Source: Aureimonas sp. AU20
GTDB lineage: Bacteria > Pseudomonadota > Alphaproteobacteria > Rhizobiales > Rhizobiaceae
Assembly (NCBI RefSeq): GCF_001442755.1
Contig: NZ_CP006367.1
Span: forward strand, 2,666,001 to 2,730,000
Direction of reading: 5' to 3'
DNA: 64,000 nt
The position numbers and the translations under genes were made by a program. Positions 1 to 64,000 of the stretch are shown here, in pieces (position 1 is the first letter of the stretch; every line of letters starts with the position of its first letter). A model generated the notes under the pieces. That model did not search any database. It was given only the letters and a program-made list of their open reading frames with translations, and was not told the origin of the DNA.

Positions 1-520
1 CCGGCACATACGCGAGCTGAAAGATAGCGAGAAGACGCCGGCTGCGCGGCGCACGCGAGCCACGGGTCCGCACGAGGACCAGTCCCACGGCCAGGGTCGA
101 AAAGCCGAGGAACACCGAATTGGCGGTCTGCCCCATCGAAACCGTTTCGGGCGAGAACGCGAACATTCCGAACGCGGCGCCCGACAGGATCGGCAACGCG
201 ACGATCCATCCGTCCATGACGCGCTTGCCCTCGAAGGCGCGCACGGCGGCGAGCAGGAAGCTGTTGTAGGCTCCCAGTCCGATGAAAAGCAGCGTCGACA
301 ACAAAAGACCCCGATCCGGAATCAAGAGGCCTGTGAGCGTCGCGGCATAGATCAGCGCACCGGCGCCGCAAAGGAGGTAGTATGCCCCTCGCCCCCTGAT
401 GAGCCAAAGCGCCACGAACATCGCACCGAATGCCGCACTCGCAAGGAGCGTGCAGAGGTGAATGGTCGGGGCGTCTGGCAAGGGCAAGCGTTCGTTCCGA
501 AGACCGTTTGGGACACGCAT
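1..520 (-). CDS. Membrane protein, N-terminal part (truncated by window edge)
   Basis: The minus-strand reading frame stays open from an ATG at 520 to the window edge, giving about 173 residues. The start has a GGAG sequence 5 nt upstream. The visible part begins with a short hydrophilic leader (MRVPNGLRNERLPLPDAPT), followed by about six hydrophobic segments separated by short Arg-rich loops, for example a run around LLASAAFGAMFVALWLIRG. The C-terminal half lies outside the window. Multi-pass membrane sensors of this shape are often followed by a GGDEF diguanylate cyclase domain in rhizobia, but that domain is not visible, so this is only a suggestion. The membrane nature is well supported; the function is unknown. 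Confidence 0.55.
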   Translation of the reverse strand, partial: MRVPNGLRNERLPLPDAPTIHLCTLLASAAFGAMFVALWLIRGRGAYYLLCGAGALIYAATLTGLLIPDRGLLLSTLLFIGLGAYNSFLLAAVRAFEGKRVMDGWIVALPILSGAAFGMFAFSPETVSMGQTANSVFLGFSTLAVGLVLVRTRGSRAPRSRRLLAIFQLAYVP

Positions 521-632
521 AGTCTCCATCGGAAACTTTAACGTTTTAGTATCAAACGGTGCGCCTCTGCCGTCCGGCCACGGACGAACGATGCCGCCCC
601 TTCTACCGATCGGAAGAACGCGTGCCTCGATT

Positions 633-1268
633 TCATCCCAGATCGTGGAGGGGCTTTCCGAGATGGGGCGTCAACGACCAGTCGGAGAAACGGACGGAAA
701 GGCCGGCGCGCTCGGGCGTGCAGCACATCGGACCGACGCGATAGCGAGCACTCCGTGGGAAAGGACAGAGGCGAACCAGCGGCCAGTGCTTGCCATCCTG
801 CGAGGCTTGCAGGCGCAAGACACCGTCCGCGAGCGAGACGCGCATCCAGAAGTCCATGGGATTTCCCGCAAAGGGACCTGTAGCCCAATCCGACCGATCG
901 ACCGTCAGGACGCTTCCGAGCAGCGCCTGGCCATCCGAGAACTCCAGTCCGGCCTTGAGCCAGTTTCGCTCGTCGATCCGAACCATCAGTCCGGCTTGGT
1001 CGTAGAGATGCTCGAACGTGGCGCGCACGCGCAGTTGGGCCGTGAAGCCGTCGGCCGTTTCCACGCCGAGAAAATGGCCGTTGTCCCTCGTGAAGCCGTA
1101 ATGCGTCTCCCGCCAGAAGTCCGTCTGCTCGTCGGTCACGACGTGAAGGCTGCCATCCGAATGGTCGAAACGCGTCGGCTTGTTGTGCCAGACGCCGTTC
1201 TCAAGATCCTGCAACGGTGCTGTCCTCCCCTCGATCCGCAGCCGACCGTGCTTCAGATCGGCACCCAT
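633..1268 (-). CDS. DUF1349 family protein (concanavalin-like fold)
   Basis: 211 residues. The segment with motifs TDEQTDFWRETHYGF and RDNGHFLG, then WLKAGLEFSDG and an SDWS segment, matches the DUF1349 family, which has a beta-sandwich lectin-like fold and is sometimes labelled 'regulation of enolase'. No enzymatic role is established for the family. The frame is open further upstream to 1544, but that stretch overlaps the serine dehydratase start and looks non-coding, so I placed the start at the ATG at 1268, about 20 residues before the recognisable domain. No strong ribosome site is visible, so the start is uncertain. It is transcribed away from the serine dehydratase gene and may share a transcript with the membrane protein at 520. 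Confidence 0.72.
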   Translation of the reverse strand: MGADLKHGRLRIEGRTAPLQDLENGVWHNKPTRFDHSDGSLHVVTDEQTDFWRETHYGFTRDNGHFLGVETADGFTAQLRVRATFEHLYDQAGLMVRIDERNWLKAGLEFSDGQALLGSVLTVDRSDWATGPFAGNPMDFWMRVSLADGVLRLQASQDGKHWPLVRLCPFPRSARYRVGPMCCTPERAGLSVRFSDWSLTPHLGKPLHDLG

Positions 1269-1530
1269 GTTCAAGCCGAGCGTTCGGGCATCGCGCGTTT
1301 GGCAGGCCATCTGGCGCAAATGTCCCGGCAATCTGCGCAAAGATACTGTCTCCAAGTCCGCCCTCCGCACTAGCCTTCCAGTTCCTCGCAGGAGATCGTC
1401 ATGACCCGCTTCTTGCTCCCGGTTCGATTTGCGAAGACCTGAAGGGCGACAGGCGTGAAGGCCCTCGACGCGTCGCGTCTCGACCCCAGGTCGAGGGGAT
1501 CGGCGAGCCTGCGCAGACAAGGCGAGAAGC

Positions 1531-2931
1531 ATGTTCCTCAGCACCTTCGACCTCTACAAGATCGGCATCGGCCCCTCCAGCTCGCACACGATGGGGCCGA
1601 TGACGGCGGCAGCCCGCTTTCTGGCCGAGCTGAAGGACGGAAGCTGGCCGCGCCCGGCGGGGGCCGTGGTCTCCCGGCTGCGCGCCATCCTGCATGGCTC
1701 GCTCGCCTTCACCGGCGTCGGTCACGCGACGGACAGGGCGGTTGTCCTGGGTCTGGCCGGCTTCGTGCCGGCCAATGTCGATCCCGACCGGGTCGAGACG
1801 ATCGTCGCCGAGGTGAGCGCGAAGGGGGAGGTGCAGCCCGAAGGGCATCCCGCCTATCAGTTCGAGCCGTCGCGCGATCTCGTCTTCGACCGGCAGCGCG
1901 CCTTGCCGGGCCATGCCAACGGTATGGCGTTCGAAGCGATGGACCGGAACGGACTCATGCTTCTGCGCCGCGTCTATTACTCGATCGGCGGCGGCTTCGT
2001 GGTGGACGAGGACGAGTTGCAACGCCAGGACACCGGCTCGCCGGCCACTGACACGGGCACCCTTCCCTACCCCTTCACCTCGGCAGCCGAGCTCCTGCTC
2101 ATGGCCGAGCGATCGGGTCTTTCCATTGCCGAGATGCAGCGCCGGAACGAGCTCGCCTTTCTCTCCGGCCCGGAGCTCGACGCGCGGCTCGACGCGATCG
2201 CCGAGGCGATGAGTGACTGCGTCCGTCGCGGCATCCGGCAGGAGGGGATCATGCCGGGCGGCCTCAAGATCCGCCGCCGCGCCAAGGCGATCCACGACAA
2301 ACTGCGCGAGGACGAGCGGCTGAACCGCTTTCAGCCGCTTCTCGCCAACGACTGGCTCTCGGTCTACGCCATGGCGGTGAACGAGGAGAACGCTTGCGGC
2401 GGCCGCGTGGTGACGGCGCCGACCAACGGCGCCGCCGGGGTCGTGCCCGCCGTCATGGCGTACTTCAAGCATTTCCATGCCGAGGCGGGAAAGGCCGAGA
2501 TGCGGACCTTCCTTCTCACCTCGGCGGCGATCGGCGGGATCATCAAGCGAAACGCCTCCATATCCGGCGCCGAGGTGGGCTGCCAGGGCGAAGTCGGCTC
2601 GGCCTCGGCCATGGCGGCAGCGGGGCTTGCAGCGCTGATGGGCGCGACGCCGGCCCAGGTCGAGAACGCCGCCGAGATCGCCCTCGAACATCATCTCGGC
2701 ATGACCTGCGACCCCGTTCGCGGTCTAGTGCAGGTGCCCTGCATCGAGCGCAACGCCTTCGGCGCGGTGAAGGCGGTGACGGCGGCCTCGCTGGCGATGA
2801 AGGGCGAAGGGCTGCATTTCGTGCCGCTCGACGCCTGCATCGAGACCATGCGCCAGACCGGGCGCGACATGGACCATCGCTACAAGGAAACCAGCCTCGG
2901 CGGGCTCGCGGTCAACCTGCCGGAATGCTGA
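1531..2931 (+). CDS. sdaA: L-serine ammonia-lyase (L-serine dehydratase), single-chain iron-sulfur type
   Basis: 466 residues, the usual length of the single-chain bacterial enzyme that converts L-serine to pyruvate and ammonia in the cytoplasm. The N-terminal beta domain carries the hallmark SSSHTMGP at residues 17-23. The alpha domain holds the Gly-rich TAPTNGAAGVVPA near 295-307. Three cysteines, C351 (GCQGEVGS), C393 (MTCDPVRG) and C404 (VPCIER), fit the ligands of the [4Fe-4S] cluster. The start has an AAGGCGAGAAG stretch just upstream. The next gene, formyltetrahydrofolate deformylase 76 bp downstream, also touches serine and one-carbon metabolism, so co-transcription is plausible. Confidence 0.96.
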   Translation: MFLSTFDLYKIGIGPSSSHTMGPMTAAARFLAELKDGSWPRPAGAVVSRLRAILHGSLAFTGVGHATDRAVVLGLAGFVPANVDPDRVETIVAEVSAKGEVQPEGHPAYQFEPSRDLVFDRQRALPGHANGMAFEAMDRNGLMLLRRVYYSIGGGFVVDEDELQRQDTGSPATDTGTLPYPFTSAAELLLMAERSGLSIAEMQRRNELAFLSGPELDARLDAIAEAMSDCVRRGIRQEGIMPGGLKIRRRAKAIHDKLREDERLNRFQPLLANDWLSVYAMAVNEENACGGRVVTAPTNGAAGVVPAVMAYFKHFHAEAGKAEMRTFLLTSAAIGGIIKRNASISGAEVGCQGEVGSASAMAAAGLAALMGATPAQVENAAEIALEHHLGMTCDPVRGLVQVPCIERNAFGAVKAVTAASLAMKGEGLHFVPLDACIETMRQTGRDMDHRYKETSLGGLAVNLPEC

Positions 2932-3007
2932 CGCCTGCCCCGCCCACAATAGGGGCGCCGCACCTTCCAACTCCCCATTCTTCCGCGTTCGAGGACCGTC
3001 CGTCACA

Positions 3008-3892
3008 ATGAGCCAGTACATCCTCACCGCCGACTGCCCGTCGACGCGCGGCATCGTCGCCGCCGTCTCCACGCATCTGGCAGGGCGCGGCTGCAACATT
3101 CTAGACTCCGCCCAGTTCGTGGACCGCGACACCGACCGCTTCTTCATGCGGGTGGGGTTCGATGCGGAGGACGCGGGCGGCCTGTCGGAGATCGAGGCGG
3201 GCTTTTCCGAGCTCGTGGAGCGCTTCGCCATGAGCTACGCCTTTCACGACACGGCACGCCGGGCCAAGGTCCTGCTCATGGTCTCGCGCTTCGGCCACTG
3301 CCTCAACGACATTCTCTACCGCTGGCGCATCGGCGCGCTGCCGATCGAGATCGTCGGCGTCGTGTCCAACCATCTCGACTATCAGAAGCTCGTGGTGAAC
3401 CACGACATTCCCTTCCACCACGTGCCAGTAACCAAGGCGAACAAGGCGGAGGCCGAGGCCCGCATCCTGGCGATCGCGCAGGACGCGGGAACCGAGCTGA
3501 TCGTCCTGGCGCGCTACATGCAGGTTCTGTCCGACGCCATGTGCCAGGACATGTCCGGTCGGATCATCAACATCCACCATTCCTTCCTGCCGAGCTTCAA
3601 GGGCGCCAATCCCTACAAGCAGGCTTATGAGCGAGGCGTGAAGCTGATCGGTGCGACGGCGCACTACGTCACCGCCGATCTCGACGAGGGGCCGATCATC
3701 GAGCAGGACGTGGCGCGGGTCACGCATGCGCAGTCGGCGTCCGACTATGTCACGATCGGCCGGGACATCGAGGCGCAGGTTCTGGCCCGGGCGATCCACG
3801 CCCATATCCATCACCGCGTCTTCCCGAACGGCGACCGGACGGTGGTGTTTCCGGCGTCGCCGGGCGAGCATGCCTCGGAGCGGATGGGATAG
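3008..3892 (+). CDS. purU: Formyltetrahydrofolate deformylase
   Basis: 294 residues. The enzyme hydrolyses 10-formyltetrahydrofolate to formate and tetrahydrofolate, balancing one-carbon units and supplying formate for purine synthesis. Residues about 1-80 form an ACT-type regulatory domain, starting YILTADCPSTRGIVA. Residues about 85-285 form the formyltransferase-fold catalytic domain. The signature IINIHHSFLPSFKGANPY contains the catalytic His, and VTADLDEGPIIEQD contains the catalytic Asp. GHCLNDILYRW follows the domain junction as in the family. It lies directly downstream of L-serine dehydratase in the same direction, which fits joint control of serine and folate-linked C1 flux. Confidence 0.95.
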   Translation: MSQYILTADCPSTRGIVAAVSTHLAGRGCNILDSAQFVDRDTDRFFMRVGFDAEDAGGLSEIEAGFSELVERFAMSYAFHDTARRAKVLLMVSRFGHCLNDILYRWRIGALPIEIVGVVSNHLDYQKLVVNHDIPFHHVPVTKANKAEAEARILAIAQDAGTELIVLARYMQVLSDAMCQDMSGRIINIHHSFLPSFKGANPYKQAYERGVKLIGATAHYVTADLDEGPIIEQDVARVTHAQSASDYVTIGRDIEAQVLARAIHAHIHHRVFPNGDRTVVFPASPGEHASERMG

Positions 3893-4008
3893 CGTTCATC
3901 GAACGGGAAACAGTTCGTTCCGACGCAGGCCGTCAGTTGATCGTTTGGACCCTGCCCTGTTGGAACGCGATGCGTAGGCCCGCATCCCCCAATTGACGAA
4001 GGCCGATT

Positions 4009-4024
4009 GCGGGCATATACCCGC
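4009..4024. promoter_or_regulatory. Palindrome GCGGG-N6-CCCGC, candidate MarR operator 1
   Basis: GCGGGCATATACCCGC is a 16-bp near-perfect palindrome ending 4 nt before the ATG of the MarR gene. A second 16-bp palindrome with the same outer half-sites lies between this gene and the MFS gene (4447-4462). MarR dimers normally bind such short inverted repeats and repress their own gene, so this is a good operator candidate. Confidence 0.5.
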
Positions 4025-4028
4025 ACTC

Positions 4029-4427
4029 ATGTCATTCGACTGCACCTGTATCGTCCTGCGGACGGCGGCCCGGAAGATCACCGCTCTTTATGACGAGGCC
4101 CTGGCTCCGCATGGTGTCACCACCGCGCAATACAGCTTGCTGCGCCGGATTCAGCAGGCGGGCGACCCGTCGTTGACCGAACTCTCGCGCCTCGCCGATC
4201 TCGATCGATCGACCGTGGGGCGCAATGTCCGGCTTCTCGCTCAGATGGGGCTGGTGTCGCTCGGTGCCGGAGCCGACCAGCGCGAAGCCGAGGTTCGGCT
4301 GACGGCATTGGGTCTGGCCCGGATCGAGGCATGCGAAGCACCCTGGCGGGAGGCGCAGCGCGTGGTGGAGGCGAAGGTCGGCTCGGACGGACTGGCGGCG
4401 TTGAAGGCGCTCGCCGCGTCACTTTAA
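4029..4427 (+). CDS. MarR family transcriptional regulator
   Basis: 132 residues. Winged-helix DNA-binding protein of the MarR family: the recognition region is SLTELSRLADLDRSTVGRNV, followed by the wing around GAGADQREAEVRLTALG. Two cysteines close to the N-terminus (FDCTCIVLR) could sense oxidants or thiol-reactive compounds, as in OhrR-like members, but this is inference. A TTG start at 3993 is possible in frame. I prefer the ATG at 4029 because the palindrome at 4009-4024 would otherwise be inside the coding region. The MFS transporter gene follows 58 bp downstream and is the likely target. Confidence 0.88.
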   Translation: MSFDCTCIVLRTAARKITALYDEALAPHGVTTAQYSLLRRIQQAGDPSLTELSRLADLDRSTVGRNVRLLAQMGLVSLGAGADQREAEVRLTALGLARIEACEAPWREAQRVVEAKVGSDGLAALKALAASL

Positions 4428-4446
4428 ACAATTCTTTTGACTAGAA

Positions 4447-4462
4447 GCGGGTCACGACCCGC
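4447..4462. promoter_or_regulatory. Palindrome GCGGGTC-AC-GACCCGC, candidate MarR operator 2
   Basis: GCGGGTCACGACCCGC has perfect 7-bp arms with a 2-nt centre. It has the same length and the same GCGGG/CCCGC outer half-sites as the palindrome upstream of the MarR gene. It lies 20 bp after the MarR stop codon and 23 bp before the MFS start, a position that suits an operator. It could instead be an RNA hairpin, but no T-run follows it. Confidence 0.5.
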
Positions 4463-4485
4463 GCGCGAGGGGCAGAAGGCAGATC

Positions 4486-5820
4486 ATGGCAGGTTCGTCT
4501 GAAGCGCTCGGAACGCAACCGGCTGGCGGAGGCTGGCTGACCCGCCTCCTCGGGCGCCATCAGATCCATTACGGCTGGGCCGTCGTGGGCTGCACCTTCC
4601 TCACGATGCTCGCCACCGCCGCCGCCATGGGCGCACCCGGCATCATGCTGGAGCCCCTGCAGCGGGAATTCGGCTGGTCGAACGCCGACATCTCGGCGGC
4701 CATGGCGATCCGCCTTGCGGTGTTCGGCCTGATGGCGCCCTTCGCGGCGGCCTTCATGAACCGGTTCGGCATTCGCCGCGTCGTCTTCGCCGCGATCGCC
4801 ATGATCGTCGCGGGCATTGCCGGCTCACTGTTCATGACCGAACTCTGGCACCTCGTCGCCCTTTGGGGGATCGTGATCGGCTTCGGCACAGGCATGACGG
4901 CGCTGGTTCTAGGCGCCACCGTTGCGGCGCGCTGGTTCTCCGAGCGCCGTGGCCTCGTGATCGGCCTTCTCACAGCGAGCAACGCGACGGGTCAGCTCGT
5001 TTTTCTGCCCATTCTGGCGAGCCTGTCCGAGCGGTTCGGCTGGCGCCCGGCCCTGGTCCTCGTGGTGACCGTCCTACTCCTCGCCTTGGCGCTCGTCGGC
5101 TTCGTGATGCGCGACCGGCCGTCCGATGTCGGCCTTCCGCCCTATGGCGAGGCCGCCGTCCTGCCCGAGCCGCCGCAGGTCCACGGGATGAAGGAGTTGC
5201 TGCGCACGCCTCTGCTGGTTCTGGCAGAGGCGGCCCGCTCGCACACGTTCTGGGTCCTGTTCCTGACCTTCTTCATCTGCGGCTTTTCCACCAATGGTCT
5301 GATCCAGACCCATTGGATCACGCTATGCGGCGATTTCGGCATCACGCCGGTCGGCGCGGCGGGCGCCTTGGCGGTGATCGGCCTGTTCGATCTCGTCGGC
5401 ACGATCGGCTCGGGCTGGCTTTCGGATCGCTTCGACAACCGTCGCCTGCTGTTCTGGTACTATGGGCTGCGCGGCCTTTCGCTGCTCTACCTCCCCTTTT
5501 CCGACTTCTCTTTCTACAGCCTCGGCCTCTTCGCCGTTTTCTACGGGTTAGATTGGGTTGCCACAGTTCCCCCCACCGTTCGGCTGGTGGCGGAGCGCTT
5601 CGGTCGCGAGAAGGCGGGCATGGTGTTCGGGTGGGTCTTCACCGCCCATCAGCTGGGCGCAGCGTCCGCCGCCATGGGCGCGGGCGTCTCGCGCACCGAG
5701 TTCGCCTCCTACATGCCGGCCATCACGATCGCCGGCACCCTCTGCCTCCTCGCCGCCCTCCTCATTCTCAGCGTGTCGCGGCCGATCGAAGCCGAGCCGA
5801 AGGTGCCGGCGACGGCCTGA
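4486..5820 (+). CDS. MFS transporter
   Basis: 444 residues with about 12 hydrophobic segments. The N-terminal half starts IHYGWAVVGCTFLTMLA and continues with FGWSNADISAAMAIRLAVFG, a pattern common in the monocarboxylate/oxalate-formate type of MFS carriers. The loop MNRFGIRRVVF resembles the conserved MFS loop 2-3, and SDRFDNRRLLFWYYGLRG is its second-half counterpart. The substrate cannot be told from sequence. It follows a MarR regulator with a shared palindrome in front of each gene, so expression is probably induced by a ligand of that regulator, which may be the exported compound. Confidence 0.85.
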   Translation: MAGSSEALGTQPAGGGWLTRLLGRHQIHYGWAVVGCTFLTMLATAAAMGAPGIMLEPLQREFGWSNADISAAMAIRLAVFGLMAPFAAAFMNRFGIRRVVFAAIAMIVAGIAGSLFMTELWHLVALWGIVIGFGTGMTALVLGATVAARWFSERRGLVIGLLTASNATGQLVFLPILASLSERFGWRPALVLVVTVLLLALALVGFVMRDRPSDVGLPPYGEAAVLPEPPQVHGMKELLRTPLLVLAEAARSHTFWVLFLTFFICGFSTNGLIQTHWITLCGDFGITPVGAAGALAVIGLFDLVGTIGSGWLSDRFDNRRLLFWYYGLRGLSLLYLPFSDFSFYSLGLFAVFYGLDWVATVPPTVRLVAERFGREKAGMVFGWVFTAHQLGAASAAMGAGVSRTEFASYMPAITIAGTLCLLAALLILSVSRPIEAEPKVPATA

Positions 5821-5836
5821 ATCCCTTGCACTTGTC

Positions 5837-6220
5837 TCAGCGCTCCAGAAGCCGCTTTTCGCCGAGCTTGAACCAAGCCTTGGCGATCCGGCCGTTCTCG
5901 ATCTCGTAGATGCAGACGACATCCACCTCGCCGACGCCTTCCGGGAAGGTTCGGCGCACGGTCTCGTGGTCGATCACCATGTTGCCGACGCTTAGACGAT
6001 GGAGAAGCCGCCCTTCGAGGTCCGGCTCTCTAAAGCGCTCCACATGCCGCTCGCGGATGGCCTCGGCCCCTTGCGCGAGCAGCGTGTCGGGAAACGCGAA
6101 GTAAAGGCAGTCGTCCGCCCACCATCGCATGAAGCCGTCGATGTCTTTCGCGTTATAGGCCTCGAGTTGCATCCGGACGGGGTGAGTTACGTCGGCGGTC
6201 GGACTCAGCGGAAACTCCAT
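5837..6220 (-). CDS. SnoaL-like / NTF2-fold protein
   Basis: 127 residues. The pattern of a leading helix (QLEAYNAKDIDGFMRWWADDC), the FPDTLLAQGAEAIRERH segment and the strand GEVDVVCIYEIENGRIAKAW is typical of SnoaL-like or steroid delta-isomerase-like proteins with the NTF2 cone fold. These bind small ligands or act as isomerases or hydrolases; the specific activity is unknown. A GTG at 6241 gives 7 more residues, but the ATG at 6220 (MEFPLSP) is preferred. It is convergent with the MFS gene, 16 bp away. Confidence 0.75.
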   Translation of the reverse strand: MEFPLSPTADVTHPVRMQLEAYNAKDIDGFMRWWADDCLYFAFPDTLLAQGAEAIRERHVERFREPDLEGRLLHRLSVGNMVIDHETVRRTFPEGVGEVDVVCIYEIENGRIAKAWFKLGEKRLLER

Positions 6221-6431
6221 CGGCTCGCATGTCGTTCGCACACTGCATCAAGATAGGACGACCGAGGGTCAAGCGCGAATTCGCGCCGCCCGCTGGCTGC
6301 ATCGGCCCCCTCAAGCGATCGGCTTGCCCAAGGGCAATCCGCCAATATCGAACGCAGTGTCCACCCAGATCGGGTGCGCCCGGCTGCGTTCCGTGGCATG
6401 AGACATCACCTCACCACGGGAGTTCCGACCG

Positions 6432-7037
6432 ATGAAGCTCTACTACAAGCCCGGCGCCTGCTCGCTTGCGCCTCACATCGTCGCTTGCGAAGCCGATCTG
6501 CCCGTCGAACTCGTCTCGGTCGATCTCGCCCGCAAGACGCTGGACGACGGCGCCGACTATTTCGCCGTGAACCCGAACGGCTACGTTCCCGCGCTCGACA
6601 TCGGCGACGGCCCGGTGCTGACGGAAGCGTCGGTCGTCGTTCAGTACCTTGCCGACCAGAAGCCTCAGTCCGGCCTCATGCCGGCGCCCGGCACGATCGA
6701 GCGCTACCGGGCCCAGCAGTTGCTGGCCTTCATCTCGACCGAGCTTCACAAGCAGTTCAGCCCTCTCTTCAAGCCCACCACCCCGGACGCAACCAAGGAG
6801 GCTCAGAAGGAGCTTCTCGCCAAGCGTTTCGCCTTCGTCGACAAGTCGCTCGAGGGGAAGACCTATCTGATGGGCGAGACCTTCACCGCGCCCGACGCCT
6901 ATGCCTTCACCGTCCTCACCTGGGCGAAGCGCCTGGGGCTGGACATGGGCGGCTATGGCAACATTGCCCGGTTCATGGAAGCCGTCGCGGCCCGTCCCGG
7001 CGTGCAGCGGGCGCTCGGCGAGGAAGGGCTGGCCTGA
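6432..7037 (+). CDS. gstA: Glutathione S-transferase, beta class
   Basis: 201 residues, the usual size of bacterial beta-class enzymes. The thioredoxin-like N-terminal domain starts MKLYYKPGACSLAPH, with the characteristic Cys10 and His15 that contact glutathione. NPNGYVPALDIGDGPVLTEA holds the conserved cis-Pro and the acidic/Ser pair for glutathione binding. The all-helical C-terminal domain includes FTAPDAYAFTVLTWA, the N-capping box of the family. It conjugates glutathione to electrophiles in the cytoplasm. It appears monocistronic, with GGGAG 9 nt before the start. Confidence 0.94.
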   Translation: MKLYYKPGACSLAPHIVACEADLPVELVSVDLARKTLDDGADYFAVNPNGYVPALDIGDGPVLTEASVVVQYLADQKPQSGLMPAPGTIERYRAQQLLAFISTELHKQFSPLFKPTTPDATKEAQKELLAKRFAFVDKSLEGKTYLMGETFTAPDAYAFTVLTWAKRLGLDMGGYGNIARFMEAVAARPGVQRALGEEGLA

Positions 7038-7085
7038 CACCGGTTCTAGCAAGTCCTGGGCGGGTCCGCGCGAAGCGGTCCCGCC

Positions 7086-7958
7086 TCATTCCGGGACGTG
7101 AATGCGCGCCTTGATCCGCTTCAGGTTGGCGACGATCGTGAACGACATGATCACCAGAAGCGACCATGAACTCCACTTGCCCAGATGCACCAGCGACCAC
7201 TGGTGCATCTGGTTGGGATAGCGCCACAGGCCGAACAGGGTGCTGATGTTCTCGGCCAGCCAAATGAAGAAGCCCACGAGAACGAAGCCGACCAGAAGCG
7301 GCATCCTTCGGTCCTTGTCGAAGGGGCGGAAGATCACGGTGGTTCGGGCATAGAGACCGAGAACCACGGCCGCGATGTACCAGCGATAATCGCCGACATA
7401 GTGATGCAGGAAGAAGTTGGCGTAGATCGCCAGAGCCGCGGCAGTCGCAAGGCTGAAAGGCGGATGGTGCCGGACCCGCAGATCCAGAAGTCGCCATGCC
7501 TGGATGATGTAGGACCCGACCGCCGCATACATGAAGCCGGCAAACAGCGGCACGCCCCAGAGCTTGGTATAGGCGAAGTCGGGATAGGCCCAGGACGGGG
7601 TCCCGCCGGATGTCTTGAACAGCTCCAGCGCGAACCCTGCGACATGGAAGAGCAGGATCGTCTTGGCCTCGTCCAACGTCTCGATCCCGCTCCAGACCAT
7701 CCAGGCCTGGACGCCCAGCGCGATCAGCAGCAACAGATCGTATCGCGGCACGCCCAGCAGCCCGGAATGCGGAACCACGAAGATCGCAGCGAAGAAGATC
7801 CCCGCGAAAAGGCAGGCTCGCGCTTCCTTCAACCCGAAAAAGACGAACTCAACCGCGAAGCGCCTCACCCCATCGAGACGGGGAAGCGAGCGGGGCGCCA
7901 GAAGCGCCCGGTCGAGACGTTGCAGCAGATTGGCCGGATGGTCGGCGGAGAGGGACAT
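7086..7958 (-). CDS. DUF817 family membrane protein
   Basis: 290 residues with about 8 transmembrane segments. Characteristic DUF817 stretches include VEFVFFGLKEARACLFAG, LFKTSGGTPSWAYPD and LWRYPNQMHQWSLVHLGKWSSW. The family is widespread in proteobacteria and has no known function; the conserved Trp- and Pro-rich loops suggest a transporter or a membrane enzyme. It converges with the glutathione transferase gene: the 48-bp gap contains an imperfect hairpin (GCGGGTCCGC/GCGGTCCCGC) that may act as a shared terminator. Its start lies close to the divergent DUF2809 gene. Confidence 0.85.
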   Translation of the reverse strand: MSLSADHPANLLQRLDRALLAPRSLPRLDGVRRFAVEFVFFGLKEARACLFAGIFFAAIFVVPHSGLLGVPRYDLLLLIALGVQAWMVWSGIETLDEAKTILLFHVAGFALELFKTSGGTPSWAYPDFAYTKLWGVPLFAGFMYAAVGSYIIQAWRLLDLRVRHHPPFSLATAAALAIYANFFLHHYVGDYRWYIAAVVLGLYARTTVIFRPFDKDRRMPLLVGFVLVGFFIWLAENISTLFGLWRYPNQMHQWSLVHLGKWSSWSLLVIMSFTIVANLKRIKARIHVPE

Positions 7959-8037
7959 GGGATCGCAAAACTATTGGAACGAGGGCGAGGACGCGAACCG
8001 GCGGCGCAGGCAAGAGCAATGGGCGAACAGCACCGGA

Positions 8038-8457
8038 ATGCTGGCGTCAGGGTCGCCCCTCCATCGCCGTGTGCAATGTCTTGCGGCATCCGTCGTCGTC
8101 ATTGCCATCGGGCTCGCCCTACGAATGGAGGGCTATCGCATCGGTCTTCCGTTTGTCGTGGTCAAGTATGGCGGCTCGCTTCTCTGGGGCAGCATGGTCT
8201 ATTTTCTCGTCGCTGCCCTGGCCTGCCAACGATCGCCCCGGAGCGTTGCGACCCTCGCGTTCGGCCTTGCCGTCTGCGTCGAACTGTTCCGCCTCTATCA
8301 CACGCCCTGGCTCGATGCGTTCCGGCTGACGACGGCGGGCGCGCTCTTGCTTGGGCGCGTCTTTTCCCTTTGGAACATCCTGGCCTATGCGCTGGGCATC
8401 GCCGTCGCGGCGGGGCTCGATCATTGGCGGCTTGCGCGCAATCCCGAACGCCGCTGA
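8038..8457 (+). CDS. DUF2809 family membrane protein
   Basis: 139 residues with four hydrophobic segments. It carries the family-typical VVKYGGSLLWGSMVYF, CVELFRLYHTPWLDAFR and LLLGRVFSLWNILAYALG stretches. DUF2809 proteins are small membrane proteins of unknown function of about this length. An upstream in-frame ATG at 7957 would overlap the start codon of the divergent DUF817 gene (shared CATG). I chose the ATG at 8038 because it matches the family length and leaves room for a promoter. The two membrane genes may share a divergent control region at 7959-8037. Confidence 0.78.
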   Translation: MLASGSPLHRRVQCLAASVVVIAIGLALRMEGYRIGLPFVVVKYGGSLLWGSMVYFLVAALACQRSPRSVATLAFGLAVCVELFRLYHTPWLDAFRLTTAGALLLGRVFSLWNILAYALGIAVAAGLDHWRLARNPERR

Positions 8458-8550
8458 CCCTCTGGGCTCATCGACCACCGGGCGGGAGCGCATCCGAACC
8501 GCAGTCAGAGGGCCAGAGCAAGCAGTCAGGCCTCTATGCTTTACACGAAT

Positions 8551-9525
8551 TCAGCTTCGGGTCGCGCCAGCGCGGCCGGACAGGTCATTCATAGTGGCGA
8601 CGAGTTCGAGTTCGGGATAGGTGCGGTCGATCGCCGATATTTCCCGGCGCACTTCCTCGGCGATCCAATCCCGCACCGCCGCGACCGCCGGGCGCAAGGG
8701 CCGCGTCCGCGAGCGGACGAGCTGGCATGGTCGGCCGGTGACGCGCAGCTTGGTGGAGGCCGGGACTAGCGAGCCGACGCAGAGCCAATGTGCCACCACG
8801 CTCAGCCAGCCGAGCGCCACGCCCTGCCCGAGAAGCGCCGCCTGCACCACGATCGTATAGTCGGAAAAGGCGAGCGAATGCCCGGTCTCGAAGGCGCCGT
8901 TGAAGTCCACGAGATTGGACCAGTCCGGCTGTGCGCTCGATAGATTGATGACGGCTTCGCTCTCGGGCGGAATGCGGCCGTTGCGCAGACGCTCGCGATA
9001 GGCGGGCGTGCAGATCGGCAGCAGCACCTCGGGCGCGAGAAGACGAACTTCGTGATCCCGCCCGAAGGCGTCGAAGCGCATGCCGAGGTCCACGTCGTCC
9101 ACCGGCCCGCCCAACGGCCCCGGCAGAAGCTGGAAGCGGAGGTCGATCTCGGGAAGGTCGGCCTGGAAGCGCGAGAAGCGCGGCATGAGCCAGTGAGTGG
9201 TGAAGGCGGTGGAGACCGAGAGTGTCACGCTCCGGTCGTCGGAGCGTCGGCGCTCGATCTCGCGCAGCGCCGCTTCCACGCCGCGAAAGCTCTTCTCGAT
9301 CCCCTCGAACAGGATGGCCCCGCTCTCCGTCAGCGTGTTGCCGGTCGGCATGCGCTGAATGAGACGCACGCCGAGATGATCCTCCAGCCGCGCGATCATG
9401 CGGCTGACGGCTGGCGGCGTGACGCTGAGTTCCGCTGCCGCTCTGGCGAAGCTGCCGCAGCGCGCCGCCGACTCAAAGGCCAGAAGCGCGTTCATGGAAG
9501 GGACGAGACGTCGAAGCGCGGACAT
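8551..9525 (-). CDS. LysR family transcriptional regulator
   Basis: 324 residues. The N-terminal winged helix-turn-helix reads FESAARCGSFARAAAELSVT, followed by PPAVSRMIARLEDHLGVRLIQR, both classic for LysR proteins. The rest is the periplasmic-binding-protein-like effector domain, closest in style to the GcvA/AmpR branch (SVSTAFTTHWLMPRFSRFQADLP). It is divergent from the ABC-transporter/oxidase operon that starts at 9744. Inverted repeats lie between the two genes, so it probably regulates that operon in response to the transported compound. Start at the ATG at 9525; an earlier ATG at 9552 is possible. Confidence 0.88.
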   Translation of the reverse strand: MSALRRLVPSMNALLAFESAARCGSFARAAAELSVTPPAVSRMIARLEDHLGVRLIQRMPTGNTLTESGAILFEGIEKSFRGVEAALREIERRRSDDRSVTLSVSTAFTTHWLMPRFSRFQADLPEIDLRFQLLPGPLGGPVDDVDLGMRFDAFGRDHEVRLLAPEVLLPICTPAYRERLRNGRIPPESEAVINLSSAQPDWSNLVDFNGAFETGHSLAFSDYTIVVQAALLGQGVALGWLSVVAHWLCVGSLVPASTKLRVTGRPCQLVRSRTRPLRPAVAAVRDWIAEEVRREISAIDRTYPELELVATMNDLSGRAGATRS

Positions 9526-9549
9526 AACCAGATGTAACGCCATGGAGCA

Positions 9550-9587
9550 CAATTATGCAATTGCTCTCATGACTAGGATTTGGTCAT
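9550..9587. promoter_or_regulatory. Inverted repeats, candidate LysR operator
   Basis: Two inverted repeats lie just upstream of the LysR start, in the 218-bp divergent spacer. CAATT-ATGC-AATTG spans 9550-9563 and ATGAC-N9-GTCAT spans 9569-9587. The second has the T-N11-A shape of LysR binding sites. Their place between regulator and operon fits autoregulation and operon activation. The remaining spacer to 9743 shows no further clear element. Confidence 0.45.
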
Positions 9588-9743
9588 CTTCTCTTCGAAG
9601 GCCCCCTGTTGAGGGTCGCAGACAGGCTTTTCCACGGTCGTTCCACAAACGACCCTCGATCATGGCGCGCTCGCCTAGGCAGCGTCCATGCTGCACCGCG
9701 ATACTTCAGGTAATCGCCGGCTTAGACAGGGAAGTGGATCTTC

Positions 9744-10832
9744 ATGCAGATACGCGAACGGGTCGGGGTCGAGATCGAGGGAGCGACGCGGCGCTACGGC
9801 AAGTATCTGGCGCTGGACGACCTCACGCTCTCCGTCGCGCCCGGCGAGTTCGTGTCGCTGCTTGGCCCATCCGGATCGGGCAAGAGTACCCTGCTCGGCA
9901 TTCTCGGCGGTTTCGTCACGCCCTCGTCCGGCCGGGTGCGGATCGGCGGCGAGGATGTCACCTTCACTCCGCCGCACAAGCGCGACATCGGCGTCGTGTT
10001 TCAGAACTACGCGCTGTTTCCCCATCTCACCGTGGGCGAGAACGTCGCCTTTCCCCTGCGCGCCAGGCGCATGCCGAAGGCCGACTGGGGCGCGAAGGTG
10101 CGTGATGCGCTCGCCATGGTGGAACTCTCCGGATACGAGGACCGGCGCATTTCCGCCATGTCGGGCGGGCAGCGCCAGCGCGTAGCCCTTGCCCGCGCCA
10201 TGGTGTTCGAGCCGCGCCTCATCTTGATGGACGAGCCCCTGTCGGCGCTCGACAAGCAGCTGCGCGAATCCATGCAGATCGAGCTGCGGCATCTGCACGA
10301 GAAGCTCGGCGCCACCACGATCTACGTCACCCACGACCAGCGCGAGGCGCTGACCATGAGCGACCGGGTGGCCATTCTGTCGGAGGGGCGCCTCGTGCAG
10401 GTGGACGCGCCGCAACGGCTGCACGATCACCCGGCCGACGCCTTCGTCGCCCGCTTCATCGGCGAAGCCGTGCTGGCCAAGGCCGAGCGGCTGGACGGAA
10501 CGAGCGTGCGGGTGGGCGGCACGAGCATCGTCTCCGCCCGGCCGATCCCGCCGGGAACCGGCCCTCTCTTCCTGGCCGTGCATTCGGAAAAGCTTCTGAT
10601 CGACGGAGGCGGCTCGATGGACGGGCTCAACCGCATCGAGGGCACCGTGCGCGAGATCATCTACCAGGGCGAAAGCCTGCGCGTCACCGTCGCGCTGCCC
10701 GATGGGCAGGTGCTCGCCCTGCGCCAGCCCAGCCATCACATCGCCCGCGCCCGCCTTCCCGCCCCCGGCCAGCCCGTGTCGCTGACGCTTCACCCCGAGG
10801 ACGTGATCGTCGTGCCCGAACGCGCTCTCTGA
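9744..10832 (+). CDS. ABC transporter ATP-binding protein (PotA/spermidine-putrescine type)
   Basis: 362 residues. The nucleotide-binding domain occupies about residues 10-240: Walker A LLGPSGSGKST, Q-loop VVFQNYALFPHLTV, signature MSGGQRQRVALARA, Walker B LILMDEPLSALD and the switch His in VTHDQREAL. The C-terminal part (about 260-355) is a TOBE-type domain as in PotA and other type I importers. It is the first gene of an operon with a binding protein and two permeases. The three genes between it and the binding protein, and the one after the permeases, suggest that uptake is linked to oxidation of the substrate. Confidence 0.92.
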   Translation: MQIRERVGVEIEGATRRYGKYLALDDLTLSVAPGEFVSLLGPSGSGKSTLLGILGGFVTPSSGRVRIGGEDVTFTPPHKRDIGVVFQNYALFPHLTVGENVAFPLRARRMPKADWGAKVRDALAMVELSGYEDRRISAMSGGQRQRVALARAMVFEPRLILMDEPLSALDKQLRESMQIELRHLHEKLGATTIYVTHDQREALTMSDRVAILSEGRLVQVDAPQRLHDHPADAFVARFIGEAVLAKAERLDGTSVRVGGTSIVSARPIPPGTGPLFLAVHSEKLLIDGGGSMDGLNRIEGTVREIIYQGESLRVTVALPDGQVLALRQPSHHIARARLPAPGQPVSLTLHPEDVIVVPERAL

Positions 10833-10879
10833 CGCGCACGGACCGTCCCCCATCCTCCTTCCACCACAGGACCCGACCC

Positions 10880-11614
10880 ATGGCATTCGAGCAGTTCAAG
10901 GTTCTCACATTCGACGTGGTCGGCACGCTGATCGACTTCGAGAAGGGCATTCTCGACAGCGTCCGCGCGCTGAACCCGGAGGCCGGCAAGGCGCTGTCGG
11001 ACGACGATATCTTCAAGCCCTATGTCGAAGGGCGCGACCTCTTTCCCGGCCGCTCCAGCCAAGCCATGGCCGATGTCTACCGGCATCTGGCCGGCAAGCT
11101 CGGGCTGGAGTCCGGCGAGGCGACGGCTGCGGCCTTCCAGGCGCGCATCCTCCAACACCCCGCCTTTCCCGACTCGGTCGAGGCCCTGAAGCGTCTGCGC
11201 CGCCGGTTCCGGCTCGTTGCCATGACCAATGCCGACCGAGTCACCTTCCAGAGCTATTCGCACACGCTGGACAACCCGTTCCACGACAGCGTGACGGCGG
11301 ACGAGGCCCTGTCGCCCAAGCCCAACCCGCTGTTCTTCGCCTTCAACCGGGGTCGCCAATCCGCCTTCGGCTACAAGCAGGAGGAGATCCTGCATGTCGC
11401 CCAAAGCCAGTATCACGACATCGGCGTCGCCCGGCAGCTTGGCTACAAGGTCTGCTGGATCGAGCGCCGGCAGGGGCAACAGGGCTTCGGCGGTACGCCG
11501 ACGCCGAAGGAAGTGACGAAGCCCGACTTCCACTTCACGACCCTTGCCGAGCTGGCCGATGCGATCGAGGCGGAAGGCCCGGGCGGCGCCCTCGCCTCGC
11601 GGGCGGCGGCCTGA
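10880..11614 (+). CDS. HAD-superfamily hydrolase, haloacid dehalogenase type II-like
   Basis: 244 residues. Motif I is TFDVVGTLIDF, with the nucleophile Asp but without the second Asp seen in HAD phosphatases; this resembles L-2-haloacid dehalogenases (DAYGTL). Motif II is VAMTNADR (Thr/Asn), motif III Lys lies in LSPKPNP, and motif IV is in AQSQYHDIGVA. The protein therefore probably hydrolyses a carbon-bound leaving group or acts on a special substrate rather than a common phosphate ester; this is inference. It overlaps the next gene by one base (TGATG), so translation is coupled. Confidence 0.82.
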   Translation: MAFEQFKVLTFDVVGTLIDFEKGILDSVRALNPEAGKALSDDDIFKPYVEGRDLFPGRSSQAMADVYRHLAGKLGLESGEATAAAFQARILQHPAFPDSVEALKRLRRRFRLVAMTNADRVTFQSYSHTLDNPFHDSVTADEALSPKPNPLFFAFNRGRQSAFGYKQEEILHVAQSQYHDIGVARQLGYKVCWIERRQGQQGFGGTPTPKEVTKPDFHFTTLAELADAIEAEGPGGALASRAAA

Positions 11615-12936
11615 TGGGTGGCGGGACGGCCGGGGCCGGTTTCCCCATGGCTTGGCCGTCCTCCCTCTGGGCCGAGACGGCGCTGCCGCTGGCCGGTGTC
11701 TCGCCCGCGCTGGAGGGCGAGCATCGGGCCGATGTCGCCATTATCGGCGCCGGCTACACCGGCCTTGCCGCCGCGCTGCGTCTCGCGGAGCGCGGTCTCA
11801 GACCCCTGGTGATCGATGCCAACGGCGTCGGCTGGGGCGCGAGCGGGCGCAATGGCGGCGTGGTCTCCACCAAGTACCGTGTCTCGCTGCCCGGCGTCGC
11901 CCGTTCGCACGGGATCGACATGGCGCGCCGAATGTACGAGCTCGGCCACGAAGCGGTCGAGACCGTGGAGCGGCTGGTCGAGACGCACGCGATCGAGGGC
12001 GCGGACTTTCGCCTTTGCGGCAACTTGCGTTGCGCGCACAACGAGGTCTCGTTGGCCTCGCTAACGGCCGAGGCCGCGATCATGCGCGAGCAGTTCGGCG
12101 ACCGGTCGATCCGCGTTCTGTCGCGCTCGGAAACGGCGGACGAGACCGGGTCGCAGGATTTCGTCGGCGGCACGCTGACGCCCCATTCCGGCACGATCCA
12201 CCCGTTGAACTACGCACGGGGTCTTGCCCGCGCGCTGATCGCCAAGGGCGTGCCCATTTTCGAGGCGACGCCGGCGCTCGCCGCGAGGCGCGAGGGCGAA
12301 GGCGTGCGGGTGGAGACGCCTTCGGGCAGCATCACGGCCGGCCACCTCCTCATCGCGACCAACGGCTACAGCGATCTGGCGGGCGCCAGCGAGCCGGTGC
12401 GCCGGGCGGTGATCCCGTTCCGCAGCGCCATGGTGGCGAGCGAGCCGCTGGGCGACAATCTCTTCGCCACGCTGATGACCGAGCGGCGCAGCTACAGCGA
12501 GACCCGCCGCATGATGCGCTGGTTCCGCCCCTTCGGAAACCGGATGATCTTCGGCGGGCGCGGCGCCTTCGGCAAGTCGGACTCGGCCGCCGCCTTCGCC
12601 GCGCTGGAGCGCGCGATGCGGCGCATCTTTCCACAGCTCGAAGGCGCGGCGGTGACGCATCGCTGGTCCGGCCTCGTGGCCATGACGCTGGACAGCACGC
12701 CGCAGGTCGGCCGGCTGGACGAGCGAACCGCCTTCGCGCTCGGCTACAACGGGACGGGCATCGCCATGGCCAGCCTGATGGGCGCGCGGGCGGCGGATCT
12801 CCTGCTCGGCGACAAGCCGGACCTTGCCCTGATGGCGACGGCAAGACCCAAGACCGTGCCCTTCTACGCCGTTCGCGAGCCCGCCGTCCGGCTCGTCGCC
12901 GGCTGGTACCAGTTTCTCGACGCGATCGGACGCTGA
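11614..12936 (+). CDS. FAD-dependent oxidoreductase (DAO family, gamma-glutamylputrescine oxidase-like)
   Basis: 440 residues. The N-terminal FAD-binding Rossmann motif is VAIIGAGYTGLAAALRLAERG, followed by GWGASGRNGGVVS, typical of DadA/PuuB-like amine oxidases. A second FAD-contacting stretch near the C-terminus reads FALGYNGTGIAMASLMG. Such enzymes oxidise C-N bonds of amino acids, sarcosine or polyamine derivatives. Its place in an operon with a PotABCD-type importer suggests that the imported compound is an amine. ATG at 11614 overlaps the previous stop; an alternative start is the ATG at 11647. Confidence 0.88.
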   Translation: MGGGTAGAGFPMAWPSSLWAETALPLAGVSPALEGEHRADVAIIGAGYTGLAAALRLAERGLRPLVIDANGVGWGASGRNGGVVSTKYRVSLPGVARSHGIDMARRMYELGHEAVETVERLVETHAIEGADFRLCGNLRCAHNEVSLASLTAEAAIMREQFGDRSIRVLSRSETADETGSQDFVGGTLTPHSGTIHPLNYARGLARALIAKGVPIFEATPALAARREGEGVRVETPSGSITAGHLLIATNGYSDLAGASEPVRRAVIPFRSAMVASEPLGDNLFATLMTERRSYSETRRMMRWFRPFGNRMIFGGRGAFGKSDSAAAFAALERAMRRIFPQLEGAAVTHRWSGLVAMTLDSTPQVGRLDERTAFALGYNGTGIAMASLMGARAADLLLGDKPDLALMATARPKTVPFYAVREPAVRLVAGWYQFLDAIGR

Positions 12937-12991
12937 CGCGCCGCTCGCCGACACCCGTTTGAAACGCCCATCAGAACGAAGGAGACATGCC

Positions 12992-14035
12992 ATGCCAAGC
13001 CGCACACGCATCCTCGCTGCCGGAACGGCCCTTGCCCTGGGCTTCTCGGCTCTGCCGGCGCTCGCCGCCGGGCAGATCACCTTCGTCTCGCAGGGCGGGG
13101 CCTATCAGGAGGCCCAGACGGTGGCGATCCTCGATCCCGCCGCCAAGGAACTCGGCATCACAGTGAATCAGGATTCGGCCCCCGACGCCTGGCCGATGAT
13201 CAAGACGCAGGGCGAAACCGGAAAGCCGATCTGGGACGTGGTGGACACGCCGCCCGCCAACTGCGTTCGCGGCGGCAAGGAGGGGCTGATCGAGCCGCTC
13301 GACTTCTCGAAGATCCCGAACGCTGAGGCCATGCCCGCTGCCTACCGGACGCCCTACTCCGTCGCCTACGAGTTCTATGCCAGCGTTCTCGCCTTCAACA
13401 AGGCTAATCTCGGCGACAAGATTCCGCAGAGTTGGGCGGATTTCTGGGATGTCGAGAAGTTTCCCGGCACACGCGCCCTGCGCAACCATCCGCATGTGAC
13501 GCTGGAGGCGGCGCTTCTGGCCGATGGCGTCCCGCGTGACAAGCTCTATCCGCTCGATGTCGATCGCGCCTTCAAGAAGCTGGAGGAGATCAAGCCGCAT
13601 ATCACGGTCTGGTGGACCTCGGGCGGCCAGTCGGCGCAGCTTCTGGCCGACGGCGAGGTGGACATGGCCATGGTCTGGAACGGCCGCGCCTCGGCCGTGA
13701 TGAAGGATGCGCCGGATATCGGCTTCACCTTCAACGACGGCTTTCTCCAGAACACGCAGCTCTGCATCCTGAAGAACGCGCCCAATCTCGACCAGGCCGT
13801 GCGCTTCATCAACACCGCCGTCTCGCCGGAGCTCCAGGCCAACCTGCCGCTCCATATCGACTACGGCCCGGGCAACCCGGCCGCCTTCGACATCGGCAAG
13901 ATCCCGGCCGAGCGCGCCGCCCAGCTTCCGAGCTCGCCGGAAAACGCGGCCAAGCAGACGCTGATCTCCGACGAATGGTGGGCCTCGCCCGAGGGCGAAG
14001 CGGCCGAAAAGCGCTGGCTGACCTTCATCCAATAG
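12992..14035 (+). CDS. ABC transporter substrate-binding protein (PotD/COG0687 type)
   Basis: 347 residues. A Sec signal peptide ends in SALPALAAG around residue 25, so the mature protein is periplasmic. The mature N-terminus QITFVSQGGAYQEAQ is typical of spermidine/putrescine or polyamine-like binding proteins; later WWTSGGQSAQLLADGEVDMAMVWNGR lines the ligand cleft. The exact ligand cannot be deduced. GAAGGAGA lies 8 nt before the ATG. The two permease genes follow in order, as in potABCD-like operons. Confidence 0.92.
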   Translation: MPSRTRILAAGTALALGFSALPALAAGQITFVSQGGAYQEAQTVAILDPAAKELGITVNQDSAPDAWPMIKTQGETGKPIWDVVDTPPANCVRGGKEGLIEPLDFSKIPNAEAMPAAYRTPYSVAYEFYASVLAFNKANLGDKIPQSWADFWDVEKFPGTRALRNHPHVTLEAALLADGVPRDKLYPLDVDRAFKKLEEIKPHITVWWTSGGQSAQLLADGEVDMAMVWNGRASAVMKDAPDIGFTFNDGFLQNTQLCILKNAPNLDQAVRFINTAVSPELQANLPLHIDYGPGNPAAFDIGKIPAERAAQLPSSPENAAKQTLISDEWWASPEGEAAEKRWLTFIQ

Positions 14036-14113
14036 GCCGCCACCGACATGGCCGGGCTCGCAACACGCGCCAGCCCGGCCCCTTTCCCTTCGATGCGACC
14101 TGCGGGAGACGCC

Positions 14114-14986
14114 ATGACAGCTTCATCGGACGCCGACCTGGCAAGGGCCTTCGAGCGCGGCGAGCACAGGCTGATGCTGCTTCTGGCGCTGCCCGCCTTC
14201 GTTGTAGTGTTCTGCCTTCTGGTGCTGCCGCTCGGCTGGCTGGTGGTCCAGTCCTTCTGGGACGACGGCCCCTCGCTCAATCACTATGCCCGGCTAGTAA
14301 CCGATCCCGTATACCTCAACACGTTCTGGCTCACCTTCCGCATCAGCTTCATCGTCACGATCGTCACGCTGCTTCTCGCCTATCCCGTCGCCTATGCCGC
14401 GACGGTGGCGACCGGGGCCTGGCGGGCGGTGATCTTGGCCTTCGTGCTCGTGCCCTTCTGGACCAGCGTTCTCGTGCGCGCCTATGCTTGGCTCATCCTC
14501 CTGCAGCGATCGGGCGTGGTGAACGGGGCGCTGCGCGACGCCGGGCTGATCGAGCGCCCGCTCGCGCTCGTTCACAACGAGACGGGGACGATCATCGCCA
14601 CCGTCCACATCCTTCTGCCCTTCATGATCCTGCCGCTGCAGGCGACCATGGCGAAGATCCCGCGCGATCTCCTGACCGCCGGCGCCAGCCTCGGCGGCGG
14701 TCCTCTGCATGTCTTTCGCTGCGTCTTCCTGCCGCTGTCGCTGCCCGGCATCCTGGCCGGCTCGACGCTGGTCTTCGTCCTCTGCCTCGGCTTCTACATC
14801 ACGCCGGAGCTGATGGGCGGCGGGCGCACGGTCATGGTGTCCATGGTGATCTCGCGCAACATCGAGCTCTATCAGGCTTGGGGCGCAGCCAGCGCCGTCA
14901 GCGTCACGCTGCTCGCCATCGTCGGCGCGATCTTCTGGACCGTCAGCCGCTTCCTGCCTCTCGACCGGGTGTTTTCGACGCGATGA
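14114..14986 (+). CDS. ABC transporter permease (PotB type)
   Basis: 290 residues with six hydrophobic segments. The first begins LMLLLALPAFVVVFCLLVLPL; the permease-ATPase contact loop is the EAA-like stretch DLLTAGASLGGGPLHVFRCV. This matches the PotB/HisM-like inner-membrane subunits. I chose the ATG at 14114 because GGGAG lies 6 nt upstream; an ATG at 14048 is in frame but lacks a site. The stop codon overlaps the start of the next permease (ATGA), so the two subunits are coupled. Confidence 0.92.
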   Translation: MTASSDADLARAFERGEHRLMLLLALPAFVVVFCLLVLPLGWLVVQSFWDDGPSLNHYARLVTDPVYLNTFWLTFRISFIVTIVTLLLAYPVAYAATVATGAWRAVILAFVLVPFWTSVLVRAYAWLILLQRSGVVNGALRDAGLIERPLALVHNETGTIIATVHILLPFMILPLQATMAKIPRDLLTAGASLGGGPLHVFRCVFLPLSLPGILAGSTLVFVLCLGFYITPELMGGGRTVMVSMVISRNIELYQAWGAASAVSVTLLAIVGAIFWTVSRFLPLDRVFSTR

Positions 14987-15774
14987 ACCAGTCCGCCCTC
15001 CCCAAAGTGCTGACCTATGCGCTGGTCGGCCTCGTGCTCCTGTTCCTGATCCTGCCGATCCTCATCATCATTCCGATGTCCTTTTCGGACGCACGATTTC
15101 TCACCTTCCCGCCGCGCGTCTACTCGATGCGCTGGTACGAGGCGTTTCTCGGCAGCGCGGCCTGGATGAGCGCGGCGCGGACGAGCTTCACCGTGGCGCT
15201 TCTGGCCACCATCCTGGCGACGCCGATCGGCATAGCCAGCGCCTACGCCATCACCTATTCCTCGCTGCGCGTCATGCGCCTTCTGCGCCTGATGCTCATG
15301 CTGCCGCTCATGGTGCCGATCATCATCGTCGCCATCGGCGTTTTCCTGATCTACGCCCGCACCGGGCTTCTTTCCTCCGTCGCCGGCCTCGTGCTGGCGG
15401 ATACGATGCTCGGCATTCCCTTCGTCGTCCTGGCCGTGACCGCCGGGCTCCAGAGCTTCGACCACACGCAGGAAATGGTCGCGCGCAGCCTCGGCATGAA
15501 CCGCTTCCGCGCCTTCATGACCGTCACCCTGCCGCAGATCAAAGCCAGCGTCGCCTCGGGCGCCATCTTCGTCTTCATCTCGGCGCTGGACGAAACGGTT
15601 GTGGCGCTGTTCATCTCGGGCGGCGAAACGCAGACGCTGACCAAGCGCATGTTCACCGCGCTGCGCGACGAGATCGACCCGACCATCGCCGCCATCTCGA
15701 CGCTGCTCACCGTCATTTCCTTCCTGCTCATCCTCTCCATCGGCCTGTTCCAGAGGAAGGCGAACCGGACGTGA
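14983..15774 (+). CDS. ABC transporter permease (PotC type)
   Basis: 263 residues, about six transmembrane segments, starting VLTYALVGLVLLFLILPILI. The EAA loop is MVARSLGMNRFRAFMTVTLP, the usual contact with the ATPase. It is the partner of the preceding PotB-type subunit, overlapping it by 4 bp. Its own stop overlaps the GTG start of the GMC oxidoreductase (GTGA). The chain of overlaps from 11614 to 15774, broken only by short gaps, shows one transcription unit. Confidence 0.92.
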   Translation: MNQSALPKVLTYALVGLVLLFLILPILIIIPMSFSDARFLTFPPRVYSMRWYEAFLGSAAWMSAARTSFTVALLATILATPIGIASAYAITYSSLRVMRLLRLMLMLPLMVPIIIVAIGVFLIYARTGLLSSVAGLVLADTMLGIPFVVLAVTAGLQSFDHTQEMVARSLGMNRFRAFMTVTLPQIKASVASGAIFVFISALDETVVALFISGGETQTLTKRMFTALRDEIDPTIAAISTLLTVISFLLILSIGLFQRKANRT

Positions 15775-17513
15775 GCGGCTGGCCGGCGGGCTTCGAGCCC
15801 GACATCCTGATCCTGGGCGGCGGCTCGGCGGGCTGCGTTCTGGCCGCCCGGCTGAGCGAGGACGCCTCCTTGCGCGTGCTGCTGGTCGAAGCCGGGCGTG
15901 ATCTGACGGCCGAGACCATGCCGCCGGAAATCCGCAGCCGCTATCCCGGCCGCGCCTATCTCGACACCGGAAATATCTGGAAGACCCTCACCGCCTTCAT
16001 GGGCGCGCCCGGGGGCAACAGGGACGAGCGCCAGCCCCGGCGCTACGAGCAGGCGCGGCTGCTCGGCGGCGGTTCGGCCATCAACGCCCTCATGGCCAAT
16101 CGCGGTGCGCCCGCCGACTATGACGAATGGGCAGCGCTGGGCGCCATGGGTTGGGACTGGGACGCTTGCCTGCCCTTCTTCCGCAAGCTGGAAACCGATC
16201 GCGATTTCCGCGGGCCGCTGCACGGGCAGGACGGGCCGATGCTCGTGCGCCGCGCAAGGAGCGAGCAGATTTCGCCCTTCGTCCGGGCCGTGATGCGCGC
16301 GCTGGAGGAAACCGGAACGCCGCGCGGCGAAGATCAAAACGGCCCCTGGCGCGACGGCGTCTTCGTTGGCGCGCTGGCGGCGAACGACCAAGGCGAGCGT
16401 CTTCCCACCTCCATCGCCTATCTCACGCCCGCCGTGCGCGCCCGGCCGAACCTCGCGATCCTGACGGGTCACATCGCCGAACGGCTCCTTTTCGAGGGCA
16501 CGCGCGCGGTCGGCGCACGCATCGCGCCGACCGAAGGCGGCCCGGCGCGCGAGGTCTGCGCACGGCAGACGGTTCTGTGCTCGGGCGCAATCCACACGCC
16601 GGCCCTCTTGCTGCGCAGCGGCGTCGGCCCGGCGCCGGATATTGCCGCCCAAGGTCTTCCGGTCGTCGCCCATCTGCCCGGCGTCGGGCGCAATCTCATG
16701 GAGCATCCCTCCATCGCCGTGTCCGCCATCCTGCCGGCCGCCGCCCGCGCGCCGGACAGGGCCGAGCATCACGAGCAGGCGATCTGGCGCTTTTCGTCCC
16801 AGCTGCCCGGCACGCCGGAAGGCGACATGCACGGCGCCATCCTGTCGCGCTCGGGCTGGCATTCGGTCGGCTGGCGGATCGGAACGATCTTCTTCTGGGT
16901 CAACAAGTCTTATTCGCGCGGCGCCCTCCAGCTCGCCTCGCCCGATCCGCGCGCCGAGCCCAAGGTCGACTTCCGAATGCTGTCGGACGGGCGCGACCTC
17001 GAACGCCTGAAGCTCGCCTTGAGGCGAGGCGCGGAGATCCTCGGCCATCCCTCGCTGCGGTCCCATGTCAGCCATGTCTTTCCCACTAGCTATTCGCCGC
17101 GCGTCGCCAGCATCGCGCTCCCCGGCGCGTGGAACTCGCTTCAGCGCGGTGTGCTCAGCGCCGCACTCGACACGGCGGGTCGGCACACCGGAGCCCTCGT
17201 CCATCGTCTTGTGACGCGGAACGTCACCTTGGACGGGCTCCTCGCCGACGACGCGGCCCTGACCGGTTTCATCCAAAGGTCCGTCGGCGGAACCTGGCAC
17301 CCCTCCGGCACCTGCCGGATGGGCGGGGAGGACGATCCGATGGCTGTCACGAGTTCGGACGGAACGGTGCGTGGCGTCACGGGTCTTCGGGTCTGCGACG
17401 CGTCGCTGATGCCGTCCATCCCCTGCGCCAACACCAACGTCCCGACGATCATGATCGCCGAACGGATCGCCGAGATGATGCGGGCAGCGTCTGGTTTGTC
17501 GGCTCCGAGTTGA
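15771..17513 (+). CDS. GMC family FAD-dependent oxidoreductase (choline dehydrogenase-like)
   Basis: 580 residues, GTG start overlapping the permease stop. The FAD-binding motif ILGGGSAGCVLAARLSED is at residues about 11-28, and RLLGGGSAINALMANRGAP is the GMC signature 1. SGAIHTPALLLRSGVGP is signature 2. The catalytic His lies in GTWHPSGTCRMG and the C-terminal Asn in CANTNVPTIMIAE. Relatives oxidise alcohols to aldehydes, for example choline. Together with the FAD amine oxidase and the importer it could oxidise the hydroxyl group of an imported amino alcohol; this is inference. It ends the operon. Confidence 0.9.
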   Translation: MSGWPAGFEPDILILGGGSAGCVLAARLSEDASLRVLLVEAGRDLTAETMPPEIRSRYPGRAYLDTGNIWKTLTAFMGAPGGNRDERQPRRYEQARLLGGGSAINALMANRGAPADYDEWAALGAMGWDWDACLPFFRKLETDRDFRGPLHGQDGPMLVRRARSEQISPFVRAVMRALEETGTPRGEDQNGPWRDGVFVGALAANDQGERLPTSIAYLTPAVRARPNLAILTGHIAERLLFEGTRAVGARIAPTEGGPAREVCARQTVLCSGAIHTPALLLRSGVGPAPDIAAQGLPVVAHLPGVGRNLMEHPSIAVSAILPAAARAPDRAEHHEQAIWRFSSQLPGTPEGDMHGAILSRSGWHSVGWRIGTIFFWVNKSYSRGALQLASPDPRAEPKVDFRMLSDGRDLERLKLALRRGAEILGHPSLRSHVSHVFPTSYSPRVASIALPGAWNSLQRGVLSAALDTAGRHTGALVHRLVTRNVTLDGLLADDAALTGFIQRSVGGTWHPSGTCRMGGEDDPMAVTSSDGTVRGVTGLRVCDASLMPSIPCANTNVPTIMIAERIAEMMRAASGLSAPS

Positions 17514-17705
17514 TCCTCAGATATCGAAGGCACCCCTGTAGGCGCTCCCACTCATTTCCGCTGGGCTTCAGTGACGCACCTCGCAACCGAGACGCTTGGC
17601 CGGCGGAACCACAGCGGATGGGCGGCCTTCTCCCCTGATCGTAAGCGGCCGGTATGATCGATCGATCAAGGCCGGCCCTTCACTCCAAGATCGGGAAACT
17701 GAGCG

Positions 17706-18713
17706 ATGAGCGATCACACCTTATCCCGCCGCACCGTTCTGGGCGGCGCTGTGTTGGGAGCGGCGGCGGCCGTGGCTGCGAGCCCGGCCCAGGCCCAACA
17801 GCCCGCTTCGAATGCCACGAGCGATGGTGGGCGAACGCTCAGCGATCCGCGCACGAAATACACCAACGAGCCCTTCCCCGAACAGAAGCAGCCCTGGCCT
17901 GCCCTGCAATCCAAGATGAACCCCGTGCCCGATTGCGGTGAGACGAGCTACAAGGGCTCGGGCAAGCTGACCGGCCGACGTGCGCTGGTGACGGGCGGCG
18001 ACAGCGGCATCGGCCGCGCCGCAGCCATCGCCTTCGCGCGTGAAGGCGCCGATGTCGCCATCAACTACCATCCCGACGAGGAAGCGGACGCGCAGGACGT
18101 CTTGAAGCTGATCCAGGACGCCGGCCGCAAGGGCATCGCCATTCCCGCCGACATTCGAACCCTGGATGCCTGCGAGGATGTGGTGCGTCAGGCGATCGCC
18201 GCGCTCGGCGGGCTCGATCTCCTCGTTAACAATGCCGCCTACCAGCAGAGCAAGGCCGACATTTCGGAGATTTCCGACGAGCAGTTCGTGCGGACCTACG
18301 AGACCAACGTCTTCCACGTCTTCCGCTTTTCCAAGGCGGCCATCCCGAGCCTGCCGCCCGGCGCGTCCATCATCAACACGGTGTCGGTGAACTCCTACGA
18401 TCCCGGCGAGGAACTGATCGACTACGCGTCCACCAAGGCCGCGATCCTGAACCTCACAAAGGGCTTGGCGAAACAGCTCGCCAAGAAGGGCATTCGCGTC
18501 AACGCCGTCTCGCCCGGCCCGGTCTGGACGCCGCTTCAGGTCGCGGGCGGCCAGTTGCCGGGAACGATGGGCGAATTCGGTCAGGACACGCCGCTCGGGC
18601 GGGCCGGCCAGCCGGCGGAACTGGCCTCGCTCTATGTCGCGCTCGCCTCCGACGAGTCCAGCTTCAGTACAGGCACGGTGGTCGGCGCCCATGGCGGCGA
18701 CGGGAATCCTTGA
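17706..18713 (+). CDS. Short-chain dehydrogenase/reductase with Tat signal peptide
   Basis: 335 residues. The N-terminus has a twin-arginine pattern (SRRTVLGGAVLG) and a hydrophobic stretch ending ASPAQAQQ, suggesting Tat export. From about residue 90 it is a classical SDR: ALVTGGDSGIGRA binds NAD(P), LLVNNAAYQQ is the NAG motif, NTVSVNSYDPGEELIDYASTKAA gives catalytic Ser, Tyr and Lys, and RVNAVSPGPVWTPL follows. The PWPALQSKMNPVPDCGE linker is shared with the YdaD/YhxC-type stress SDRs. An exported SDR would need to carry its cofactor through the Tat pore. Upstream 192 bp show no clear element. It converges with the LuxR gene. Confidence 0.88.
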   Translation: MSDHTLSRRTVLGGAVLGAAAAVAASPAQAQQPASNATSDGGRTLSDPRTKYTNEPFPEQKQPWPALQSKMNPVPDCGETSYKGSGKLTGRRALVTGGDSGIGRAAAIAFAREGADVAINYHPDEEADAQDVLKLIQDAGRKGIAIPADIRTLDACEDVVRQAIAALGGLDLLVNNAAYQQSKADISEISDEQFVRTYETNVFHVFRFSKAAIPSLPPGASIINTVSVNSYDPGEELIDYASTKAAILNLTKGLAKQLAKKGIRVNAVSPGPVWTPLQVAGGQLPGTMGEFGQDTPLGRAGQPAELASLYVALASDESSFSTGTVVGAHGGDGNP

Positions 18714-18768
18714 CGGTCCTCTTCCCGATCGAGGAGGCCCCCTCAAGGGGCTGTCCTCCGCCGAGGCA

Positions 18769-19887
18769 TCAGGTCCCGAAGGGGACAGCCTTGGCGACGA
18801 GGCGGACCAGATCGGCCTGACGCGACAGACCCAGCCGGGCGTAGACGCCTTTGAGATGGGTGCGGACCGTTTCCTCGCTGACCGAAAGCGCCTCGGCCGC
18901 GGCCTTCACGCCGTGCCCGGCCGCGATCAGCAGGGCGACGCGCGCCTGCGCATAGGTCAGCCCGAGCGCAATCAGAACTTTCGATAGGTCGGGATAGGCG
19001 CTGTGCGTGGGATTGAGCACCAGGATCAGCGCGCCATGCGTCGGCGTGAAGTCGGTGAAGCGTTCCGCGGCTCGGCCGACGAGGGGTGTGATGCGCAGGA
19101 GAAGCGGCAGGAGGCTGCCGGGGCGCGGCACGACCAGCGTATCGGGAAGACCGGATACCATCTCGCCGCCCGTCACGGCGCGAAGCACGGCGTCGAACTG
19201 GCGTTGCATCCCGCCTGTGGCGAGATGAACGCGCCCCTCGCGGATCGTCAGTCCGTCCGGCGCGAGCGCGGCGAAGGCGGCGTTGCTTTCCACCACCCGG
19301 CCCACGCGGTCGGTCACCACCACGGCGCAATCGAAATCGCCAAGGCGCCGCGCCAGCGTGCCCTGCACCGCCTCGGCCTGGTCGAGCCGCAGGCGCAGCG
19401 CGAGCGCGCGGGACAAATGGCGCGAGACATCCGCGAAGCGCTGGCGCTCCGGCGCATCGGGCGGCGCAAGCCCGAAGCGGCGTTGGACATTGATCGCCAG
19501 ATGGGTGCCGTTCTGCTCCACGACGATCGTGGCGACGCCGCCGATGTCCTGTCGCCTCAGAAAATCCTGGAAGTAGAAGCTCTTGGCTTTCGTGTCCGAC
19601 GAGATGAAATCGTCGTCCCAGCAGATGCCCGGCCTGTCGAGCCCCAACCGCTGCGCAATGGTCAGCACCAGATCCTCGCGCCACCAGAATTCGTTGTACT
19701 GCCGCGCCGCGTCCTGCACCCCCGAGGTGACCGACAGGATCGGCGACGCCAGCCCCGGCTGGAGGATGACGGTGCCGATGCCGCCGAAGGCCTCCGCATA
19801 GCCCTGGAGCGCCGCGTCCCAAAGGTCGCCGTCCAGGGCGGCCTCGTAAAACTGCTCGCCAAGCGAGAGGGTTGGGGTCGGCGGCAT
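18769..19887 (-). CDS. LuxR-type helix-turn-helix transcriptional regulator
   Basis: 372 residues. The C-terminal ~60 residues form a LuxR/GerE helix-turn-helix: LTYAQARVALLIAAGHGVKA, then LSVSEETVRTHLKGVYARLG. The N-terminal 300 residues have a PAS-like middle (CAVVVTDRVGRVVESNAAFA) and no phosphoacceptor domain, so this is probably a ligand-sensing or orphan regulator rather than a response regulator. No autoinducer synthase is nearby. Its target is not evident; it faces the Tat-SDR gene end to end. The 215-bp stretch upstream (19888-20102) holds the terminator of the next gene and an AT-rich patch around 19900-19930 that may be its promoter. Confidence 0.85.
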   Translation of the reverse strand: MPPTPTLSLGEQFYEAALDGDLWDAALQGYAEAFGGIGTVILQPGLASPILSVTSGVQDAARQYNEFWWREDLVLTIAQRLGLDRPGICWDDDFISSDTKAKSFYFQDFLRRQDIGGVATIVVEQNGTHLAINVQRRFGLAPPDAPERQRFADVSRHLSRALALRLRLDQAEAVQGTLARRLGDFDCAVVVTDRVGRVVESNAAFAALAPDGLTIREGRVHLATGGMQRQFDAVLRAVTGGEMVSGLPDTLVVPRPGSLLPLLLRITPLVGRAAERFTDFTPTHGALILVLNPTHSAYPDLSKVLIALGLTYAQARVALLIAAGHGVKAAAEALSVSEETVRTHLKGVYARLGLSRQADLVRLVAKAVPFGT

Positions 19888-20049
19888 GGCGGTCCAGAAA
19901 AAACCTAAGCTAAACTTACGCTCCGCCTAGTTTGCAACCATCCGATGCGCGGAGCAATCGAGAGGGTTGTCGGAACTATCCCCACAGTCTCAGGATGGGT
20001 TCCTGAATGCCCCGCGCGGCTCACGATGTCGTGTCTTCCTTGAGCCACT

Positions 20050-20084
20050 AAAAAAGGCGGGCGCGCATTCGATGCGCGCTCGCC
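20050..20084 (-). terminator. Rho-independent terminator
   Basis: Read on the minus strand, a 13-bp stem with one mismatch (GGCGAGCGCGCAT / ATGCGCGCCCGCC) and a 3-nt loop is followed by six T residues. It lies 19 bp downstream of the pyridoxamine-oxidase-like gene and ends its transcript. Confidence 0.85.
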
Positions 20085-20102
20085 AATGGTATCGGAGCCC
20101 TA

Positions 20103-20537
20103 TCAGACGACGATCTCACCCTCGTCCCGCCCATCCCAATAGTGAACGCGTTTGGCATGGACCTTGATGAGGACGACACCCGGCGTATCGACGCCCTGCT
20201 CGAACCAGTAGTCGAGATCCTTGGTCCAGTGCGCCTCGAACTGCGCCTTATCGCGGATCAGTTCGGCATGGCCCTCGACGGAGACGAAGAGCGGCGGCTT
20301 GCCGAGCAGACCCTTCTGGCCGGTCATAGACAGCGACACTTTCGGATCGCGCTCGATATCGCTGACGATCCGGTAGTTCTCGTAGGTGAAGAACCAGGAA
20401 TCGCCGTCATACTCGACGTCGCCATTGTTGCTCATCGGTCGGCTGGCGATCTCGCCGCCTTCGGTCTTGGTGGAGAACATCGCGAAATCGATGCCCCCCA
20501 TGCGCTTGGAGAGGTCTTGAAGGGTGATCTCGGCCAT
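20103..20537 (-). CDS. Pyridoxamine 5'-phosphate oxidase-fold protein (general stress protein 26-like)
   Basis: 144 residues. The split-barrel flavin-binding fold is indicated by IASRPMSNNGDVEYDGDSWF, FTYENYRIVSDIERDPKVSL and the C-terminal VHAKRVHYWDGRDEGEIVV, the pattern of general stress protein 26 proteins that bind FMN or F420-like cofactors. The reaction is unknown. Start at the ATG at 20537, which has GGAGAA 4 nt upstream; an ATG at 20549 is also in frame. It is divergent from the helicase gene and ends in a clear terminator. Confidence 0.88.
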   Translation of the reverse strand: MAEITLQDLSKRMGGIDFAMFSTKTEGGEIASRPMSNNGDVEYDGDSWFFTYENYRIVSDIERDPKVSLSMTGQKGLLGKPPLFVSVEGHAELIRDKAQFEAHWTKDLDYWFEQGVDTPGVVLIKVHAKRVHYWDGRDEGEIVV

Positions 20538-20685
20538 CGTGTTCTCCATATCGGGCCTTGGCAGACGCGCCGGTTCGGGCGAATGCAGGCGCAAGCCCTT
20601 TTTTCGTGTCGTTGAGGGAAGGAGCGCGGTGGCCACATGGTTCCGTGGCCGCCTCGCCCCTCACCGACCCCGCAGTGAGTTCCCT

Positions 20686-22968
20686 ATGCCGCAACCTTCC
20701 AGCTACCCGATCTCGATGTTGCCCGCGCTGACCGGACGCTCGCTCGCGCGCTGCCTCGAAATCGTCGAGGCCGGCCTGGTGCGAACGCAGGAAGTGCCCT
20801 TCGGCGACAAGGCCAAGGACGATGGCGGGCGTCGCATGGCGCGGCTGGTGCCCGCCGGCCGGGTGAAATCCATCGCGCAGATCACCGATGGCGAGATCGC
20901 GCCGGACCCGGAAGCGGACGATGCCGACCACATCGCGCGCCTCGCCACCGCGCGCGCCAATCAGGTGGTCCGCGCGCGCCGGATGAAGGACAGCTCCTTC
21001 GCCGGTTTCGAGGTGGAGGTTCCCGTCTTCGCGCCGATCTTCCCCTCCGAGCGCGACACGCTGCTCATGGCCTTCGTGCGGCTGCGCGAGCCGAAGGGCA
21101 TTCGCCAAAAACTGGCCGATGGCGAGCTGCTCAGCGACGACAGGATCGAGGCCGTCGCGGACTTCGTCGCCGAGCGGGCCGTCGACGCGGCCCTGGAGAC
21201 GCAGGAGAATTTGAGCCTTGCGGCGGAGACCTATGCCGATCGGTTCCGGGAGGCGACGCGGGAGCTCGACGATCCCGCCGCCTTCCTGCGCGCCGCCACC
21301 AAGGCGGATCTGGAGCGCTTCGTCTTCGCCGCGCAAAGCACACAGCGCGACGAAGTCCAGTCGGCCACGACGAAATGGTTCGACAAGCTGCTCGGCTCCA
21401 TGCGCTCCCTGCGCCAGCAGAGCCGGCGTCGTGCGAGCTTCGCGGAGGCCTCGGGCTACGACCGCTACCCCAATCTCTTCCCCCTCGCCCGTTCGATCGA
21501 GCGCAAGCTCCTGTTCCTCGCCGGGCCGACCAATTCGGGCAAGACCTACGAGGCGATGCGCCTTGCCATCGAAGCATCGACGGCCGAAATCCTCTCGCCC
21601 CTGCGCCTGCTCGCCCACGAGCACCGGGAAACGCTGACGATTGCTGGCGTCCGAGCCGGGCTCATCACCGGTGAGGAGCGCGACGAGAGCGAGGACTTCA
21701 CCCATTACGCCCGCACGATTGAGACGATCGATGTCGGGCGGCGCGTCGATGTCTGCGTCGTGGACGAAATCCAGATGCTGGCCGACGAGCAGCGCGGCTG
21801 GGCATGGACGCAGGCGCTCTTTTCCGCGCCCGCCGATCTCGTGGTCATGACCGGCTCGCCGGACGCGATCCCGATGGTGGAACGCCTCGCCAAGGTTCTG
21901 GGCGAGCCGCTCGAAATCCGCATGCTGGAGCGCAAGAACGAGCTCGACGCTTGGCCGCAGCCGATCTCGCTGAAAGACCTGCGCCGGGGCGATGCGGTCG
22001 TCGCCTTCTCGCGCGCGGCCGTGCACGAGCTGCGCGAGGAGATCGTGCGGCTCAAGCTCACCGTCGCCACCGTCTACGGCGCCCTCAGCCCCGAGGTGCG
22101 CCGGGCGGAAGCCGCGCGCTTCCGGCGCGGCGAGGCCGACGTGGTGGTGGCGACGGACGCGATCGGCATGGGACTGAACCTGCCGGTTTCGCGCGTCTTC
22201 CTGGCGGCGCTCGACAAGTTCGACGGCACGTCGCGCCGCGCCCTGTTCCATTCCGAAATCCGTCAGATCGGCGGGCGCGCCGGGCGCTTCGGCATGTTCG
22301 AGAAGGGCTGGGTCGGGGTGATCGGCGGCGGCACGCATGGCGTGGAGAAGATCCGCGCGGCGCTGACCAGCCCGCCCAAGGACCTGTCCGGCCGGGCCTT
22401 CGTGCGCCCCAACCGCGAAAGTGTGGCGCTGGCGGCCGAGTTTCTGGAGACCGACGATCTCGCGCAGGTCCTGACCTTCCTGCGCTCGCGCATCGTGATG
22501 GACCATGCCGACCTGCAGATCGGCGACATGGACGAGGAAATCGAGAAGGCGCGCCGGCTCGCCAGCGTCGGCATTCCGATGCTCGACCGGCTGGCCTACG
22601 CCATCGTTCCCGTGTCGCTGCGCCATCCCTGGTTCATGGACACGGTGCTGACCTGGGCGCGGGCTCACGCGGCGGGGCGCAAGGCGCCGAAACCCCCGCT
22701 GCGCTCGGGCGATCTGCAGCGCCTGGAGGACGGCGTCAATCTCGCGACCGGCTGGCTTTGGCTCGCCCAGCGCTTTCCCGAGGTCTATGCCGACGCCGAC
22801 GAGGTGCGCGAGGGGATCGCCATGCTCAACGAGGAGATCGAGAAAAACCTCGTGAAGCTTTCCTCCTCGCGGGCGCTCCTATCGAAGAGCACACCGGACA
22901 AGGCGCGCTCGCGGCGCGGGCGAAACCCTCGGCCGCGCGCGGCGGGCGCCAAGGCGCCGGCTTCGTAG
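20686..22968 (+). CDS. SUV3-type DExH RNA helicase
   Basis: 760 residues. The helicase core matches mitochondrial SUV3 better than other bacterial helicases: Walker A FLAGPTNSGKTYEAM at about residues 278-292, Walker B CVVDEIQML at 357-365, VYGALSPEVRRAEAARF, VVVATDAIGMGLNLP at 486-500 and QIGGRAGRFG at 527-536. SUV3 unwinds RNA, working with an exoribonuclease. The N-terminal ~270 residues are specific to the bacterial form, and the C-terminus ends in a basic tail (SRRGRNPRPRAAG) that may bind RNA. Start at the ATG at 20686. It probably acts in RNA turnover in the cytoplasm. Confidence 0.88.
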   Translation: MPQPSSYPISMLPALTGRSLARCLEIVEAGLVRTQEVPFGDKAKDDGGRRMARLVPAGRVKSIAQITDGEIAPDPEADDADHIARLATARANQVVRARRMKDSSFAGFEVEVPVFAPIFPSERDTLLMAFVRLREPKGIRQKLADGELLSDDRIEAVADFVAERAVDAALETQENLSLAAETYADRFREATRELDDPAAFLRAATKADLERFVFAAQSTQRDEVQSATTKWFDKLLGSMRSLRQQSRRRASFAEASGYDRYPNLFPLARSIERKLLFLAGPTNSGKTYEAMRLAIEASTAEILSPLRLLAHEHRETLTIAGVRAGLITGEERDESEDFTHYARTIETIDVGRRVDVCVVDEIQMLADEQRGWAWTQALFSAPADLVVMTGSPDAIPMVERLAKVLGEPLEIRMLERKNELDAWPQPISLKDLRRGDAVVAFSRAAVHELREEIVRLKLTVATVYGALSPEVRRAEAARFRRGEADVVVATDAIGMGLNLPVSRVFLAALDKFDGTSRRALFHSEIRQIGGRAGRFGMFEKGWVGVIGGGTHGVEKIRAALTSPPKDLSGRAFVRPNRESVALAAEFLETDDLAQVLTFLRSRIVMDHADLQIGDMDEEIEKARRLASVGIPMLDRLAYAIVPVSLRHPWFMDTVLTWARAHAAGRKAPKPPLRSGDLQRLEDGVNLATGWLWLAQRFPEVYADADEVREGIAMLNEEIEKNLVKLSSSRALLSKSTPDKARSRRGRNPRPRAAGAKAPAS

Positions 22969-23094
22969 GCAAGAGCGACGGGCCCTTTGCGCATGGTGGC
23001 GAGGCGCCCGATATGCCAAGGTCGCCACTCGGCGCTTGGGCTTTTTCCTTCGGGAATGGTTTGGGTCGAGGGACGCAGCAAACGAAGGCGACAG

Positions 23095-23340
23095 ATGCCG
23101 GCCAAGACACTCTTCATCGTGCAGCAGTTCGAGAAGCAGGCCAAGCGCCTCATCGCCGGCAGGCAGATGGACTTCAAGACCGCACAGGAGGCCATCGGCC
23201 GGGCCGATCGCGACGCAAGCCGCGTCGCCGGCGTCGTCGCAATCCAGCAGGTGATCGACACCGACACGGGCGAGGTGCTGGAGGAGCCGGTGGTTCTGGC
23301 CCGACACGGTGAACTGCCGGCCGAATTCAACGAGAGCTGA
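23095..23340 (+). CDS. Small conserved-looking hypothetical protein
   Basis: 81 residues with GAAGG 7 nt before the ATG. Sequence features: a Lys/Gln-rich helix at the start (FIVQQFEKQAKRLIAG), then ATDxRDAS-like helices and a strand-rich C-terminal half (VIDTDTGEVLEEPVVLARHG). It has no signal peptide and no membrane segment. It sits 126 bp downstream of the helicase in the same direction, so it could be co-transcribed. I do not recognise a family. Confidence 0.65.
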   Translation: MPAKTLFIVQQFEKQAKRLIAGRQMDFKTAQEAIGRADRDASRVAGVVAIQQVIDTDTGEVLEEPVVLARHGELPAEFNES

Positions 23341-23555
23341 GCGCAGCGGCTGGCAAGGAGACGATCGCGGCGGATCGGTGGCGGATCGGTCCTGCCGACG
23401 GCTTTATATTTCCGATCGCGCGCGTTGCACCGGCGTGAACAATCGTTAACTAATTCGGGACCGGCAGACTGGCGGCTTCCCGATCCCTGGCCTGAACCCT
23501 TGGCGAGGAGTGGCCTCCCCCGGCGCGCCTTTACGCGGTGGCGAAGGAGGTTCTG

Positions 23556-25592
23556 ATGCGTTCCCCCAAGCGGCCCAGCCGGCGCGTGACGGTCGCGCTC
23601 TCGATCGCGCTTTTCGGCGCGCTGCTTCTGGTGGCCATTCCCTGGGCGGGGCAGATCGCCTCTTCCGGCCTGCCCGACAAGGCGCAGCTCGACGCGATGC
23701 TCGGTGCCTGCCAAGTGACGACGGTGTTCGAGGCCGCGCCGCGCCCTGGCGAGACAGGCGGCAAGACCGACCGCCTGCTTTGCCCCGACGCCGTCGGCCC
23801 GACCGGCTTCTCCGAACCGCTCCTGTCCGCCGTGGTGGCGAGCGAGGACGAGCGCTTTCTCGGCCACCGGGGCGTGGACGATCTCGCCGTGCTGCGCTCG
23901 GCTCTGCCCGGCTTTCCCGGCGGCGGCAGCACGATCACCCAGCAGGTGGCGCGTACGCTGTTTCTCAACGACGAGCGTTTGATGGGCTACGAGGCGCCGG
24001 GCAAGCTCCTGCGCAAGCTGCGGGAATGGCACCTGTCGCTGGCGATCGAGTCGCTGCGCGACAAGCGCCAGATCCTGACGATCTATCTCAACATCGCCCC
24101 TCTCGGGAACGGCATCGTCGGCTTCGACCCGGCCGCGCGCTACTATTTCGGCAAGCCCGCCAAGGCGCTCGACGTAATGGAAGCGGCGACGCTGGTGGGG
24201 ATGCTGCCGCAGCCGATGAACCGCCAGCCTTTTGGCGAAGACGCTGCAAAGGCGGCCAGCGCGGCCAATGCGGCAGACCGCGTCATCGCCAAAATGCTGG
24301 CCCTAGGCCTCGCGACGCCTGAAGAGGCGAAGGACGCCAAGGCCAAGGTGACGCGCCTCCTGCGAAAGGGGCGGCTCGCGCGGCCCTCGCACGACAAGCT
24401 TCTGGAGGCGCTTCGGCCGGTGGAATATCGCCGCGTGCGGGATTTCGCCCGGCTTCGGCTGGAGGAACTCGGGCTCTCGAACCGCGCGACGCGCGTCTTC
24501 CTGACCATGGACCCGGAATTGCAGGGGCTGGCGGATCGGGCCACCGCCAAGCCGCCGGCCGGCGCCGAGATGGCCGGCGTGGTGCTGGGGCCGAAGGCCG
24601 AGGTGCTGGCGATTGCCGGGGGAACCTATTCGACATCGAGCTGGAACCCGGCCTGGCGCGCCAATCGCTCGGTCGGCTCGGTCGCCAAGCCGCTGCTCTA
24701 CTCGGTGGCGATCGAGCGCGCGGGCTCCATGCCCAAGACCTGGTCCACCGCGCCGATGAAGGGCTACAATCCGGCCGAGCCGAACGGGCTCTGCCGCAGC
24801 GGCCTGACGCTCGAGACCTATCTCAAGCATTCCTGCAACCGGCCCTTCGTCGCGATCGCCGCGCGTGAGCCCCAGCTTGCCGCCGAGCGGGTCAGGGCTT
24901 TCGGGCTCCATATGCCGGACAATCCGCTTCTGATCGCCACGGGCGGCGTTCATTCCAACCCGATGGACGTCGCCGCCGCCTACACCGCCCTGCGCAACAA
25001 AGGCGTGTTGCGGCGCCCCCGCGTTCTGGTGGCGGCCACCGGCGCGGGCGGGCAGATGCTCGCCTTCGAAGAGCCGGCGGAGGGGCAGCGCGTGCTGCGG
25101 CCGGAGCTCGCGGAGGCCGTGCGCACGGCCCTGTTCCAGCCGACATCGGCGGGCGGCAGCGCAGAGCTTGCCAAGGGCCACAAGGGCGCGGCCGCCGTCT
25201 GGGGCAAGACGGGCACGAGCGACGACGGGCGGGATGCCTGGTTCGTCGGCTCCACCGTCGGCTGGACCTCCGCTATCCTGGCTTGGCGCGAGGCGCCCGG
25301 GGTCGGCCATATGAGCGGGGGCGGCCTGTCGGCCGCGCGGTTCGGCCTCATGGTCGACGCCTACTGGCCGGACCGCAACTGGACCGCCATGCAGGATGGA
25401 CGCCTGCGCGATGGCGGAGCCGCCGTCTATGGCTGGTGGGCGCATCCGCAGCGGTTGTTGAACTGGCTGGCGGCAAAGGCGACGACCGTCATCGCCATCG
25501 CTCTCCTAGCCCTCGCCATCGCCTTGTTGACGGGCCGGCGCAAATCGCCCGACCCTGCGGAGCCGGCACCGGACGCGGTGCCCGATCTCTGA
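23556..25592 (+). CDS. Class A penicillin-binding protein (transglycosylase/transpeptidase)
   Basis: 678 residues. After one N-terminal membrane anchor (VALSIALFGALLLVAIPWAG) comes a GT51 transglycosylase domain: catalytic Glu97 in VVASEDERFLGHRG, then GGSTITQQVARTLFL and YLNIAPLGNGIVGF. The transpeptidase domain has SVAK (Ser375, Lys378), SCN in LKHSCNRPF and WGKTGTSDD (Lys551). It polymerises and cross-links peptidoglycan in the periplasm. Unlike PbpC it has no C-terminal BiPBP_C domain; it ends in a second hydrophobic segment (VIAIALLALAIALLTG). Start at the ATG at 23556 with AAGGAGG 6 nt upstream; a GTG at 23538 would be unserved. Confidence 0.93.
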   Translation: MRSPKRPSRRVTVALSIALFGALLLVAIPWAGQIASSGLPDKAQLDAMLGACQVTTVFEAAPRPGETGGKTDRLLCPDAVGPTGFSEPLLSAVVASEDERFLGHRGVDDLAVLRSALPGFPGGGSTITQQVARTLFLNDERLMGYEAPGKLLRKLREWHLSLAIESLRDKRQILTIYLNIAPLGNGIVGFDPAARYYFGKPAKALDVMEAATLVGMLPQPMNRQPFGEDAAKAASAANAADRVIAKMLALGLATPEEAKDAKAKVTRLLRKGRLARPSHDKLLEALRPVEYRRVRDFARLRLEELGLSNRATRVFLTMDPELQGLADRATAKPPAGAEMAGVVLGPKAEVLAIAGGTYSTSSWNPAWRANRSVGSVAKPLLYSVAIERAGSMPKTWSTAPMKGYNPAEPNGLCRSGLTLETYLKHSCNRPFVAIAAREPQLAAERVRAFGLHMPDNPLLIATGGVHSNPMDVAAAYTALRNKGVLRRPRVLVAATGAGGQMLAFEEPAEGQRVLRPELAEAVRTALFQPTSAGGSAELAKGHKGAAAVWGKTGTSDDGRDAWFVGSTVGWTSAILAWREAPGVGHMSGGGLSAARFGLMVDAYWPDRNWTAMQDGRLRDGGAAVYGWWAHPQRLLNWLAAKATTVIAIALLALAIALLTGRRKSPDPAEPAPDAVPDL

Positions 25593-25631
25593 TCCGCGTC
25601 GGCGAGTTCTCGGGTCTGGCTGCGCTTCGCC

Positions 25632-25865
25632 TCAGCTGAGGCCTTCCTTTCGCGCACCTGCGATCATGCGCCGGGCGATGCCGCGCACGGCCTCGTCGTC
25701 CTTCGTCTCGTCATGCGCGGGGTCGCCGAGATGGCTGAGGCTCGCCTCGATATGGTCGAGAAGGCCGGGCTGCTTCGCCTCGACATATTCGATCAGCTTG
25801 AACAGCACATGCTCGGAGGCGATCTCGCGGCGGCGAGCCTGAATTGCGGTGTCGTCGGTCATCAT
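25632..25865 (-). CDS. Small hypothetical protein
   Basis: 77 residues, acidic and helical (LFKLIEYVEAKQPGLLDHIE, then MIAGARKEG). GGGAG lies 4 nt before the first of two tandem ATG codons (25865 and 25862). No signal or membrane segment is visible. A 14-bp perfect palindrome (GCCTCAGCTGAGGC, 25629-25642) overlaps its stop codon and may serve as a terminator hairpin with the convergent penicillin-binding protein gene. No family recognised. Confidence 0.6.
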   Translation of the reverse strand: MMTDDTAIQARRREIASEHVLFKLIEYVEAKQPGLLDHIEASLSHLGDPAHDETKDDEAVRGIARRMIAGARKEGLS

Positions 25866-25949
25866 GGTCTCCCGTTTCGTCCTGAACGCAGGGAGGACGC
25901 AAGCGGGTCTGCGGCGGGACGTCGCTGCAGAACGAAGACGAAGCCGCTT

Positions 25950-26123
25950 TCAGGGCTTGTCGCCCTGCAGCACCTTGCGCCGGGCGCCGGCCTTGCGATT
26001 CGCCCATTCGATTCGGGCGTCCTTGTTTCGCTCGGCTTCCAGGCGCGCGGCCTTCAGGCGCTCCGATTTCTGCTTCGGGGTTTCCGCCGCCTTGCCGCCC
26101 GGCGGTTGATCCGTCTTGTCCAT
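25950..26123 (-). CDS. Small basic hypothetical protein
   Basis: 57 residues, very rich in Lys, Arg, Ala and Glu and predicted to be a single helix (KSERLKAARLEAERNKDAR, ending KAGARRKVLQGDKP). It resembles DUF4169-type small basic proteins in composition, but the characteristic N-terminus of that family is missing, so the match is weak. GAGG lies about 10 nt before the ATG. It is divergent from the kdp operon across a 171-bp spacer. Confidence 0.5.
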   Translation of the reverse strand: MDKTDQPPGGKAAETPKQKSERLKAARLEAERNKDARIEWANRKAGARRKVLQGDKP

Positions 26124-26240
26124 CGCACCCGTTCCTCGATCCAATCGTTTCCGCGCAATGCCTCGCATATCGCTCCGAGACGCGTGTCGATAGAGCGACC
26201 CGTCCCGCGCAGCCAAGCGGGCTCCCTGAAACTCATATGG

Positions 26241-26250
26241 ATTTTTTACG
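26241..26250 (+). promoter_or_regulatory. T-rich element in the kdp promoter region
   Basis: ATTTTTTACG, followed by a GC-rich run, stands out in this GC-rich genome, 45 bp before the first small gene of the kdp operon. It resembles the T-run of the Escherichia coli KdpE operator. Candidate only; binding would have to be shown. Confidence 0.25.
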
Positions 26251-26294
26251 CGGGTCTGAGCCACTTGAAGAGCGATCCCGAAAGGAGGGTTCGC

Positions 26295-26378
26295 ATGTTG
26301 GATTGTCTCTATCTCGCCGTGGGGCTCGGCTTCTTTGCCGCCATGGGCGCCTACTCCCGCTGGGCGGGGCAGGCCTGA
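26295..26378 (+). CDS. Tiny membrane protein leading the kdp operon
   Basis: 27 residues ([20 protein letters not shown], then SRWAGQA), one hydrophobic helix with a short basic tail. It has a near-ideal AAAGGAGG 6 nt before the ATG and ends 3 bp before kdpF. Similar tiny proteins with an N-terminal acidic residue and an [12 protein letters not shown] core precede kdpF in other proteobacteria, from memory. A role in Kdp complex assembly or stability, like KdpF, is an inference. Confidence 0.7.
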
Positions 26379-26381
26379 GCC

Positions 26382-26468
26382 ATGTTCGATCTCGTTCTCG
26401 GCGGCGCCGTTTCCTTGGCCCTGGCCGCCTATCTCGTCTTCGCTCTGGTGCATCCCGAGCGCTTCTGA
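26382..26468 (+). CDS. kdpF: K(+)-transporting ATPase subunit F
   Basis: 28 residues ([20 protein letters not shown], then ALVHPERF). The single transmembrane helix and the ending HPERF are typical of KdpF, the small lipid-like subunit that stabilises the KdpABC complex in the inner membrane. It starts 3 bp after the preceding tiny gene, so translation is probably coupled, and kdpA begins 34 bp downstream. Too short for routine gene callers but well supported by position and motif. Confidence 0.9.
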
Positions 26469-26502
26469 CGCTTTTTCCCTTGCGTTCCGAAAGGCCCCTG
26501 CC

Positions 26503-28212
26503 ATGACCGTCGTCGGCTGGCTGCAGATCATTCTCATTCTCCTGGCCGTTCTCGCCTGCGCCGTGCCGCTCGGCTCGTATATCGGCCGCGTCTTCGCCGG
26601 CGAGCGCACCTTTCTCACGCCCGTTCTGGCCCCGGTGGAACGCGGCCTGTTCCGCCTCGCGGGCGTTTCCCCCGATAAGGAACAGACCTGGCTCGGCTAT
26701 GCGCTGGGCATGCTAGCCTTCAACGCGGGCGGGTTTCTCCTTCTCTACGCCCTGCTGCGATTTCAGGGCCTGCTGCCTTTCAATCCGCAGGGCTTTTCCG
26801 GCCTGACGCCTGATCTCGCCTTCAACACGGCGGTGTCCTTCGTCACCAACACCAACTGGCAGAGCTACGGCGGCGAAACCACGATGAGCCACCTGTCGCA
26901 GATGGCGGGGCTCACCGTGCAGAACTTCCTGTCGGCCGCGACCGGCATTGCGCTGGCGGTCGCGCTGGTGCGAGCCTTCGCCCTCTCGGGCGCGGCGACG
27001 GTCGGCAACGTCTTCACCGACATCACCCGCGCCACGCTTTACGTGCTCCTGCCGCTCGCCATCGTGACCGGCCTCCTTCAGGTGGCGATGGGCACGCCGC
27101 AGACCTTCGTCGCCTCGACCACGGTCCACACGCTGGAGGGCGCGGACCAGACGCTGGCGCTCGGCCCCGTCGCCTCGCAGCTTTCCATCAAGCAGCTCGG
27201 CACCAATGGCGGCGGCTTCTTCAACGCCAACTCGGCCCACCCCTACGAGAACCCCTCGCCGCTCAGCAACGCGCTGACGATCTGGCAGATGCTGGTGATC
27301 TCCGTTGCCCTGGTCTTCGCCTTCGGCCGGCTGATCAGCGATCGGCGGCAGGCTCGCGCGATCCTCTCCGTCATGGCGCTCCTTCTGGTGGTGGCCATCG
27401 GCGTCGCCTATTGGGCGGAAAGCGCGGGAACGCCCATCCTGCAGGCAGCCGGGCTCGACCCCGCCGGCGGCAACATGGAAGGCAAGGAAGTGCGCTTCGG
27501 CGTCGCCGGCTCGGCCCTCTTCGCGGCCGTCACCACCGGCCTGTCCGACGGCGCGGTGAACGCCATGCACGGCTCCTTCACGCCGATCGGCGGCATGGTG
27601 CCCATGGTGCTGATGATGCTGGGCGAGATCCTGCCGGGCGGCGTCGGCTCGGGCCTCTACGGCATTCTGGTGATCGCCGTGGTGTCGGTCTTCGTCGCCG
27701 GTCTCATGGTCGGCCGCACGCCGGAATATCTCGGCAAGAAAATCGAGGCGAAGGAAATGAAGATGGCGATGCTCGCGATCCTCATCCTGCCGGTCGCGAT
27801 CCTCGGCTTCTCCTCGGTCTCGGCCGTGCTGCCGAGCGCGCTGTCCGGCCTCGGCAACGCCGGCCCGCATGGCTTGTCGGAAATCTACTATGCCTACACG
27901 TCGGCAGTCGGCAACAACGGCTCGGCCTTCGGCGGTCTGTCGGCCAACTCGCCCTGGTGGAACACGACGCTGGGCATCGCCATGCTGCTGGGGCGCTTCG
28001 CCTATATCGTGCCGATGATGGCGATGGCCGGCTCGCTGGTGGCAAAACCTAAGCTCGCCCCCTCCGCCGGCACGTTCCCGACGCATGGCCCGCTCTTCGT
28101 CGGCCTGCTTGCCGGCATCATCCTGATCCTCGGCGGCCTCCAGTTCTTCCCCGCCCTCGCCCTCGGCCCGATCGCAGAACAGGTGCAGATGCTGGCTGGC
28201 AAGAGCTTCTGA
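26503..28212 (+). CDS. kdpA: K(+)-transporting ATPase subunit A
   Basis: 569 residues, multi-pass inner-membrane protein, full length for KdpA. It forms the potassium-selective channel-like path of the Kdp pump. Family landmarks include [48 protein letters not shown] and [14 protein letters not shown], which contain the selectivity-filter loops with conserved glycines. It is followed by kdpB 99 bp downstream. The protein works with KdpB to import K+ with very high affinity when potassium is scarce. Confidence 0.98.
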
Positions 28213-28311
28213 CGATGCGAGAGCGCCCCGGCCGCCTCGCGCCGGGGTGCCCCTTCCAACCTTTCCCCTGATCGATTGTCGGCCCCCGCGCCGACCGCAA
28301 GGAAAACTCCC

Positions 28312-30363
28312 ATGGCTGCCAAAGCCGTCTCCACCTTCCGGCCGGACCTCGTCCGGCGCGCCGCGCTCGACGCTGTGCGCAAGCTCAACCCCGCCGCGCT
28401 CGTGCGCAACCCGGTGATCTTCGTCACCGAAGTCGTGGCACTCGTCGTCACGCTTCTCTTCCTGCGCGACGTCGCGGCCGGCCACCCCCTCGCCTTCACC
28501 GGCCAGATCATGGCCTGGCTCTGGTTCACCGTCCTTTTCGCCAATTTCGCCGAGGCGATCGCCGAAGGGCGCGGAAGGGCCCAGGCCGACAGCCTGCGCC
28601 GGGCGCGCACAGACACGCTGGCCAAGCGCCTCACGGAGCGGACCGACCGCGCGCGCTGGGATTCGGTCTCGGCCCTGGAACTCAAGGTCGGCAACTTCGT
28701 GCTGGTCGAGACCGGCGACATCGTGCCGGGCGACGGCGAGATCGTGGAAGGCATCGCCTCCGTCAACGAAGCGGCGGTGACGGGCGAATCCGCGCCGGTG
28801 ATCCGCGAGGCGGGCGGCGACCGCTCCGCCGTGACCGGCGGCACGAGCGTCGTGTCCGACTGGCTGGTGGTGCGCATCACCGCCGCGCCCGGCTCCTCGT
28901 TCATCGACCGGATGATCGCGCTGGTGGAAGGCGCCGAGCGGCAGAAGACACCGAACGAACTCGCCCTCACGATTCTCCTCGTCGGGATGACGCTGATCTT
29001 CCTGGTCGCCGTCGTCACGCTCACCGGCCTGTCCAGCTATGCCGGCGCGGCGATCTCGGTGCCGATCCTCATCGCGCTTCTCGTGACGCTGATCCCGACC
29101 ACGATCGGCGGCCTCCTGTCGGCCATCGGCATCGCCGGCATGGACCGACTGATCCGCCACAATGTCCTTGCCATGTCGGGCAAGGCGGTGGAGGCGGCCG
29201 GCGACGTGGACACGCTGCTTCTCGACAAGACGGGCACGATCACCTTCGGCAACCGCATGGCGTCGGAATTCGTCGCCGTTCAGGGCGTCTCCGAAGCCGA
29301 AGCGGCCGAGATCGCGGTTCGGGCCTCGCTCGCCGACGAGACGGCCGAGGGTCGCTCCATCCTCGTGCTCGCGCGGGAGAGCTACGGCGTCTCCATTCCG
29401 GATGAGCGGCCGGTGGACGCGACCTTCATCCCCTTCTCCGCCTCGACGCGCCTATCGGGCGTCGACATCGGCGACACGGCCATTCGCAAGGGCGCGGTGG
29501 ATGCGATCCGCCGGTTCGTTCGCGAAAGGGCGGGGCGCGACGTGCCCGAGCCAGCCGCCTTCACGGCGGCCGTGGAGCGCATCGCGCAATCCGGCGGCAC
29601 GCCGCTCGGCCTGGCCGAAAACGGCCGCTTCATCGGTGTCATCCACCTGAAGGACGTCGTGAAGCCCGACATCAAGACGCGCTTCGCCGAGCTTCGCCGC
29701 ATGGGCATCCGCACGGTGATGGTGACGGGCGACAACCCTGTGACCGCCGCCGCCATCGCTTCCGAAGCCGGGGTGGACGATTTCATCGCCGAGGCGACCC
29801 CGCAGGACAAGCTGAACTACATCCGCAACGAGCAGCGCCAGGGCCGATTGGTCGCCATGTGCGGCGACGGCACCAACGACGCGCCGGCTCTCGCCCAGGC
29901 CGATGTCGGCGTCGCCATGCAGACCGGCACCCAGGCGGCGCGCGAGGCCGGCAACATGGTGGATCTCGACAGCGATCCGACCAAGCTGATCGAGATCGTC
30001 GGCATCGGAAAGCAGCTGCTGATGACGCGGGGCTCGCTCACCACCTTCTCCATCGCCAACGACGTCGCGAAATATTTCGCGATCATTCCCGCGCTTTTCG
30101 TCTCGGCGATTCCCGAACTCGGCGCGCTCAACGTCATGGGCCTGTCCACGCCGGAAAGCGCGATCTTGTCTGCGGTGATCTTCAACGCGCTGGTGATCGT
30201 CGCGCTGATCCCGCTGGCGCTGCGCGGCGTGCCCTATCGCGCGCTCGATGCGGCCAGCGTCCTGCGGCGCAATCTCCTGATCTATGGCCTTGGCGGCGTG
30301 CTGGTGCCCTTTGTCGGCATCAAGCTGATCGACCTCGCGGTCTCCGCCCTCGGCCTCGCCTGA
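28312..30363 (+). CDS. kdpB: K(+)-transporting ATPase subunit B (P-type ATPase)
   Basis: 683 residues. P-type ATPase catalytic subunit: the phosphorylated Asp305 lies in [13 protein letters not shown], the actuator motif in [12 protein letters not shown], the nucleotide-domain stretch in TRLSGVDI and the hinge in [20 protein letters not shown]. It hydrolyses ATP to drive K+ through KdpA. The start ATG at 28312 has AAGGA 8 nt upstream; a TTG at 28276 is in frame but less likely. The length agrees with the family. Confidence 0.98.
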
Positions 30364-30386
30364 CCCTATCAGCAAGGACCAACACC

Positions 30387-31022
30387 ATGTTGTCCCAGTT
30401 CCGCGCGGCGGCCACGCTTCTGCTCGCCTTCACCCTCCTTCTCGGCCTCGCCTACCCGCTGGCGATGACGGCGGTTGCCGGCCTTGTCTTCCCAGCGGAA
30501 GCGTCGGGTAGCCTCGTTTCGCGCAACGGCGAGTCGGTCGGCTCCCGTCTGATCGGCCAGTCCTTCACGACCGATCGCTATCTCCATCCCCGCCCCTCGG
30601 CGGCCGGCACGACGGGCTACGACGCCTCGGCCTCGTCCGGCACCAATCTCGGCCCGACCAGCGCCAAGCTCGCCGCCCGCCTGGAGGCCGACGGCGCGAC
30701 CTTGAAGGCGGCGACGGGCGCGAAGCTTCTGCCGGCCGACGCCATCACCACCTCGGGCAGCGGCCTCGACCCCGATATCTCGCCGGCCTTCGCCGCGCTT
30801 CAGGCGCCCGGCATCGCCAAGGTGCGCGGTCTGCCGCTGGCACAGGTCGAACAGGCCATCGCCGGCGCCACGGCCGGGCGGACCATCGGCGTACTGGGCG
30901 AACCGCGCGTCAACGTGCTGGCGGCCAATCTCGCGCTGGACGCACTTTCACCCACGAATGCACCGGGCGCCGCCCCGGCGCCGGGAACGCCCACCGCCGC
31001 CAACACGGCACCGGCCGGCTGA
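30387..31022 (+). CDS. kdpC: K(+)-transporting ATPase subunit C
   Basis: 211 residues. One N-terminal transmembrane helix (ATLLLAFTLLLGLAYPLAMT) and a periplasmic domain with the family motifs GSRLIGQSF, YFHPR-like RYLHPRPSAAG, SSGTNLGPT and SGSGLDPDISPA. KdpC stabilises the complex and may act as a catalytic chaperone for ATP binding. Compared with the usual ~190 residues, it carries an extra Ala/Pro-rich tail (PGAAPAPGTPTAANTAPAG) of unknown role. Immediately followed by the kdpD sensor kinase. Confidence 0.97.
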   Translation: MLSQFRAAATLLLAFTLLLGLAYPLAMTAVAGLVFPAEASGSLVSRNGESVGSRLIGQSFTTDRYLHPRPSAAGTTGYDASASSGTNLGPTSAKLAARLEADGATLKAATGAKLLPADAITTSGSGLDPDISPAFAALQAPGIAKVRGLPLAQVEQAIAGATAGRTIGVLGEPRVNVLAANLALDALSPTNAPGAAPAPGTPTAANTAPAG

Positions 31023-31088
31023 TCTCGCCGGTAGATTTGAGATAGGAAAGGCGGAGGGACGCGCGTCGTCCCTTCGTTCCATTGTCAG

Positions 31089-33776
31089 ATGGGTCCGACA
31101 CGCATGCCGCAACCGGCCGCACGCCCTTCAGCCGACGCGCTTCTCGCCCATGCCGAGCGGGAGGGCCGGGGCAAGCTGCGACTGTTTCTGGGCGCGGCGC
31201 CCGGCGTCGGCAAGACCTTCGCCATGCTCCAGGCGGCGCGCGCGGCGAAGGCGGCGGGGCGAGACGTTCTGGTGGGAATCGTCGAGACGCATGGGCGGGC
31301 CGAAACGCAGGCTATGATCGCCGATCTCGAGCTCCTGCCCCGTAAGGGCATCTCCTACAAAGGGCGGCTGGTTCCCGAACTCGATATCGACGCCGCACTG
31401 GCGCGCCGTCCCTCGCTTCTGCTGGTGGACGAATACGCCCATTCCAACGTGCCGGGCAGCCGCCATCCCAAGCGCTGGCAGGACGTGGCCGAGCTTCTCC
31501 AGGCCGGGCTCGATGTCTGGACGACGATGAACGTCCAGCATGTCGAGAGCCTCAACGACGTCGTCCAGCGCATCACCGGCGTGCGTGTGCGCGAAACCGT
31601 GCCGGACACGACGCTGCGAACCGCGGACGAGATCGTTCTGGTCGATCTGCCGCCGGACGAGCTGATCCGGCGTCTGGCAGAGGGCAAGGTCTATGTCGAG
31701 GACACCGCGACGCGGGCGACGCAGAATTTCTTCAAGCCCTCGAACCTGACGGCGCTGCGAGAACTCGCGCTGCGGCAGGTCGCGAGCCGGGTCGACAGCG
31801 ATCTCTTGGAGCGCATGCAGGGCGGCGCGATCGAAGGGCCCTGGGCCGCCGGCGAGCGGCTTCTCGTGTGCCTCGGACCCAACCAGTCCGCCGAGCGGCT
31901 GGTGCGCACGGCCAAGCGCCTCGCCGATCTCCTCGACGCGCCCTGGTTCGCCGTCACGATCGAGCGGCCGGGCGTGTCGCTGGACGAGGACGCGGCGGCC
32001 CGGCTGGAGACGGCCATGCAGCTTGCCAAGACGCTGGGTGCCGAAACGCAGCGCCTCGTGGCGGCCGACTGGCCGCGCGAGCTCCTCCGCTTCTCGCGCT
32101 ACGAGAACGTGACGCAGATCGTGGTCGGCAAGGCGCGTCGCACGGGCCTGCGCTGGGGTTGGCCGAGGCGGAGCCTTGCTGACGCCCTGGTGCGGCAGGC
32201 GGACGGCATCTCGATCCATGTCCTGACCGGCGAGGAGGAAAGCGCGAGCGCGGCCGGGCGCGGGGTCGATCTCGGCAGTTGGAGCGGCTACGGCGCAGCG
32301 CTCGCCAGCGTCGCCACGGCGACGCTCGCGGGCTCGCAGATCGTGCGCTTCGTGCCGCTGCCGAACCTTTCCATGCTCTATCTCCTGGCCGTGCTGGTGC
32401 CGGCTTTCTTCCACGGCGTCTGGCCGGCGATCTTCGCGTCCTTCCTGTCCTTCGCGACCTATAATTTCTTCTTCATCGAGCCGACGGGCAGCTTCACCGT
32501 GGCGCGGCCGCACGAGCTTCTGGCGCTGGCGATCTTTCTCATTATCGCCGTCGCCATCTCGGCCCTGGCCGGTCAGGCGCGGGACCAGATGCGCGCCTCG
32601 GCGGCGCGCACCCGGGCGGCGCGGCGGCTCTACGAGTTCACCCGGCGCCTTTCGGCCCTGCCGGATGCCTCAGCCGTCATGGAAGCGGCGGCGAGCGAGA
32701 TCAACGCCGCGATCGGGCGCCCCTGCGCCATCCTGCGGCCCGGCACCACAGACTTGGAGATCGCCGCGTCCTGGCCGCCGGACGACCGGCTGGACACCCC
32801 GGCGCGCGCGGCGGCCCGCTGGGCCTTCGACCGAGACGAGCCGGCCGGCGGGGGAACCGCCACCCTGCCGGCCAGCGGCTGGACCTTCTTTCCGCTGCCC
32901 GCGCCGGACGGGCGCGTCGGCGTGGTCGGTGTGGAACGGGCCGGCGACGACGCACCGCTCGGGCTGGAAGCGCGCACGCTTCTTTCCGCCCTGGCCGAGC
33001 AGACCGCCGCCGCCCTGCACCGGGCGCTTCTGTCCACCGAAGTGCGCAGCGCGCGAACGGCGGCAGAGACGGAGCGTGTCCGCAACATTCTGCTGGCCTC
33101 GATCAGCCACGATTTCCGCACCCCTCTCGCATCCGTCCTCGGCTCCGCCACGACTTTGATCGACTATGGCGACCGTCTCGAACCCGAGGCGCGGCTGGAA
33201 CTGCTGGGCCAAGTGCGCGACGAGGCCCGCCATCTCGACTCCATGGTGCGCAATCTTCTGTCGATGACGCGGCTGGAAGCCGGCGCGCTGGAGATCAACC
33301 GCGACTGGATCGACGTCGGCGAGGCGCTGGAGCGCGCGGTGGACCTCGCCAAGCGCCGGGGCGCGACGCAGCGCTTCACGCTCGTCCTGTCAGACCGCCC
33401 GCTGCTTGCGCAGATCGACGGGAGCCTGTTCGATCAGGCGGTGGGCAACATCGTCGGCAACGCGGTGCGCCATGCCGGACGGGACGCGAACGTGACCTTG
33501 GCGGCAAGGAGACATGGCGAGGCGCTCATAGTCGAGATCGCCGACGACGGACCGGGCGTGCCGGAAGCGCTGCGCGCGGAAGTCTTCGAGAAGTTCACCC
33601 GCGCCGTGCATTCGAAGGCCGATGGCGGGGAAAGCGCGGGACTCGGCCTTGCCATCGCCAAGGGCATCGTCGAAGCGCATGGCGGCACGATCGAGCTTCT
33701 GCCGCAGGATCATGCGGGTGCGACCGGCGCAGCGTTCCGCATTCGCCTGCCGGACGGGAAGGGACAGACCCCATGA
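31089..33776 (+). CDS. kdpD: Potassium-responsive sensor histidine kinase
   Basis: 895 residues. The N-terminal KdpD domain has Walker A GAAPGVGKT at residues 35-43 and DEYAHSNVPGSRHPKRWQD, then a UspA-like domain to about 370. Four closely spaced transmembrane segments lie around 400-495, followed by a GAF-like region. The histidine kinase has His674 in LLASISHDFRTPLASVLG, an N-box NIVGNAVRHAG and a G-box DDGPGVPE plus GLGLAIAKGIV. It senses low K+ or turgor and phosphorylates KdpE. Its stop overlaps the kdpE start by 4 bp. Confidence 0.97.
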   Translation: MGPTRMPQPAARPSADALLAHAEREGRGKLRLFLGAAPGVGKTFAMLQAARAAKAAGRDVLVGIVETHGRAETQAMIADLELLPRKGISYKGRLVPELDIDAALARRPSLLLVDEYAHSNVPGSRHPKRWQDVAELLQAGLDVWTTMNVQHVESLNDVVQRITGVRVRETVPDTTLRTADEIVLVDLPPDELIRRLAEGKVYVEDTATRATQNFFKPSNLTALRELALRQVASRVDSDLLERMQGGAIEGPWAAGERLLVCLGPNQSAERLVRTAKRLADLLDAPWFAVTIERPGVSLDEDAAARLETAMQLAKTLGAETQRLVAADWPRELLRFSRYENVTQIVVGKARRTGLRWGWPRRSLADALVRQADGISIHVLTGEEESASAAGRGVDLGSWSGYGAALASVATATLAGSQIVRFVPLPNLSMLYLLAVLVPAFFHGVWPAIFASFLSFATYNFFFIEPTGSFTVARPHELLALAIFLIIAVAISALAGQARDQMRASAARTRAARRLYEFTRRLSALPDASAVMEAAASEINAAIGRPCAILRPGTTDLEIAASWPPDDRLDTPARAAARWAFDRDEPAGGGTATLPASGWTFFPLPAPDGRVGVVGVERAGDDAPLGLEARTLLSALAEQTAAALHRALLSTEVRSARTAAETERVRNILLASISHDFRTPLASVLGSATTLIDYGDRLEPEARLELLGQVRDEARHLDSMVRNLLSMTRLEAGALEINRDWIDVGEALERAVDLAKRRGATQRFTLVLSDRPLLAQIDGSLFDQAVGNIVGNAVRHAGRDANVTLAARRHGEALIVEIADDGPGVPEALRAEVFEKFTRAVHSKADGGESAGLGLAIAKGIVEAHGGTIELLPQDHAGATGAAFRIRLPDGKGQTP

Positions 33777-34447
33777 ACAAGGCCACCATTCTCGTCGTGG
33801 ACGACGAGCCGGCGATCCACCGGTTTCTCAAGCCCTCGCTGACCGCCGAGGGCTACCATGTGGTCCAGGCTCTGAACGGCGCCGACGCGCTGCGCCTTGC
33901 CGCGAGCGATCGGCCCGACGCGGTGGTTCTCGACCTCGGCTTGCCCGACATGGATGGCAAGGCGGTGATCGCTCGGCTGCGCCAGGTGTCGGACGTGCCG
34001 ATCGTCGTCCTGTCGGCGCGGGACCGGGAGGCCGAAAAGGTCCAGGCGCTCGATCTCGGTGCCGACGACTATGTCGAGAAGCCCTTCGGCGTGGGCGAGC
34101 TCATGGCGCGCCTGCGCGCCGCGCTGCGCCATCGCCAGGGCGCGCCGGTCGGCCCCCTCACAGCCGGCGATCTCTCGCTCGACCCCGAGACGCGCATCGT
34201 GCGCAACGGCGCGGCGGAGGTGAAGCTGACGCGGCGCGAGTTCGATCTCCTCGCCGTGCTCCTGCGCCATGCCGGCAAGGTCGTGACCCACGGCCATCTG
34301 CTGCGCGAGGTCTGGGGACAGGCGAACGAGGCCGACACGCAGTATCTGAGAGTTTATATCGGCCATCTGCGGCAGAAGGTGGAGGACGATCCAGCCGCGC
34401 CGCGCCGCATCCTGACCGAAGCGGGCGTCGGCTATCGGCTGGTCTGA
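33773..34447 (+). CDS. kdpE: KDP operon response regulator
   Basis: 224 residues, OmpR/PhoB type. The receiver domain has the acidic pair in VVDDEPAIHRF, phosphoacceptor Asp54 in VVLDLGLPDMDG and Lys in DDYVEKPFGVGEL. The C-terminal winged helix contains VKLTRREFDLLAVLLRHAGK and YLRVYIGHLRQKVE. Phosphorylated by KdpD, it activates the kdp promoter, most probably the AT-rich region before 26295. ATGA overlap with kdpD ensures balanced synthesis of the pair. Confidence 0.97.
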   Translation: MNKATILVVDDEPAIHRFLKPSLTAEGYHVVQALNGADALRLAASDRPDAVVLDLGLPDMDGKAVIARLRQVSDVPIVVLSARDREAEKVQALDLGADDYVEKPFGVGELMARLRAALRHRQGAPVGPLTAGDLSLDPETRIVRNGAAEVKLTRREFDLLAVLLRHAGKVVTHGHLLREVWGQANEADTQYLRVYIGHLRQKVEDDPAAPRRILTEAGVGYRLV

Positions 34448-34570
34448 TCCTGCATTTCTCGACCTTTTACGCTTCGCGAGGCCATCGGCCGCAGCACGTC
34501 TTGAGGTTCGCGTTTCGGCGCACCCGAACCTGTGCTACCAAAGGTGAAGCGAATTTCCAGGGAGGCGGGT

Positions 34571-34957
34571 TTGAGGGCGTTGCGCGGCAGGTCGGGCGAG
34601 TGGATGGGACGCGTCGTCGCGCTTCTGTTCGTCGTCCAGGCTGCGCTTCTTGGCTTCACCTTCTCCGCCTCGGCCGAGCTTCTCCCGCGCGATCAGTTCG
34701 GCAACGTCATCTGCGCCGAGTTCGGCGCGCCGGGCGATCATGGCTCGCACGACAAGCCGGCCGGCCATTCCAGCGTTCCCGCCTGCTGCTCGATGGGCTG
34801 CGCCATGTTCGGCGGGCCGCTCCCATCCCCCTCGCTTCTGTCCCTGATCGTTCGTCAGCCCCTGGTTCTGGACGAACCCTTTACGCTCTTCGAGGGCGTG
34901 GGCTCCGGCGCGGTGGAAACGCCGCGCAACACGCGCGGACCGCCCCTCTTCGGCTGA
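34571..34957 (+). CDS. DUF2946-like Cys/His-rich exported protein, copper-associated
   Basis: 128 residues, TTG start. The start was chosen because GGAGG (34561-34565) lies 5 nt before the TTG; a GTG at 34532 is in frame without a site. One hydrophobic signal segment (VVALLFVVQAALLGFTFSAS) is followed by a metal-binding-like stretch with GDHGSHDKPAGHSSVPACCS and MGCAMFGG. DUF2946 proteins sit next to copper and TonB genes. Followed by PepSY, PCuAC, CopCD and SCO1 genes, so a role in copper binding in the periplasm is likely; the biochemical role is unknown. Confidence 0.72.
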   Translation: MRALRGRSGEWMGRVVALLFVVQAALLGFTFSASAELLPRDQFGNVICAEFGAPGDHGSHDKPAGHSSVPACCSMGCAMFGGPLPSPSLLSLIVRQPLVLDEPFTLFEGVGSGAVETPRNTRGPPLFG

Positions 34958-35277
34958 TCCTGCGAGGCAATGCCGCGTCACGCGGCCGACCTCGCCCGCT
35001 GTCCGAGCCCAAGACCATGTTGCCGCCGAGCGACGCGCCCTAGCCCTCCCGAGCCGATCCCAAAGCCGGACGATCCGACGCTGCATCCCGGTCCGATCTC
35101 GCAGTTCCTGTCCGCCGCGCGGGCGGCATACACGGATCGGACACTCGCACGCGCCGCGCTTCGTCGCGGGCGGTGAGACCCGGAGGCACGTCGCCAAACC
35201 CTGGCGCGGATCAGCGCGCGCTGGCGCAGGCATGTCTGGTCGAAGGCGTTCCCATTCCTGCCTTTCGGAGCCTTCCA
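34958..35277. other. 320-bp gap without a gene
   Basis: I see no coding signal here. A short hairpin (GCCGCG-TCA-CGCGGC, 34972-34986) follows the DUF2946 gene and has no T-run. No riboswitch consensus was recognised. The end of the gap carries the leader of the PepSY gene. Confidence 0.4.
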
Positions 35278-36645
35278 ATGTCCGACCTCATGGCCGTGCG
35301 AACGGGCGATCTGCCCCGTTCCGCCTCGGCGAACGATCTTTACCGCGCCGTCTGGCGCTGGCATTTCTACGCCGGTCTCTTCGTCCTGCCCTTCCTGATC
35401 TCGCTGTCGATCACCGGCGGCCTGTATCTCTTCCGCGACGAGATCGACACGTTCGTTCACGCCGATCTCAAGCGTGTGGTTGCCGAGGATGGCGCTGATC
35501 TCGCCGCGCCGAGCCGCCTCGTCGCGGCCGCGCTCGACGCTGTTCCGGGAACAGCCGTGAAGTACACCCAGAACGCCGGCCCCACCTCGTCCGCCGAAAT
35601 CACCGTGAAGAGCGCGGGCGGTGAAAAGCGCGTCGTCTATCTCGATCCCTACGACGCCCGGGTGTTGGGCTCCCTGCCCGACCAAGGCACGATCATGTGG
35701 ACCGTGCGCCATCTGCACAGCCTGCGCTTCTTCGGGCCCGTCGCGCGCGGGCTGATCGAGATCACCGCCGGCTGGTCCATCCTCCTGGTCGTGACGGGCC
35801 TCTATCTCTGGTGGCCGCGCGGGCGAAAAGAGGGCGTCGTCACGGTTCGCGGCACGCCGAAGAAGCGCGTGTTCTGGCGCGATCTTCATGCCGTGGCGGG
35901 ATCGATGCTCGGCGTCTTCATCGTCTTTCTCGCCGTCACCGGCATGCCCTGGTCGCAGGTCTGGGGCGGCAAGGTGAACGAATGGGCGAACGGCTCGAAC
36001 TTCGGCTACCCCTCCGGGGTCCGGGTGGACGTGCCGATGTCCGGCCAACGTCTCTCGGACGAGGGGCCGGTCGGCTGGTCGCTTCAACAGGCGGAGGTTC
36101 CCCTGTCCGGCGCGACGCCCTTCCGGACGCCGATCGGCCTCGACCGCGCCGTTGCTGTCTTCGACACGCTTGGCCTCTATCGCGGCTACAGCGTCAACCT
36201 TCCGACGCGGCCCACCGGCGTCTACACCGGCTCGGTCTATCCCGACGATCTGACACAGCAGCGCGTCGTGCATCTCGACCAATATACGGGCGAGCCCCTG
36301 CTCGACATGAGCTATGCCGACTACGGCCCGTTGGGCCGTTCCCTGGAATGGGGCATCAACGTTCATCTCGGGCAGGAATTCGGCTGGTTCAACCAGTGGT
36401 TCCTGGCTGCGGTCTGCGTCGGCAATGTCGCGCTGGCCGTTTCAGCGGGCGTGATGTGGTGGAAGCGCCGGCCGAGCCGCTCGATGGGCGTGCCGCCGCT
36501 GCCGAAGGACACGAGCGTCTTTCGCGGGCTGCTTGTGCTGCTGGCAATCGGCGGCGTGCTTTTTCCTCTGGTCGGCGCCTCGCTGCTGGTCATGTTGCTT
36601 CTCGACTGGACCATGACGCGGCTTCGCGCCCGCCGCGCCGCCTGA
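35278..36645 (+). CDS. PepSY-associated transmembrane domain protein
   Basis: 455 residues with about four main transmembrane segments. The start MSDLMAVRTGDLP leads into YRAVWRWHFYAGLFVLPFLI, the hallmark of PepSY_TM proteins, followed by SITGGLYLFRDEID. Later HLHSLRFFGPVARGLIEITAGW, LYLWWPRG and DLHAVAGSMLGVFIVFLAVTG contain the conserved His/Trp/Gly sites that may bind haem or metal. Such proteins are often linked to iron or copper uptake and reduction. Here it stands between a DUF2946 and a PCuAC gene, which points to copper. Confidence 0.88.
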   Translation: MSDLMAVRTGDLPRSASANDLYRAVWRWHFYAGLFVLPFLISLSITGGLYLFRDEIDTFVHADLKRVVAEDGADLAAPSRLVAAALDAVPGTAVKYTQNAGPTSSAEITVKSAGGEKRVVYLDPYDARVLGSLPDQGTIMWTVRHLHSLRFFGPVARGLIEITAGWSILLVVTGLYLWWPRGRKEGVVTVRGTPKKRVFWRDLHAVAGSMLGVFIVFLAVTGMPWSQVWGGKVNEWANGSNFGYPSGVRVDVPMSGQRLSDEGPVGWSLQQAEVPLSGATPFRTPIGLDRAVAVFDTLGLYRGYSVNLPTRPTGVYTGSVYPDDLTQQRVVHLDQYTGEPLLDMSYADYGPLGRSLEWGINVHLGQEFGWFNQWFLAAVCVGNVALAVSAGVMWWKRRPSRSMGVPPLPKDTSVFRGLLVLLAIGGVLFPLVGASLLVMLLLDWTMTRLRARRAA

Positions 36646-36693
36646 GCGCCCGCTCCCTCTCGTTTTCCCATCGTCAAAAGGACACCCAGATCC

Positions 36694-37218
36694 ATGCCCC
36701 TTTCCCTCGCTCGCCTGCACGGCCTCGCGCTGGCCGCCACTCTCGTGCTCGGCTCGCTCGCAGCCCTTTCGCCCGCCGCCGCCCACGGGTTCAAACTCGG
36801 CGCCATCGAGATCGAACATCCCTGGAGCCGCGCGACACCGCCCGGCGCGCGCACGGGCGCCGGCTATTTCGGCCTCGTCAATTCCGGCCCTGGGGAAGAC
36901 AAGCTCATCTCCGCCGCGTCGCCGGCCGCCGAGAAGGTCGAGATCCACGAGATGTCGATCACGGACGGGATCATGAACATGCGCCGCGTCGACGGGCTGG
37001 CGATCCCGGCCGGCGGCAAGGCGGCACTGGCGCCGGGCGGCTATCACCTGATGCTCATGGGCCTGAAGGCGCCCTTCAAGGAGGGCCAGATGATTCCCGT
37101 CACGCTTACCTTCGAGAAGGCGGGCTCGATCGAGGTGCAGCTGCAGGTGGACAAGATGGGCGCGACCGGCCCGGCACACGGCGCGCATGAGGAGGGCGAG
37201 GAAGGCCACCAGCATTGA
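36694..37218 (+). CDS. Periplasmic copper chaperone PCu(A)C family
   Basis: 174 residues with a Sec signal peptide ending SPAAAHG near residue 30. The copper-binding pattern of the family is visible: HEMSITDGIMNMRRV supplies His and Met, and GGYHLMLMGL the second His/Met group. The tail is His- and Glu-rich (HGAHEEGEEGHQH), which could hold extra copper. PCu(A)C delivers copper to the Cu(A) or Cu(B) site of cytochrome oxidase together with SCO1-type proteins; a SCO1 gene is two genes downstream. Confidence 0.93.
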   Translation: MPLSLARLHGLALAATLVLGSLAALSPAAAHGFKLGAIEIEHPWSRATPPGARTGAGYFGLVNSGPGEDKLISAASPAAEKVEIHEMSITDGIMNMRRVDGLAIPAGGKAALAPGGYHLMLMGLKAPFKEGQMIPVTLTFEKAGSIEVQLQVDKMGATGPAHGAHEEGEEGHQH

Positions 37219-37406
37219 GACCGCCCCGCGCCGACGACATGCCGATCGGGAGACAAGCACCGCGTCCGCGCGCTGGATCGCGCGTGGATCGGCTGTCGCT
37301 AGCGCCGAGGTTGGTGTCGGCGGAAGGGGTGCCAGCGTCTGATGCGAGGACACCGGCTCACGCTTCGAAGAGAGTTTGCGCCACCTGGCAGGGTCTACTC
37401 ATTCCG

Positions 37407-39026
37407 ATGGGAGAAACGTCCCTGTCTCGCCTCCGCGCCGCGCTGCGATGCCTGCTGCTGATCGGACTGATGGTCGTGGGCGCTCTGTCGCTCGTCACCC
37501 CGGCCGAGGCTCATGCGGGTCTCGTCGCCACCGAGCCGGCCGACGGCGCGGTGCTGGCGCGCGCACCGGATCGGTTCGAACTGATCTTCAGCGAGCCGGT
37601 CTCGCCGCTGCGCCTCGCGCTCATCGGGCCGGACGGGAAGGCGCACGCCCTCTCGGCAAGCGCCGTCGCCGGCAACAGCGTAGAGATCGCCGCGCCCCGT
37701 TCGCTCGACGAAGGCACGCATATCCTGACGTGGCGCGTCGTTTCCCTGGACGGGCATCCCGTGGCGGGCTCGATGCGCCTGTCGATCGGCGCGCCCAGCG
37801 CAGAGCCTCCGGCAATCCCCGCCGAGTTCGACCGCGCGGTGCAGGCGCTGGTCTGGGCGTCGCGCTGGCTTCTCTATCTCGGCCTGTTCTTCGGCATCGG
37901 CGGTGCCGCCGGCCTCTTTCTAGGGGCACAGCCTTCGGACCAAGCGCTGTCGCGCGTGCACATCGCGCTCGCACTCGGCCTTATCGCCGTGCCGCTTTCG
38001 CTCGGCGCGCAGGGGCTCGACGCGCTGGGCGCTCCCCTGTTGGCTTTGGCAACCGGAGCCACGTGGCGCGCGGCGATGGAAACGGGCTTCGGCTCGGCCG
38101 CTGGCATCGCCGCGCTCGCGCTCTCCGTTGCACTCGTAGCCACTTGGCTTCCACGGCGTTTCGGCGCCACGCTCGCCGGGCTTGCACTTCTCGGGGCGGG
38201 GCTCGCGCTCGCCTCAACCGGCCACGCCTCCAACGCCCCGCCGCGAGAATGGACACGGCCGGCCGTGGCGGTCCATACGATCACGGTCGCGCTCTGGATC
38301 GGCGCGCTTCTGCCGCTGGCCATGGCGCTGCGCGCATCAGAGGATGCGGATCGCATGGCGGCGCTCAGGCGCTTTTCCAAGCGGATCGTGCCGGTCGTGG
38401 CCTTGCTTCTCCTGTCCGGCGGCTTTCTGGCGGTGATCCAGATCGGCACCCTGCCCGCCCTGTGGCAGAGCTGGTACGGGCGGGTTCTCCTCGTGAAGCT
38501 CGCGCTTGTCTTCGCCCTCCTCGCGCTGGCGGCGGACAATCGCTGGCGCCTGACCCGACCAGCGCTCGCTGGCGACGTGCCATCGCGACGGGCTATTCGG
38601 CGGCACATCCGTTTGGAAATCGCCGTCGCTGTTCTGATCCTCGGCACGGTCGCGCTCTGGCGGTTCACGCCGCCGCCGCGGATCGAGGCAGCTATTGCCG
38701 CTGAGCCCACACAGGCCCATGCGACGGGGACACTTCTAATGGCCGACCTGACGCTGGCCCCGGCGCGCGCGGGGCCGATCGAAGCGGCGGCCATGCTCAT
38801 GACCATCGACTACGGCCCGGTGAACCCGCAATCCGTCACCTTCCTGTTTTCGCGGCCGGGCGAGGCAGACGAGGCGATCCGCCAGACCGCTCACAATTCC
38901 GGCGACGGGATGTGGCGCGTGGAAACTACCCTGCCCAGCCCCGGCCTCTGGCACGTGCGGATCGATGTCGCGATCGACGCGGCGACCCTGGATCGCCTCG
39001 AAACCGATCTTTACGTGAGACCTTGA
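37407..39026 (+). CDS. CopC-CopD fusion, copper resistance/uptake protein
   Basis: 539 residues. A signal peptide (LLLIGLMVVGALSLVTPAEA) is followed by a CopC domain starting HAGLVATEPADGAVL and ending with DGHPVAGSMRLSIG, which keeps the N-terminal His and the HPV-type copper site. Residues about 150-430 form a CopD-like bundle of about eight helices. The last ~100 residues (ADLTLAPARAGPIEAA to LYVRP) resemble a YtkA/FixH-like beta domain. It is probably a copper importer of the inner membrane. The start has no strong ribosome site; upstream alternatives exist. Confidence 0.9.
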   Translation: MGETSLSRLRAALRCLLLIGLMVVGALSLVTPAEAHAGLVATEPADGAVLARAPDRFELIFSEPVSPLRLALIGPDGKAHALSASAVAGNSVEIAAPRSLDEGTHILTWRVVSLDGHPVAGSMRLSIGAPSAEPPAIPAEFDRAVQALVWASRWLLYLGLFFGIGGAAGLFLGAQPSDQALSRVHIALALGLIAVPLSLGAQGLDALGAPLLALATGATWRAAMETGFGSAAGIAALALSVALVATWLPRRFGATLAGLALLGAGLALASTGHASNAPPREWTRPAVAVHTITVALWIGALLPLAMALRASEDADRMAALRRFSKRIVPVVALLLLSGGFLAVIQIGTLPALWQSWYGRVLLVKLALVFALLALAADNRWRLTRPALAGDVPSRRAIRRHIRLEIAVAVLILGTVALWRFTPPPRIEAAIAAEPTQAHATGTLLMADLTLAPARAGPIEAAAMLMTIDYGPVNPQSVTFLFSRPGEADEAIRQTAHNSGDGMWRVETTLPSPGLWHVRIDVAIDAATLDRLETDLYVRP

Positions 39027-39070
39027 GCGGCGACGGCCAACCCATATCGCTCGACAAGAGAGGACAATCC

Positions 39071-39715
39071 ATGGCTTCGGGAAACGCCAATCGCCTTCTG
39101 GCTTTCGGGGGCGCCGGCACCTTGATCGCGGTTCTTCTCGGCCTGATTGGCTGGATGGTGCTGAACCAGCCCGCGCGCGGCGCGCCGGACCAGGCGTTCT
39201 CGCTCAGCGACACGCGCGGCGGCACCGTGGACCAGAGCGTTCTGAAGGGCCGGCCCTCGCTCATCTATTTCGGCTACACCAATTGCCCCGAAGTCTGCCC
39301 GACGACGCTGATCGAGATGGCGGATTGGCTGAACGCGCTGGGGCCGGACGGGCGAGATTTGCAGGCTCTGTTCTTCACGGTCGACCCCGAGCGCGACACG
39401 CTGGACGTCCTTCGCCCCTATGTCGCCTCGATCTCGGATCGCATCGTCGGTGTCACCGGCAGTCCGGCCGAGATGGAGAAAGCCTCGAAGGCCTGGCTGG
39501 TTTATTCCCGCAAGACCGGCGAAGGCGAGGACTACCATATGCGCCACTCCACCTCGCTCTTGATGATCGGCGCCAACGGACGGCTTCAGGGCATGATCCC
39601 CTACGGCACGCCGAGGGAGGAGGCGATCGCCAAAATTCGCAACACGCTTCTGACAGGCGCGCCGCCCGCGCCGTCGGCCGCGCGAGACGACGCCCGGCGC
39701 GAGCGCGCCGGCTAG
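39071..39715 (+). CDS. SCO1/SenC family protein
   Basis: 214 residues. One N-terminal membrane anchor (AGTLIAVLLGLIGWMVL), then a thioredoxin-like periplasmic domain with the copper-binding CxxxC in YTNCPEVCPTTL and a downstream His in YHMRHSTSLLMIG. SCO proteins reduce or load the Cu(A) site of cytochrome c oxidase. AGAGGA lies 7 nt before the ATG. It closes the copper cluster; its stop codon overlaps that of the convergent MocR gene (shared CTAG). Confidence 0.95.
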   Translation: MASGNANRLLAFGGAGTLIAVLLGLIGWMVLNQPARGAPDQAFSLSDTRGGTVDQSVLKGRPSLIYFGYTNCPEVCPTTLIEMADWLNALGPDGRDLQALFFTVDPERDTLDVLRPYVASISDRIVGVTGSPAEMEKASKAWLVYSRKTGEGEDYHMRHSTSLLMIGANGRLQGMIPYGTPREEAIAKIRNTLLTGAPPAPSAARDDARRERAG

Positions 39716-41115
39716 GCTTCTGCGCTTCGCGCCACGTCGGCGCTCGGCCGGGCCAGCAGCGCCGCCAGCAGGTCCAGCGCCTGCGGCGGGGTCTGCGCCA
39801 CGTTGAAACGCATGAGGCTAGGTGCTGACTGCGAGACGCTGAACACATTGCCGGGCGCGAGCACCATATTCTCGACCAGCGCGGCCTTGGCGATCTCGGC
39901 GGCATCGCGCCCCTCCGGCAGGTGGCACCAGAGCGTGAAGCCGCCGCGTGGCTCAACCCAGACGCTGAGGCCCAAACCTTCCAGCCGCGCCTGCACCTCC
40001 TTGCGCCGCTTGGCGAGCCGCGCGCGCAGGCTCGCCACATGCTTGCGGTAGCTGCCGTCGGAGAGCAGTTCGAGCACGAGATCGGCCGAAAGCGGGCTTG
40101 GGCCGCCGAAATTCGTCGCGACCTGAAGATCGGTCAGCCCGTCGATCCATTCAGGCTTCGCCGCGATGTAACCGCAGCGCAACGAGGCCGACAGCGTCTT
40201 GGAGAAGCTGCCAATGCGGATCACGCGGTCCAGCCCGTCCAAGGCGGCGAGGCGTGGCGAGGGCTCGGGCTCGAAATCGGAGAAGATGTCGTCCTCAATG
40301 ATCGTCACGTCGTAGGCCGAGGCGGCGAGCAGCAGGCGGTGCGCCACGGCTGGCGAAAGCGAGGCGCCGGTCGGATTGTGGATCGCGGAATTGGTGATGT
40401 AGAGCTTGGGCGAATGCGTGCGCGCGGCCTCCGCGAAACGCTCGGCATCCGGCCCCGACGGCGTATAGGGCACGCCGACGATTTTGACGCGATGGGCGCG
40501 CAGCAGCGCCTGAAAGTTGAAGTAGCAGGGATCGTCCAGCAGCACCGTGTCGCCCGGTTGGAGCAGAAAGCGACAGACGAGGTCCACCGCCTGCGTGCCC
40601 GAGCCGGCGAGCAGGATCTGCTCGGGCGCGACGTCCAGTCCCTCCCCGGCGAACTGGCGCGCCAGAAGGCGCCGGAGCGCGGGCGAACCCTGTGTCGCGC
40701 CATACTGGGCCAAGCGATCACCCTCGCCTTTGGAAAGCTTGCGCAGCGCGCGGCCGATGGCCTCCTGCGGCATCCACTCTGCCGGTAGCCAGCCGCAGCC
40801 CGGACGCAGGACGCCGGGACCGGTGTCGAGAGACTGGCGCGATACCCAGAGCGGATCGATCTCCCGATCGAGCCTCGGCTCGGCCTCCCCGACGGTCAGC
40901 GCCAGCGGCAGTCCCGCGACATAGAAGCCCGAACCCGGCCGGGAGCGAATGACGCCTTCGGCCGAGAGCCGATCATAGGCCTCCACGACGGTGGAGGGCG
41001 AAACGCCCATGGCGCTGGCATAGCGGCGGATCGAGGGGAGCCGCTCGCCGGGCGCAAAACTGCGGGATGCCAGTCGGCGGCGAATGTCCTCCACCAAATC
41101 CTTCGTTCGCGCCAT
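39712..41115 (-). CDS. MocR family regulator (GntR winged helix + class I aminotransferase-like domain)
   Basis: 467 residues. The N-terminal winged helix (about 1-68) is FAPGERLPSIRRYASAMGV plus SPSTVVEAYDRLSAEGVIRS. The C-terminal ~370 residues form an aminotransferase-like domain whose PLP-binding Lys lies in RIGSFSKTLSASLRCGY; DDPCYFNFQ and NSAIHNPTG are also conserved. MocR proteins usually regulate the divergent gene, here the EamA transporter at 41234. GAGG lies 5 nt before the ATG. The PLP-bound ligand could be an amino acid or vitamin B6 related molecule. Confidence 0.92.
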   Translation of the reverse strand: MARTKDLVEDIRRRLASRSFAPGERLPSIRRYASAMGVSPSTVVEAYDRLSAEGVIRSRPGSGFYVAGLPLALTVGEAEPRLDREIDPLWVSRQSLDTGPGVLRPGCGWLPAEWMPQEAIGRALRKLSKGEGDRLAQYGATQGSPALRRLLARQFAGEGLDVAPEQILLAGSGTQAVDLVCRFLLQPGDTVLLDDPCYFNFQALLRAHRVKIVGVPYTPSGPDAERFAEAARTHSPKLYITNSAIHNPTGASLSPAVAHRLLLAASAYDVTIIEDDIFSDFEPEPSPRLAALDGLDRVIRIGSFSKTLSASLRCGYIAAKPEWIDGLTDLQVATNFGGPSPLSADLVLELLSDGSYRKHVASLRARLAKRRKEVQARLEGLGLSVWVEPRGGFTLWCHLPEGRDAAEIAKAALVENMVLAPGNVFSVSQSAPSLMRFNVAQTPPQALDLLAALLARPSADVARSAEA

Positions 41116-41167
41116 CACCGCCTCGCCCTACCGTGTTCAGATCGGACCATACAGTTCCTCCATCCGA

Positions 41168-41222
41168 TACGAAACCGTATCTCGTACGAAACCAGACAAT
41201 AATGCTTACTCCGTACCAAAAC
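41168..41222. promoter_or_regulatory. Direct repeats TACGAAACC, candidate MocR operator
   Basis: TACGAAACC occurs at 41168-41176 and again at 41185-41193, 17 bp apart, and a degenerate copy TACCAAAAC lies at 41214-41222. MocR regulators typically bind two or three direct repeats between their own gene and the divergent target. The position in the 118-bp spacer between the MocR and EamA genes fits this role. Confidence 0.5.
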
Positions 41223-41233
41223 TGGAGAGAGTT

Positions 41234-42094
41234 ATGGAACGAAATGCGTCGGGTTGGATCAGCGGCTTGCTGGGCGTCGTCATTTTCAGTGGCTCCCTTC
41301 CGGCGACGCGCGTCGCCGTAGGCGGCTTCTCGCCCCTATTTCTCACCTCGGTGCGGGCGGTGATCGCGGCCTGTCTCGGAGCTCTGCTCCTGCTGACCCT
41401 TCGCCAGCGCCGCCCCCAACGGGCAGACCTGTGGCCGTTGGCGATCGTCGCGCTTGGCGTCGTGATCGGCTTTCCCCTGCTCACGGCTCTGGCGCTCAAG
41501 CATGTAACCTCGGCGCATTCCATCGTCTTCATCGGGCTCCTGCCCCTGGCGACGGCTTTGTTCGGGGTCCTGCGGGGCGGCGAGCAGCCGAAGCCGGCCT
41601 TCTGGATCTTCTCGCTGTTTGGCGCCGCGTCGGTCGCCGGCTTCGCGCTGGCGCAGGGCGGGCAAGGTTCGGGTGCGGGCGACCTCCTGATGCTGGCCGC
41701 GATCGTCCTTTGCGGCCTTGGCTATGCCGAAGGCGCCGTTCTGTCCCGGCGCCTCGGCGGCTGGCAGGTCATTTCCTGGGCGCTGCTTCTGGCGCTTCCC
41801 GCCATGGCGCTGGTAGCCTGCCTGACCCGGCCTGCCTCGCTGCGGGGGATCGCGCCGCCGGCCTGGATCGGGCTCTTCTATGTCTCCGTCTTCAGCATGC
41901 TGATCGGCTTCGTCTTCTGGTATCGCGGCTTGGCCATCGGCGGCATCGCCGGCGTCGGGCAGTTGCAGTTGCTTCAGCCCTTTCTCGGGCTTCTCCTCGC
42001 CGGCGCCCTTTTGGGCGAACCCGTGGCCTGGACCATGGTCGCCGCTTCCGGCCTCGTCGTACTCTGCGTGGCCGGAGCCAAGCGCTACGCCTGA
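41234..42094 (+). CDS. EamA/DMT-superfamily transporter
   Basis: 286 residues with ten hydrophobic segments arranged as two EamA repeats. The first begins GWISGLLGVVIFSGSLPATRVAV, the second WQVISWALLLALPAMALVA, and the C-terminal stretch VGQLQLLQPFLGLLLAGALLGEP is typical of the RhaT/YdcZ-like drug-metabolite carriers. The substrate is unknown; the neighbouring MocR regulator suggests an amino acid or amine effector. GGAGAGAG lies just before the ATG. Confidence 0.9.
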   Translation: MERNASGWISGLLGVVIFSGSLPATRVAVGGFSPLFLTSVRAVIAACLGALLLLTLRQRRPQRADLWPLAIVALGVVIGFPLLTALALKHVTSAHSIVFIGLLPLATALFGVLRGGEQPKPAFWIFSLFGAASVAGFALAQGGQGSGAGDLLMLAAIVLCGLGYAEGAVLSRRLGGWQVISWALLLALPAMALVACLTRPASLRGIAPPAWIGLFYVSVFSMLIGFVFWYRGLAIGGIAGVGQLQLLQPFLGLLLAGALLGEPVAWTMVAASGLVVLCVAGAKRYA

Positions 42095-42222
42095 CGCCGG
42101 CCCCAAAGTTCCTTCTTTGTTCCTGTCGCCAAATCCGCTAGGTTTGCCCTGAGCGAAGGGAATCACCGAATGCGCCGAGGCGGCTGGGCCGGCGGTTTGG
42201 GGAACGAATCCAAGGTGCAGCC

Positions 42223-43401
42223 ATGGCGCAACCGAACGAAGTGGCAGCGGGGGACAGGCGCCAGCCTGACGGCATCCGGGGGCGCTCGACCGCGACGCCG
42301 CCCGCGCCTGAACCGTGCACCTCGCCTGCGCGAAAAATCATCCATATCGACATGGATGCCTTCTATGCCTCGGTGGAGCAGCGGGACGACCCGTCCCTGC
42401 GCGGTCGTCCTGTGGCCGTCGGGGGCTCGCGGGAGCGCGGCGTCGTGGCCGCCGCCAGCTACGAAGCACGCGCCTTCGGCGTGCGCTCGGCCATGCCCTC
42501 CGTCACGGCGCGGCGCAAATGTCCCGATCTCGTGTTCGTGAAGCCGCGCTTCGAGGTCTACAAGGCGATCTCGAGCGAGATCCGCGCCGTGTTTGCGGAG
42601 CACACGCCCATCATCGAGCCGCTGTCGCTGGACGAGGCCTATCTCGACGTCACCGAGAATCTGCAGGGGATCGCCTCGGCCACGGTGATCGCCGAGGACA
42701 TTCGCGCCCGCATCCGCCAGCGCACGGGCCTGACGGCCTCGGCCGGCGTGTCCTACAACAAGTTTCTCGCCAAGCTCGCCTCAGACCATCGCAAGCCCGA
42801 TGGGCTCTTCGTCATCACGCCTTCCATGGGCGCAGGCTTCGTCGAAACGCTAACCGTGGGGCGTTTTCATGGTGTCGGCCCCGCGACGGCCGCCAAGATG
42901 GAGCGGCTCGGCATCCGCACCGGGGCTGACCTGCGCGCCTGCACCCTGGCCTTCTTGCGCGAGCATTTCGGCAAGATCGGCCCCTATTATTTCGGCATCT
43001 CGCGCGGCATCGACGAACGGCCGGTGCGCGCCGACCGCATCCGCAAGTCCGTCGGCGCGGAGAATACGTTCTCGGCCGATCTGTTCGAGACCGAGGCCAT
43101 GCGCGAGGCGCTGGAGCCGATCCTCGACAAGGTCTGGCGCTATTGCGAGGGCAGCGGCCTGCGGGGGCGCACGGTGACGCTGAAGATCAAGGACGCCGAT
43201 TTCCACCAGATCACGCGAAGCCAATCCGTCGTTCTGCCGGTCGCGAACCGTGCCGAGTTGGAGCAGATCGCCATCCGCCTCCTACATGAGCGACCGCCCA
43301 ACCCGCGCGGCATTCGCCTTCTCGGCGTGACGCTTTCCGCCTTGGTGGACGCTGCCGAGAGCCGGACGGCGAACGACGTCCAGTTCGCCCTGCCCTTCTG
43401 A
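42223..43401 (+). CDS. dinB: DNA polymerase IV (Y-family translesion polymerase)
   Basis: 392 residues. After an extra ~38-residue N-terminal stretch comes the Y-family palm: IIHIDMDAFYASVEQ and PLSLDEAYLDVT supply the catalytic Asp and Glu residues, and YNKFLAKLASDHRKPDGL the fingers. The little-finger domain ends in QFALPF, a beta-clamp binding motif at the very C-terminus. It copies damaged DNA without proofreading. The ATG at 42223 is preceded by AAGGTG; the conserved domain begins only at residue 39, so a later start cannot be excluded. Confidence 0.95.
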   Translation: MAQPNEVAAGDRRQPDGIRGRSTATPPAPEPCTSPARKIIHIDMDAFYASVEQRDDPSLRGRPVAVGGSRERGVVAAASYEARAFGVRSAMPSVTARRKCPDLVFVKPRFEVYKAISSEIRAVFAEHTPIIEPLSLDEAYLDVTENLQGIASATVIAEDIRARIRQRTGLTASAGVSYNKFLAKLASDHRKPDGLFVITPSMGAGFVETLTVGRFHGVGPATAAKMERLGIRTGADLRACTLAFLREHFGKIGPYYFGISRGIDERPVRADRIRKSVGAENTFSADLFETEAMREALEPILDKVWRYCEGSGLRGRTVTLKIKDADFHQITRSQSVVLPVANRAELEQIAIRLLHERPPNPRGIRLLGVTLSALVDAAESRTANDVQFALPF

Positions 43402-43712
43402 AAGCCCGTTTGGGAACCGGTCGCGGTTTCACCGCAAATCTCCCGCATTTGAATTGAACGGAACAGTTCGGGGCTGCGGATGCAGTCTTAGCGGCACGCC
43501 GGCCCTCGTTCTGCCGGAGCGTTCGATTCCGTTGTTCAGGATAGGAATCGAAATCTCGCATCGATGCCAATAAATCGGGGATGGCCCGCGACTATTCCCT
43601 GCAAGAGGCATGGCAATGTGGTATCGCCACGCGGAATGGACGAAATGGAAGGGGCGTTCGACCCTTTCCGCTTGTGCCCGATTTGACGATTAACTCACTC
43701 GTTCGACGAAAG
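43402..43712. promoter_or_regulatory. 311-bp intergenic region with a 9-bp inverted repeat
   Basis: No gene is visible between dinB and the polysaccharide export gene. The main structure is TTCGATTCC (43522-43530) and GGAATCGAA (43544-43552), a perfect inverted repeat with a 13-nt spacer, about 160 bp before the export gene. It could be an operator or an RNA hairpin. AT-rich patches at 43640-43700 may hold the promoter. Confidence 0.4.
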
Positions 43713-44987
43713 ATGAGGATGGCTCGCTCCGGTCTTCTTAAAATTGTCCGCTTTTCGCTCGCATTCGGCCTTGGCGTTGCAAGTATGGGCGCGGCTCGGG
43801 CGGCGGACTTCAACGCCTTGGACACCGTGTCGATCAAGGTCACGGAGTGGCTGCCCGCGCGCGGCGAATATCGCGAATGGTCGGCCCTCAGCGGGAATTA
43901 TTCGGTCGGCCCCGACCTCAGCATTTCCGTCCCCTTCCTCGGCCAGATCGCGCTGGGCGATCTCGACCGCAACACGCTGGCGGAGCGCATCTCGGCTCGC
44001 CTTCAGGAGCGCATGAGCCTGCCGCAGCCGCCCGACGTGCAGGTCGAGATCGCGCAGCGTGCGCCGGTCTACATTCTGGGCGCGGTGGCGACGCCCGGCT
44101 CGGTGCCCTTCGTGCCCGGCATGACGGTGCGCCAGGCGATCGCGCTGTCCGGCGGCCTGTTCCGCGGTGGCGGCGTGGAAATGCGCCTTGAGCGCGACGC
44201 CATCACCACAGCGGGAACGCTCGATGATGCGCGCGATCGCGCCGACCGCCTGCGCGCCAAGGTCTACCGTCTCGAGGAAGAGGTGCGCCCCGAGGACGCG
44301 CCGCCGATCAGCGCGGACGCCAAGAAGGGCATCCCCGCCGAGCTCCTGGCGGAAGAAGAGTCCATTCGGCAGACCCGCACCCAGGTTCGCCAGTCGCGCA
44401 TCAAAAGCTTCGAGGACCGGCGCGATCTCGCGCGGGATCAGATCCGCACCCTGGCGGACATGAGAACCAGCCTCGACCGGCAGATCGACGTGACGCGCGC
44501 CGAGTTGAAGGACGTGAACAAGCTGGTGGATCGGGGCCTTGCGGTTGCGGGTCGCTCCACCACGCTGGACCGCACGCTGGCCGATCTCGAAAGCCGGCGT
44601 CTCGACCTCGATCTCGGTGCTCTGACGGCCAATCTCGCCGTCAACGAAAGCGAGCGCGGTATTCTGGACGTGGACACGACCTTCCGCATTGAGACGTCGA
44701 ACGAGCTCCAGACCGCCCGCGCCGAACTGGAAAAGGCCAAGCGCGACATTCACGTCGCCGAAGACCTGCTTCGCGAGGCGACGCTGATCGCCCCGGCCAA
44801 TGCGATCGAGCGCGATGGCGATCTGGCCGTCAGCCTCGAAGTGTTCCGCACGCCCTGGGGCGGCGGACAGCCGGTGAAGATCGATCTCGACGCGCCGCTG
44901 GCCAGCCGCGACACGGTGGAGATCCGCCTCGACATGAACCGCGCGCGGCCTTCGGTTCGCGCGGATGCGCAGGTCGGCAATCCCTGA
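43713..44987 (+). CDS. Polysaccharide export protein, ExoF-like
   Basis: 424 residues with a signal peptide ending GAARAADF. The Poly_export domain follows (DTVSIKVTEW, then YSVGPDLSISVPFLGQIAL), with an SLBB-like part at YILGAVATPGSVPFVPGMTV. A long central coiled coil (about 190-330) and a beta-rich end complete the ExoF-like layout, which is about 420 residues in Sinorhizobium. It probably acts in the periplasm/outer membrane in exopolysaccharide export. A glycosyltransferase gene lies 92 bp downstream. The start could be the ATG at 43713 or 43719. Confidence 0.85.
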   Translation: MRMARSGLLKIVRFSLAFGLGVASMGAARAADFNALDTVSIKVTEWLPARGEYREWSALSGNYSVGPDLSISVPFLGQIALGDLDRNTLAERISARLQERMSLPQPPDVQVEIAQRAPVYILGAVATPGSVPFVPGMTVRQAIALSGGLFRGGGVEMRLERDAITTAGTLDDARDRADRLRAKVYRLEEEVRPEDAPPISADAKKGIPAELLAEEESIRQTRTQVRQSRIKSFEDRRDLARDQIRTLADMRTSLDRQIDVTRAELKDVNKLVDRGLAVAGRSTTLDRTLADLESRRLDLDLGALTANLAVNESERGILDVDTTFRIETSNELQTARAELEKAKRDIHVAEDLLREATLIAPANAIERDGDLAVSLEVFRTPWGGGQPVKIDLDAPLASRDTVEIRLDMNRARPSVRADAQVGNP

Positions 44988-45079
44988 CGCGCGCTCGAGC
45001 TAACTGTTAGACACGCGGCCCGTCCATCCCTTCCGGATCGGCGGGCCATTCCCGTGCTCCCTGCCCGATCGAGGTTCCG

Positions 45080-46165
45080 ATGCTCGACATTGCTCTCAAC
45101 GGACGTTTCCTGACCCGCCATGCGACGGGCGTCGATCGCGTGGCCGAGGAGATCGTTCTGGCGCTGGATCGGCTTCTCGACGAAGTCGCAGGCGGACATC
45201 CGCCTTTCCGCGCCGAGCTCCTGGTGCCGGCCAAGGTCGAGCGCAGCCTGTCGCTGAAGCACATTCCGACCCGCGCGGTGGGGCGGCTCGGGGGCCATGC
45301 CTGGGAACAGACGGAGCTGACCCGCGCGGCGGGGCGGCGCTGGCTGATCAATCTCTGCAACACCGCGCCGGTCAGCCGCCGGCGCAACATGGTGCTCATC
45401 CACGACGCGCAGGTCTATCAGACGCCCGAATCCTATTCGCGCAGCTTCCGCCTCGCCTATCGCGTGCTTCTGCCGCTGGCGGGCCGTCGCTCCGCCGTGG
45501 TGCGCACCGTGTCGCATTTCTCGCGCGAGATGCTGGAGACCTACGGCGTCGCCCCGGCCGGGAAGATCGGCGTGATGCCGAACGGCTGCGATCATATGGG
45601 CCGCGTGGAAGCCGATCCGACGGCGGTGGATCGCTGGCAGCTGACGGCCAAGCCCTATTTCCTGATGCTCGGCAGCCTCAGCGCGCACAAAAACATCCGC
45701 ACGGCGCTGGAAGCGGCGGCCGAAGCGGGCGTCGATCGGCTGATCGTCGCCGGCGGCGGCAATGCGCGGGTCTTCGCGCAGTCCTCCCTGCCGCAGACCG
45801 CCAATTCGGAATTCATCGGGCGGGTGAGCGACGCCGAGCTGAAGGCGCTTTATTCCCACGCCCGAGCGCTTCTCTTCCCGTCTTTCTTCGAGGGCTTCGG
45901 CCTGCCGCCGCTGGAAGCCATGAGCTGCGGCTGCCCGGTGATCGCCTCCACGGCAGACGCCGTGCGCGAGACCTGCGGCGACGCCGCGCTCTATGCCGAT
46001 CCGCACCGCGTTTCGGAATGGACGGCGGCGTTGCGGCTTCTCGATTCGGACGAGGCCAAGCGGGCAGAGCTCGCTGAAAAGGGCCACGCGCGCGCCCGGC
46101 AGTTCACCTGGGAGGCCAGCGCGCGGAAGTTGCTCGACGCTTTGGCCGAGCAGCAGGCCGCCTGA
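45080..46165 (+). CDS. Glycosyltransferase family 4
   Basis: 361 residues. GT-B fold with the GT4 signature: YFLMLGSLSAHKNIRTALEA starts the C-terminal domain and FFEGFGLPPLEAMSCGCPVI has the E-x7-E sugar-nucleotide motif. The N-terminal acceptor domain begins IALNGRFLTRHATGVDRVAEE. It transfers a sugar from a nucleotide donor during polysaccharide assembly in the cytoplasm. Following the ExoF-like gene in the same direction, it probably belongs to the same exopolysaccharide pathway; donor and acceptor are unknown. Confidence 0.93.
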   Translation: MLDIALNGRFLTRHATGVDRVAEEIVLALDRLLDEVAGGHPPFRAELLVPAKVERSLSLKHIPTRAVGRLGGHAWEQTELTRAAGRRWLINLCNTAPVSRRRNMVLIHDAQVYQTPESYSRSFRLAYRVLLPLAGRRSAVVRTVSHFSREMLETYGVAPAGKIGVMPNGCDHMGRVEADPTAVDRWQLTAKPYFLMLGSLSAHKNIRTALEAAAEAGVDRLIVAGGGNARVFAQSSLPQTANSEFIGRVSDAELKALYSHARALLFPSFFEGFGLPPLEAMSCGCPVIASTADAVRETCGDAALYADPHRVSEWTAALRLLDSDEAKRAELAEKGHARARQFTWEASARKLLDALAEQQAA

Positions 46166-46448
46166 AAATTTTCTGCGGACCGCGATAGCGAATTCGCCGG
46201 GCTATCTGGCCTTGGCTTTGCGCGCGGCGTTCGACACAAAACGCCAGTTAACTCAATGTTTTAGATATCTTCGAGCGAAAAGGGCATCAGGCCCCTTCGT
46301 GGCGTTCGATCGTGCCGCGTCGCCAGCGTTCGTAGAGATGCGTGACGAGTGAACGCGAACTGAACGGGGCCTTCAGGGTGGGTTCCGGCGGAGAGGCGCA
46401 GAAATGGGCCGTGAACATCGGGTTCCGCCCCTCTTCGGAGACGCTCTC

Positions 46449-46886
46449 ATGAACGCCAAGACCCTCGCCACCGTCGCCCTCGTCGCCATTCTGGGCGGCG
46501 CCAGCATCCTTCCCGCCAGCGCCAACGACGTGCGCATCGAGCAATATGGCTGGTCGAACTCGGCCGGCGGCGCGCAGCACGGCAGCCGCAACCGCGTCCG
46601 CGTCTATCAGAACGGCAGCGGCAACGGCATGACCGGTCAGCAATACGGCCAGGACAATCTCTCCGCCGCCGGCCAGGAAGGCTACGGGAACTCGGCCGCG
46701 ACCTATCAGCGGGGCAACCGGAACGTCGCGGGCGTCGGCCAGTTCGGCTCCAACCACACGACGATCCTGACGCAGGACGGCAACGGCAACATCGCCGCCG
46801 GCGTACAGGTCGGCCGGGGTTGCGCGGCCAATGTCGCCCAAGGCGGCGCCGGCAATGTCGCGGCCTTCGTCCAGACCTGCGACTGA
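46449..46886 (+). CDS. Curlin (major curli subunit-like)
   Basis: 145 residues with a Sec signal peptide ending ILPASAND. The mature part consists of about six curlin repeats with Q-x-G-x-x-N spacing: IEQYGWSN, VYQNGSGN, QQYGQDN, TYQRGNRN, GQFGSN, TQDGNGN and AQGGAGN. Such repeats stack into amyloid fibres on the cell surface. Two cysteines in the last repeats (GCAANV and QTCD) are unusual for CsgA and could form a disulfide that caps the fibre. GGAG lies 8 nt before the ATG. The secretion genes csgG, E and F are not in the window. Confidence 0.88.
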   Translation: MNAKTLATVALVAILGGASILPASANDVRIEQYGWSNSAGGAQHGSRNRVRVYQNGSGNGMTGQQYGQDNLSAAGQEGYGNSAATYQRGNRNVAGVGQFGSNHTTILTQDGNGNIAAGVQVGRGCAANVAQGGAGNVAAFVQTCD

Positions 46887-46990
46887 TCGCGTCTCTCTCC
46901 ATCGATCCTCGCGCCCGGTTCGAGCCGGGCGCCGCATCCCCGCCTCGCCCCGGCAGCGATCACGCCGCCTCAACGCCCAAGGAAACGCCC

Positions 46991-47395
46991 ATGCTTCGCC
47001 TTCCTGTTCTATCGCGCCGGGCCGCGCTGGCGCTCGGCCTCGCTCTTCTCCCCGCAGCTGCCTTCGCTGGCATGTCCGGCACAGTGGCCCCCTCCGGTGG
47101 ACCGGTTCGCTGCGAAATTCGCGCCGTGCCGCAGGGCGGCCTTCTCTCGCTGACGGCGCTCGTGGAAACCGACAAGAGCGTCACCGGACGCTACACGCTG
47201 GAGGTCGAGGGAGCAGGTCGCGGCGGCGGCACGCAGCTCAGCCAAGGCGGCCCCTTCACCGCCGGCGCAGGACGCGCCGCGACGCTCGGCTCCGTCACTC
47301 TCACGGGCAAGGGCGCGCTCTACGACGTGTCGCTGGACGTCACCGTGAACGGGCGCACCGTCTCCTGCAACGAGCGCGTTGGCGACCGAACCTGA
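46991..47395 (+). CDS. csgH: Curli assembly chaperone CsgH-like
   Basis: 134 residues. Signal peptide ending AAAFAGM, then a small beta-sandwich: VRCEIRAVPQGGLLSLTALVE, TGRYTLEVEG, GGGTQLSQGGPFTAGAG and LYDVSLDVTVNGRTVSC. The pair of cysteines (near the start and end of the mature domain) and the order between two curlin genes match CsgH, the alphaproteobacterial counterpart of CsgC, which prevents premature amyloid formation in the periplasm. A strong terminator follows. Confidence 0.82.
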   Translation: MLRLPVLSRRAALALGLALLPAAAFAGMSGTVAPSGGPVRCEIRAVPQGGLLSLTALVETDKSVTGRYTLEVEGAGRGGGTQLSQGGPFTAGAGRAATLGSVTLTGKGALYDVSLDVTVNGRTVSCNERVGDRT

Positions 47396-47431
47396 ATCGC
47401 CCCGAACTCTATTTCCTATTCCGTTCAAAAA

Positions 47432-47455
47432 GGCGCCGGTCTCCGGCGCCTTTTT
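47432..47455 (+). terminator. Rho-independent terminator
   Basis: A perfect 8-bp stem GGCGCCGG/CCGGCGCC with a TCT loop is followed by TTTTT and preceded by AAAA. It ends the curlin-csgH transcript, so the second curlin gene needs its own promoter. Confidence 0.92.
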
Positions 47456-47580
47456 CGCATGCGCGCGTCGGTTCGGCCGAAGCCTGAACGCTGGTTGAAC
47501 GGCGCTTTCCGGTGCGGTTCAGCCCGAACGTGCGATTCTCCCTTCATCGGTCAAGACGAGCCGAAGACTGGAGACAGACC

Positions 47581-47988
47581 ATGATCCGCAACCTCTTGAA
47601 GGCCCTTTCGCTCGCCCTCGCCCTTGCCGGCCTCGCTCCCCTGGCAAGCCCCGCACAGGCGGGCGGTCAAGTGTCCTGGGATCTGGCGCCCGCCGATCGC
47701 GGGCAGGCCGATGCGCTGTCGATGGGCATGCGGCTTTATGCGATCGGCCGCGAGTTGCGGAACGGCTCGATCGACCAGAACGGCCTCGGCAACGTCGCCG
47801 GGCTGGCCCAGCGGGGTCATGGCAATCTCGGACTCATCCGCCAGCGCGGCAACGGCCACTCCGCCACCTTGCAGCAGAATGGCGACGACAATTCCTATGC
47901 TCTGTTCCAGTTCGGGCGCAACGCCGAGGATGCCGTGGTTCAGAACGGCAACGGCCGGAGCGGCGCGCGGGTGACCTATGGCTGGTAA
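47581..47988 (+). CDS. Second curlin, possibly nucleator (CsgB-like)
   Basis: 135 residues. Signal peptide ending ASPAQAGG, then about 45 residues without repeats (VSWDLAPADRGQADALSMGM and on), followed by five curlin repeats: IDQNGLGN, AQRGHGN, RQRGNGH, QQNGDDN and FQFGRN, ending in VVQNGNGRSG. The N-terminal extension and the shorter repeat block resemble minor curlins such as CsgB, which anchor and nucleate fibres. GGAG(A) lies about 8 nt before the ATG. Separated from the first curlin by csgH and a terminator. Confidence 0.82.
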   Translation: MIRNLLKALSLALALAGLAPLASPAQAGGQVSWDLAPADRGQADALSMGMRLYAIGRELRNGSIDQNGLGNVAGLAQRGHGNLGLIRQRGNGHSATLQQNGDDNSYALFQFGRNAEDAVVQNGNGRSGARVTYGW

Positions 47989-48314
47989 GGGCGGGCGGAA
48001 TCTGGGCCTGCCCGGCCTGCGACATGGCCCCGCAGCCATGAGGGTGAAGGACCGGCACGAGCGCCTAAGTTTCTCGCCCGGCTCCCCTTTTTGCCCTTCG
48101 CTCCACGTTCATCAAAAATCGGCGTGATGGCTTTCCGGCGGCCTTCCCGCTCTTGAGGCAGGCGGCGTTTCGTGGGAGGAAACGCCGATCTTCGGCTGGC
48201 GGCTCGCCGGGCGGAATGCCAGGTTTGAGAGAGAGGTCTACCCGCCGGCGACTGGCTGTTCGGCGATGTTTCCCTCGGTCGGATCGGCAAGAACCGTCGA
48301 ATGAAAGTGGGTGC
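47989..48314. promoter_or_regulatory. 326-bp intergenic region with hairpin
   Basis: No gene is visible. CGGCGTTTC (48163-48171) and GAAACGCCG (48179-48187) form a perfect 9-bp hairpin with a 7-nt loop, about 130 bp before the LOV gene. A pyrimidine-rich CCCCTTTTTGCCC stretch lies near 48085. Either could belong to the end of the curlin transcript or to LOV gene control. Confidence 0.4.
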
Positions 48315-48875
48315 GTGGACGATCAGAACATCCCGGTCGAGATCAGCGACTATTTCGCCCGCGCCACGATCGCGTTGGCGCTGGCCTCCTCGCAGGGCGA
48401 CAACCCGCTGGTTCTCGTCAACGACGCGTTCTGCAGGCTGACAGGCTACAGCGCCGAGGACGTGGTCGGCCGGAACTGCCGCTTTCTCCAGCGCGACGCG
48501 GAAAACGGCGAGGCCAAGCGGCAGATCCACGCGTTCCTCCAGCAGGACCGGCAGGCCAATGTCCGCACCTCGATCCTGAATTTTCGCAAGGACGGCAAGC
48601 CCTTCGTCAATCTTCTCTACATGTCGAAGCTGCGCGGCCAAAGCGGCGAGGTCCGGTTTCTCTTCGCCTCGCAATACGACGTCAGTCGATCGCAGCCCGA
48701 CCGGCTCGCCGCCTATGATTCCGAACTCGGCGGCACATTGGCACGTCTCAGCCCGGCCCTTGCCGAAAGCGGACTGGCGCTCGAAGGCTCGCTGATGGTG
48801 GTCGCCAATTCGGCCGCCACGATCGCGCAAGCCAAACTCACGCTCGCGGACCTCAATGTCGCCGACGAGAGCTAA
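48315..48875 (+). CDS. LOV-domain blue-light sensor protein
   Basis: 186 residues, GTG start. A LOV/PAS domain covers about residues 10-120: NDAFCRLTGYSAEDVVGRNC and RFLQ give the GRNCRFLQ signature, in which Cys55 forms the light-driven adduct with FMN; NFRKDGKPFVN and FASQYDVS contact the flavin. The C-terminal ~60 residues are helical with no output domain, so it must signal through a partner. Its end overlaps the start of the CheB-CheR-HWE kinase by 20 bp, which strongly suggests the partner. The start lacks a strong ribosome site, so it is somewhat uncertain. Confidence 0.88.
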   Translation: MDDQNIPVEISDYFARATIALALASSQGDNPLVLVNDAFCRLTGYSAEDVVGRNCRFLQRDAENGEAKRQIHAFLQQDRQANVRTSILNFRKDGKPFVNLLYMSKLRGQSGEVRFLFASQYDVSRSQPDRLAAYDSELGGTLARLSPALAESGLALEGSLMVVANSAATIAQAKLTLADLNVADES

Positions 48876-51800
48876 GCCGGATCGCGACGCCTCGCCCGAC
48901 GGAACGGCGGCGGACGCAGAGGCCCGGCCGGTCCTGCCGGTGGTCGGCATCGGCGCCTCGGCCGGCGGGCTGGAAGCCCTGCGCGAAATGCTGTCGGCAG
49001 CCCGGGCGCCGACCGGCATGACCTTCGTCGTCGTGCAGCATCTCGACCCCAATCACGAGAGCATGCTGGCGCAACTCCTCGATCGGCACACCGACCTCGC
49101 CGTTCTGCAATGCGAGGGCGGCGAGCGGCTGGAGGCGGACAAGGTCTACATCATTCCGCCCGGTCGCGGACTGGCGGTCCAGGGCGGCGTTCTTGAATTG
49201 ACGGACTTCGCCCAGCCGCGCGGCCTACGCCGGCCGATCGACGATTTCTTCGTCTCGCTCGCCGGCGACCAGCAGGCGAACGCCGCCTGCGTGATCCTGT
49301 CGGGAACCGGCGCGGACGGCACGACCGGCCTGCGCGCGGTCAAGGAGCATGGCGGCGTCTGCGTGGTGCAGGAGCCCACGACCGCGCGCTACGACGGAAT
49401 GCCCGTCTCGGCGGTGGGCACCGGCCTCGTCGATTTCGTGAAGCGGCCAGGCGAGATCCTCGACTGCCTTTCCGCCTTCTTCCGCCGTCGCGGCGCCGAC
49501 CCGGCCGAAGAGGAGGCCGAACTCGTCGCCGATCATCTCGACGATCTCTGCCGCGTCATTCGCACGACGATCGGCCACGACTTCTCCGGCTACAAGCGCA
49601 CGACTCTGGTGCGGCGCGTCGAGCGACGCATGCATGTGCTCGGGATCGACACGGGCCGGGCCTATCTTGCCCGCATTCGCAGCGACGGGGTGGAATGCGA
49701 CGCGCTGTTTCGCGACCTCCTAATCAATGTCACGCGCTTTTTTAGGGACGTGGAAGCGTTCGAGACGCTGCGCGTGCGCGTGATCGAGCCGCTGGTGCGC
49801 GCCCACGAATCCGAGGAGGATATTCGGGTCTGGGTGTCCGGCTGCTCGAGCGGCGAGGAAGCCTACAGCGTCGCCATGCTTTTCGCGGAGGCCGCCCGCG
49901 TTCTCGGCGTGCCGCCCGCCGTGCAAATCTTCGCCACCGATATCGATGAGCAGATGCTGCAGATCGCGCGCGAGGGCTCCTACCCCGCTTCCGCGCTGGC
50001 CGACATTCCGGCTTCGCTGCGCGAGCGCTACACCATGCCCCATGCGGAGCGCTTCACCATCGTTCCCGAGATCCGCGATCTCATTCGCTTCTCCAATCAT
50101 AGCGTCGTGAAGGACCCGCCCTTCTCGCGGATCGACCTCGTCTCCTGCCGCAACCTCCTGATCTATTTCGACGATCGACTGCAGCAGTCCGTACTGCCGC
50201 TGTTTCATTATGCCCTTCGCCCGGGCGGCACGCTTTTCCTCGGACCGTCCGAAAGCGTCGGGCGCTTCGATCAGCTCTTCCCCGTGCTCGACCATGGGAC
50301 CCGGCTGTTTCAGCGCTCGCCAGGCTCGCCGAAATATCCGATCGACCTGCCGAGCGGTTCGCGGCGCCACGAGCTCCGGCGCGACGACAGGGAGGATCGG
50401 GCGACCGGCCTTTCCGTCTCCGACGAGACGATTGCGGTGCGGCGCGTGGTGGATCGCTACGCCCCGCCCAGCATGGTGCTCGATCATGACGGCGGCATCA
50501 TCGCCGCCTATGGACGCCTCAGCCCCTATTTCGACTTTCCCGTCACCCGCGCGGGCGGCATCAGCGCCATTACCCTGGCGCGCACAGGCCTGCGCGAAGT
50601 GATCGGCCCGCTCGTCCGGCAGGTGCGGGACAATCGAAAGCGGCTGGTGGCGCGCGACGTGGAGGTGCAGTCGGACTATGGCGTGCAGCCGGTGGAAGTC
50701 ATTTGCGACCCGCTGCCGGACGCGACGCTGCTTCTCGTGCTGCGCGATGCCGGTCCCTTTCGCCCGGCGGGCGGCGCGGATCTTGCCGAAATGGCGATGG
50801 GCGACGACCATATCGAGGTGCTGGAGGACGAGCTTCGCCTTACGCGCCACCGCTTGCGCTCCGCCGTGGAGGAACTTGAAACGGCGAACGAGGAGCTGAA
50901 AAGCTCCAACGAAGAAATGATGTCGATGAACGAGGAGCTCCAGTCGACCAACGAGGAGCTTTCAACCGTCAACGACGAGCTAAAGACCAAGGTGGACCAG
51001 CTCACCACCGCCAATTCCGACCTTCGCAACTTCTTCGAATCGACCGAACTCGCCGTCGTGGTTCTGGATGGCGAGATGCGCGTGCGCAGCTACACCCGCG
51101 CGGCGGTCTCGATTTTCCCGCTCCAGCCCGTGGATCGGGGCCGGCCGTTGGCCGACGTCGCGAGCCAGCTCGTCGGAGAGGATTATTTGGAAGACGCCCG
51201 CCGCGCCGCCGCCGGGGGCTCCATCGTTCAGCGCCGCGTCACCACACGCGACGGCGCGCGCACCCTCTCGCTGCGCGTCCTGCCCTATCGCACGCAGAAC
51301 GGCAGCACAGACGGCGCCTCGCTGGTTCTCACCGACATCACCGAACCGCTGGGGCTAGAGCGCCAGCTTGCCGCCGAGCGAGATCGACTCGATCTCGCGA
51401 TCAAGGCGAGTGGCATTGGTATATGGGATTACGCCTCCGCGCGCGACGCTCTGGAAATCGATCCGGTCGTCGCCGGCCTGTTCGGCCTCCCGGGCGAAGG
51501 CACGCGCACTCTTGATGACCTGAAGGCGCAGATCGCGCCGGAGGACTGGCCGACCGTTCGGGACCAGTTGGCCATGGCGGTGAACGGCGAGCAGGATTTC
51601 GAGGCGCGCTTCCGCATCGAAGCCGCCGATGGAACCCATCGCTGGATCCGCAGCTTCGGGCGGCCGATGGAGGCCGGGGGCGAGCGCCGGATCGTCGGCG
51701 TCGCCATCGACGTCTCTCCCGAATTCGCGGTTGCCGAAACGCGCGAGTTGATGCTGCGCGAGATGAACCACCGGGTGAAGAACCTCTTCGCCATTATCGG

Positions 51801-52323
51801 CGGCATGATTTCGGCTGGCGCGCGAAGCCATGCCGACACGAAGAGCTTCGCCGCAGACATGCGCGAGCGGATCATGGCGCTCGGCCGGGCGCATTCGCTG
51901 GCCTCGCCCGCGGGCTCAGCGGCGGTGAGCGAACTGTCAGGCCTCGTCGCGGCAACGCTCTCGCCCTATCATGGCCATGTCCAGGCGACGTTCGACGGGC
52001 CGTCGGTGCCGATCGGCTGGCGCCATGTCTCGCCGCTGGCGCTGATGCTCCACGAATGGGCCACGAACTCCGTTAAATACGGCGCGCTGGGGCGCGAGGA
52101 TGGCAGGCTGTCGGTCCGCTGGCGGCGCGCGGCGGAGGGCATCCTGCTCGAATGGGAAGAGCGTATGGCCTACGAAGCCGAGCCTGGACAGGGCAATGGA
52201 TTCGGTACGCTGCTTCTGGAGACCTCCTCACGCCAGCTCGGCGCCCGGCTAGATCGCGCTTTCGACGGAACATGCTTCCGCCTGTCCCTCCATCTTCCTG
52301 AGACCGTTCTTGCCAATGACTAG
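48856..52323 (+). CDS. CheB-CheR-PAS-HWE hybrid sensor histidine kinase
   Basis: 1155 residues. Order of domains: CheB methylesterase (about 27-215; GIGASAGGLEAL, VVVQHLDPNH, SGTGADGTTGL), CheR methyltransferase (about 235-480; VSGCSSGEEAYSVAML binds SAM, VSCRNLLIYF), a weak PAS-like part near 530, a coiled coil with NEELKSSNEEM-type repeats (about 650-720), two PAS domains (about 720-950), and an HWE kinase: His972 in REMNHRVKNLFAI, LHEWATNSVKYGAL and LEWEE. It probably phosphorylates the response regulator that overlaps its 3' end and may receive light input from the LOV protein. Confidence 0.93.
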   Translation: MSPTRAKPDRDASPDGTAADAEARPVLPVVGIGASAGGLEALREMLSAARAPTGMTFVVVQHLDPNHESMLAQLLDRHTDLAVLQCEGGERLEADKVYIIPPGRGLAVQGGVLELTDFAQPRGLRRPIDDFFVSLAGDQQANAACVILSGTGADGTTGLRAVKEHGGVCVVQEPTTARYDGMPVSAVGTGLVDFVKRPGEILDCLSAFFRRRGADPAEEEAELVADHLDDLCRVIRTTIGHDFSGYKRTTLVRRVERRMHVLGIDTGRAYLARIRSDGVECDALFRDLLINVTRFFRDVEAFETLRVRVIEPLVRAHESEEDIRVWVSGCSSGEEAYSVAMLFAEAARVLGVPPAVQIFATDIDEQMLQIAREGSYPASALADIPASLRERYTMPHAERFTIVPEIRDLIRFSNHSVVKDPPFSRIDLVSCRNLLIYFDDRLQQSVLPLFHYALRPGGTLFLGPSESVGRFDQLFPVLDHGTRLFQRSPGSPKYPIDLPSGSRRHELRRDDREDRATGLSVSDETIAVRRVVDRYAPPSMVLDHDGGIIAAYGRLSPYFDFPVTRAGGISAITLARTGLREVIGPLVRQVRDNRKRLVARDVEVQSDYGVQPVEVICDPLPDATLLLVLRDAGPFRPAGGADLAEMAMGDDHIEVLEDELRLTRHRLRSAVEELETANEELKSSNEEMMSMNEELQSTNEELSTVNDELKTKVDQLTTANSDLRNFFESTELAVVVLDGEMRVRSYTRAAVSIFPLQPVDRGRPLADVASQLVGEDYLEDARRAAAGGSIVQRRVTTRDGARTLSLRVLPYRTQNGSTDGASLVLTDITEPLGLERQLAAERDRLDLAIKASGIGIWDYASARDALEIDPVVAGLFGLPGEGTRTLDDLKAQIAPEDWPTVRDQLAMAVNGEQDFEARFRIEAADGTHRWIRSFGRPMEAGGERRIVGVAIDVSPEFAVAETRELMLREMNHRVKNLFAIIGGMISAGARSHADTKSFAADMRERIMALGRAHSLASPAGSAAVSELSGLVAATLSPYHGHVQATFDGPSVPIGWRHVSPLALMLHEWATNSVKYGALGREDGRLSVRWRRAAEGILLEWEERMAYEAEPGQGNGFGTLLLETSSRQLGARLDRAFDGTCFRLSLHLPETVLAND

Positions 52324-52690
52324 ATCTGTGATGATCGTCGAGGACGAGCTCTTCGTCGCACTGGACCTGCAGGACATCGTCGAGGAGATCGGCCACCGCG
52401 TGCTCGGCCCCTATGTCACGGTGCGCGAGGCGCTGGACGCGATCGAGGCCGACCTGCCGGCCTGCGCGATTCTCGACGTGCAGCTTCTCGACGGCGAAGT
52501 CTATCCGGCGGCGGACCGCCTACGCGCAGCCCGCGTCCCGATCATCTTCCACTCCGGCCACGCCGACGAAACCCAGCTGCTCGGCCGCTATCCCGACGCT
52601 GCCGTCTGCGCCAAGCCGTCTTCCCCCGCCCATCTCCAGTCCGTTATCGAACGACTGTTGAACGAGGAGAACGGCGCTACGAGCATCTGA
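52316..52690 (+). CDS. Single-domain response regulator
   Basis: 124 residues, receiver domain only: acidic pair in VMIVEDELFVALDL, phosphoacceptor Asp54 in CAILDVQLLDG, Thr/Ser in IIFHSGHAD and Lys in VCAKPSSP. It overlaps the kinase by 8 bp and is its likely phosphate acceptor. With no output domain it must act by protein-protein contact or as a phosphate sink. Single-domain regulators paired with HWE kinases are common in alphaproteobacterial stress and light pathways. Start at the ATG at 52316. Confidence 0.92.
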   Translation: MTRSVMIVEDELFVALDLQDIVEEIGHRVLGPYVTVREALDAIEADLPACAILDVQLLDGEVYPAADRLRAARVPIIFHSGHADETQLLGRYPDAAVCAKPSSPAHLQSVIERLLNEENGATSI

Positions 52691-52911
52691 AGAAGGCGAA
52701 GGAGTTAGAGATCCTGAGCTGAGCAAGCGCCCGGTTTAGTCGAAGTGGTGCGGGCAGGATGTCGGCACTTCGCTCTAAGGTCGTGTTGGCCTGCCAACGC
52801 AATAGCCGTTAACAATACGGGGCGTCGAGAGGCAGCTCGAATAAACTTGGAAATGTCTCAAGGAACTCAGTAGCGTTTAATCGGGATGAAACGCTGAAAG
52901 CCATGGAGGAA

Positions 52912-52960
52912 TGGTCGGAGTGGCAGGATTTGAACCTGCGACCCCCTCGTCCCGAACGAG
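52912..52960 (-). repeat. 3' fragment of tRNA-Pro(CGG), left attachment site of the prophage
   Basis: On the minus strand the last 49 nt of a tRNA-Pro are present: half an anticodon stem, loop TTCGGGA with anticodon CGG, variable loop, T arm GCAGG-TTCAAAT-CCTGC, acceptor strand CACTCCG, A and encoded CCA. The 5' half is missing; identity stops at position 28 in the anticodon stem, where foreign sequence begins. This is the expected scar of phage integration into a tRNA gene. The intact tRNA should lie at the far right end of the prophage. Confidence 0.85.
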
Positions 52961-53113
52961 CGGGTATGATGGCGAAACCGCGCAAAACCGGGATTCCGTG
53001 CCTCGCTTCGCCCTCTGCCTTCCCGTTCTGTTCCGGGCGAATCCGGGGGTATCTGAGCGAATTGCCCAGATTGGCTGTGCCGGCTCCCGGCCGCTGCTTG
53101 GCGGGAGGGCAGC

Positions 53114-54001
53114 ATGAGCGAGCGGCGCCTTCTCATCTCGTTCTCCGCCGGGGAGTCCTCGGCTCTTATGACGAAGCTAATCAAAGAACGGTGGGGGACC
53201 CGCTACGATCGCATAGAGACCGTTCTGGCAAATACGGCGCAAGAGAGCGAGGAAACCTTGATCTTTGCGCTCCGATGCGAGCAGGCCTTTGGATGGGGAA
53301 CTGTTTGGCTTGAGGCTGTCGTAGATCCTGAACCCGGCGAAGGCACCAAGCATCATGTCGTCAGCTTTTCTACAGCCGACCGAGCGGGTGGCGTCTTTGA
53401 GGCCGTAATCGCGAAATACGGTATTCCAGGCCCAGGCTTCCTTCACTGCACAAGAGAGCTAAAGCAGCGGCCTATCACCAGCTACGCCCGCTCGATTGGC
53501 TGGGAGGCTGGAAGCTACGATACGGCGATTGGTATCCGGGCCGATGAGATTGATCGCTGCGATCCACATGCCCGCGAACTGCGCCTTCTCTACCCTCTCA
53601 TCGGCTGGGGCATTCGGAAGACCGATGTTAACGAGTTTTGGGCGGCGCAGCCATTCCGCTTGAACCTCAAGGGCTACCAGGGAAACTGCCGCTGGTGCTG
53701 GAAGAAGTCCCTACGCAAGCACCTGACGATCATGCAGGAAACGCCGGACGCGTTCGACTTCCCTGAGAGAATGGAGGCGGCGTACCCGATGGCGGGCTCC
53801 AATCCTCGAAATCAGGTGAAGCGTTTCTTCCGCGAGAGCCGCACTGTAGCCGACCTCCGGCACCTTGCTGCAACCACGCAGTTTGAGCCCGCGTCAGATG
53901 ATGCGCGCGAATATCAGACCGATCTGTTCTCGCCCCTCGCGTTGGACCTTGGCGGCGACTGCGACGAAGGCTGCGAAGTGAGCTTTGGAGAAGCAGCATG
54001 A
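53114..54001 (+). CDS. PAPS reductase-like PP-loop ATPase (phage-encoded)
   Basis: 295 residues. The N-terminal PP-loop-like motif LLISFSAGESSALM and the adenylate-handling fold of phosphoadenosine phosphosulfate reductase/N-type ATPases are recognisable. Later blocks include FLHCTRELKQRPITSY and GYQGNCRWCWKKS, with cysteines that could bind metal or an Fe-S cluster, and a C-terminal CDEGCEVS. Homologues are common in phages and may modify tRNA or DNA with sulfur, or assimilate sulfate; the substrate is not known. GGAGGG lies 5 nt before the ATG. It is the first gene after the attachment site, a typical cargo position. Confidence 0.78.
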   Translation: MSERRLLISFSAGESSALMTKLIKERWGTRYDRIETVLANTAQESEETLIFALRCEQAFGWGTVWLEAVVDPEPGEGTKHHVVSFSTADRAGGVFEAVIAKYGIPGPGFLHCTRELKQRPITSYARSIGWEAGSYDTAIGIRADEIDRCDPHARELRLLYPLIGWGIRKTDVNEFWAAQPFRLNLKGYQGNCRWCWKKSLRKHLTIMQETPDAFDFPERMEAAYPMAGSNPRNQVKRFFRESRTVADLRHLAATTQFEPASDDAREYQTDLFSPLALDLGGDCDEGCEVSFGEAA

Positions 54002-54165
54002 CGACCTCTAACGAACTCCGGGCTCTCCTCGAAAGGGTGGAGGGTGGAGCACTGAAGGCTCTCCTTGTTGGGCGGCAACCTATGGCTCGGCTCCCGGCCT
54101 CCAGCCTAGTCCTTGGAGCAGCCCTCCTCCCCGCCAAGCTCGCACAGGAGGACGGGAATGCGTGA
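53998..54165 (+). CDS. Small hypothetical phage protein
   Basis: 55 residues. The ATG overlaps the stop of the PAPS reductase-like gene (ATGA), and its end overlaps the next gene by 8 bp, so it is probably translated by coupling. The sequence is mostly helical (ELRALLERVEGGALKALLVG). No family recognised. Confidence 0.5.
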   Translation: MTTSNELRALLERVEGGALKALLVGRQPMARLPASSLVLGAALLPAKLAQEDGNA

Positions 54166-54547
54166 ACTGACGGAACCGTGCGTGATGCGGCTAGAATGGG
54201 TGAATGACCAATCGGGCTTCGGTCCTGTGAGCTACCATGCAAAGACCCCGTTTGGGTGGTTCATGGCCTATGAAGATCAGGACAGCGCGGCGGGCTGGGT
54301 GCTTCTAGAATGGGCTCTAGCCCTCTCCTTCCAAGGCACAGATAAATCGATGCGGCTAGGGAAATTCGCCGAATTCCCTGATGCAAAAGAGCATGCACAA
54401 AGCCAGTTCGAAGCAAAAGTCATGAGCTGCCTTAGAGAGGTGCCGGCCCCAGAAGAGAGGCCTATGAAAGGCTTCTTTGCTGACATGACCAACGAACAGC
54501 GCGAAGCTTTCCATGGCATGATGCGCAGACGGATGGGCGGGGAGTGA
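54158..54547 (+). CDS. Hypothetical phage protein
   Basis: 129 residues with an excellent AGGAGG 6 nt before the ATG. It is rich in Trp, Met and Phe (FGWFMAYEDQDSAAGWVLLE) and has no signal or membrane segment. The C-terminus is charged and helical (MTNEQREAFHGMMRRRMGGE). It follows the small gene with overlap and may belong to an early-type operon beginning at 53114. Function unknown. Confidence 0.65.
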   Translation: MRELTEPCVMRLEWVNDQSGFGPVSYHAKTPFGWFMAYEDQDSAAGWVLLEWALALSFQGTDKSMRLGKFAEFPDAKEHAQSQFEAKVMSCLREVPAPEERPMKGFFADMTNEQREAFHGMMRRRMGGE

Positions 54548-54608
54548 CCCGTCTGACCATCCGCCGCACCCTCTCCCCGAATCGTTCTCATCCTGTTCTC
54601 ATGGCGGG

Positions 54609-54983
54609 ATGGGATTCGATAAGAACGGCACATGGGTGCTCAACACCCTCGGCGACATCATCGAGACGGGCGGCACGGTGTCGGCTTACTGCGGCGATAG
54701 GCTGAACTGCGGCCGGACCCTAGACCTCGATGTCTACGATCTCGTGATGCAGCTAGGGAGACGGTGGAAGCACATCGAGACCAAGCCTCCTCTCAAGTGC
54801 GCCCATTGTGGATGCCGGGAGATCCAGTTCATCTTCGCGCCGGACACGCGCCGATCGAACGCCGCGTCGTTGAGGGAACTGCCTCCGGGCAACTTCCGGT
54901 CATCCAGAACTGAGGCCGAGAGGGAGGCGCTGGCTCTCCTGTTTCCTCGGCGATGGGATTGGCCGGCGAAGGGCGGTTTATGA
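54609..54983 (+). CDS. Zinc-ribbon-like phage protein
   Basis: 124 residues. Cysteines in YCGDRLNCG and CAHCGCRE form a pattern that could bind one zinc ion, as in zinc ribbons. The C-terminal part is charged. No DNA-binding motif besides the ribbon is recognisable. It is the last plus-strand gene before the minus-strand lysis module; a stem-loop region lies between them. Confidence 0.6.
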   Translation: MGFDKNGTWVLNTLGDIIETGGTVSAYCGDRLNCGRTLDLDVYDLVMQLGRRWKHIETKPPLKCAHCGCREIQFIFAPDTRRSNAASLRELPPGNFRSSRTEAEREALALLFPRRWDWPAKGGL

Positions 54984-55035
54984 AAGTTATCTCGGTTTAG
55001 CCTCCGGCGATAACTTCTCACTGGATGATCATCCA
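54984..55035. terminator. Convergent hairpins
   Basis: AAGTTATC (54984-54991) pairs with GATAACTT (55009-55016), and TGGATGATCATCCA (55022-55035) is a perfect 14-bp palindrome. Both lie in the 53-bp gap between convergent genes and may stop transcription from both sides. No T-run is present, so efficiency is uncertain. Confidence 0.4.
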
Positions 55036-55036
55036 A

Positions 55037-55375
55037 TCAGCGCCGATGCCGGGCCATCTCGTTCCGATGTTCCCGAAGCTCCTCTTCTAGCTGTTCAATC
55101 CGCCGCCCGAGTTCATCCAGGCTCTCAATGATATTGCGACCGGTTGCCCTCGTCTCGACCAGCGAGAGGCTGTGCCCCTCCACGGCTGCGGCCAGTGCTT
55201 TGATAGAGCCGCTGTCCACTAGCGCTCCTGCGACTTCGAGATGCGCCCCCTCAGTAGGCATGCTGGACGGGTGCGCCCTACCCCGCCGAAACGCGAAAGC
55301 GGACAGGAAGCCAGTCAGCAGAATGACGATGGCGTTGGCGATTTTCTCGAAGTCGAGGGATGCGATCCATTCCAT
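55037..55375 (-). CDS. Small membrane protein with coiled coil (phage)
   Basis: 112 residues: one N-terminal hydrophobic helix (IANAIVILLTGFLSAFAF), then a helical, Glu/Arg-rich C-terminus (LDELGRRIEQLEEELREHRN) that looks like a coiled coil. The layout resembles small phage lysis accessory proteins. It is the last gene of the leftward lysis operon, 3 bp after the preceding membrane protein. Function unknown. Confidence 0.62.
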   Translation of the reverse strand: MEWIASLDFEKIANAIVILLTGFLSAFAFRRGRAHPSSMPTEGAHLEVAGALVDSGSIKALAAAVEGHSLSLVETRATGRNIIESLDELGRRIEQLEEELREHRNEMARHRR

Positions 55376-55378
55376 GCC

Positions 55379-55831
55379 TCACCGCCTTGCCGCATGCTTT
55401 CCAACGTCCGACCAGGACCGGACGACATTCCAGAGTTCGGCGATCACGAACGTCGACCAGGCGATGACGCCGGAGAACGCGCCCCCTGCGAACAGGAAGG
55501 CCATGAGAAAGCCGAGCGACACCTGAGACCAGATCGCCACGCCCACGATCGACGCAGCGGCGCGGATGTGAGGCGAGAAGGCGAAGCCCTTGAAGGTGCC
55601 GTTGATGGTGAGCGCTGCGAGCCGGAACACGGCGCAGAGCCCGATGATGGCCGACCATGAGGATTCGTCCGCCCAGGACGACAGGAAGGCAAACGAGGCC
55701 GACTTGGCGAACATGGCGGGGTCGAGCTGCAGGCCGAACCACAAGCCGATGGCGGGCCAGACCATGATCCATTCCGAAACCCGGATATGAAAATGGTCCG
55801 CAACGCCGCGGTAGACCCGAAGGATGATCAC
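55379..55831 (-). CDS. Multi-pass membrane protein (phage)
   Basis: 150 residues with about four transmembrane helices (WIMVWPAIGLWFGLQLD, IIGLCAVFRLAALTI, VSLGFLMAFLFAGGAF). The GTG start overlaps the stop of the o-spanin (GTGA) and is served by GGAGGT 6 nt upstream. Its place directly after the spanins suggests a lysis or superinfection-related role, but no family was recognised. Confidence 0.62.
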   Translation of the reverse strand: MIILRVYRGVADHFHIRVSEWIMVWPAIGLWFGLQLDPAMFAKSASFAFLSSWADESSWSAIIGLCAVFRLAALTINGTFKGFAFSPHIRAAASIVGVAIWSQVSLGFLMAFLFAGGAFSGVIAWSTFVIAELWNVVRSWSDVGKHAARR

Positions 55832-56115
55832 GATGCACCTCCCATCGCCCTAGCGGCCCCAGCCAGCGCCCCTTGCCGGTCTCGGCACTCTCCCAACGCA
55901 GCCCGGTCTTTGCCCCACAGACGCACGGTCTCGGCCGTTGCGAGATCGCGCTCGGGAAGGGCTGCAGGTTCAGCGCACGGCAGGAGAAGGGACTGGGGCA
56001 CGGTCGGCAGGCGTGGAGCGACCGATACCGTCGAGCGCGTCGCGCAGCCGCCGAGGAACAGCGGGCCGGCACACAGGAGCGCTCCCAGCAACAGGCGGCG
56101 GGGTTTGGTCGACAT
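55828..56115 (-). CDS. o-spanin lipoprotein (Rz1-like), overlapping the i-spanin gene
   Basis: 95 residues. Lipoprotein signal LLLGALLCAGPLFLGGC with the lipobox LGGC, so Cys24 should be lipidated and the protein anchored in the outer membrane. The mature part is Pro-rich (VAPRLPTVPQSLLLP) as in Rz1. The gene starts within the i-spanin gene in another frame and runs on past its end, the standard Rz/Rz1 arrangement. Together they fuse the two membranes at the end of lysis. Confidence 0.85.
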   Translation of the reverse strand: MSTKPRRLLLGALLCAGPLFLGGCATRSTVSVAPRLPTVPQSLLLPCAEPAALPERDLATAETVRLWGKDRAALGECRDRQGALAGAARAMGGAS

Positions 56116-56416
56116 CGGTTTGTTCCTGTTCGAGGGCGGCTTCCAGAGCCGACATGCGGGCCGTGCGCTCGGCGTCCCGCTGGTGATAGTCGCGTTCGAT
56201 TTGGTCGATCTGCGCTTGGGCGGCTTGGCGTTCGGCCTCCCGCTGCGCCTCCGCCTGACGCTGCGCCTCCTGCCAGATGCCGCGCTCTTCTTGGCGACCA
56301 GCAAGGCGGGCGTCTGGAACGGTGACGAAGCTGGCGTAGATCGTGGCGCCCAGCGCGCCAAAGCAGAGGCCGACCAGGATCATGAGGGCCGATCGCAGGA
56401 GCGCGAGGACGGCCAT
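55970..56416 (-). CDS. i-spanin (Rz-like)
   Basis: 148 residues. One N-terminal membrane helix (ALMILVGLCFGALGATIYAS) is followed by a long Gln/Glu/Arg/Ala-rich coiled coil (QEAQRQAEAQREAERQAAQA) in the periplasm, the shape of phage i-spanins. The ATG overlaps the endolysin stop (TGATG), so translation is coupled. The o-spanin is nested from 56115 in another frame. The last ~35 residues are encoded within the overlap. Confidence 0.85.
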   Translation of the reverse strand: MAVLALLRSALMILVGLCFGALGATIYASFVTVPDARLAGRQEERGIWQEAQRQAEAQREAERQAAQAQIDQIERDYHQRDAERTARMSALEAALEQEQTDVDQTPPPVAGSAPVCRPAVPRRLRDALDGIGRSTPADRAPVPSPAVR

Positions 56417-56907
56417 CACAAGCCTTCCAGGCACAAGCGGCGCTCGTCCTGCCGGCGGTTCGTCAGCCCCGCCACAACGCGACCGCCTGCCTTGTTCCAC
56501 GAGAGCAAAGCGTCGCAGGCACCCCGGATGTCGCCCGCGTTCAGCCGGCGCGCCATGGAGGAGCCGCAGAACCCAGCCGTGCCGATGTTGTAGGTGACCG
56601 AGATCATGGCCGCATAAGGCTTGTCCGGGATCGCGTCGGGCGCCTTCAGACAGGAGCGCATCCCGGCTTCGAATTGCTTCACGCCCTCGCCGAGCATCAC
56701 CCGGCATTCCTCGAGCGTGTAGCGGTCGCCCATCTTCACGCCGCGAGTCTCGCCGAAACAGACGGTCGGGATACCGACGACATCGCGATAGGCAACGGGG
56801 CGGAAGCCCTCCCATGCGCCAACGAGGCCGATCACGAGCGCGGTCACGGCGGCGCCCTTCTTCAGACGCGAGCCGCCGATACGGGTACCCTTCAGGGGCG
56901 CGGTCAT
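56416..56907 (-). CDS. Phage endolysin, GH24 lysozyme with signal-anchor (SAR) N-terminus
   Basis: 163 residues. The catalytic Glu lies in WEGFRPVAYRDVVGIPTVCF, followed by the Asp and Thr of the GH24 E-D-T triad (GET). An N-terminal weakly hydrophobic helix (AAVTALVIGLVGAWEGF) without a strong cleavage site resembles SAR endolysins such as P21 Lyz, which are exported by Sec and released from the membrane by loss of potential. It cleaves peptidoglycan. It overlaps the holin stop and the i-spanin start. Confidence 0.9.
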   Translation of the reverse strand: MTAPLKGTRIGGSRLKKGAAVTALVIGLVGAWEGFRPVAYRDVVGIPTVCFGETRGVKMGDRYTLEECRVMLGEGVKQFEAGMRSCLKAPDAIPDKPYAAMISVTYNIGTAGFCGSSMARRLNAGDIRGACDALLSWNKAGGRVVAGLTNRRQDERRLCLEGL

Positions 56908-57128
56908 CGGTTGGCACCGGAGACGGAGGACTGCGCGACGAGGCGCGAGACGAACGCGGCGGCGCTGGTCAGGCCCGACAGGAGCGCGAACACGCCCGGC
57001 GGCACCGGCAGCGCGCCGTCGAGCGCCGGCAGCACGATCTCCAGCACGGAGAACAGGAAAGCGGCGATGATGAACCGGACGGACCAGGCGCAAGAGAGCA
57101 CCCGCCGCCAGTTGGGGACGAGGGTCAT
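56904..57128 (-). CDS. Phage holin
   Basis: 74 residues. The start MTLVPNWRRVLSCAWSVRF is characteristic of small holins in alphaproteobacterial phages (DUF7940-like). Two hydrophobic segments follow (FIIAAFLFSVLEIVLPAL and VFALLSGLTSAAAFVSRL). It forms membrane lesions that trigger lysis. GAGGAAA lies just before the ATG at 57128; an earlier start at 57146 is less likely. First gene of the lysis cassette, 23 bp after a strong terminator. Confidence 0.82.
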   Translation of the reverse strand: MTLVPNWRRVLSCAWSVRFIIAAFLFSVLEIVLPALDGALPVPPGVFALLSGLTSAAAFVSRLVAQSSVSGANR

Positions 57129-57143
57129 GGTTTCCTCACAGGG

Positions 57144-57174
57144 CAAAGAAAAGCCCGGCGCTGAGGCCGGGCTT
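57144..57174 (-). terminator. Rho-independent terminator between tail and lysis genes
   Basis: Read on the minus strand, AAGCCCGGC-CTCAGC-GCCGGGCTT is a perfect 9-bp hairpin followed by TTCTTT. It stands 27 bp after the tail gene and shortly before the holin ATG. It would limit read-through into the lysis genes unless antitermination occurs. Confidence 0.88.
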
Positions 57175-57200
57175 GTGAGTTCAGAGGGGGAGGAAGACGT

Positions 57201-60200
57201 TTAGGCCGCGACGGCCCCAACGCTTTGCAGGTAGGCTTTCAGGGCGTTGTAGAGCCCCGTCTTCTGGGCGGTAGTGGTGAGCGCGCCGCCCGTGTGGACG
57301 ATGGCTACCTGAGCGTCGCCATAGCCGTTGTTGTTGCGCAGCAGGTCCAGACCCGTCGCCAGAGAAGTCGACGCGGTGGCCAGGGTGGCGAACTGCGCGC
57401 CGTCCACCACGAGCTCGGACGCGTTCGACGCCGTGCGGTTGGCAACGACATGATGCGGCGATGCGGTCGAGCCCGAGCCGCCGAGGCCGCCCGTGCTCTG
57501 GCTGACGCGCCCGCCGTGCCCCGATGCGCGCGAATGGACGTTGGAGCGCCCGTTGGCTGAACCGAAGTCCTCGCCCGTCGTGCCGTCCACCAGCGTGAAG
57601 ACGCCCATATGGGCGCTGTCCTGCTGATGCTTCGCGCCCGTCGCCGTGCTCGGGTTGAAGTTGGTCGCGGCGAACTGGTTCGACCCGTTGCCCTTGTAGC
57701 CGCGATCCTTGGTCCACGTCGGGAACGCGGTCGAGGTCAGCGTGTAGGAGGTCGAGATCAGGTTCTCGTTCGCGGCCTGCTGCGAGTGAGCCGCGACGAC
57801 ATGCAGCTCGTCCAAGACGGACAGGACACCCGCCGTCTTCAGGTCCCCGAACAGCTTGTCCAGCAGCCCTCGCCGCTTGTCGCTCGGCGGCGAAGTCATG
57901 CGCGCGACATAGGATGACGCCTCGGCGTTCGTGAACGCATAGGCGGGATAGAGGGCAAGCAGCTGATCGCGCAGGAGCGCTGCGGCTTCCTTGTGGATCG
58001 GCGTCGTCGGATGCGTCTCGTCGTTGGCATTGGTGGCACGGATCACGGATCCGGCCGCGTGGGCCACGGTCGGAGATGCGCCCGTGATGGTGACGACATA
58101 GGGACCGGAGCCCGAAACGCTGACGACTTTGAACGGGAAGTTCTGGGTCGGCACCGTCTCGACATTCGCCGTGCCGGGTTCGATCACGAACGTCTCATCC
58201 ACATCCGGCTTGTCGGCCATGGTCATGGTCGTGGCGTTCACCGCGCAATCGGCCGTCAGCGTCGAAGAGAACGACCGAAGCTTGAATTTGCTTGGCCCAG
58301 AATTGGCGTCCGAGCAGAGCGCAGCCATATCGAGGATGGCATCGGGGCCGAGTGAGACGCCAGCATTGTTGCGGATCCGCGCGTTAAGCTGGTCCTTGTA
58401 CCCTCCGAGTTCGTAGCCGATGCCGTTGACGCCCGACGTGTACCAGGGGAACTGGTTCGTCAGGTCGGTGCAGCGATAGTTCGTGAGGATGTTCTCGCTC
58501 GATGCATTCCGGGTGCCGGTCGAGACGCGCGGCGGAATGGTCCCTTGCAGGACACGGGTGTGGCCGAACGAGCGCATCTGAGCATAGAGCGCCTGCAGGT
58601 TTTTCCAGATGACGGCATCCGTGTTGCCGCCGCCCACGTCGTTGGTGCCGAGACCCGAATAGGTCAGGGTGTGGAACCGAGCATAGGCCCGGCTGAAATA
58701 GTTGTTGGCGTTCCAGTGCCCGACCTGCCGGCCACCCAGCGAGTGCGAGAAGTAGGGAATGCCGGCGGCGAACGCCGCGCGCTTGGCATAGCCGCCGCCA
58801 TTGTCGCCCACGCCGCCGCCGTCCGACAGGCGATCCGTGATGCTGTCGCCCGCGATGAACAGGGACGGGACCTGCGTCTTGCCATCCACCGGCAGGCCCA
58901 CCACCATGACCGGCGCAGGGCCGGGAAGCGTGGCGCCGCCCGAGGGCTGGGTGATGCCGCCCTGGATCATGACGAGATCAGCCGGCGCCCGCGTGTCCAC
59001 CGTTGGGTCGTAGATGTAGGATGTCCCGAGCGTCTGCCCGCAGGTGTAGACCACCGCGCCGTCAGGGATGTCCACGACGGTGTTCACGTTGATCTCAAGC
59101 GAGTCCTCGAACTCAGTCAGACCGAACATTGCCGGCGTTAATTCATCCGAGAAATAGAGATCACACCCAACAGGGACGGTGAAGGTCTGGGAGTTGCCGA
59201 ACAGGACGCGAACGATCGGCGTAGGGGCACCTGTGATTTCGACCGAGCAGGCCGAGATCGGCGTCACCGGACCCGCCAATTCCTCCGCGCTGGTCAGCGA
59301 TTCGATGCGGATGGTCGAGAAGCCGATGCGGAGCGACTTCTGCGAGCACCGCCCGAGCTTCATGGGCTTGCGTGCATACGTGCGGGTACGGGTGCCGAAA
59401 GCGCCGCGCGATGCATTGTTGACCTGCCCGGCCATGGAGGCATTCTTGTAACCTGCGGCGAGGACTGCGGGCCAATTGCCCTTGGCGTTCACGCCGACAG
59501 AGGCCGTGCTGACGCGATTGTTGTTCGTTGCGGTCGGATGAGACTCCGTGATGGAAATCGCGATGCTTTCGCCCAGCGTCAGCGATCCCGAGCCCTTAAC
59601 CACGTAAGCGTCGGTTCCATCGTCCACGATGCGAAGCTTGTTCCCCGCAACAGCCAGTGAAAGCGTAGACCCAGGCGTACGGCGCGCCACCCTGAAAAGT
59701 CTCGTTCCATCGGTTTCATCGACATAGGACGAGTAAGAGTTAGCCTGGGCTGTTTGGAACAGGTTGTTCAAGGTAACAGGAACAGATGGCGTGCGGCGCG
59801 GGTCAAGAAGGGACTCGGCAACCCTCACCTTGTCTTTCAGAAGCCGCGCGGCCTGAGTGACCATGTGGATGCCGTCGAACGTGTAGACGCCTGCCGCCGT
59901 GATGACGCTGGTATCGGCGTTGGCCGTGTGAGCGCGGGCGAGGTTCTGGCGGAACGTCAGCGTCCATGTGCCATTGCCATTGTTCGTGACGGCCTGAATA
60001 TCTTTTGCTTCGGCCTGCGCGGAGTCGCCCTGGTTCAGAATGATGCCGTCGCCGGGCTGGACAGCGAAGTTGACGGTGGCAACCTTCTGACCCGACGCGG
60101 CGTCAGCCGTGAGCCGACCCTGCTGGCTCGTGACGGCAGCGAACTTGCCCGATCCCGTCGAGCTTTCGATCGCGGAGGCCAGCTCGATATACCCGTCCAC

Positions 60201-61421
60201 ATCGGACGGGGTGCCTTTGATGTAGTTGTTGAACCCGTCAATGGAGGTTGGCGCTTGGCGAACCTGCTTTGAGGCGTCGGCGCTGCTCCAAAGGAAGCTG
60301 TTGTCTGCGTTGGTCCCCTCGTCTTTCGAGAACGAGCAGGGCAGAAGCAGCGTCTGGATCAGCCGCTTATTGCCCATCGTCTTAAGCTGGGCGTGAGCGG
60401 CCTTCGCGTCGCTCACAACGGTTGTGGCATTGCCGTTCGTCGCCGAGTTCAGGCCCATTTCGCAGAGGATGACATCGTAGGGCCAGCCCTTGGCCTCCAG
60501 CAAGGCGCGACGCTTGTCAAAGCCCTTGATTTGGACGCCAACCGGCGTGGGCGAGAGCGTGAGGTCGAGAAGCCGCGTGCCGGGAACGCCCATGTTGCCG
60601 AACGGAAGACGCCCGCTCGGTAGGGTGTTGAGAGCTCGGTCGAAGAAGCTATTCCCCCCCAACTCTTCGGCCGTGACGCCGAAAGGCATGCCCTGAGTCC
60701 GATCACCCCAAAGGATGCTATCGCCGACCTCAAGCACTGCCATGGACTTCGCAATCGCGTCCGCACCATAAGGTCGAGCGGTGGCGAGGATGGGCAGTCC
60801 GTCGTAGATCGCGATGCCGGGGGTGTTGGTGAAGAACTCGCCCGTGTTGTTCCGCAGGTTCGCGACCTGGGACACGGTGCCACTGCTGTTCATCCCGTCG
60901 CCGCGATTGCTCGGCGTGCTGATGATGGAGCGTGGCAGGTAGACCGGGCCTTGCGACGGGCGATATTGGTTAAGCGCCAGCTCGTCGGCTACGCCGTAAC
61001 GGATCACCGAGTTTGCCGGGATCACGACGGGTAACTCGTCCGTCCAAATGGCCGTGCCATCGGCAATCGTGAACGCCTCCTGACCGTTGTAGGTCAGGTA
61101 ATATTTCACGTCGTTGATCTCAGCCACGACCTGCTTGATGGGCCAATCGTTGGTGAGAGGCTGCTCGTTCGCGTACCAAGCAGCCAGCGCCAGCGAAAGG
61201 CCGTAGGTTGCCCAAGGCGGTGACGTGTCCGCAATGTAGCGCATCTTGAACAGATCGCCTGAGACGACCTGCGCACGGTTGCTCTGGACCTGAAGACGCG
61301 AGGACGAGAGCAGCGGGCGCCCGATCTTCAGACCGCCTTTGTCTGCACCCCCCGCACCAAGCGAGTTCGTCGTCAGAGCCGAGAGCGCCAGAGATCCAAA
61401 CTCAGGGCTGATCCTGCTCAT
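57201..61421 (-). CDS. Tail fibre/tail-associated protein with two SGNH-hydrolase-like domains
   Basis: 1406 residues. Two SGNH/GDSL esterase-like modules are visible: AVLEVGDSILWGDRT (GDSI near residue 233) with DGIHMVTQAARLL near 515, and SLFIAGDSITDRLSD (GDSI near 858) with NDETHPTTPIHKEAA near 1135. Both keep the nucleophile Ser and the Asp-x-x-His end motif, so both could remove ester groups (for example acetyl) from the host surface polysaccharide. The C-terminal ~250 residues are Gly/Ser/Thr-rich and look like a LamG-type beta domain. The N-terminus probably attaches to the tail. Its ATG overlaps the stop of the upstream small gene. Confidence 0.85.
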   Translation of the reverse strand: MSRISPEFGSLALSALTTNSLGAGGADKGGLKIGRPLLSSSRLQVQSNRAQVVSGDLFKMRYIADTSPPWATYGLSLALAAWYANEQPLTNDWPIKQVVAEINDVKYYLTYNGQEAFTIADGTAIWTDELPVVIPANSVIRYGVADELALNQYRPSQGPVYLPRSIISTPSNRGDGMNSSGTVSQVANLRNNTGEFFTNTPGIAIYDGLPILATARPYGADAIAKSMAVLEVGDSILWGDRTQGMPFGVTAEELGGNSFFDRALNTLPSGRLPFGNMGVPGTRLLDLTLSPTPVGVQIKGFDKRRALLEAKGWPYDVILCEMGLNSATNGNATTVVSDAKAAHAQLKTMGNKRLIQTLLLPCSFSKDEGTNADNSFLWSSADASKQVRQAPTSIDGFNNYIKGTPSDVDGYIELASAIESSTGSGKFAAVTSQQGRLTADAASGQKVATVNFAVQPGDGIILNQGDSAQAEAKDIQAVTNNGNGTWTLTFRQNLARAHTANADTSVITAAGVYTFDGIHMVTQAARLLKDKVRVAESLLDPRRTPSVPVTLNNLFQTAQANSYSSYVDETDGTRLFRVARRTPGSTLSLAVAGNKLRIVDDGTDAYVVKGSGSLTLGESIAISITESHPTATNNNRVSTASVGVNAKGNWPAVLAAGYKNASMAGQVNNASRGAFGTRTRTYARKPMKLGRCSQKSLRIGFSTIRIESLTSAEELAGPVTPISACSVEITGAPTPIVRVLFGNSQTFTVPVGCDLYFSDELTPAMFGLTEFEDSLEINVNTVVDIPDGAVVYTCGQTLGTSYIYDPTVDTRAPADLVMIQGGITQPSGGATLPGPAPVMVVGLPVDGKTQVPSLFIAGDSITDRLSDGGGVGDNGGGYAKRAAFAAGIPYFSHSLGGRQVGHWNANNYFSRAYARFHTLTYSGLGTNDVGGGNTDAVIWKNLQALYAQMRSFGHTRVLQGTIPPRVSTGTRNASSENILTNYRCTDLTNQFPWYTSGVNGIGYELGGYKDQLNARIRNNAGVSLGPDAILDMAALCSDANSGPSKFKLRSFSSTLTADCAVNATTMTMADKPDVDETFVIEPGTANVETVPTQNFPFKVVSVSGSGPYVVTITGASPTVAHAAGSVIRATNANDETHPTTPIHKEAAALLRDQLLALYPAYAFTNAEASSYVARMTSPPSDKRRGLLDKLFGDLKTAGVLSVLDELHVVAAHSQQAANENLISTSYTLTSTAFPTWTKDRGYKGNGSNQFAATNFNPSTATGAKHQQDSAHMGVFTLVDGTTGEDFGSANGRSNVHSRASGHGGRVSQSTGGLGGSGSTASPHHVVANRTASNASELVVDGAQFATLATASTSLATGLDLLRNNNGYGDAQVAIVHTGGALTTTAQKTGLYNALKAYLQSVGAVAA

Positions 61422-61759
61422 GCCGCCACCCAAGCCAGCTTGTCGCCAGAGTCAACGAACAGGTGAACATCGGTGCCAGCCGGGATGAGACGACGCGGGC
61501 CGATCGTCGCGTCAGGCGCTACGCCAATCGCCACCCACGCATCGATAGACGATCGGATGGTGAACACGGGAGCGCCAGCACCATTCCCGCCGGCAGGAGC
61601 CGAGCTTGTCGTCGTGGCGGCGCTCGCAAGCGTCTCAGACCAGACAGCCTTGGACAGAAGCGGAATGACCGCGATGGAAGACGAGGCGACACTGCCTGCT
61701 TGGCTGCGACCATAGCCACCGACAAAACCGCAAGCGACGTGGAGACCGGAAAGGGCCAT
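61418..61759 (-). CDS. Small phage structural-type protein
   Basis: 113 residues, Gly/Ala/Ser-rich (SVASSSIAVIPLLSKAVW, then TDVHLFVDSGDKLAWVAA). No signal or membrane helix. AAGGAAATCCC lies before the ATG at 61759. It overlaps the tail gene start by 4 bp, so it is probably a coupled tail or chaperone-type protein. No family recognised. Confidence 0.6.
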   Translation of the reverse strand: MALSGLHVACGFVGGYGRSQAGSVASSSIAVIPLLSKAVWSETLASAATTTSSAPAGGNGAGAPVFTIRSSIDAWVAIGVAPDATIGPRRLIPAGTDVHLFVDSGDKLAWVAA

Positions 61760-61777
61760 GGGATTTCCTTTTCTGCA

Positions 61778-61800
61778 TAAAAAAGGCCGCACGAGGCGAC
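61778..61800 (-). terminator. Rho-independent terminator upstream of the tail module
   Basis: On the minus strand GGTCGC-CTCGT-GCGGCC (one G-T pair) is followed by TTTTTT. It lies 19 bp before the ATG of the small structural gene, so transcripts coming from the right would stop here unless antiterminated. Confidence 0.7.
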
Positions 61801-61843
61801 CGGGGGAACTGCTATGGTTCGCTCTCTGGATGCGGAGGGAGCG

Positions 61844-62164
61844 ATGAGGCGAACTGTTCTGGTGCTCGGGTTGGCGATGTTGCCGCTGTCTTCAGCGCTC
61901 GCGGCGGAAGGATGCGGCGTCTACACGCTCGATACGCGGCCACCGGGCGAGAAGGTCGCTCGGATCGTTGAGGACCGCGATCTCACGATTGAGGAACAGG
62001 GAGCAAAACCGAAGACCTATGAGCTTCGATCGGCTGGAACCGGGATTGCTGCAATGGAAGGCCATCCGACTGGGAAGACGGGTGGCGAGTTGATCGAAGT
62101 GCTCGAATTCAGAGGCGGCTTGGTCGTGGATATGCAGCCGTTCGAGCCGTTCTGTAAGCCGTGA
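61844..62164 (+). CDS. Exported protein of unknown function (phage cargo)
   Basis: 106 residues. Signal peptide RRTVLVLGLAMLPLSSALAA, then a short mature part with two cysteines (EGCGVYTL and EPFCKP) that could form a disulfide. GGAGG lies 6 nt before the ATG. It is oriented against the surrounding minus-strand phage genes, as typical of a moron-type insertion. No family recognised. Confidence 0.65.
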   Translation: MRRTVLVLGLAMLPLSSALAAEGCGVYTLDTRPPGEKVARIVEDRDLTIEEQGAKPKTYELRSAGTGIAAMEGHPTGKTGGELIEVLEFRGGLVVDMQPFEPFCKP

Positions 62165-62187
62165 AGCGACTTGCCTCACGGCTTACA
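62153..62187. terminator. 12-bp inverted repeat between convergent genes
   Basis: TGTAAGCCGTGA (62153-62164) and TCACGGCTTACA (62176-62187) form a perfect 12-bp stem with an 11-nt loop. It overlaps the stop codon of the exported protein gene and lies 13 bp from the end of the P63C gene. A bidirectional terminator is likely despite the weak T-run. Confidence 0.55.
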
Positions 62188-62200
62188 GGGCCTTGCCGGT

Positions 62201-63130
62201 CTATACCTTTGCACGAGATTGGGCGCTTGCGAATAATCGTTTGAACATCGGCCAGGAGTCAGACGCGCGCATTAGCGTCGTGGTGGCCGTGATCTGTTTC
62301 TGTAAATGTGGGTGCCCAACGTCCTCCGTGAGGAACTGGTGGTTGCGCCTCTTATTGTCAGGATTGCGGCTCTTTAGTTCGTCCAGCACGCCTTCCGGCA
62401 GAGCCTTGTAGATGAACTCGTTTGTGAATTTGCCGACGACACCGGGGCGAGCGACGGATTTCGGATCATACCTCCACTTGTGGAGGCGGAAGATCTCTTC
62501 GTAGAAGCTGTCAGGGAACCGCTTGCTCCAAGGCAGTAGCTCTTTGGCGATGTACTTCTCTAAGATCGAATGCAGCTCACCGCGCTTGCGGACGGTTTCA
62601 TAGCCAGTTGCCTCATCGACCAAGGCTACGATGCCGACGCGCGCAAATCCGCGCATAAGGATCTCGCATTGCTGCGCGATAGGTTGCTGTTGCGCTTGGA
62701 GCTTGCCGGCTTGTCGAGCCGCTAGAACCGCCTCGCACAGCTCGACCAAGACCTCAGCTTCGTATCCGTAGGCCTTACCATTGGCAGGCGTTCGGAACAA
62801 AATCGGGTTCTGGACTCTCTCCCTTAACTCATTGGAAACAAAGGAGGAAATGATCTTTCCCCCGATGAAAAGCTCAAGCCGACTCAGGCCCTTTTTCATG
62901 GACCCGCCTTGGGCAATCGCCATTCCAGTTTGGACACCAGACGCACTCAGTACGCGCCTCTCATCGTCCAGAACATAGCACGGCAGGTCGATGTCTCCGA
63001 CACGCAGTGGGTGATCGCTCGAACCGTAGACCGCACGCGGCAACGCCTTCTCGCCGCTCCATCGTGCAATTGCTGCCTTCTTGGCATTCTCTGAGCGTTG
63101 GGCATCCTGATTGATGAGGTCGTCTGACAT
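62201..63130 (-). CDS. P63C-domain phage regulator
   Basis: 309 residues. The C-terminal ~120 residues match the P63C domain, with ILEKYIAKELLPWSKRFPDS, FRLHKWRYDPKSVARPGVVG and ALPEGVLDELKSRNP. This domain was described in phage antirepressor-type transcription regulators. The N-terminal half (AIARWSGEKALPRAVYGSSD, then CYVLDDERRVLSASGVQ) may be the DNA- or partner-binding part. GGAGG lies 9 nt before the ATG at 63130. The promoter upstream is covered by two palindromic operators, so the gene is tightly controlled and may regulate itself. Confidence 0.85.
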   Translation of the reverse strand: MSDDLINQDAQRSENAKKAAIARWSGEKALPRAVYGSSDHPLRVGDIDLPCYVLDDERRVLSASGVQTGMAIAQGGSMKKGLSRLELFIGGKIISSFVSNELRERVQNPILFRTPANGKAYGYEAEVLVELCEAVLAARQAGKLQAQQQPIAQQCEILMRGFARVGIVALVDEATGYETVRKRGELHSILEKYIAKELLPWSKRFPDSFYEEIFRLHKWRYDPKSVARPGVVGKFTNEFIYKALPEGVLDELKSRNPDNKRRNHQFLTEDVGHPHLQKQITATTTLMRASDSWPMFKRLFASAQSRAKV

Positions 63131-63195
63131 GCTCGCATTCCTCCGTATGAATGCGAGCCAATTTAAGGCTAGCATTAAAGGCGTTCAATGCGAGC
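63131..63195. promoter_or_regulatory. Two 28-bp palindromic operators in front of the P63C gene
   Basis: Half-site AATGCGAGC occurs at 63150-63158 and 63187-63195, its inverse GCTCGCATT at 63131-63139, and GCTAGCATT (one mismatch) at 63168-63176. They form two palindromes, each 9+10+9 bp, separated by 9 bp. The first half-site lies directly between the ribosome site and the start codon. This regular array looks like the operator of a phage repressor. Confidence 0.75.
63160..63188 (-). promoter_or_regulatory. Sigma-70-type promoter for the P63C gene
   Basis: On the minus strand TTGAAC (complement of 63183-63188) and TAAATT (complement of 63160-63165) are 17 bp apart. Transcription would start near 63153, 22 nt before the ATG. 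Both boxes are interleaved with the operator half-sites, so a bound repressor would block the polymerase. Confidence 0.6.
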
Positions 63196-63305
63196 CTATA
63201 GATATCCACAAGACAACCCGCCCTATCCTCACTGGTGATCCGGACGAAATCCAGCCACGCGCTAGGCGGGTGTGATGCCATCTTCTCGTTTTGCGGGAGG
63301 GTGGA

Positions 63306-63644
63306 ATGATACGAACTCAATACGCCGTCGCTGGAATGCTACTGGTCGCTTTGGCTGGATGCGGGACACCGGAAGAGCGCGCCGCCCGCGCAGCGCAGGA
63401 AGCCGCTCAGCAGGAAGCTCGCAAAGACGCTCAGTGCAAAAGCTATGGCTCTCGCCCTGACTCCGACGCCTATGTGAACTGCCGTGTCCAAATCGATCAA
63501 AGCGAAGCTGCTATCAACGCCGCAGCGGCCGAAAGAAGCGCGGCCGAGTTGAGGGCGACTGGCGCAAGGCTGATGAACGGCCAGCCCACCACCCGTTGCA
63601 CGTCAACACCCTTCGGCAATACGATCCAGACGAACTGTTATTGA
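63306..63644 (+). CDS. Small lipoprotein (phage cargo)
   Basis: 112 residues. Lipoprotein signal AVAGMLLVALAGC with lipobox LAGC, then an Ala/Glu/Gln-rich helical region (RAARAAQEAAQQEARKDAQC) and a tail with two more cysteines (TRCTST and TNCY). GGGAGG lies 6 nt before the ATG. It is divergent from the P63C gene across the operator region. Phage-borne lipoproteins may alter the host surface or exclude other phages; no direct evidence here. Confidence 0.7.
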   Translation: MIRTQYAVAGMLLVALAGCGTPEERAARAAQEAAQQEARKDAQCKSYGSRPDSDAYVNCRVQIDQSEAAINAAAAERSAAELRATGARLMNGQPTTRCTSTPFGNTIQTNCY

Positions 63645-63690
63645 AGGCCCTCCTCTGGCCCACAGTCGCGGTCTTTGGCATTATGAGCGG

Positions 63691-63900
63691 ATGAAGGTTC
63701 TTCACCGCTTTGGCGTTGTGTGTTTCTGGGCTTGCTGCGCAATCGCGGCGGCCAACCCAGCTATGGCGGTGATGATCGCCGCTGGTGGTCAGCCCTTCCC
63801 TGCTTCAGGCTGGCTGCAGATTGCGTTTGCAGTTGTCGCTTGGGTCGCAGGAGGAAGCGCGATCCGCTTCATTTTTGGATGGTCCGCGAAAGATGTCTGA
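63691..63900 (+). CDS. Small membrane protein
   Basis: 69 residues with two hydrophobic helices (FGVVCFWACCAIAAANPAMA and WLQIAFAVVAWVAGGSAI). GAGCGG precedes the ATG. It overlaps the next gene by 8 bp, so the two may act together, and it follows the lipoprotein gene in the same direction. Function unknown. Confidence 0.55.
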   Translation: MKVLHRFGVVCFWACCAIAAANPAMAVMIAAGGQPFPASGWLQIAFAVVAWVAGGSAIRFIFGWSAKDV

Positions 63901-64000
63901 TCTACCGAAGACCATTGAACACGATGAGAACGAGCCGCCGCGCGACACCTCGAAACCGCCTTGGCTGCTTTTAGCCTGCATCCTGGTTTTCGTCTGGTCC
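63893..64000 (+). CDS. Membrane protein, N-terminus only
   Basis: The frame opens at 63893 and runs off the window, so only 36 residues are visible: an acidic, Pro-rich start (MSDLPKTIEHDENEPPRD) and the beginning of a hydrophobic helix (LLLACILVFVWS). It overlaps the preceding gene by 8 bp. Function cannot be judged. Confidence 0.5.
   Translation, partial: MSDLPKTIEHDENEPPRDTSKPPWLLLACILVFVWS

Follow-up and report, generated by a model that had tools for sequence, protein, structure and literature searches.

Results

The P63C gene and its prophage setting

The window (the whole stretch of DNA that was analysed, 64,000 nucleotides from Aureimonas sp. AU20) carries on its minus strand a gene for a 309-aa protein of the P63C family (62201–63130, ATG at 63130; Pfam P63C, E 4.9e-33; phrog_2384, E 6.4e-99), which scores 114 bits against the curated Pfam PF10546 cut-off of 26.1. 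The P63C domain itself (PF10546), as delimited by the Pfam profile, occupies residues 189–276 (62303–62566, minus strand). Residues 34–178 (62597–63031, minus strand) are predicted to form a middle domain, and comparison of its modelled fold points to a resemblance to the N-terminal domain of granulovirus Orf22 and to DdrC, with a middling likeness to DNA-binding domains of the KilA-N/Bro-N type. DdrC was the top Foldseek match in the PDB (E 0.06), and the top viral fold match of the window protein was Mx8 p63. Searching the PDB by sequence gave a single match at E 0.68, which was disregarded, and NCBIfam gave no match for two P63C proteins. The N-terminus carries a helix at residues 4–24 (63059–63121, minus strand; AlphaFold2, pLDDT 67–80), a shortened form of a KGG..ARW motif that is taken up below with its column co-variation.

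The gene lies in a prophage-like stretch, and the viral contig of locus L011 would start at about 53114 of the window and extend past its end. A phosphoadenosine phosphosulfate reductase-like gene (53114–54001) is located at the apparent prophage edge, a large tail-region protein (57201–61433) has two stretches matching the lysophospholipase L1-like esterase family phrog_8480, and a small divergent ORF adjoining the operator (63291–63644), with a partial match to phrog_38308, contains the tetrapeptide LAGC, which we take to be lipobox-like. One search for the P63C family returned 4314 matches at E ≤0.001, and the contexts of P63C genes differ among phages. Some of these genes stand beside IS-transposase-like genes (judged by eye; flanks of L010, L024, L027, L052, L061 and others); the transposase-like neighbours belong to two families, each at 19 of 160 loci, and P63C looks there as if it were an IS passenger. 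Six example loci of the first of these families, L010, L052, L053, L055, L068 and L074, lack both the N-terminal motif and the upstream units described below. As for the function of the P63C domain, one literature passage dealing with it gives none (PMC6536676).

An array of four sites over the start of the P63C gene

The stretch immediately upstream of the ATG (63131–63195, minus strand) contains a cluster of three exact copies of AATGCGAGC and a fourth with a single mismatch. In agreement with the sequence-only reading, which had described four half-sites in alternating orientation, the copies start at 63131 (−), 63150 (+), 63168 (−) and 63187 (+), at intervals of 19, 18 and 19 bp. The copy at 63168, AATGCTAGC, differs from AATGCGAGC at one position, so that of the two 28-bp palindromes in that reading the one at 63131–63158 is perfect and the one at 63168–63195 has one mismatch; their spacers, which had been called identical, share a length of 10 nt and differ in sequence. 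The array covers the promoter, the ribosome site and the start of the P63C gene. A putative −35 element TTGAAC (63183–63188, minus strand; TTGACC at the same place in the sister locus L009 and TTGACA in the sister locus L018) and a putative −10 element TAAATT (63160–63165, minus strand; TATATT in L018) are 17 bp apart, and the ribosome-binding site GGAGG is at 63140–63144 (minus strand). The half-site that had been placed between the ribosome site and the start codon is the copy at 63131–63139, and its position between GGAGG and the ATG (63130) is confirmed. To call TTGAAC-17-TAAATT a good promoter was too strong, since each hexamer has 4/6 matches to the consensus (counted by hand) and a promoter scan of the region did not report the pair; judged by its sequence, the window's promoter appears weak.

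Lone copies of the site (≤1 mismatch) are as frequent in the window as expected by chance (28 observed, 28.1 expected), and it is thus the clustering that is unusual. Any 9-mer occurring three times within 65 bp was found once in the real window, at the array, and in 3 of 100 window shuffles; by itself the cluster is therefore notable, not overwhelming, and its reality is settled by conservation. The 28-bp palindrome with ≤3 mismatches is found at seven places in the 5.21-Mb genome, namely the two array palindromes, with 0 and 1 mismatch, plus five further places with 3 mismatches each, and there is none elsewhere in the genome at ≤2 mismatches. A search for tandem repeats found none.

Redefinition of the unit and its layout

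Repeated short sites, mostly GCAAGCAT or ATGCTTGC, precede the P63C genes of Paracoccus, Pseudomonas, Salmonella (ST104) and Gordonia phages and those of genomes from the same bacterial family; Burkholderia phage DC1 has a variant unit, GCCAAGCA, at this place. The relatives favour a short near-palindrome, ATGCNNGCAT with the core GCNNGC, over the 9-bp half-site of a 28-bp palindrome, and the unit seems better read in this form. The window's copies are the GCNNGC-AT unit with another centre, GCTCGCAT. This sequence occurs eight times in the 67.8 kb of its own prophage against about two expected; three occurrences are inside the operator, and each of the other five is a single copy, with 198 bp between two of these. 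Loci with at least two units have AT flanking both sides, which makes the full ATGCNNGCAT palindrome, at 39 of 226 cores.

Redrawn in this way, the array comprises four GCNNGC(AT) units on the minus strand. Unit 1 (core GCTCGC, 63190–63195) is just upstream of the −35 element, unit 2 (core GCTAGC, the imperfect copy, 63168–63173) between −35 and −10, unit 3 (core GCTCGC, 63153–63158) over the predicted transcription start, and unit 4 (core GCGAGC, 63131–63136) between the ribosome site and the ATG. Their core centres are 22, 15 and 22 bp apart. The same plan recurs at the sister locus L123 (22/14/22), and other symmetric plans are seen at L120 (21/16/21) and L139 (23/31/23), while the last four sites of L040 are spaced 10/14/10 (≤1 mismatch throughout). 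Equal outer spacings were found in 16 of 38 four-site runs, compared with 2.3 expected by permutation. The equal pair spacing ranges from 8 to 23 bp among loci, and the spacings of one locus tend to agree, a pattern that two equal protein units placed on two pairs would produce. The units of a locus also tend to share their centre (181 of 262 pairs agree, 127.8 expected; maximum of 5000 shuffles, 151). Two helical turns between half-sites, and binding on one face of the DNA, had been suggested for the array; the members of a pair are indeed about two turns apart, but the two pairs are separated by 37 bp (about 3.5 turns), which makes a single DNA face unlikely.

Conservation of the units upstream of P63C genes

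P63C loci were gathered by one genome-collection scan and by viral scans seeded by the protein, an alignment and a relative (best 80 loci each), to which a genome search of the same bacterial family (P63C match in 20 of 394 genomes), seven of the 50 phage records listed (Mx8 then left out) and L013 were added. Partial matches (L026, L033, L034, L208), Mx8 (L039), loci of the own genome or identical to L122/L123 (L001–L009, L011, L012) and two loci with <200 nt upstream were left out of the counts, and of the 186 remaining loci 170 were kept after dereplication. Within 230 nt upstream of the gene, at least one, two, three and four units are present at 103, 76, 44 and 23 of these 170 loci, against shuffle expectations of 40.1, 7.1, 1.03 and 0.1. 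The corresponding numbers are 14, 0, 0 and 0 for a control inside the gene (n=170) and 30, 3, 1 and 0 for a control downstream of it (n=159). By record name, the loci with at least two units, some of which are metagenome bins, belong to Alpha-, Beta-, Gamma- and Deltaproteobacteria, Planctomycetota, Acidobacteria and Actinobacteria or to their phages. Conservation in related phages, on which the sequence-only reading had staked its proposal, is thereby answered in its favour: the units recur upstream of P63C genes in other phages. The phage switch that the same reading envisaged is supported by none of these observations; gene and operator recur together in phages that are otherwise unrelated.

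A reverse scan of viral contigs for ATGCTTGC-6..16-GCAAGCAT (at least 120 stretches) led back to the family, with 13 of the 80 listed loci directly upstream of a P63C gene. Counted 100 nt to either side, seven of these 13 have four copies, two have three and four have two. Among the other 67 listed loci, 62 have just the two copies of the pattern, four have three and one (L253) has four, and we read these 67 as mostly chance.

An N-terminal motif accompanies the operator and co-varies with it

Many P63C proteins begin with KGGxARAxxLTPEERSEIARKAAxARW. At least two units are found at 76 of the 134 loci whose protein has this N-terminal motif and at none of the 36 without it (p 1.5e-11), and newly added loci gave the same picture (23 of 49 with the motif, 0 of 9 without). 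The motif was called by an iterated HMM; a regular expression and a single-seed HMM performed more poorly, with a result in the same direction. In the AlphaFold2 model of the L200 protein, which has the full motif, residues 8–18 and 21–36 form two helices joined by a short turn (pLDDT 89–91 for residues 11–30, lower on either side). The window protein keeps just one helix of the motif in its own AlphaFold2 model, residues 4–24, in which Asn15 corresponds to motif column 19 and Ala20 to column 24.

No exact unit was found at 34 motif-bearing loci; several of them have a variant array and others nothing obvious. L125 has four copies (≤1 mismatch) of CGATAGCA spaced 10/16/10, and four copies (≤1 mismatch) of CGATAGCA or CGTTAGCA are spaced 10/16/9 in L043 and 11/41/11 in L140. 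The sequences of these three arrays suggest a further specificity class. Another variant, GCAAGTAT, is found upstream of P63C in L059, L100 and L105. An operator cannot be predicted from the N-terminal motif by itself: small alphaproteobacterial proteins (MPKGPKGEKRPADVIGNA..) end in the same KGG..ARW motif (L490–L513; flanks of L022, L024, L027 and L032), and no GCNNGC-AT operator is present upstream of them.

Comparison of the motif with the operator bases revealed two co-varying positions. Ile, Val, Leu or Met at column 19 goes with a unit centre made of A/T only (55 of 60 loci), and other residues (Ser, Asn, Gln, Ala) go with a G/C-containing centre (10 of 13), an association with p 1.1e-6 and z 11.6, compared with z ≤1.8 for the other nine columns listed. 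The discovery set consisted of 76 loci, three of which were dropped as tied, and 8 of the 73 break the rule. The held-out set (23 loci, two dropped) obeys it throughout (21 of 21, p 0.005), with only two of the 21 in the G/C class. The association persists without five related loci (L072, L081, L083, L152 and L189; p 0.0011), also without the window (p 0.0047), and in loci with at least three units (p 0.0049). On a tree of 94 core sequences built without the motif, there are 14 changes of residue class and 13 of base class; tree-aware independent pairs changed the same way in 7.2 and 7.9 cases on average and the opposite way in 0.5, with 3.3 and 3.6 showing no difference (median p 0.039 and 0.016). 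The window (Asn15 with GCTCGC) and its sister (Ile with GCTAGC) both agree with the rule.

Column 24 was found after column 19, with all loci serving for discovery, and its counts come from the 106 of 188 loci with a clear majority base. Val or Ile at this column accompanies GCNNGTAT in 6 of 6 loci and Ala accompanies GCNNGCAT in 98 of 100 (p 1.6e-8, z 20.7; next column, 3.3). The tree test gave p 0.125 for column 24, which changes too rarely for such a test. Both columns map to the second helix of the L200 model.

P63C as the candidate binder of the array

The prophages of the window (114 ORFs) and of its sister in genome G007 (80 ORFs) share P63C at about 84–85% identity (blastp, predicted ORFs), and besides P63C only three matches were found between them, each at ≤27.5% identity. 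By blastn the two neighbourhoods have one shared stretch, 75.6% identical over 847 nt, which lies inside the P63C gene. The two operators align just before this stretch, and their units have changed in concert from GCTCGC to GCTAGC. Among the genes flanking P63C at 160 loci, no further family reaches more than 19 loci. The prophage of the window encodes CI-like and Cro-like genes, two HTH_3 proteins (contig 2759634–2760080, L006), whose intergenic region carries the palindrome TATCGCA-5-TGCGATA; this shares TCGCA with the unit and has a different arm distance, and no GCNNGC-AT unit was found in the region. Because the sister shares just P63C, no neighbouring family is constant and the CI/Cro palindrome differs, P63C emerges from these sequence comparisons as the only constant candidate binder. 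The sequence-only reading had offered as binder either P63C itself or a repressor encoded outside the window. Conservation, motif dependence and co-variation support the former as the best candidate; a CI/Cro-like pair does exist outside the window, but the palindrome between its genes is another one. Two further candidates were dismissed: a CtrA-type TTAA-N7-TTAA, whose spacer is 8 here and whose pattern is absent in the sister, and LexA-type repeats, none of which were seen (both by eye, against the site consensus sequences).

Discussion

A cluster of sites that recurs, with matching changes, before the relatives of P63C suggests that P63C reads these sites and switches itself off. While the array, its conservation, its dependence on the motif and the co-variation come directly from computation, we infer from them physical binding, repression and an oligomer. 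The array is probably the operator of an autoregulated gene, to which P63C would bind through its N-terminus to repress its own expression. P63C is proposed to occupy four units similar to ATGCNNGCAT, which cover the −35 and −10 elements of its gene, the transcription start and the spacer between ribosome site and ATG; it would probably do so in the form of dimers, seated on two equal pairs of these units. Bound P63C would shut off its own transcription, and a low protein level would reopen the gene. DNA reading would be performed by the short N-terminal helical motif, a helix-turn-helix in its full form, possibly helped by the KilA-N/Bro-N-like middle domain. Column 19 would be matched to the central pair of bases (NN), and column 24 to the C or T that immediately precedes the outer AT.

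Other explanations of the array were weighed against this one. Control might be exerted at the RNA level if the palindrome at 63131–63158 folded in the mRNA into a hairpin whose loop holds the ribosome site; this hairpin folds at −17.5 kcal/mol (z −4.75), and the sister (−15.9, z −4.0) retains its stem through paired changes. The predicted transcription start, however, falls inside the 5′ arm, and a transcript trimmed to GCAUUC.. reaches only −9.6 (z −1.6), a weak fold for which the hairpin was rejected as the main mechanism. Units 1 and 2 are at or upstream of the promoter, the units of relatives have other orders and spacings, and their bases co-vary with a protein motif. We consider control by this hairpin very unlikely; for it to add to repression, a transcription start upstream of unit 3 would be required. 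Occupation of the array by another regulator, be it CI or Cro of the prophage or a factor of the host, is very unlikely. The two HTH_3 proteins and the TCGCA shared by their palindrome and the unit speak for it, but the array is kept in a prophage that has no close relatives of the CI/Cro-like pair and in phages of unrelated hosts, and it tracks the N-terminus of P63C itself. CI/Cro was rejected as the binder on account of the intergenic region, which has a different arm distance and is devoid of the GCNNGC-AT unit.

It is likewise highly improbable that the array serves chiefly as cognate DNA that quiets an activity of P63C, as aba does for BstA, and not only as an operator. BstA of the Salmonella prophage BTP1 is a prophage defence protein with the cognate element aba (Owen et al. 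2021, PMC8585504); it is a prophage-borne protein of 307 aa with a KilA-N-like region, and its cognate DNA lies at the start codon of its own gene (PMC8585504). In P22-like phages, P63C (ST104, L038) and bstA (BTP1, L489) are found in one and the same position immediately following cI, and the pairing of P63C with its operator is locus-specific. In contrast to the four GCNNGC units upstream of the P63C ATG, aba is a 63-bp element with two CCCGCC direct repeats that reaches into the gene (PMC8585504). No sequence relation between P63C and BstA was found by hhalign (probability 4.6%; E 0.0088 as a single comparison, 80 columns, 15% identity) or BLASTP (best expect 2.4), and PADLOC, run without a BstA control, matched no model among four P63C proteins. 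Units over a promoter are already explained by simple repression, and BstA-aba is the nearest working analogue that we found, without sequence kinship. We know of no defence activity of P63C. A broader picture, in which P63C proteins are large, widely mobile, self-contained regulators with a helix-turn-helix of about 28 residues and a two-position code, whose operator doubles as an aba-like identity tag separating prophage relatives, appears to us unlikely.

Self-repressing phage regulators with multi-site operators, such as Arc of P22 and Cro, are a known kind. Arc and Cro resemble the proposed system in the short sites over the regulator's own −35 and −10 elements and in dimers on paired sites; P63C differs in its family and motif, in the GCNNGC core and in equal pair spacings that vary by locus (8 to 23 bp). 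Mx8 p63 shares the P63C domain with the window protein, but the region upstream of its gene has a different inverted repeat. Its record bears the name 'anti-repressor Ant' and the note 'potential antirepressor', and an antirepressor label comes also from phrog_2899, in both cases as names only. The window protein may resemble the KilA-N/Bro-N phage antirepressors in the modelled fold of residues 34–178, antirepressor action being here a matter of name.

A search of the open-access literature for P63C autoregulation found none, and within that literature the P63C-family operator and its unit are new, as are the reading motif at the N-terminus and the pair of positions that co-vary. The operator units help to place the start codons of P63C genes; the true start in ST104 is probably an ATG that immediately follows the fourth unit, 36 nt downstream of the annotated start. 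The co-variations name the residues expected to set the specificity of P63C, and natural pairs of protein and operator allow a direct test. For a family of little described function, the findings predict sequence-specific DNA-binding proteins that regulate themselves.
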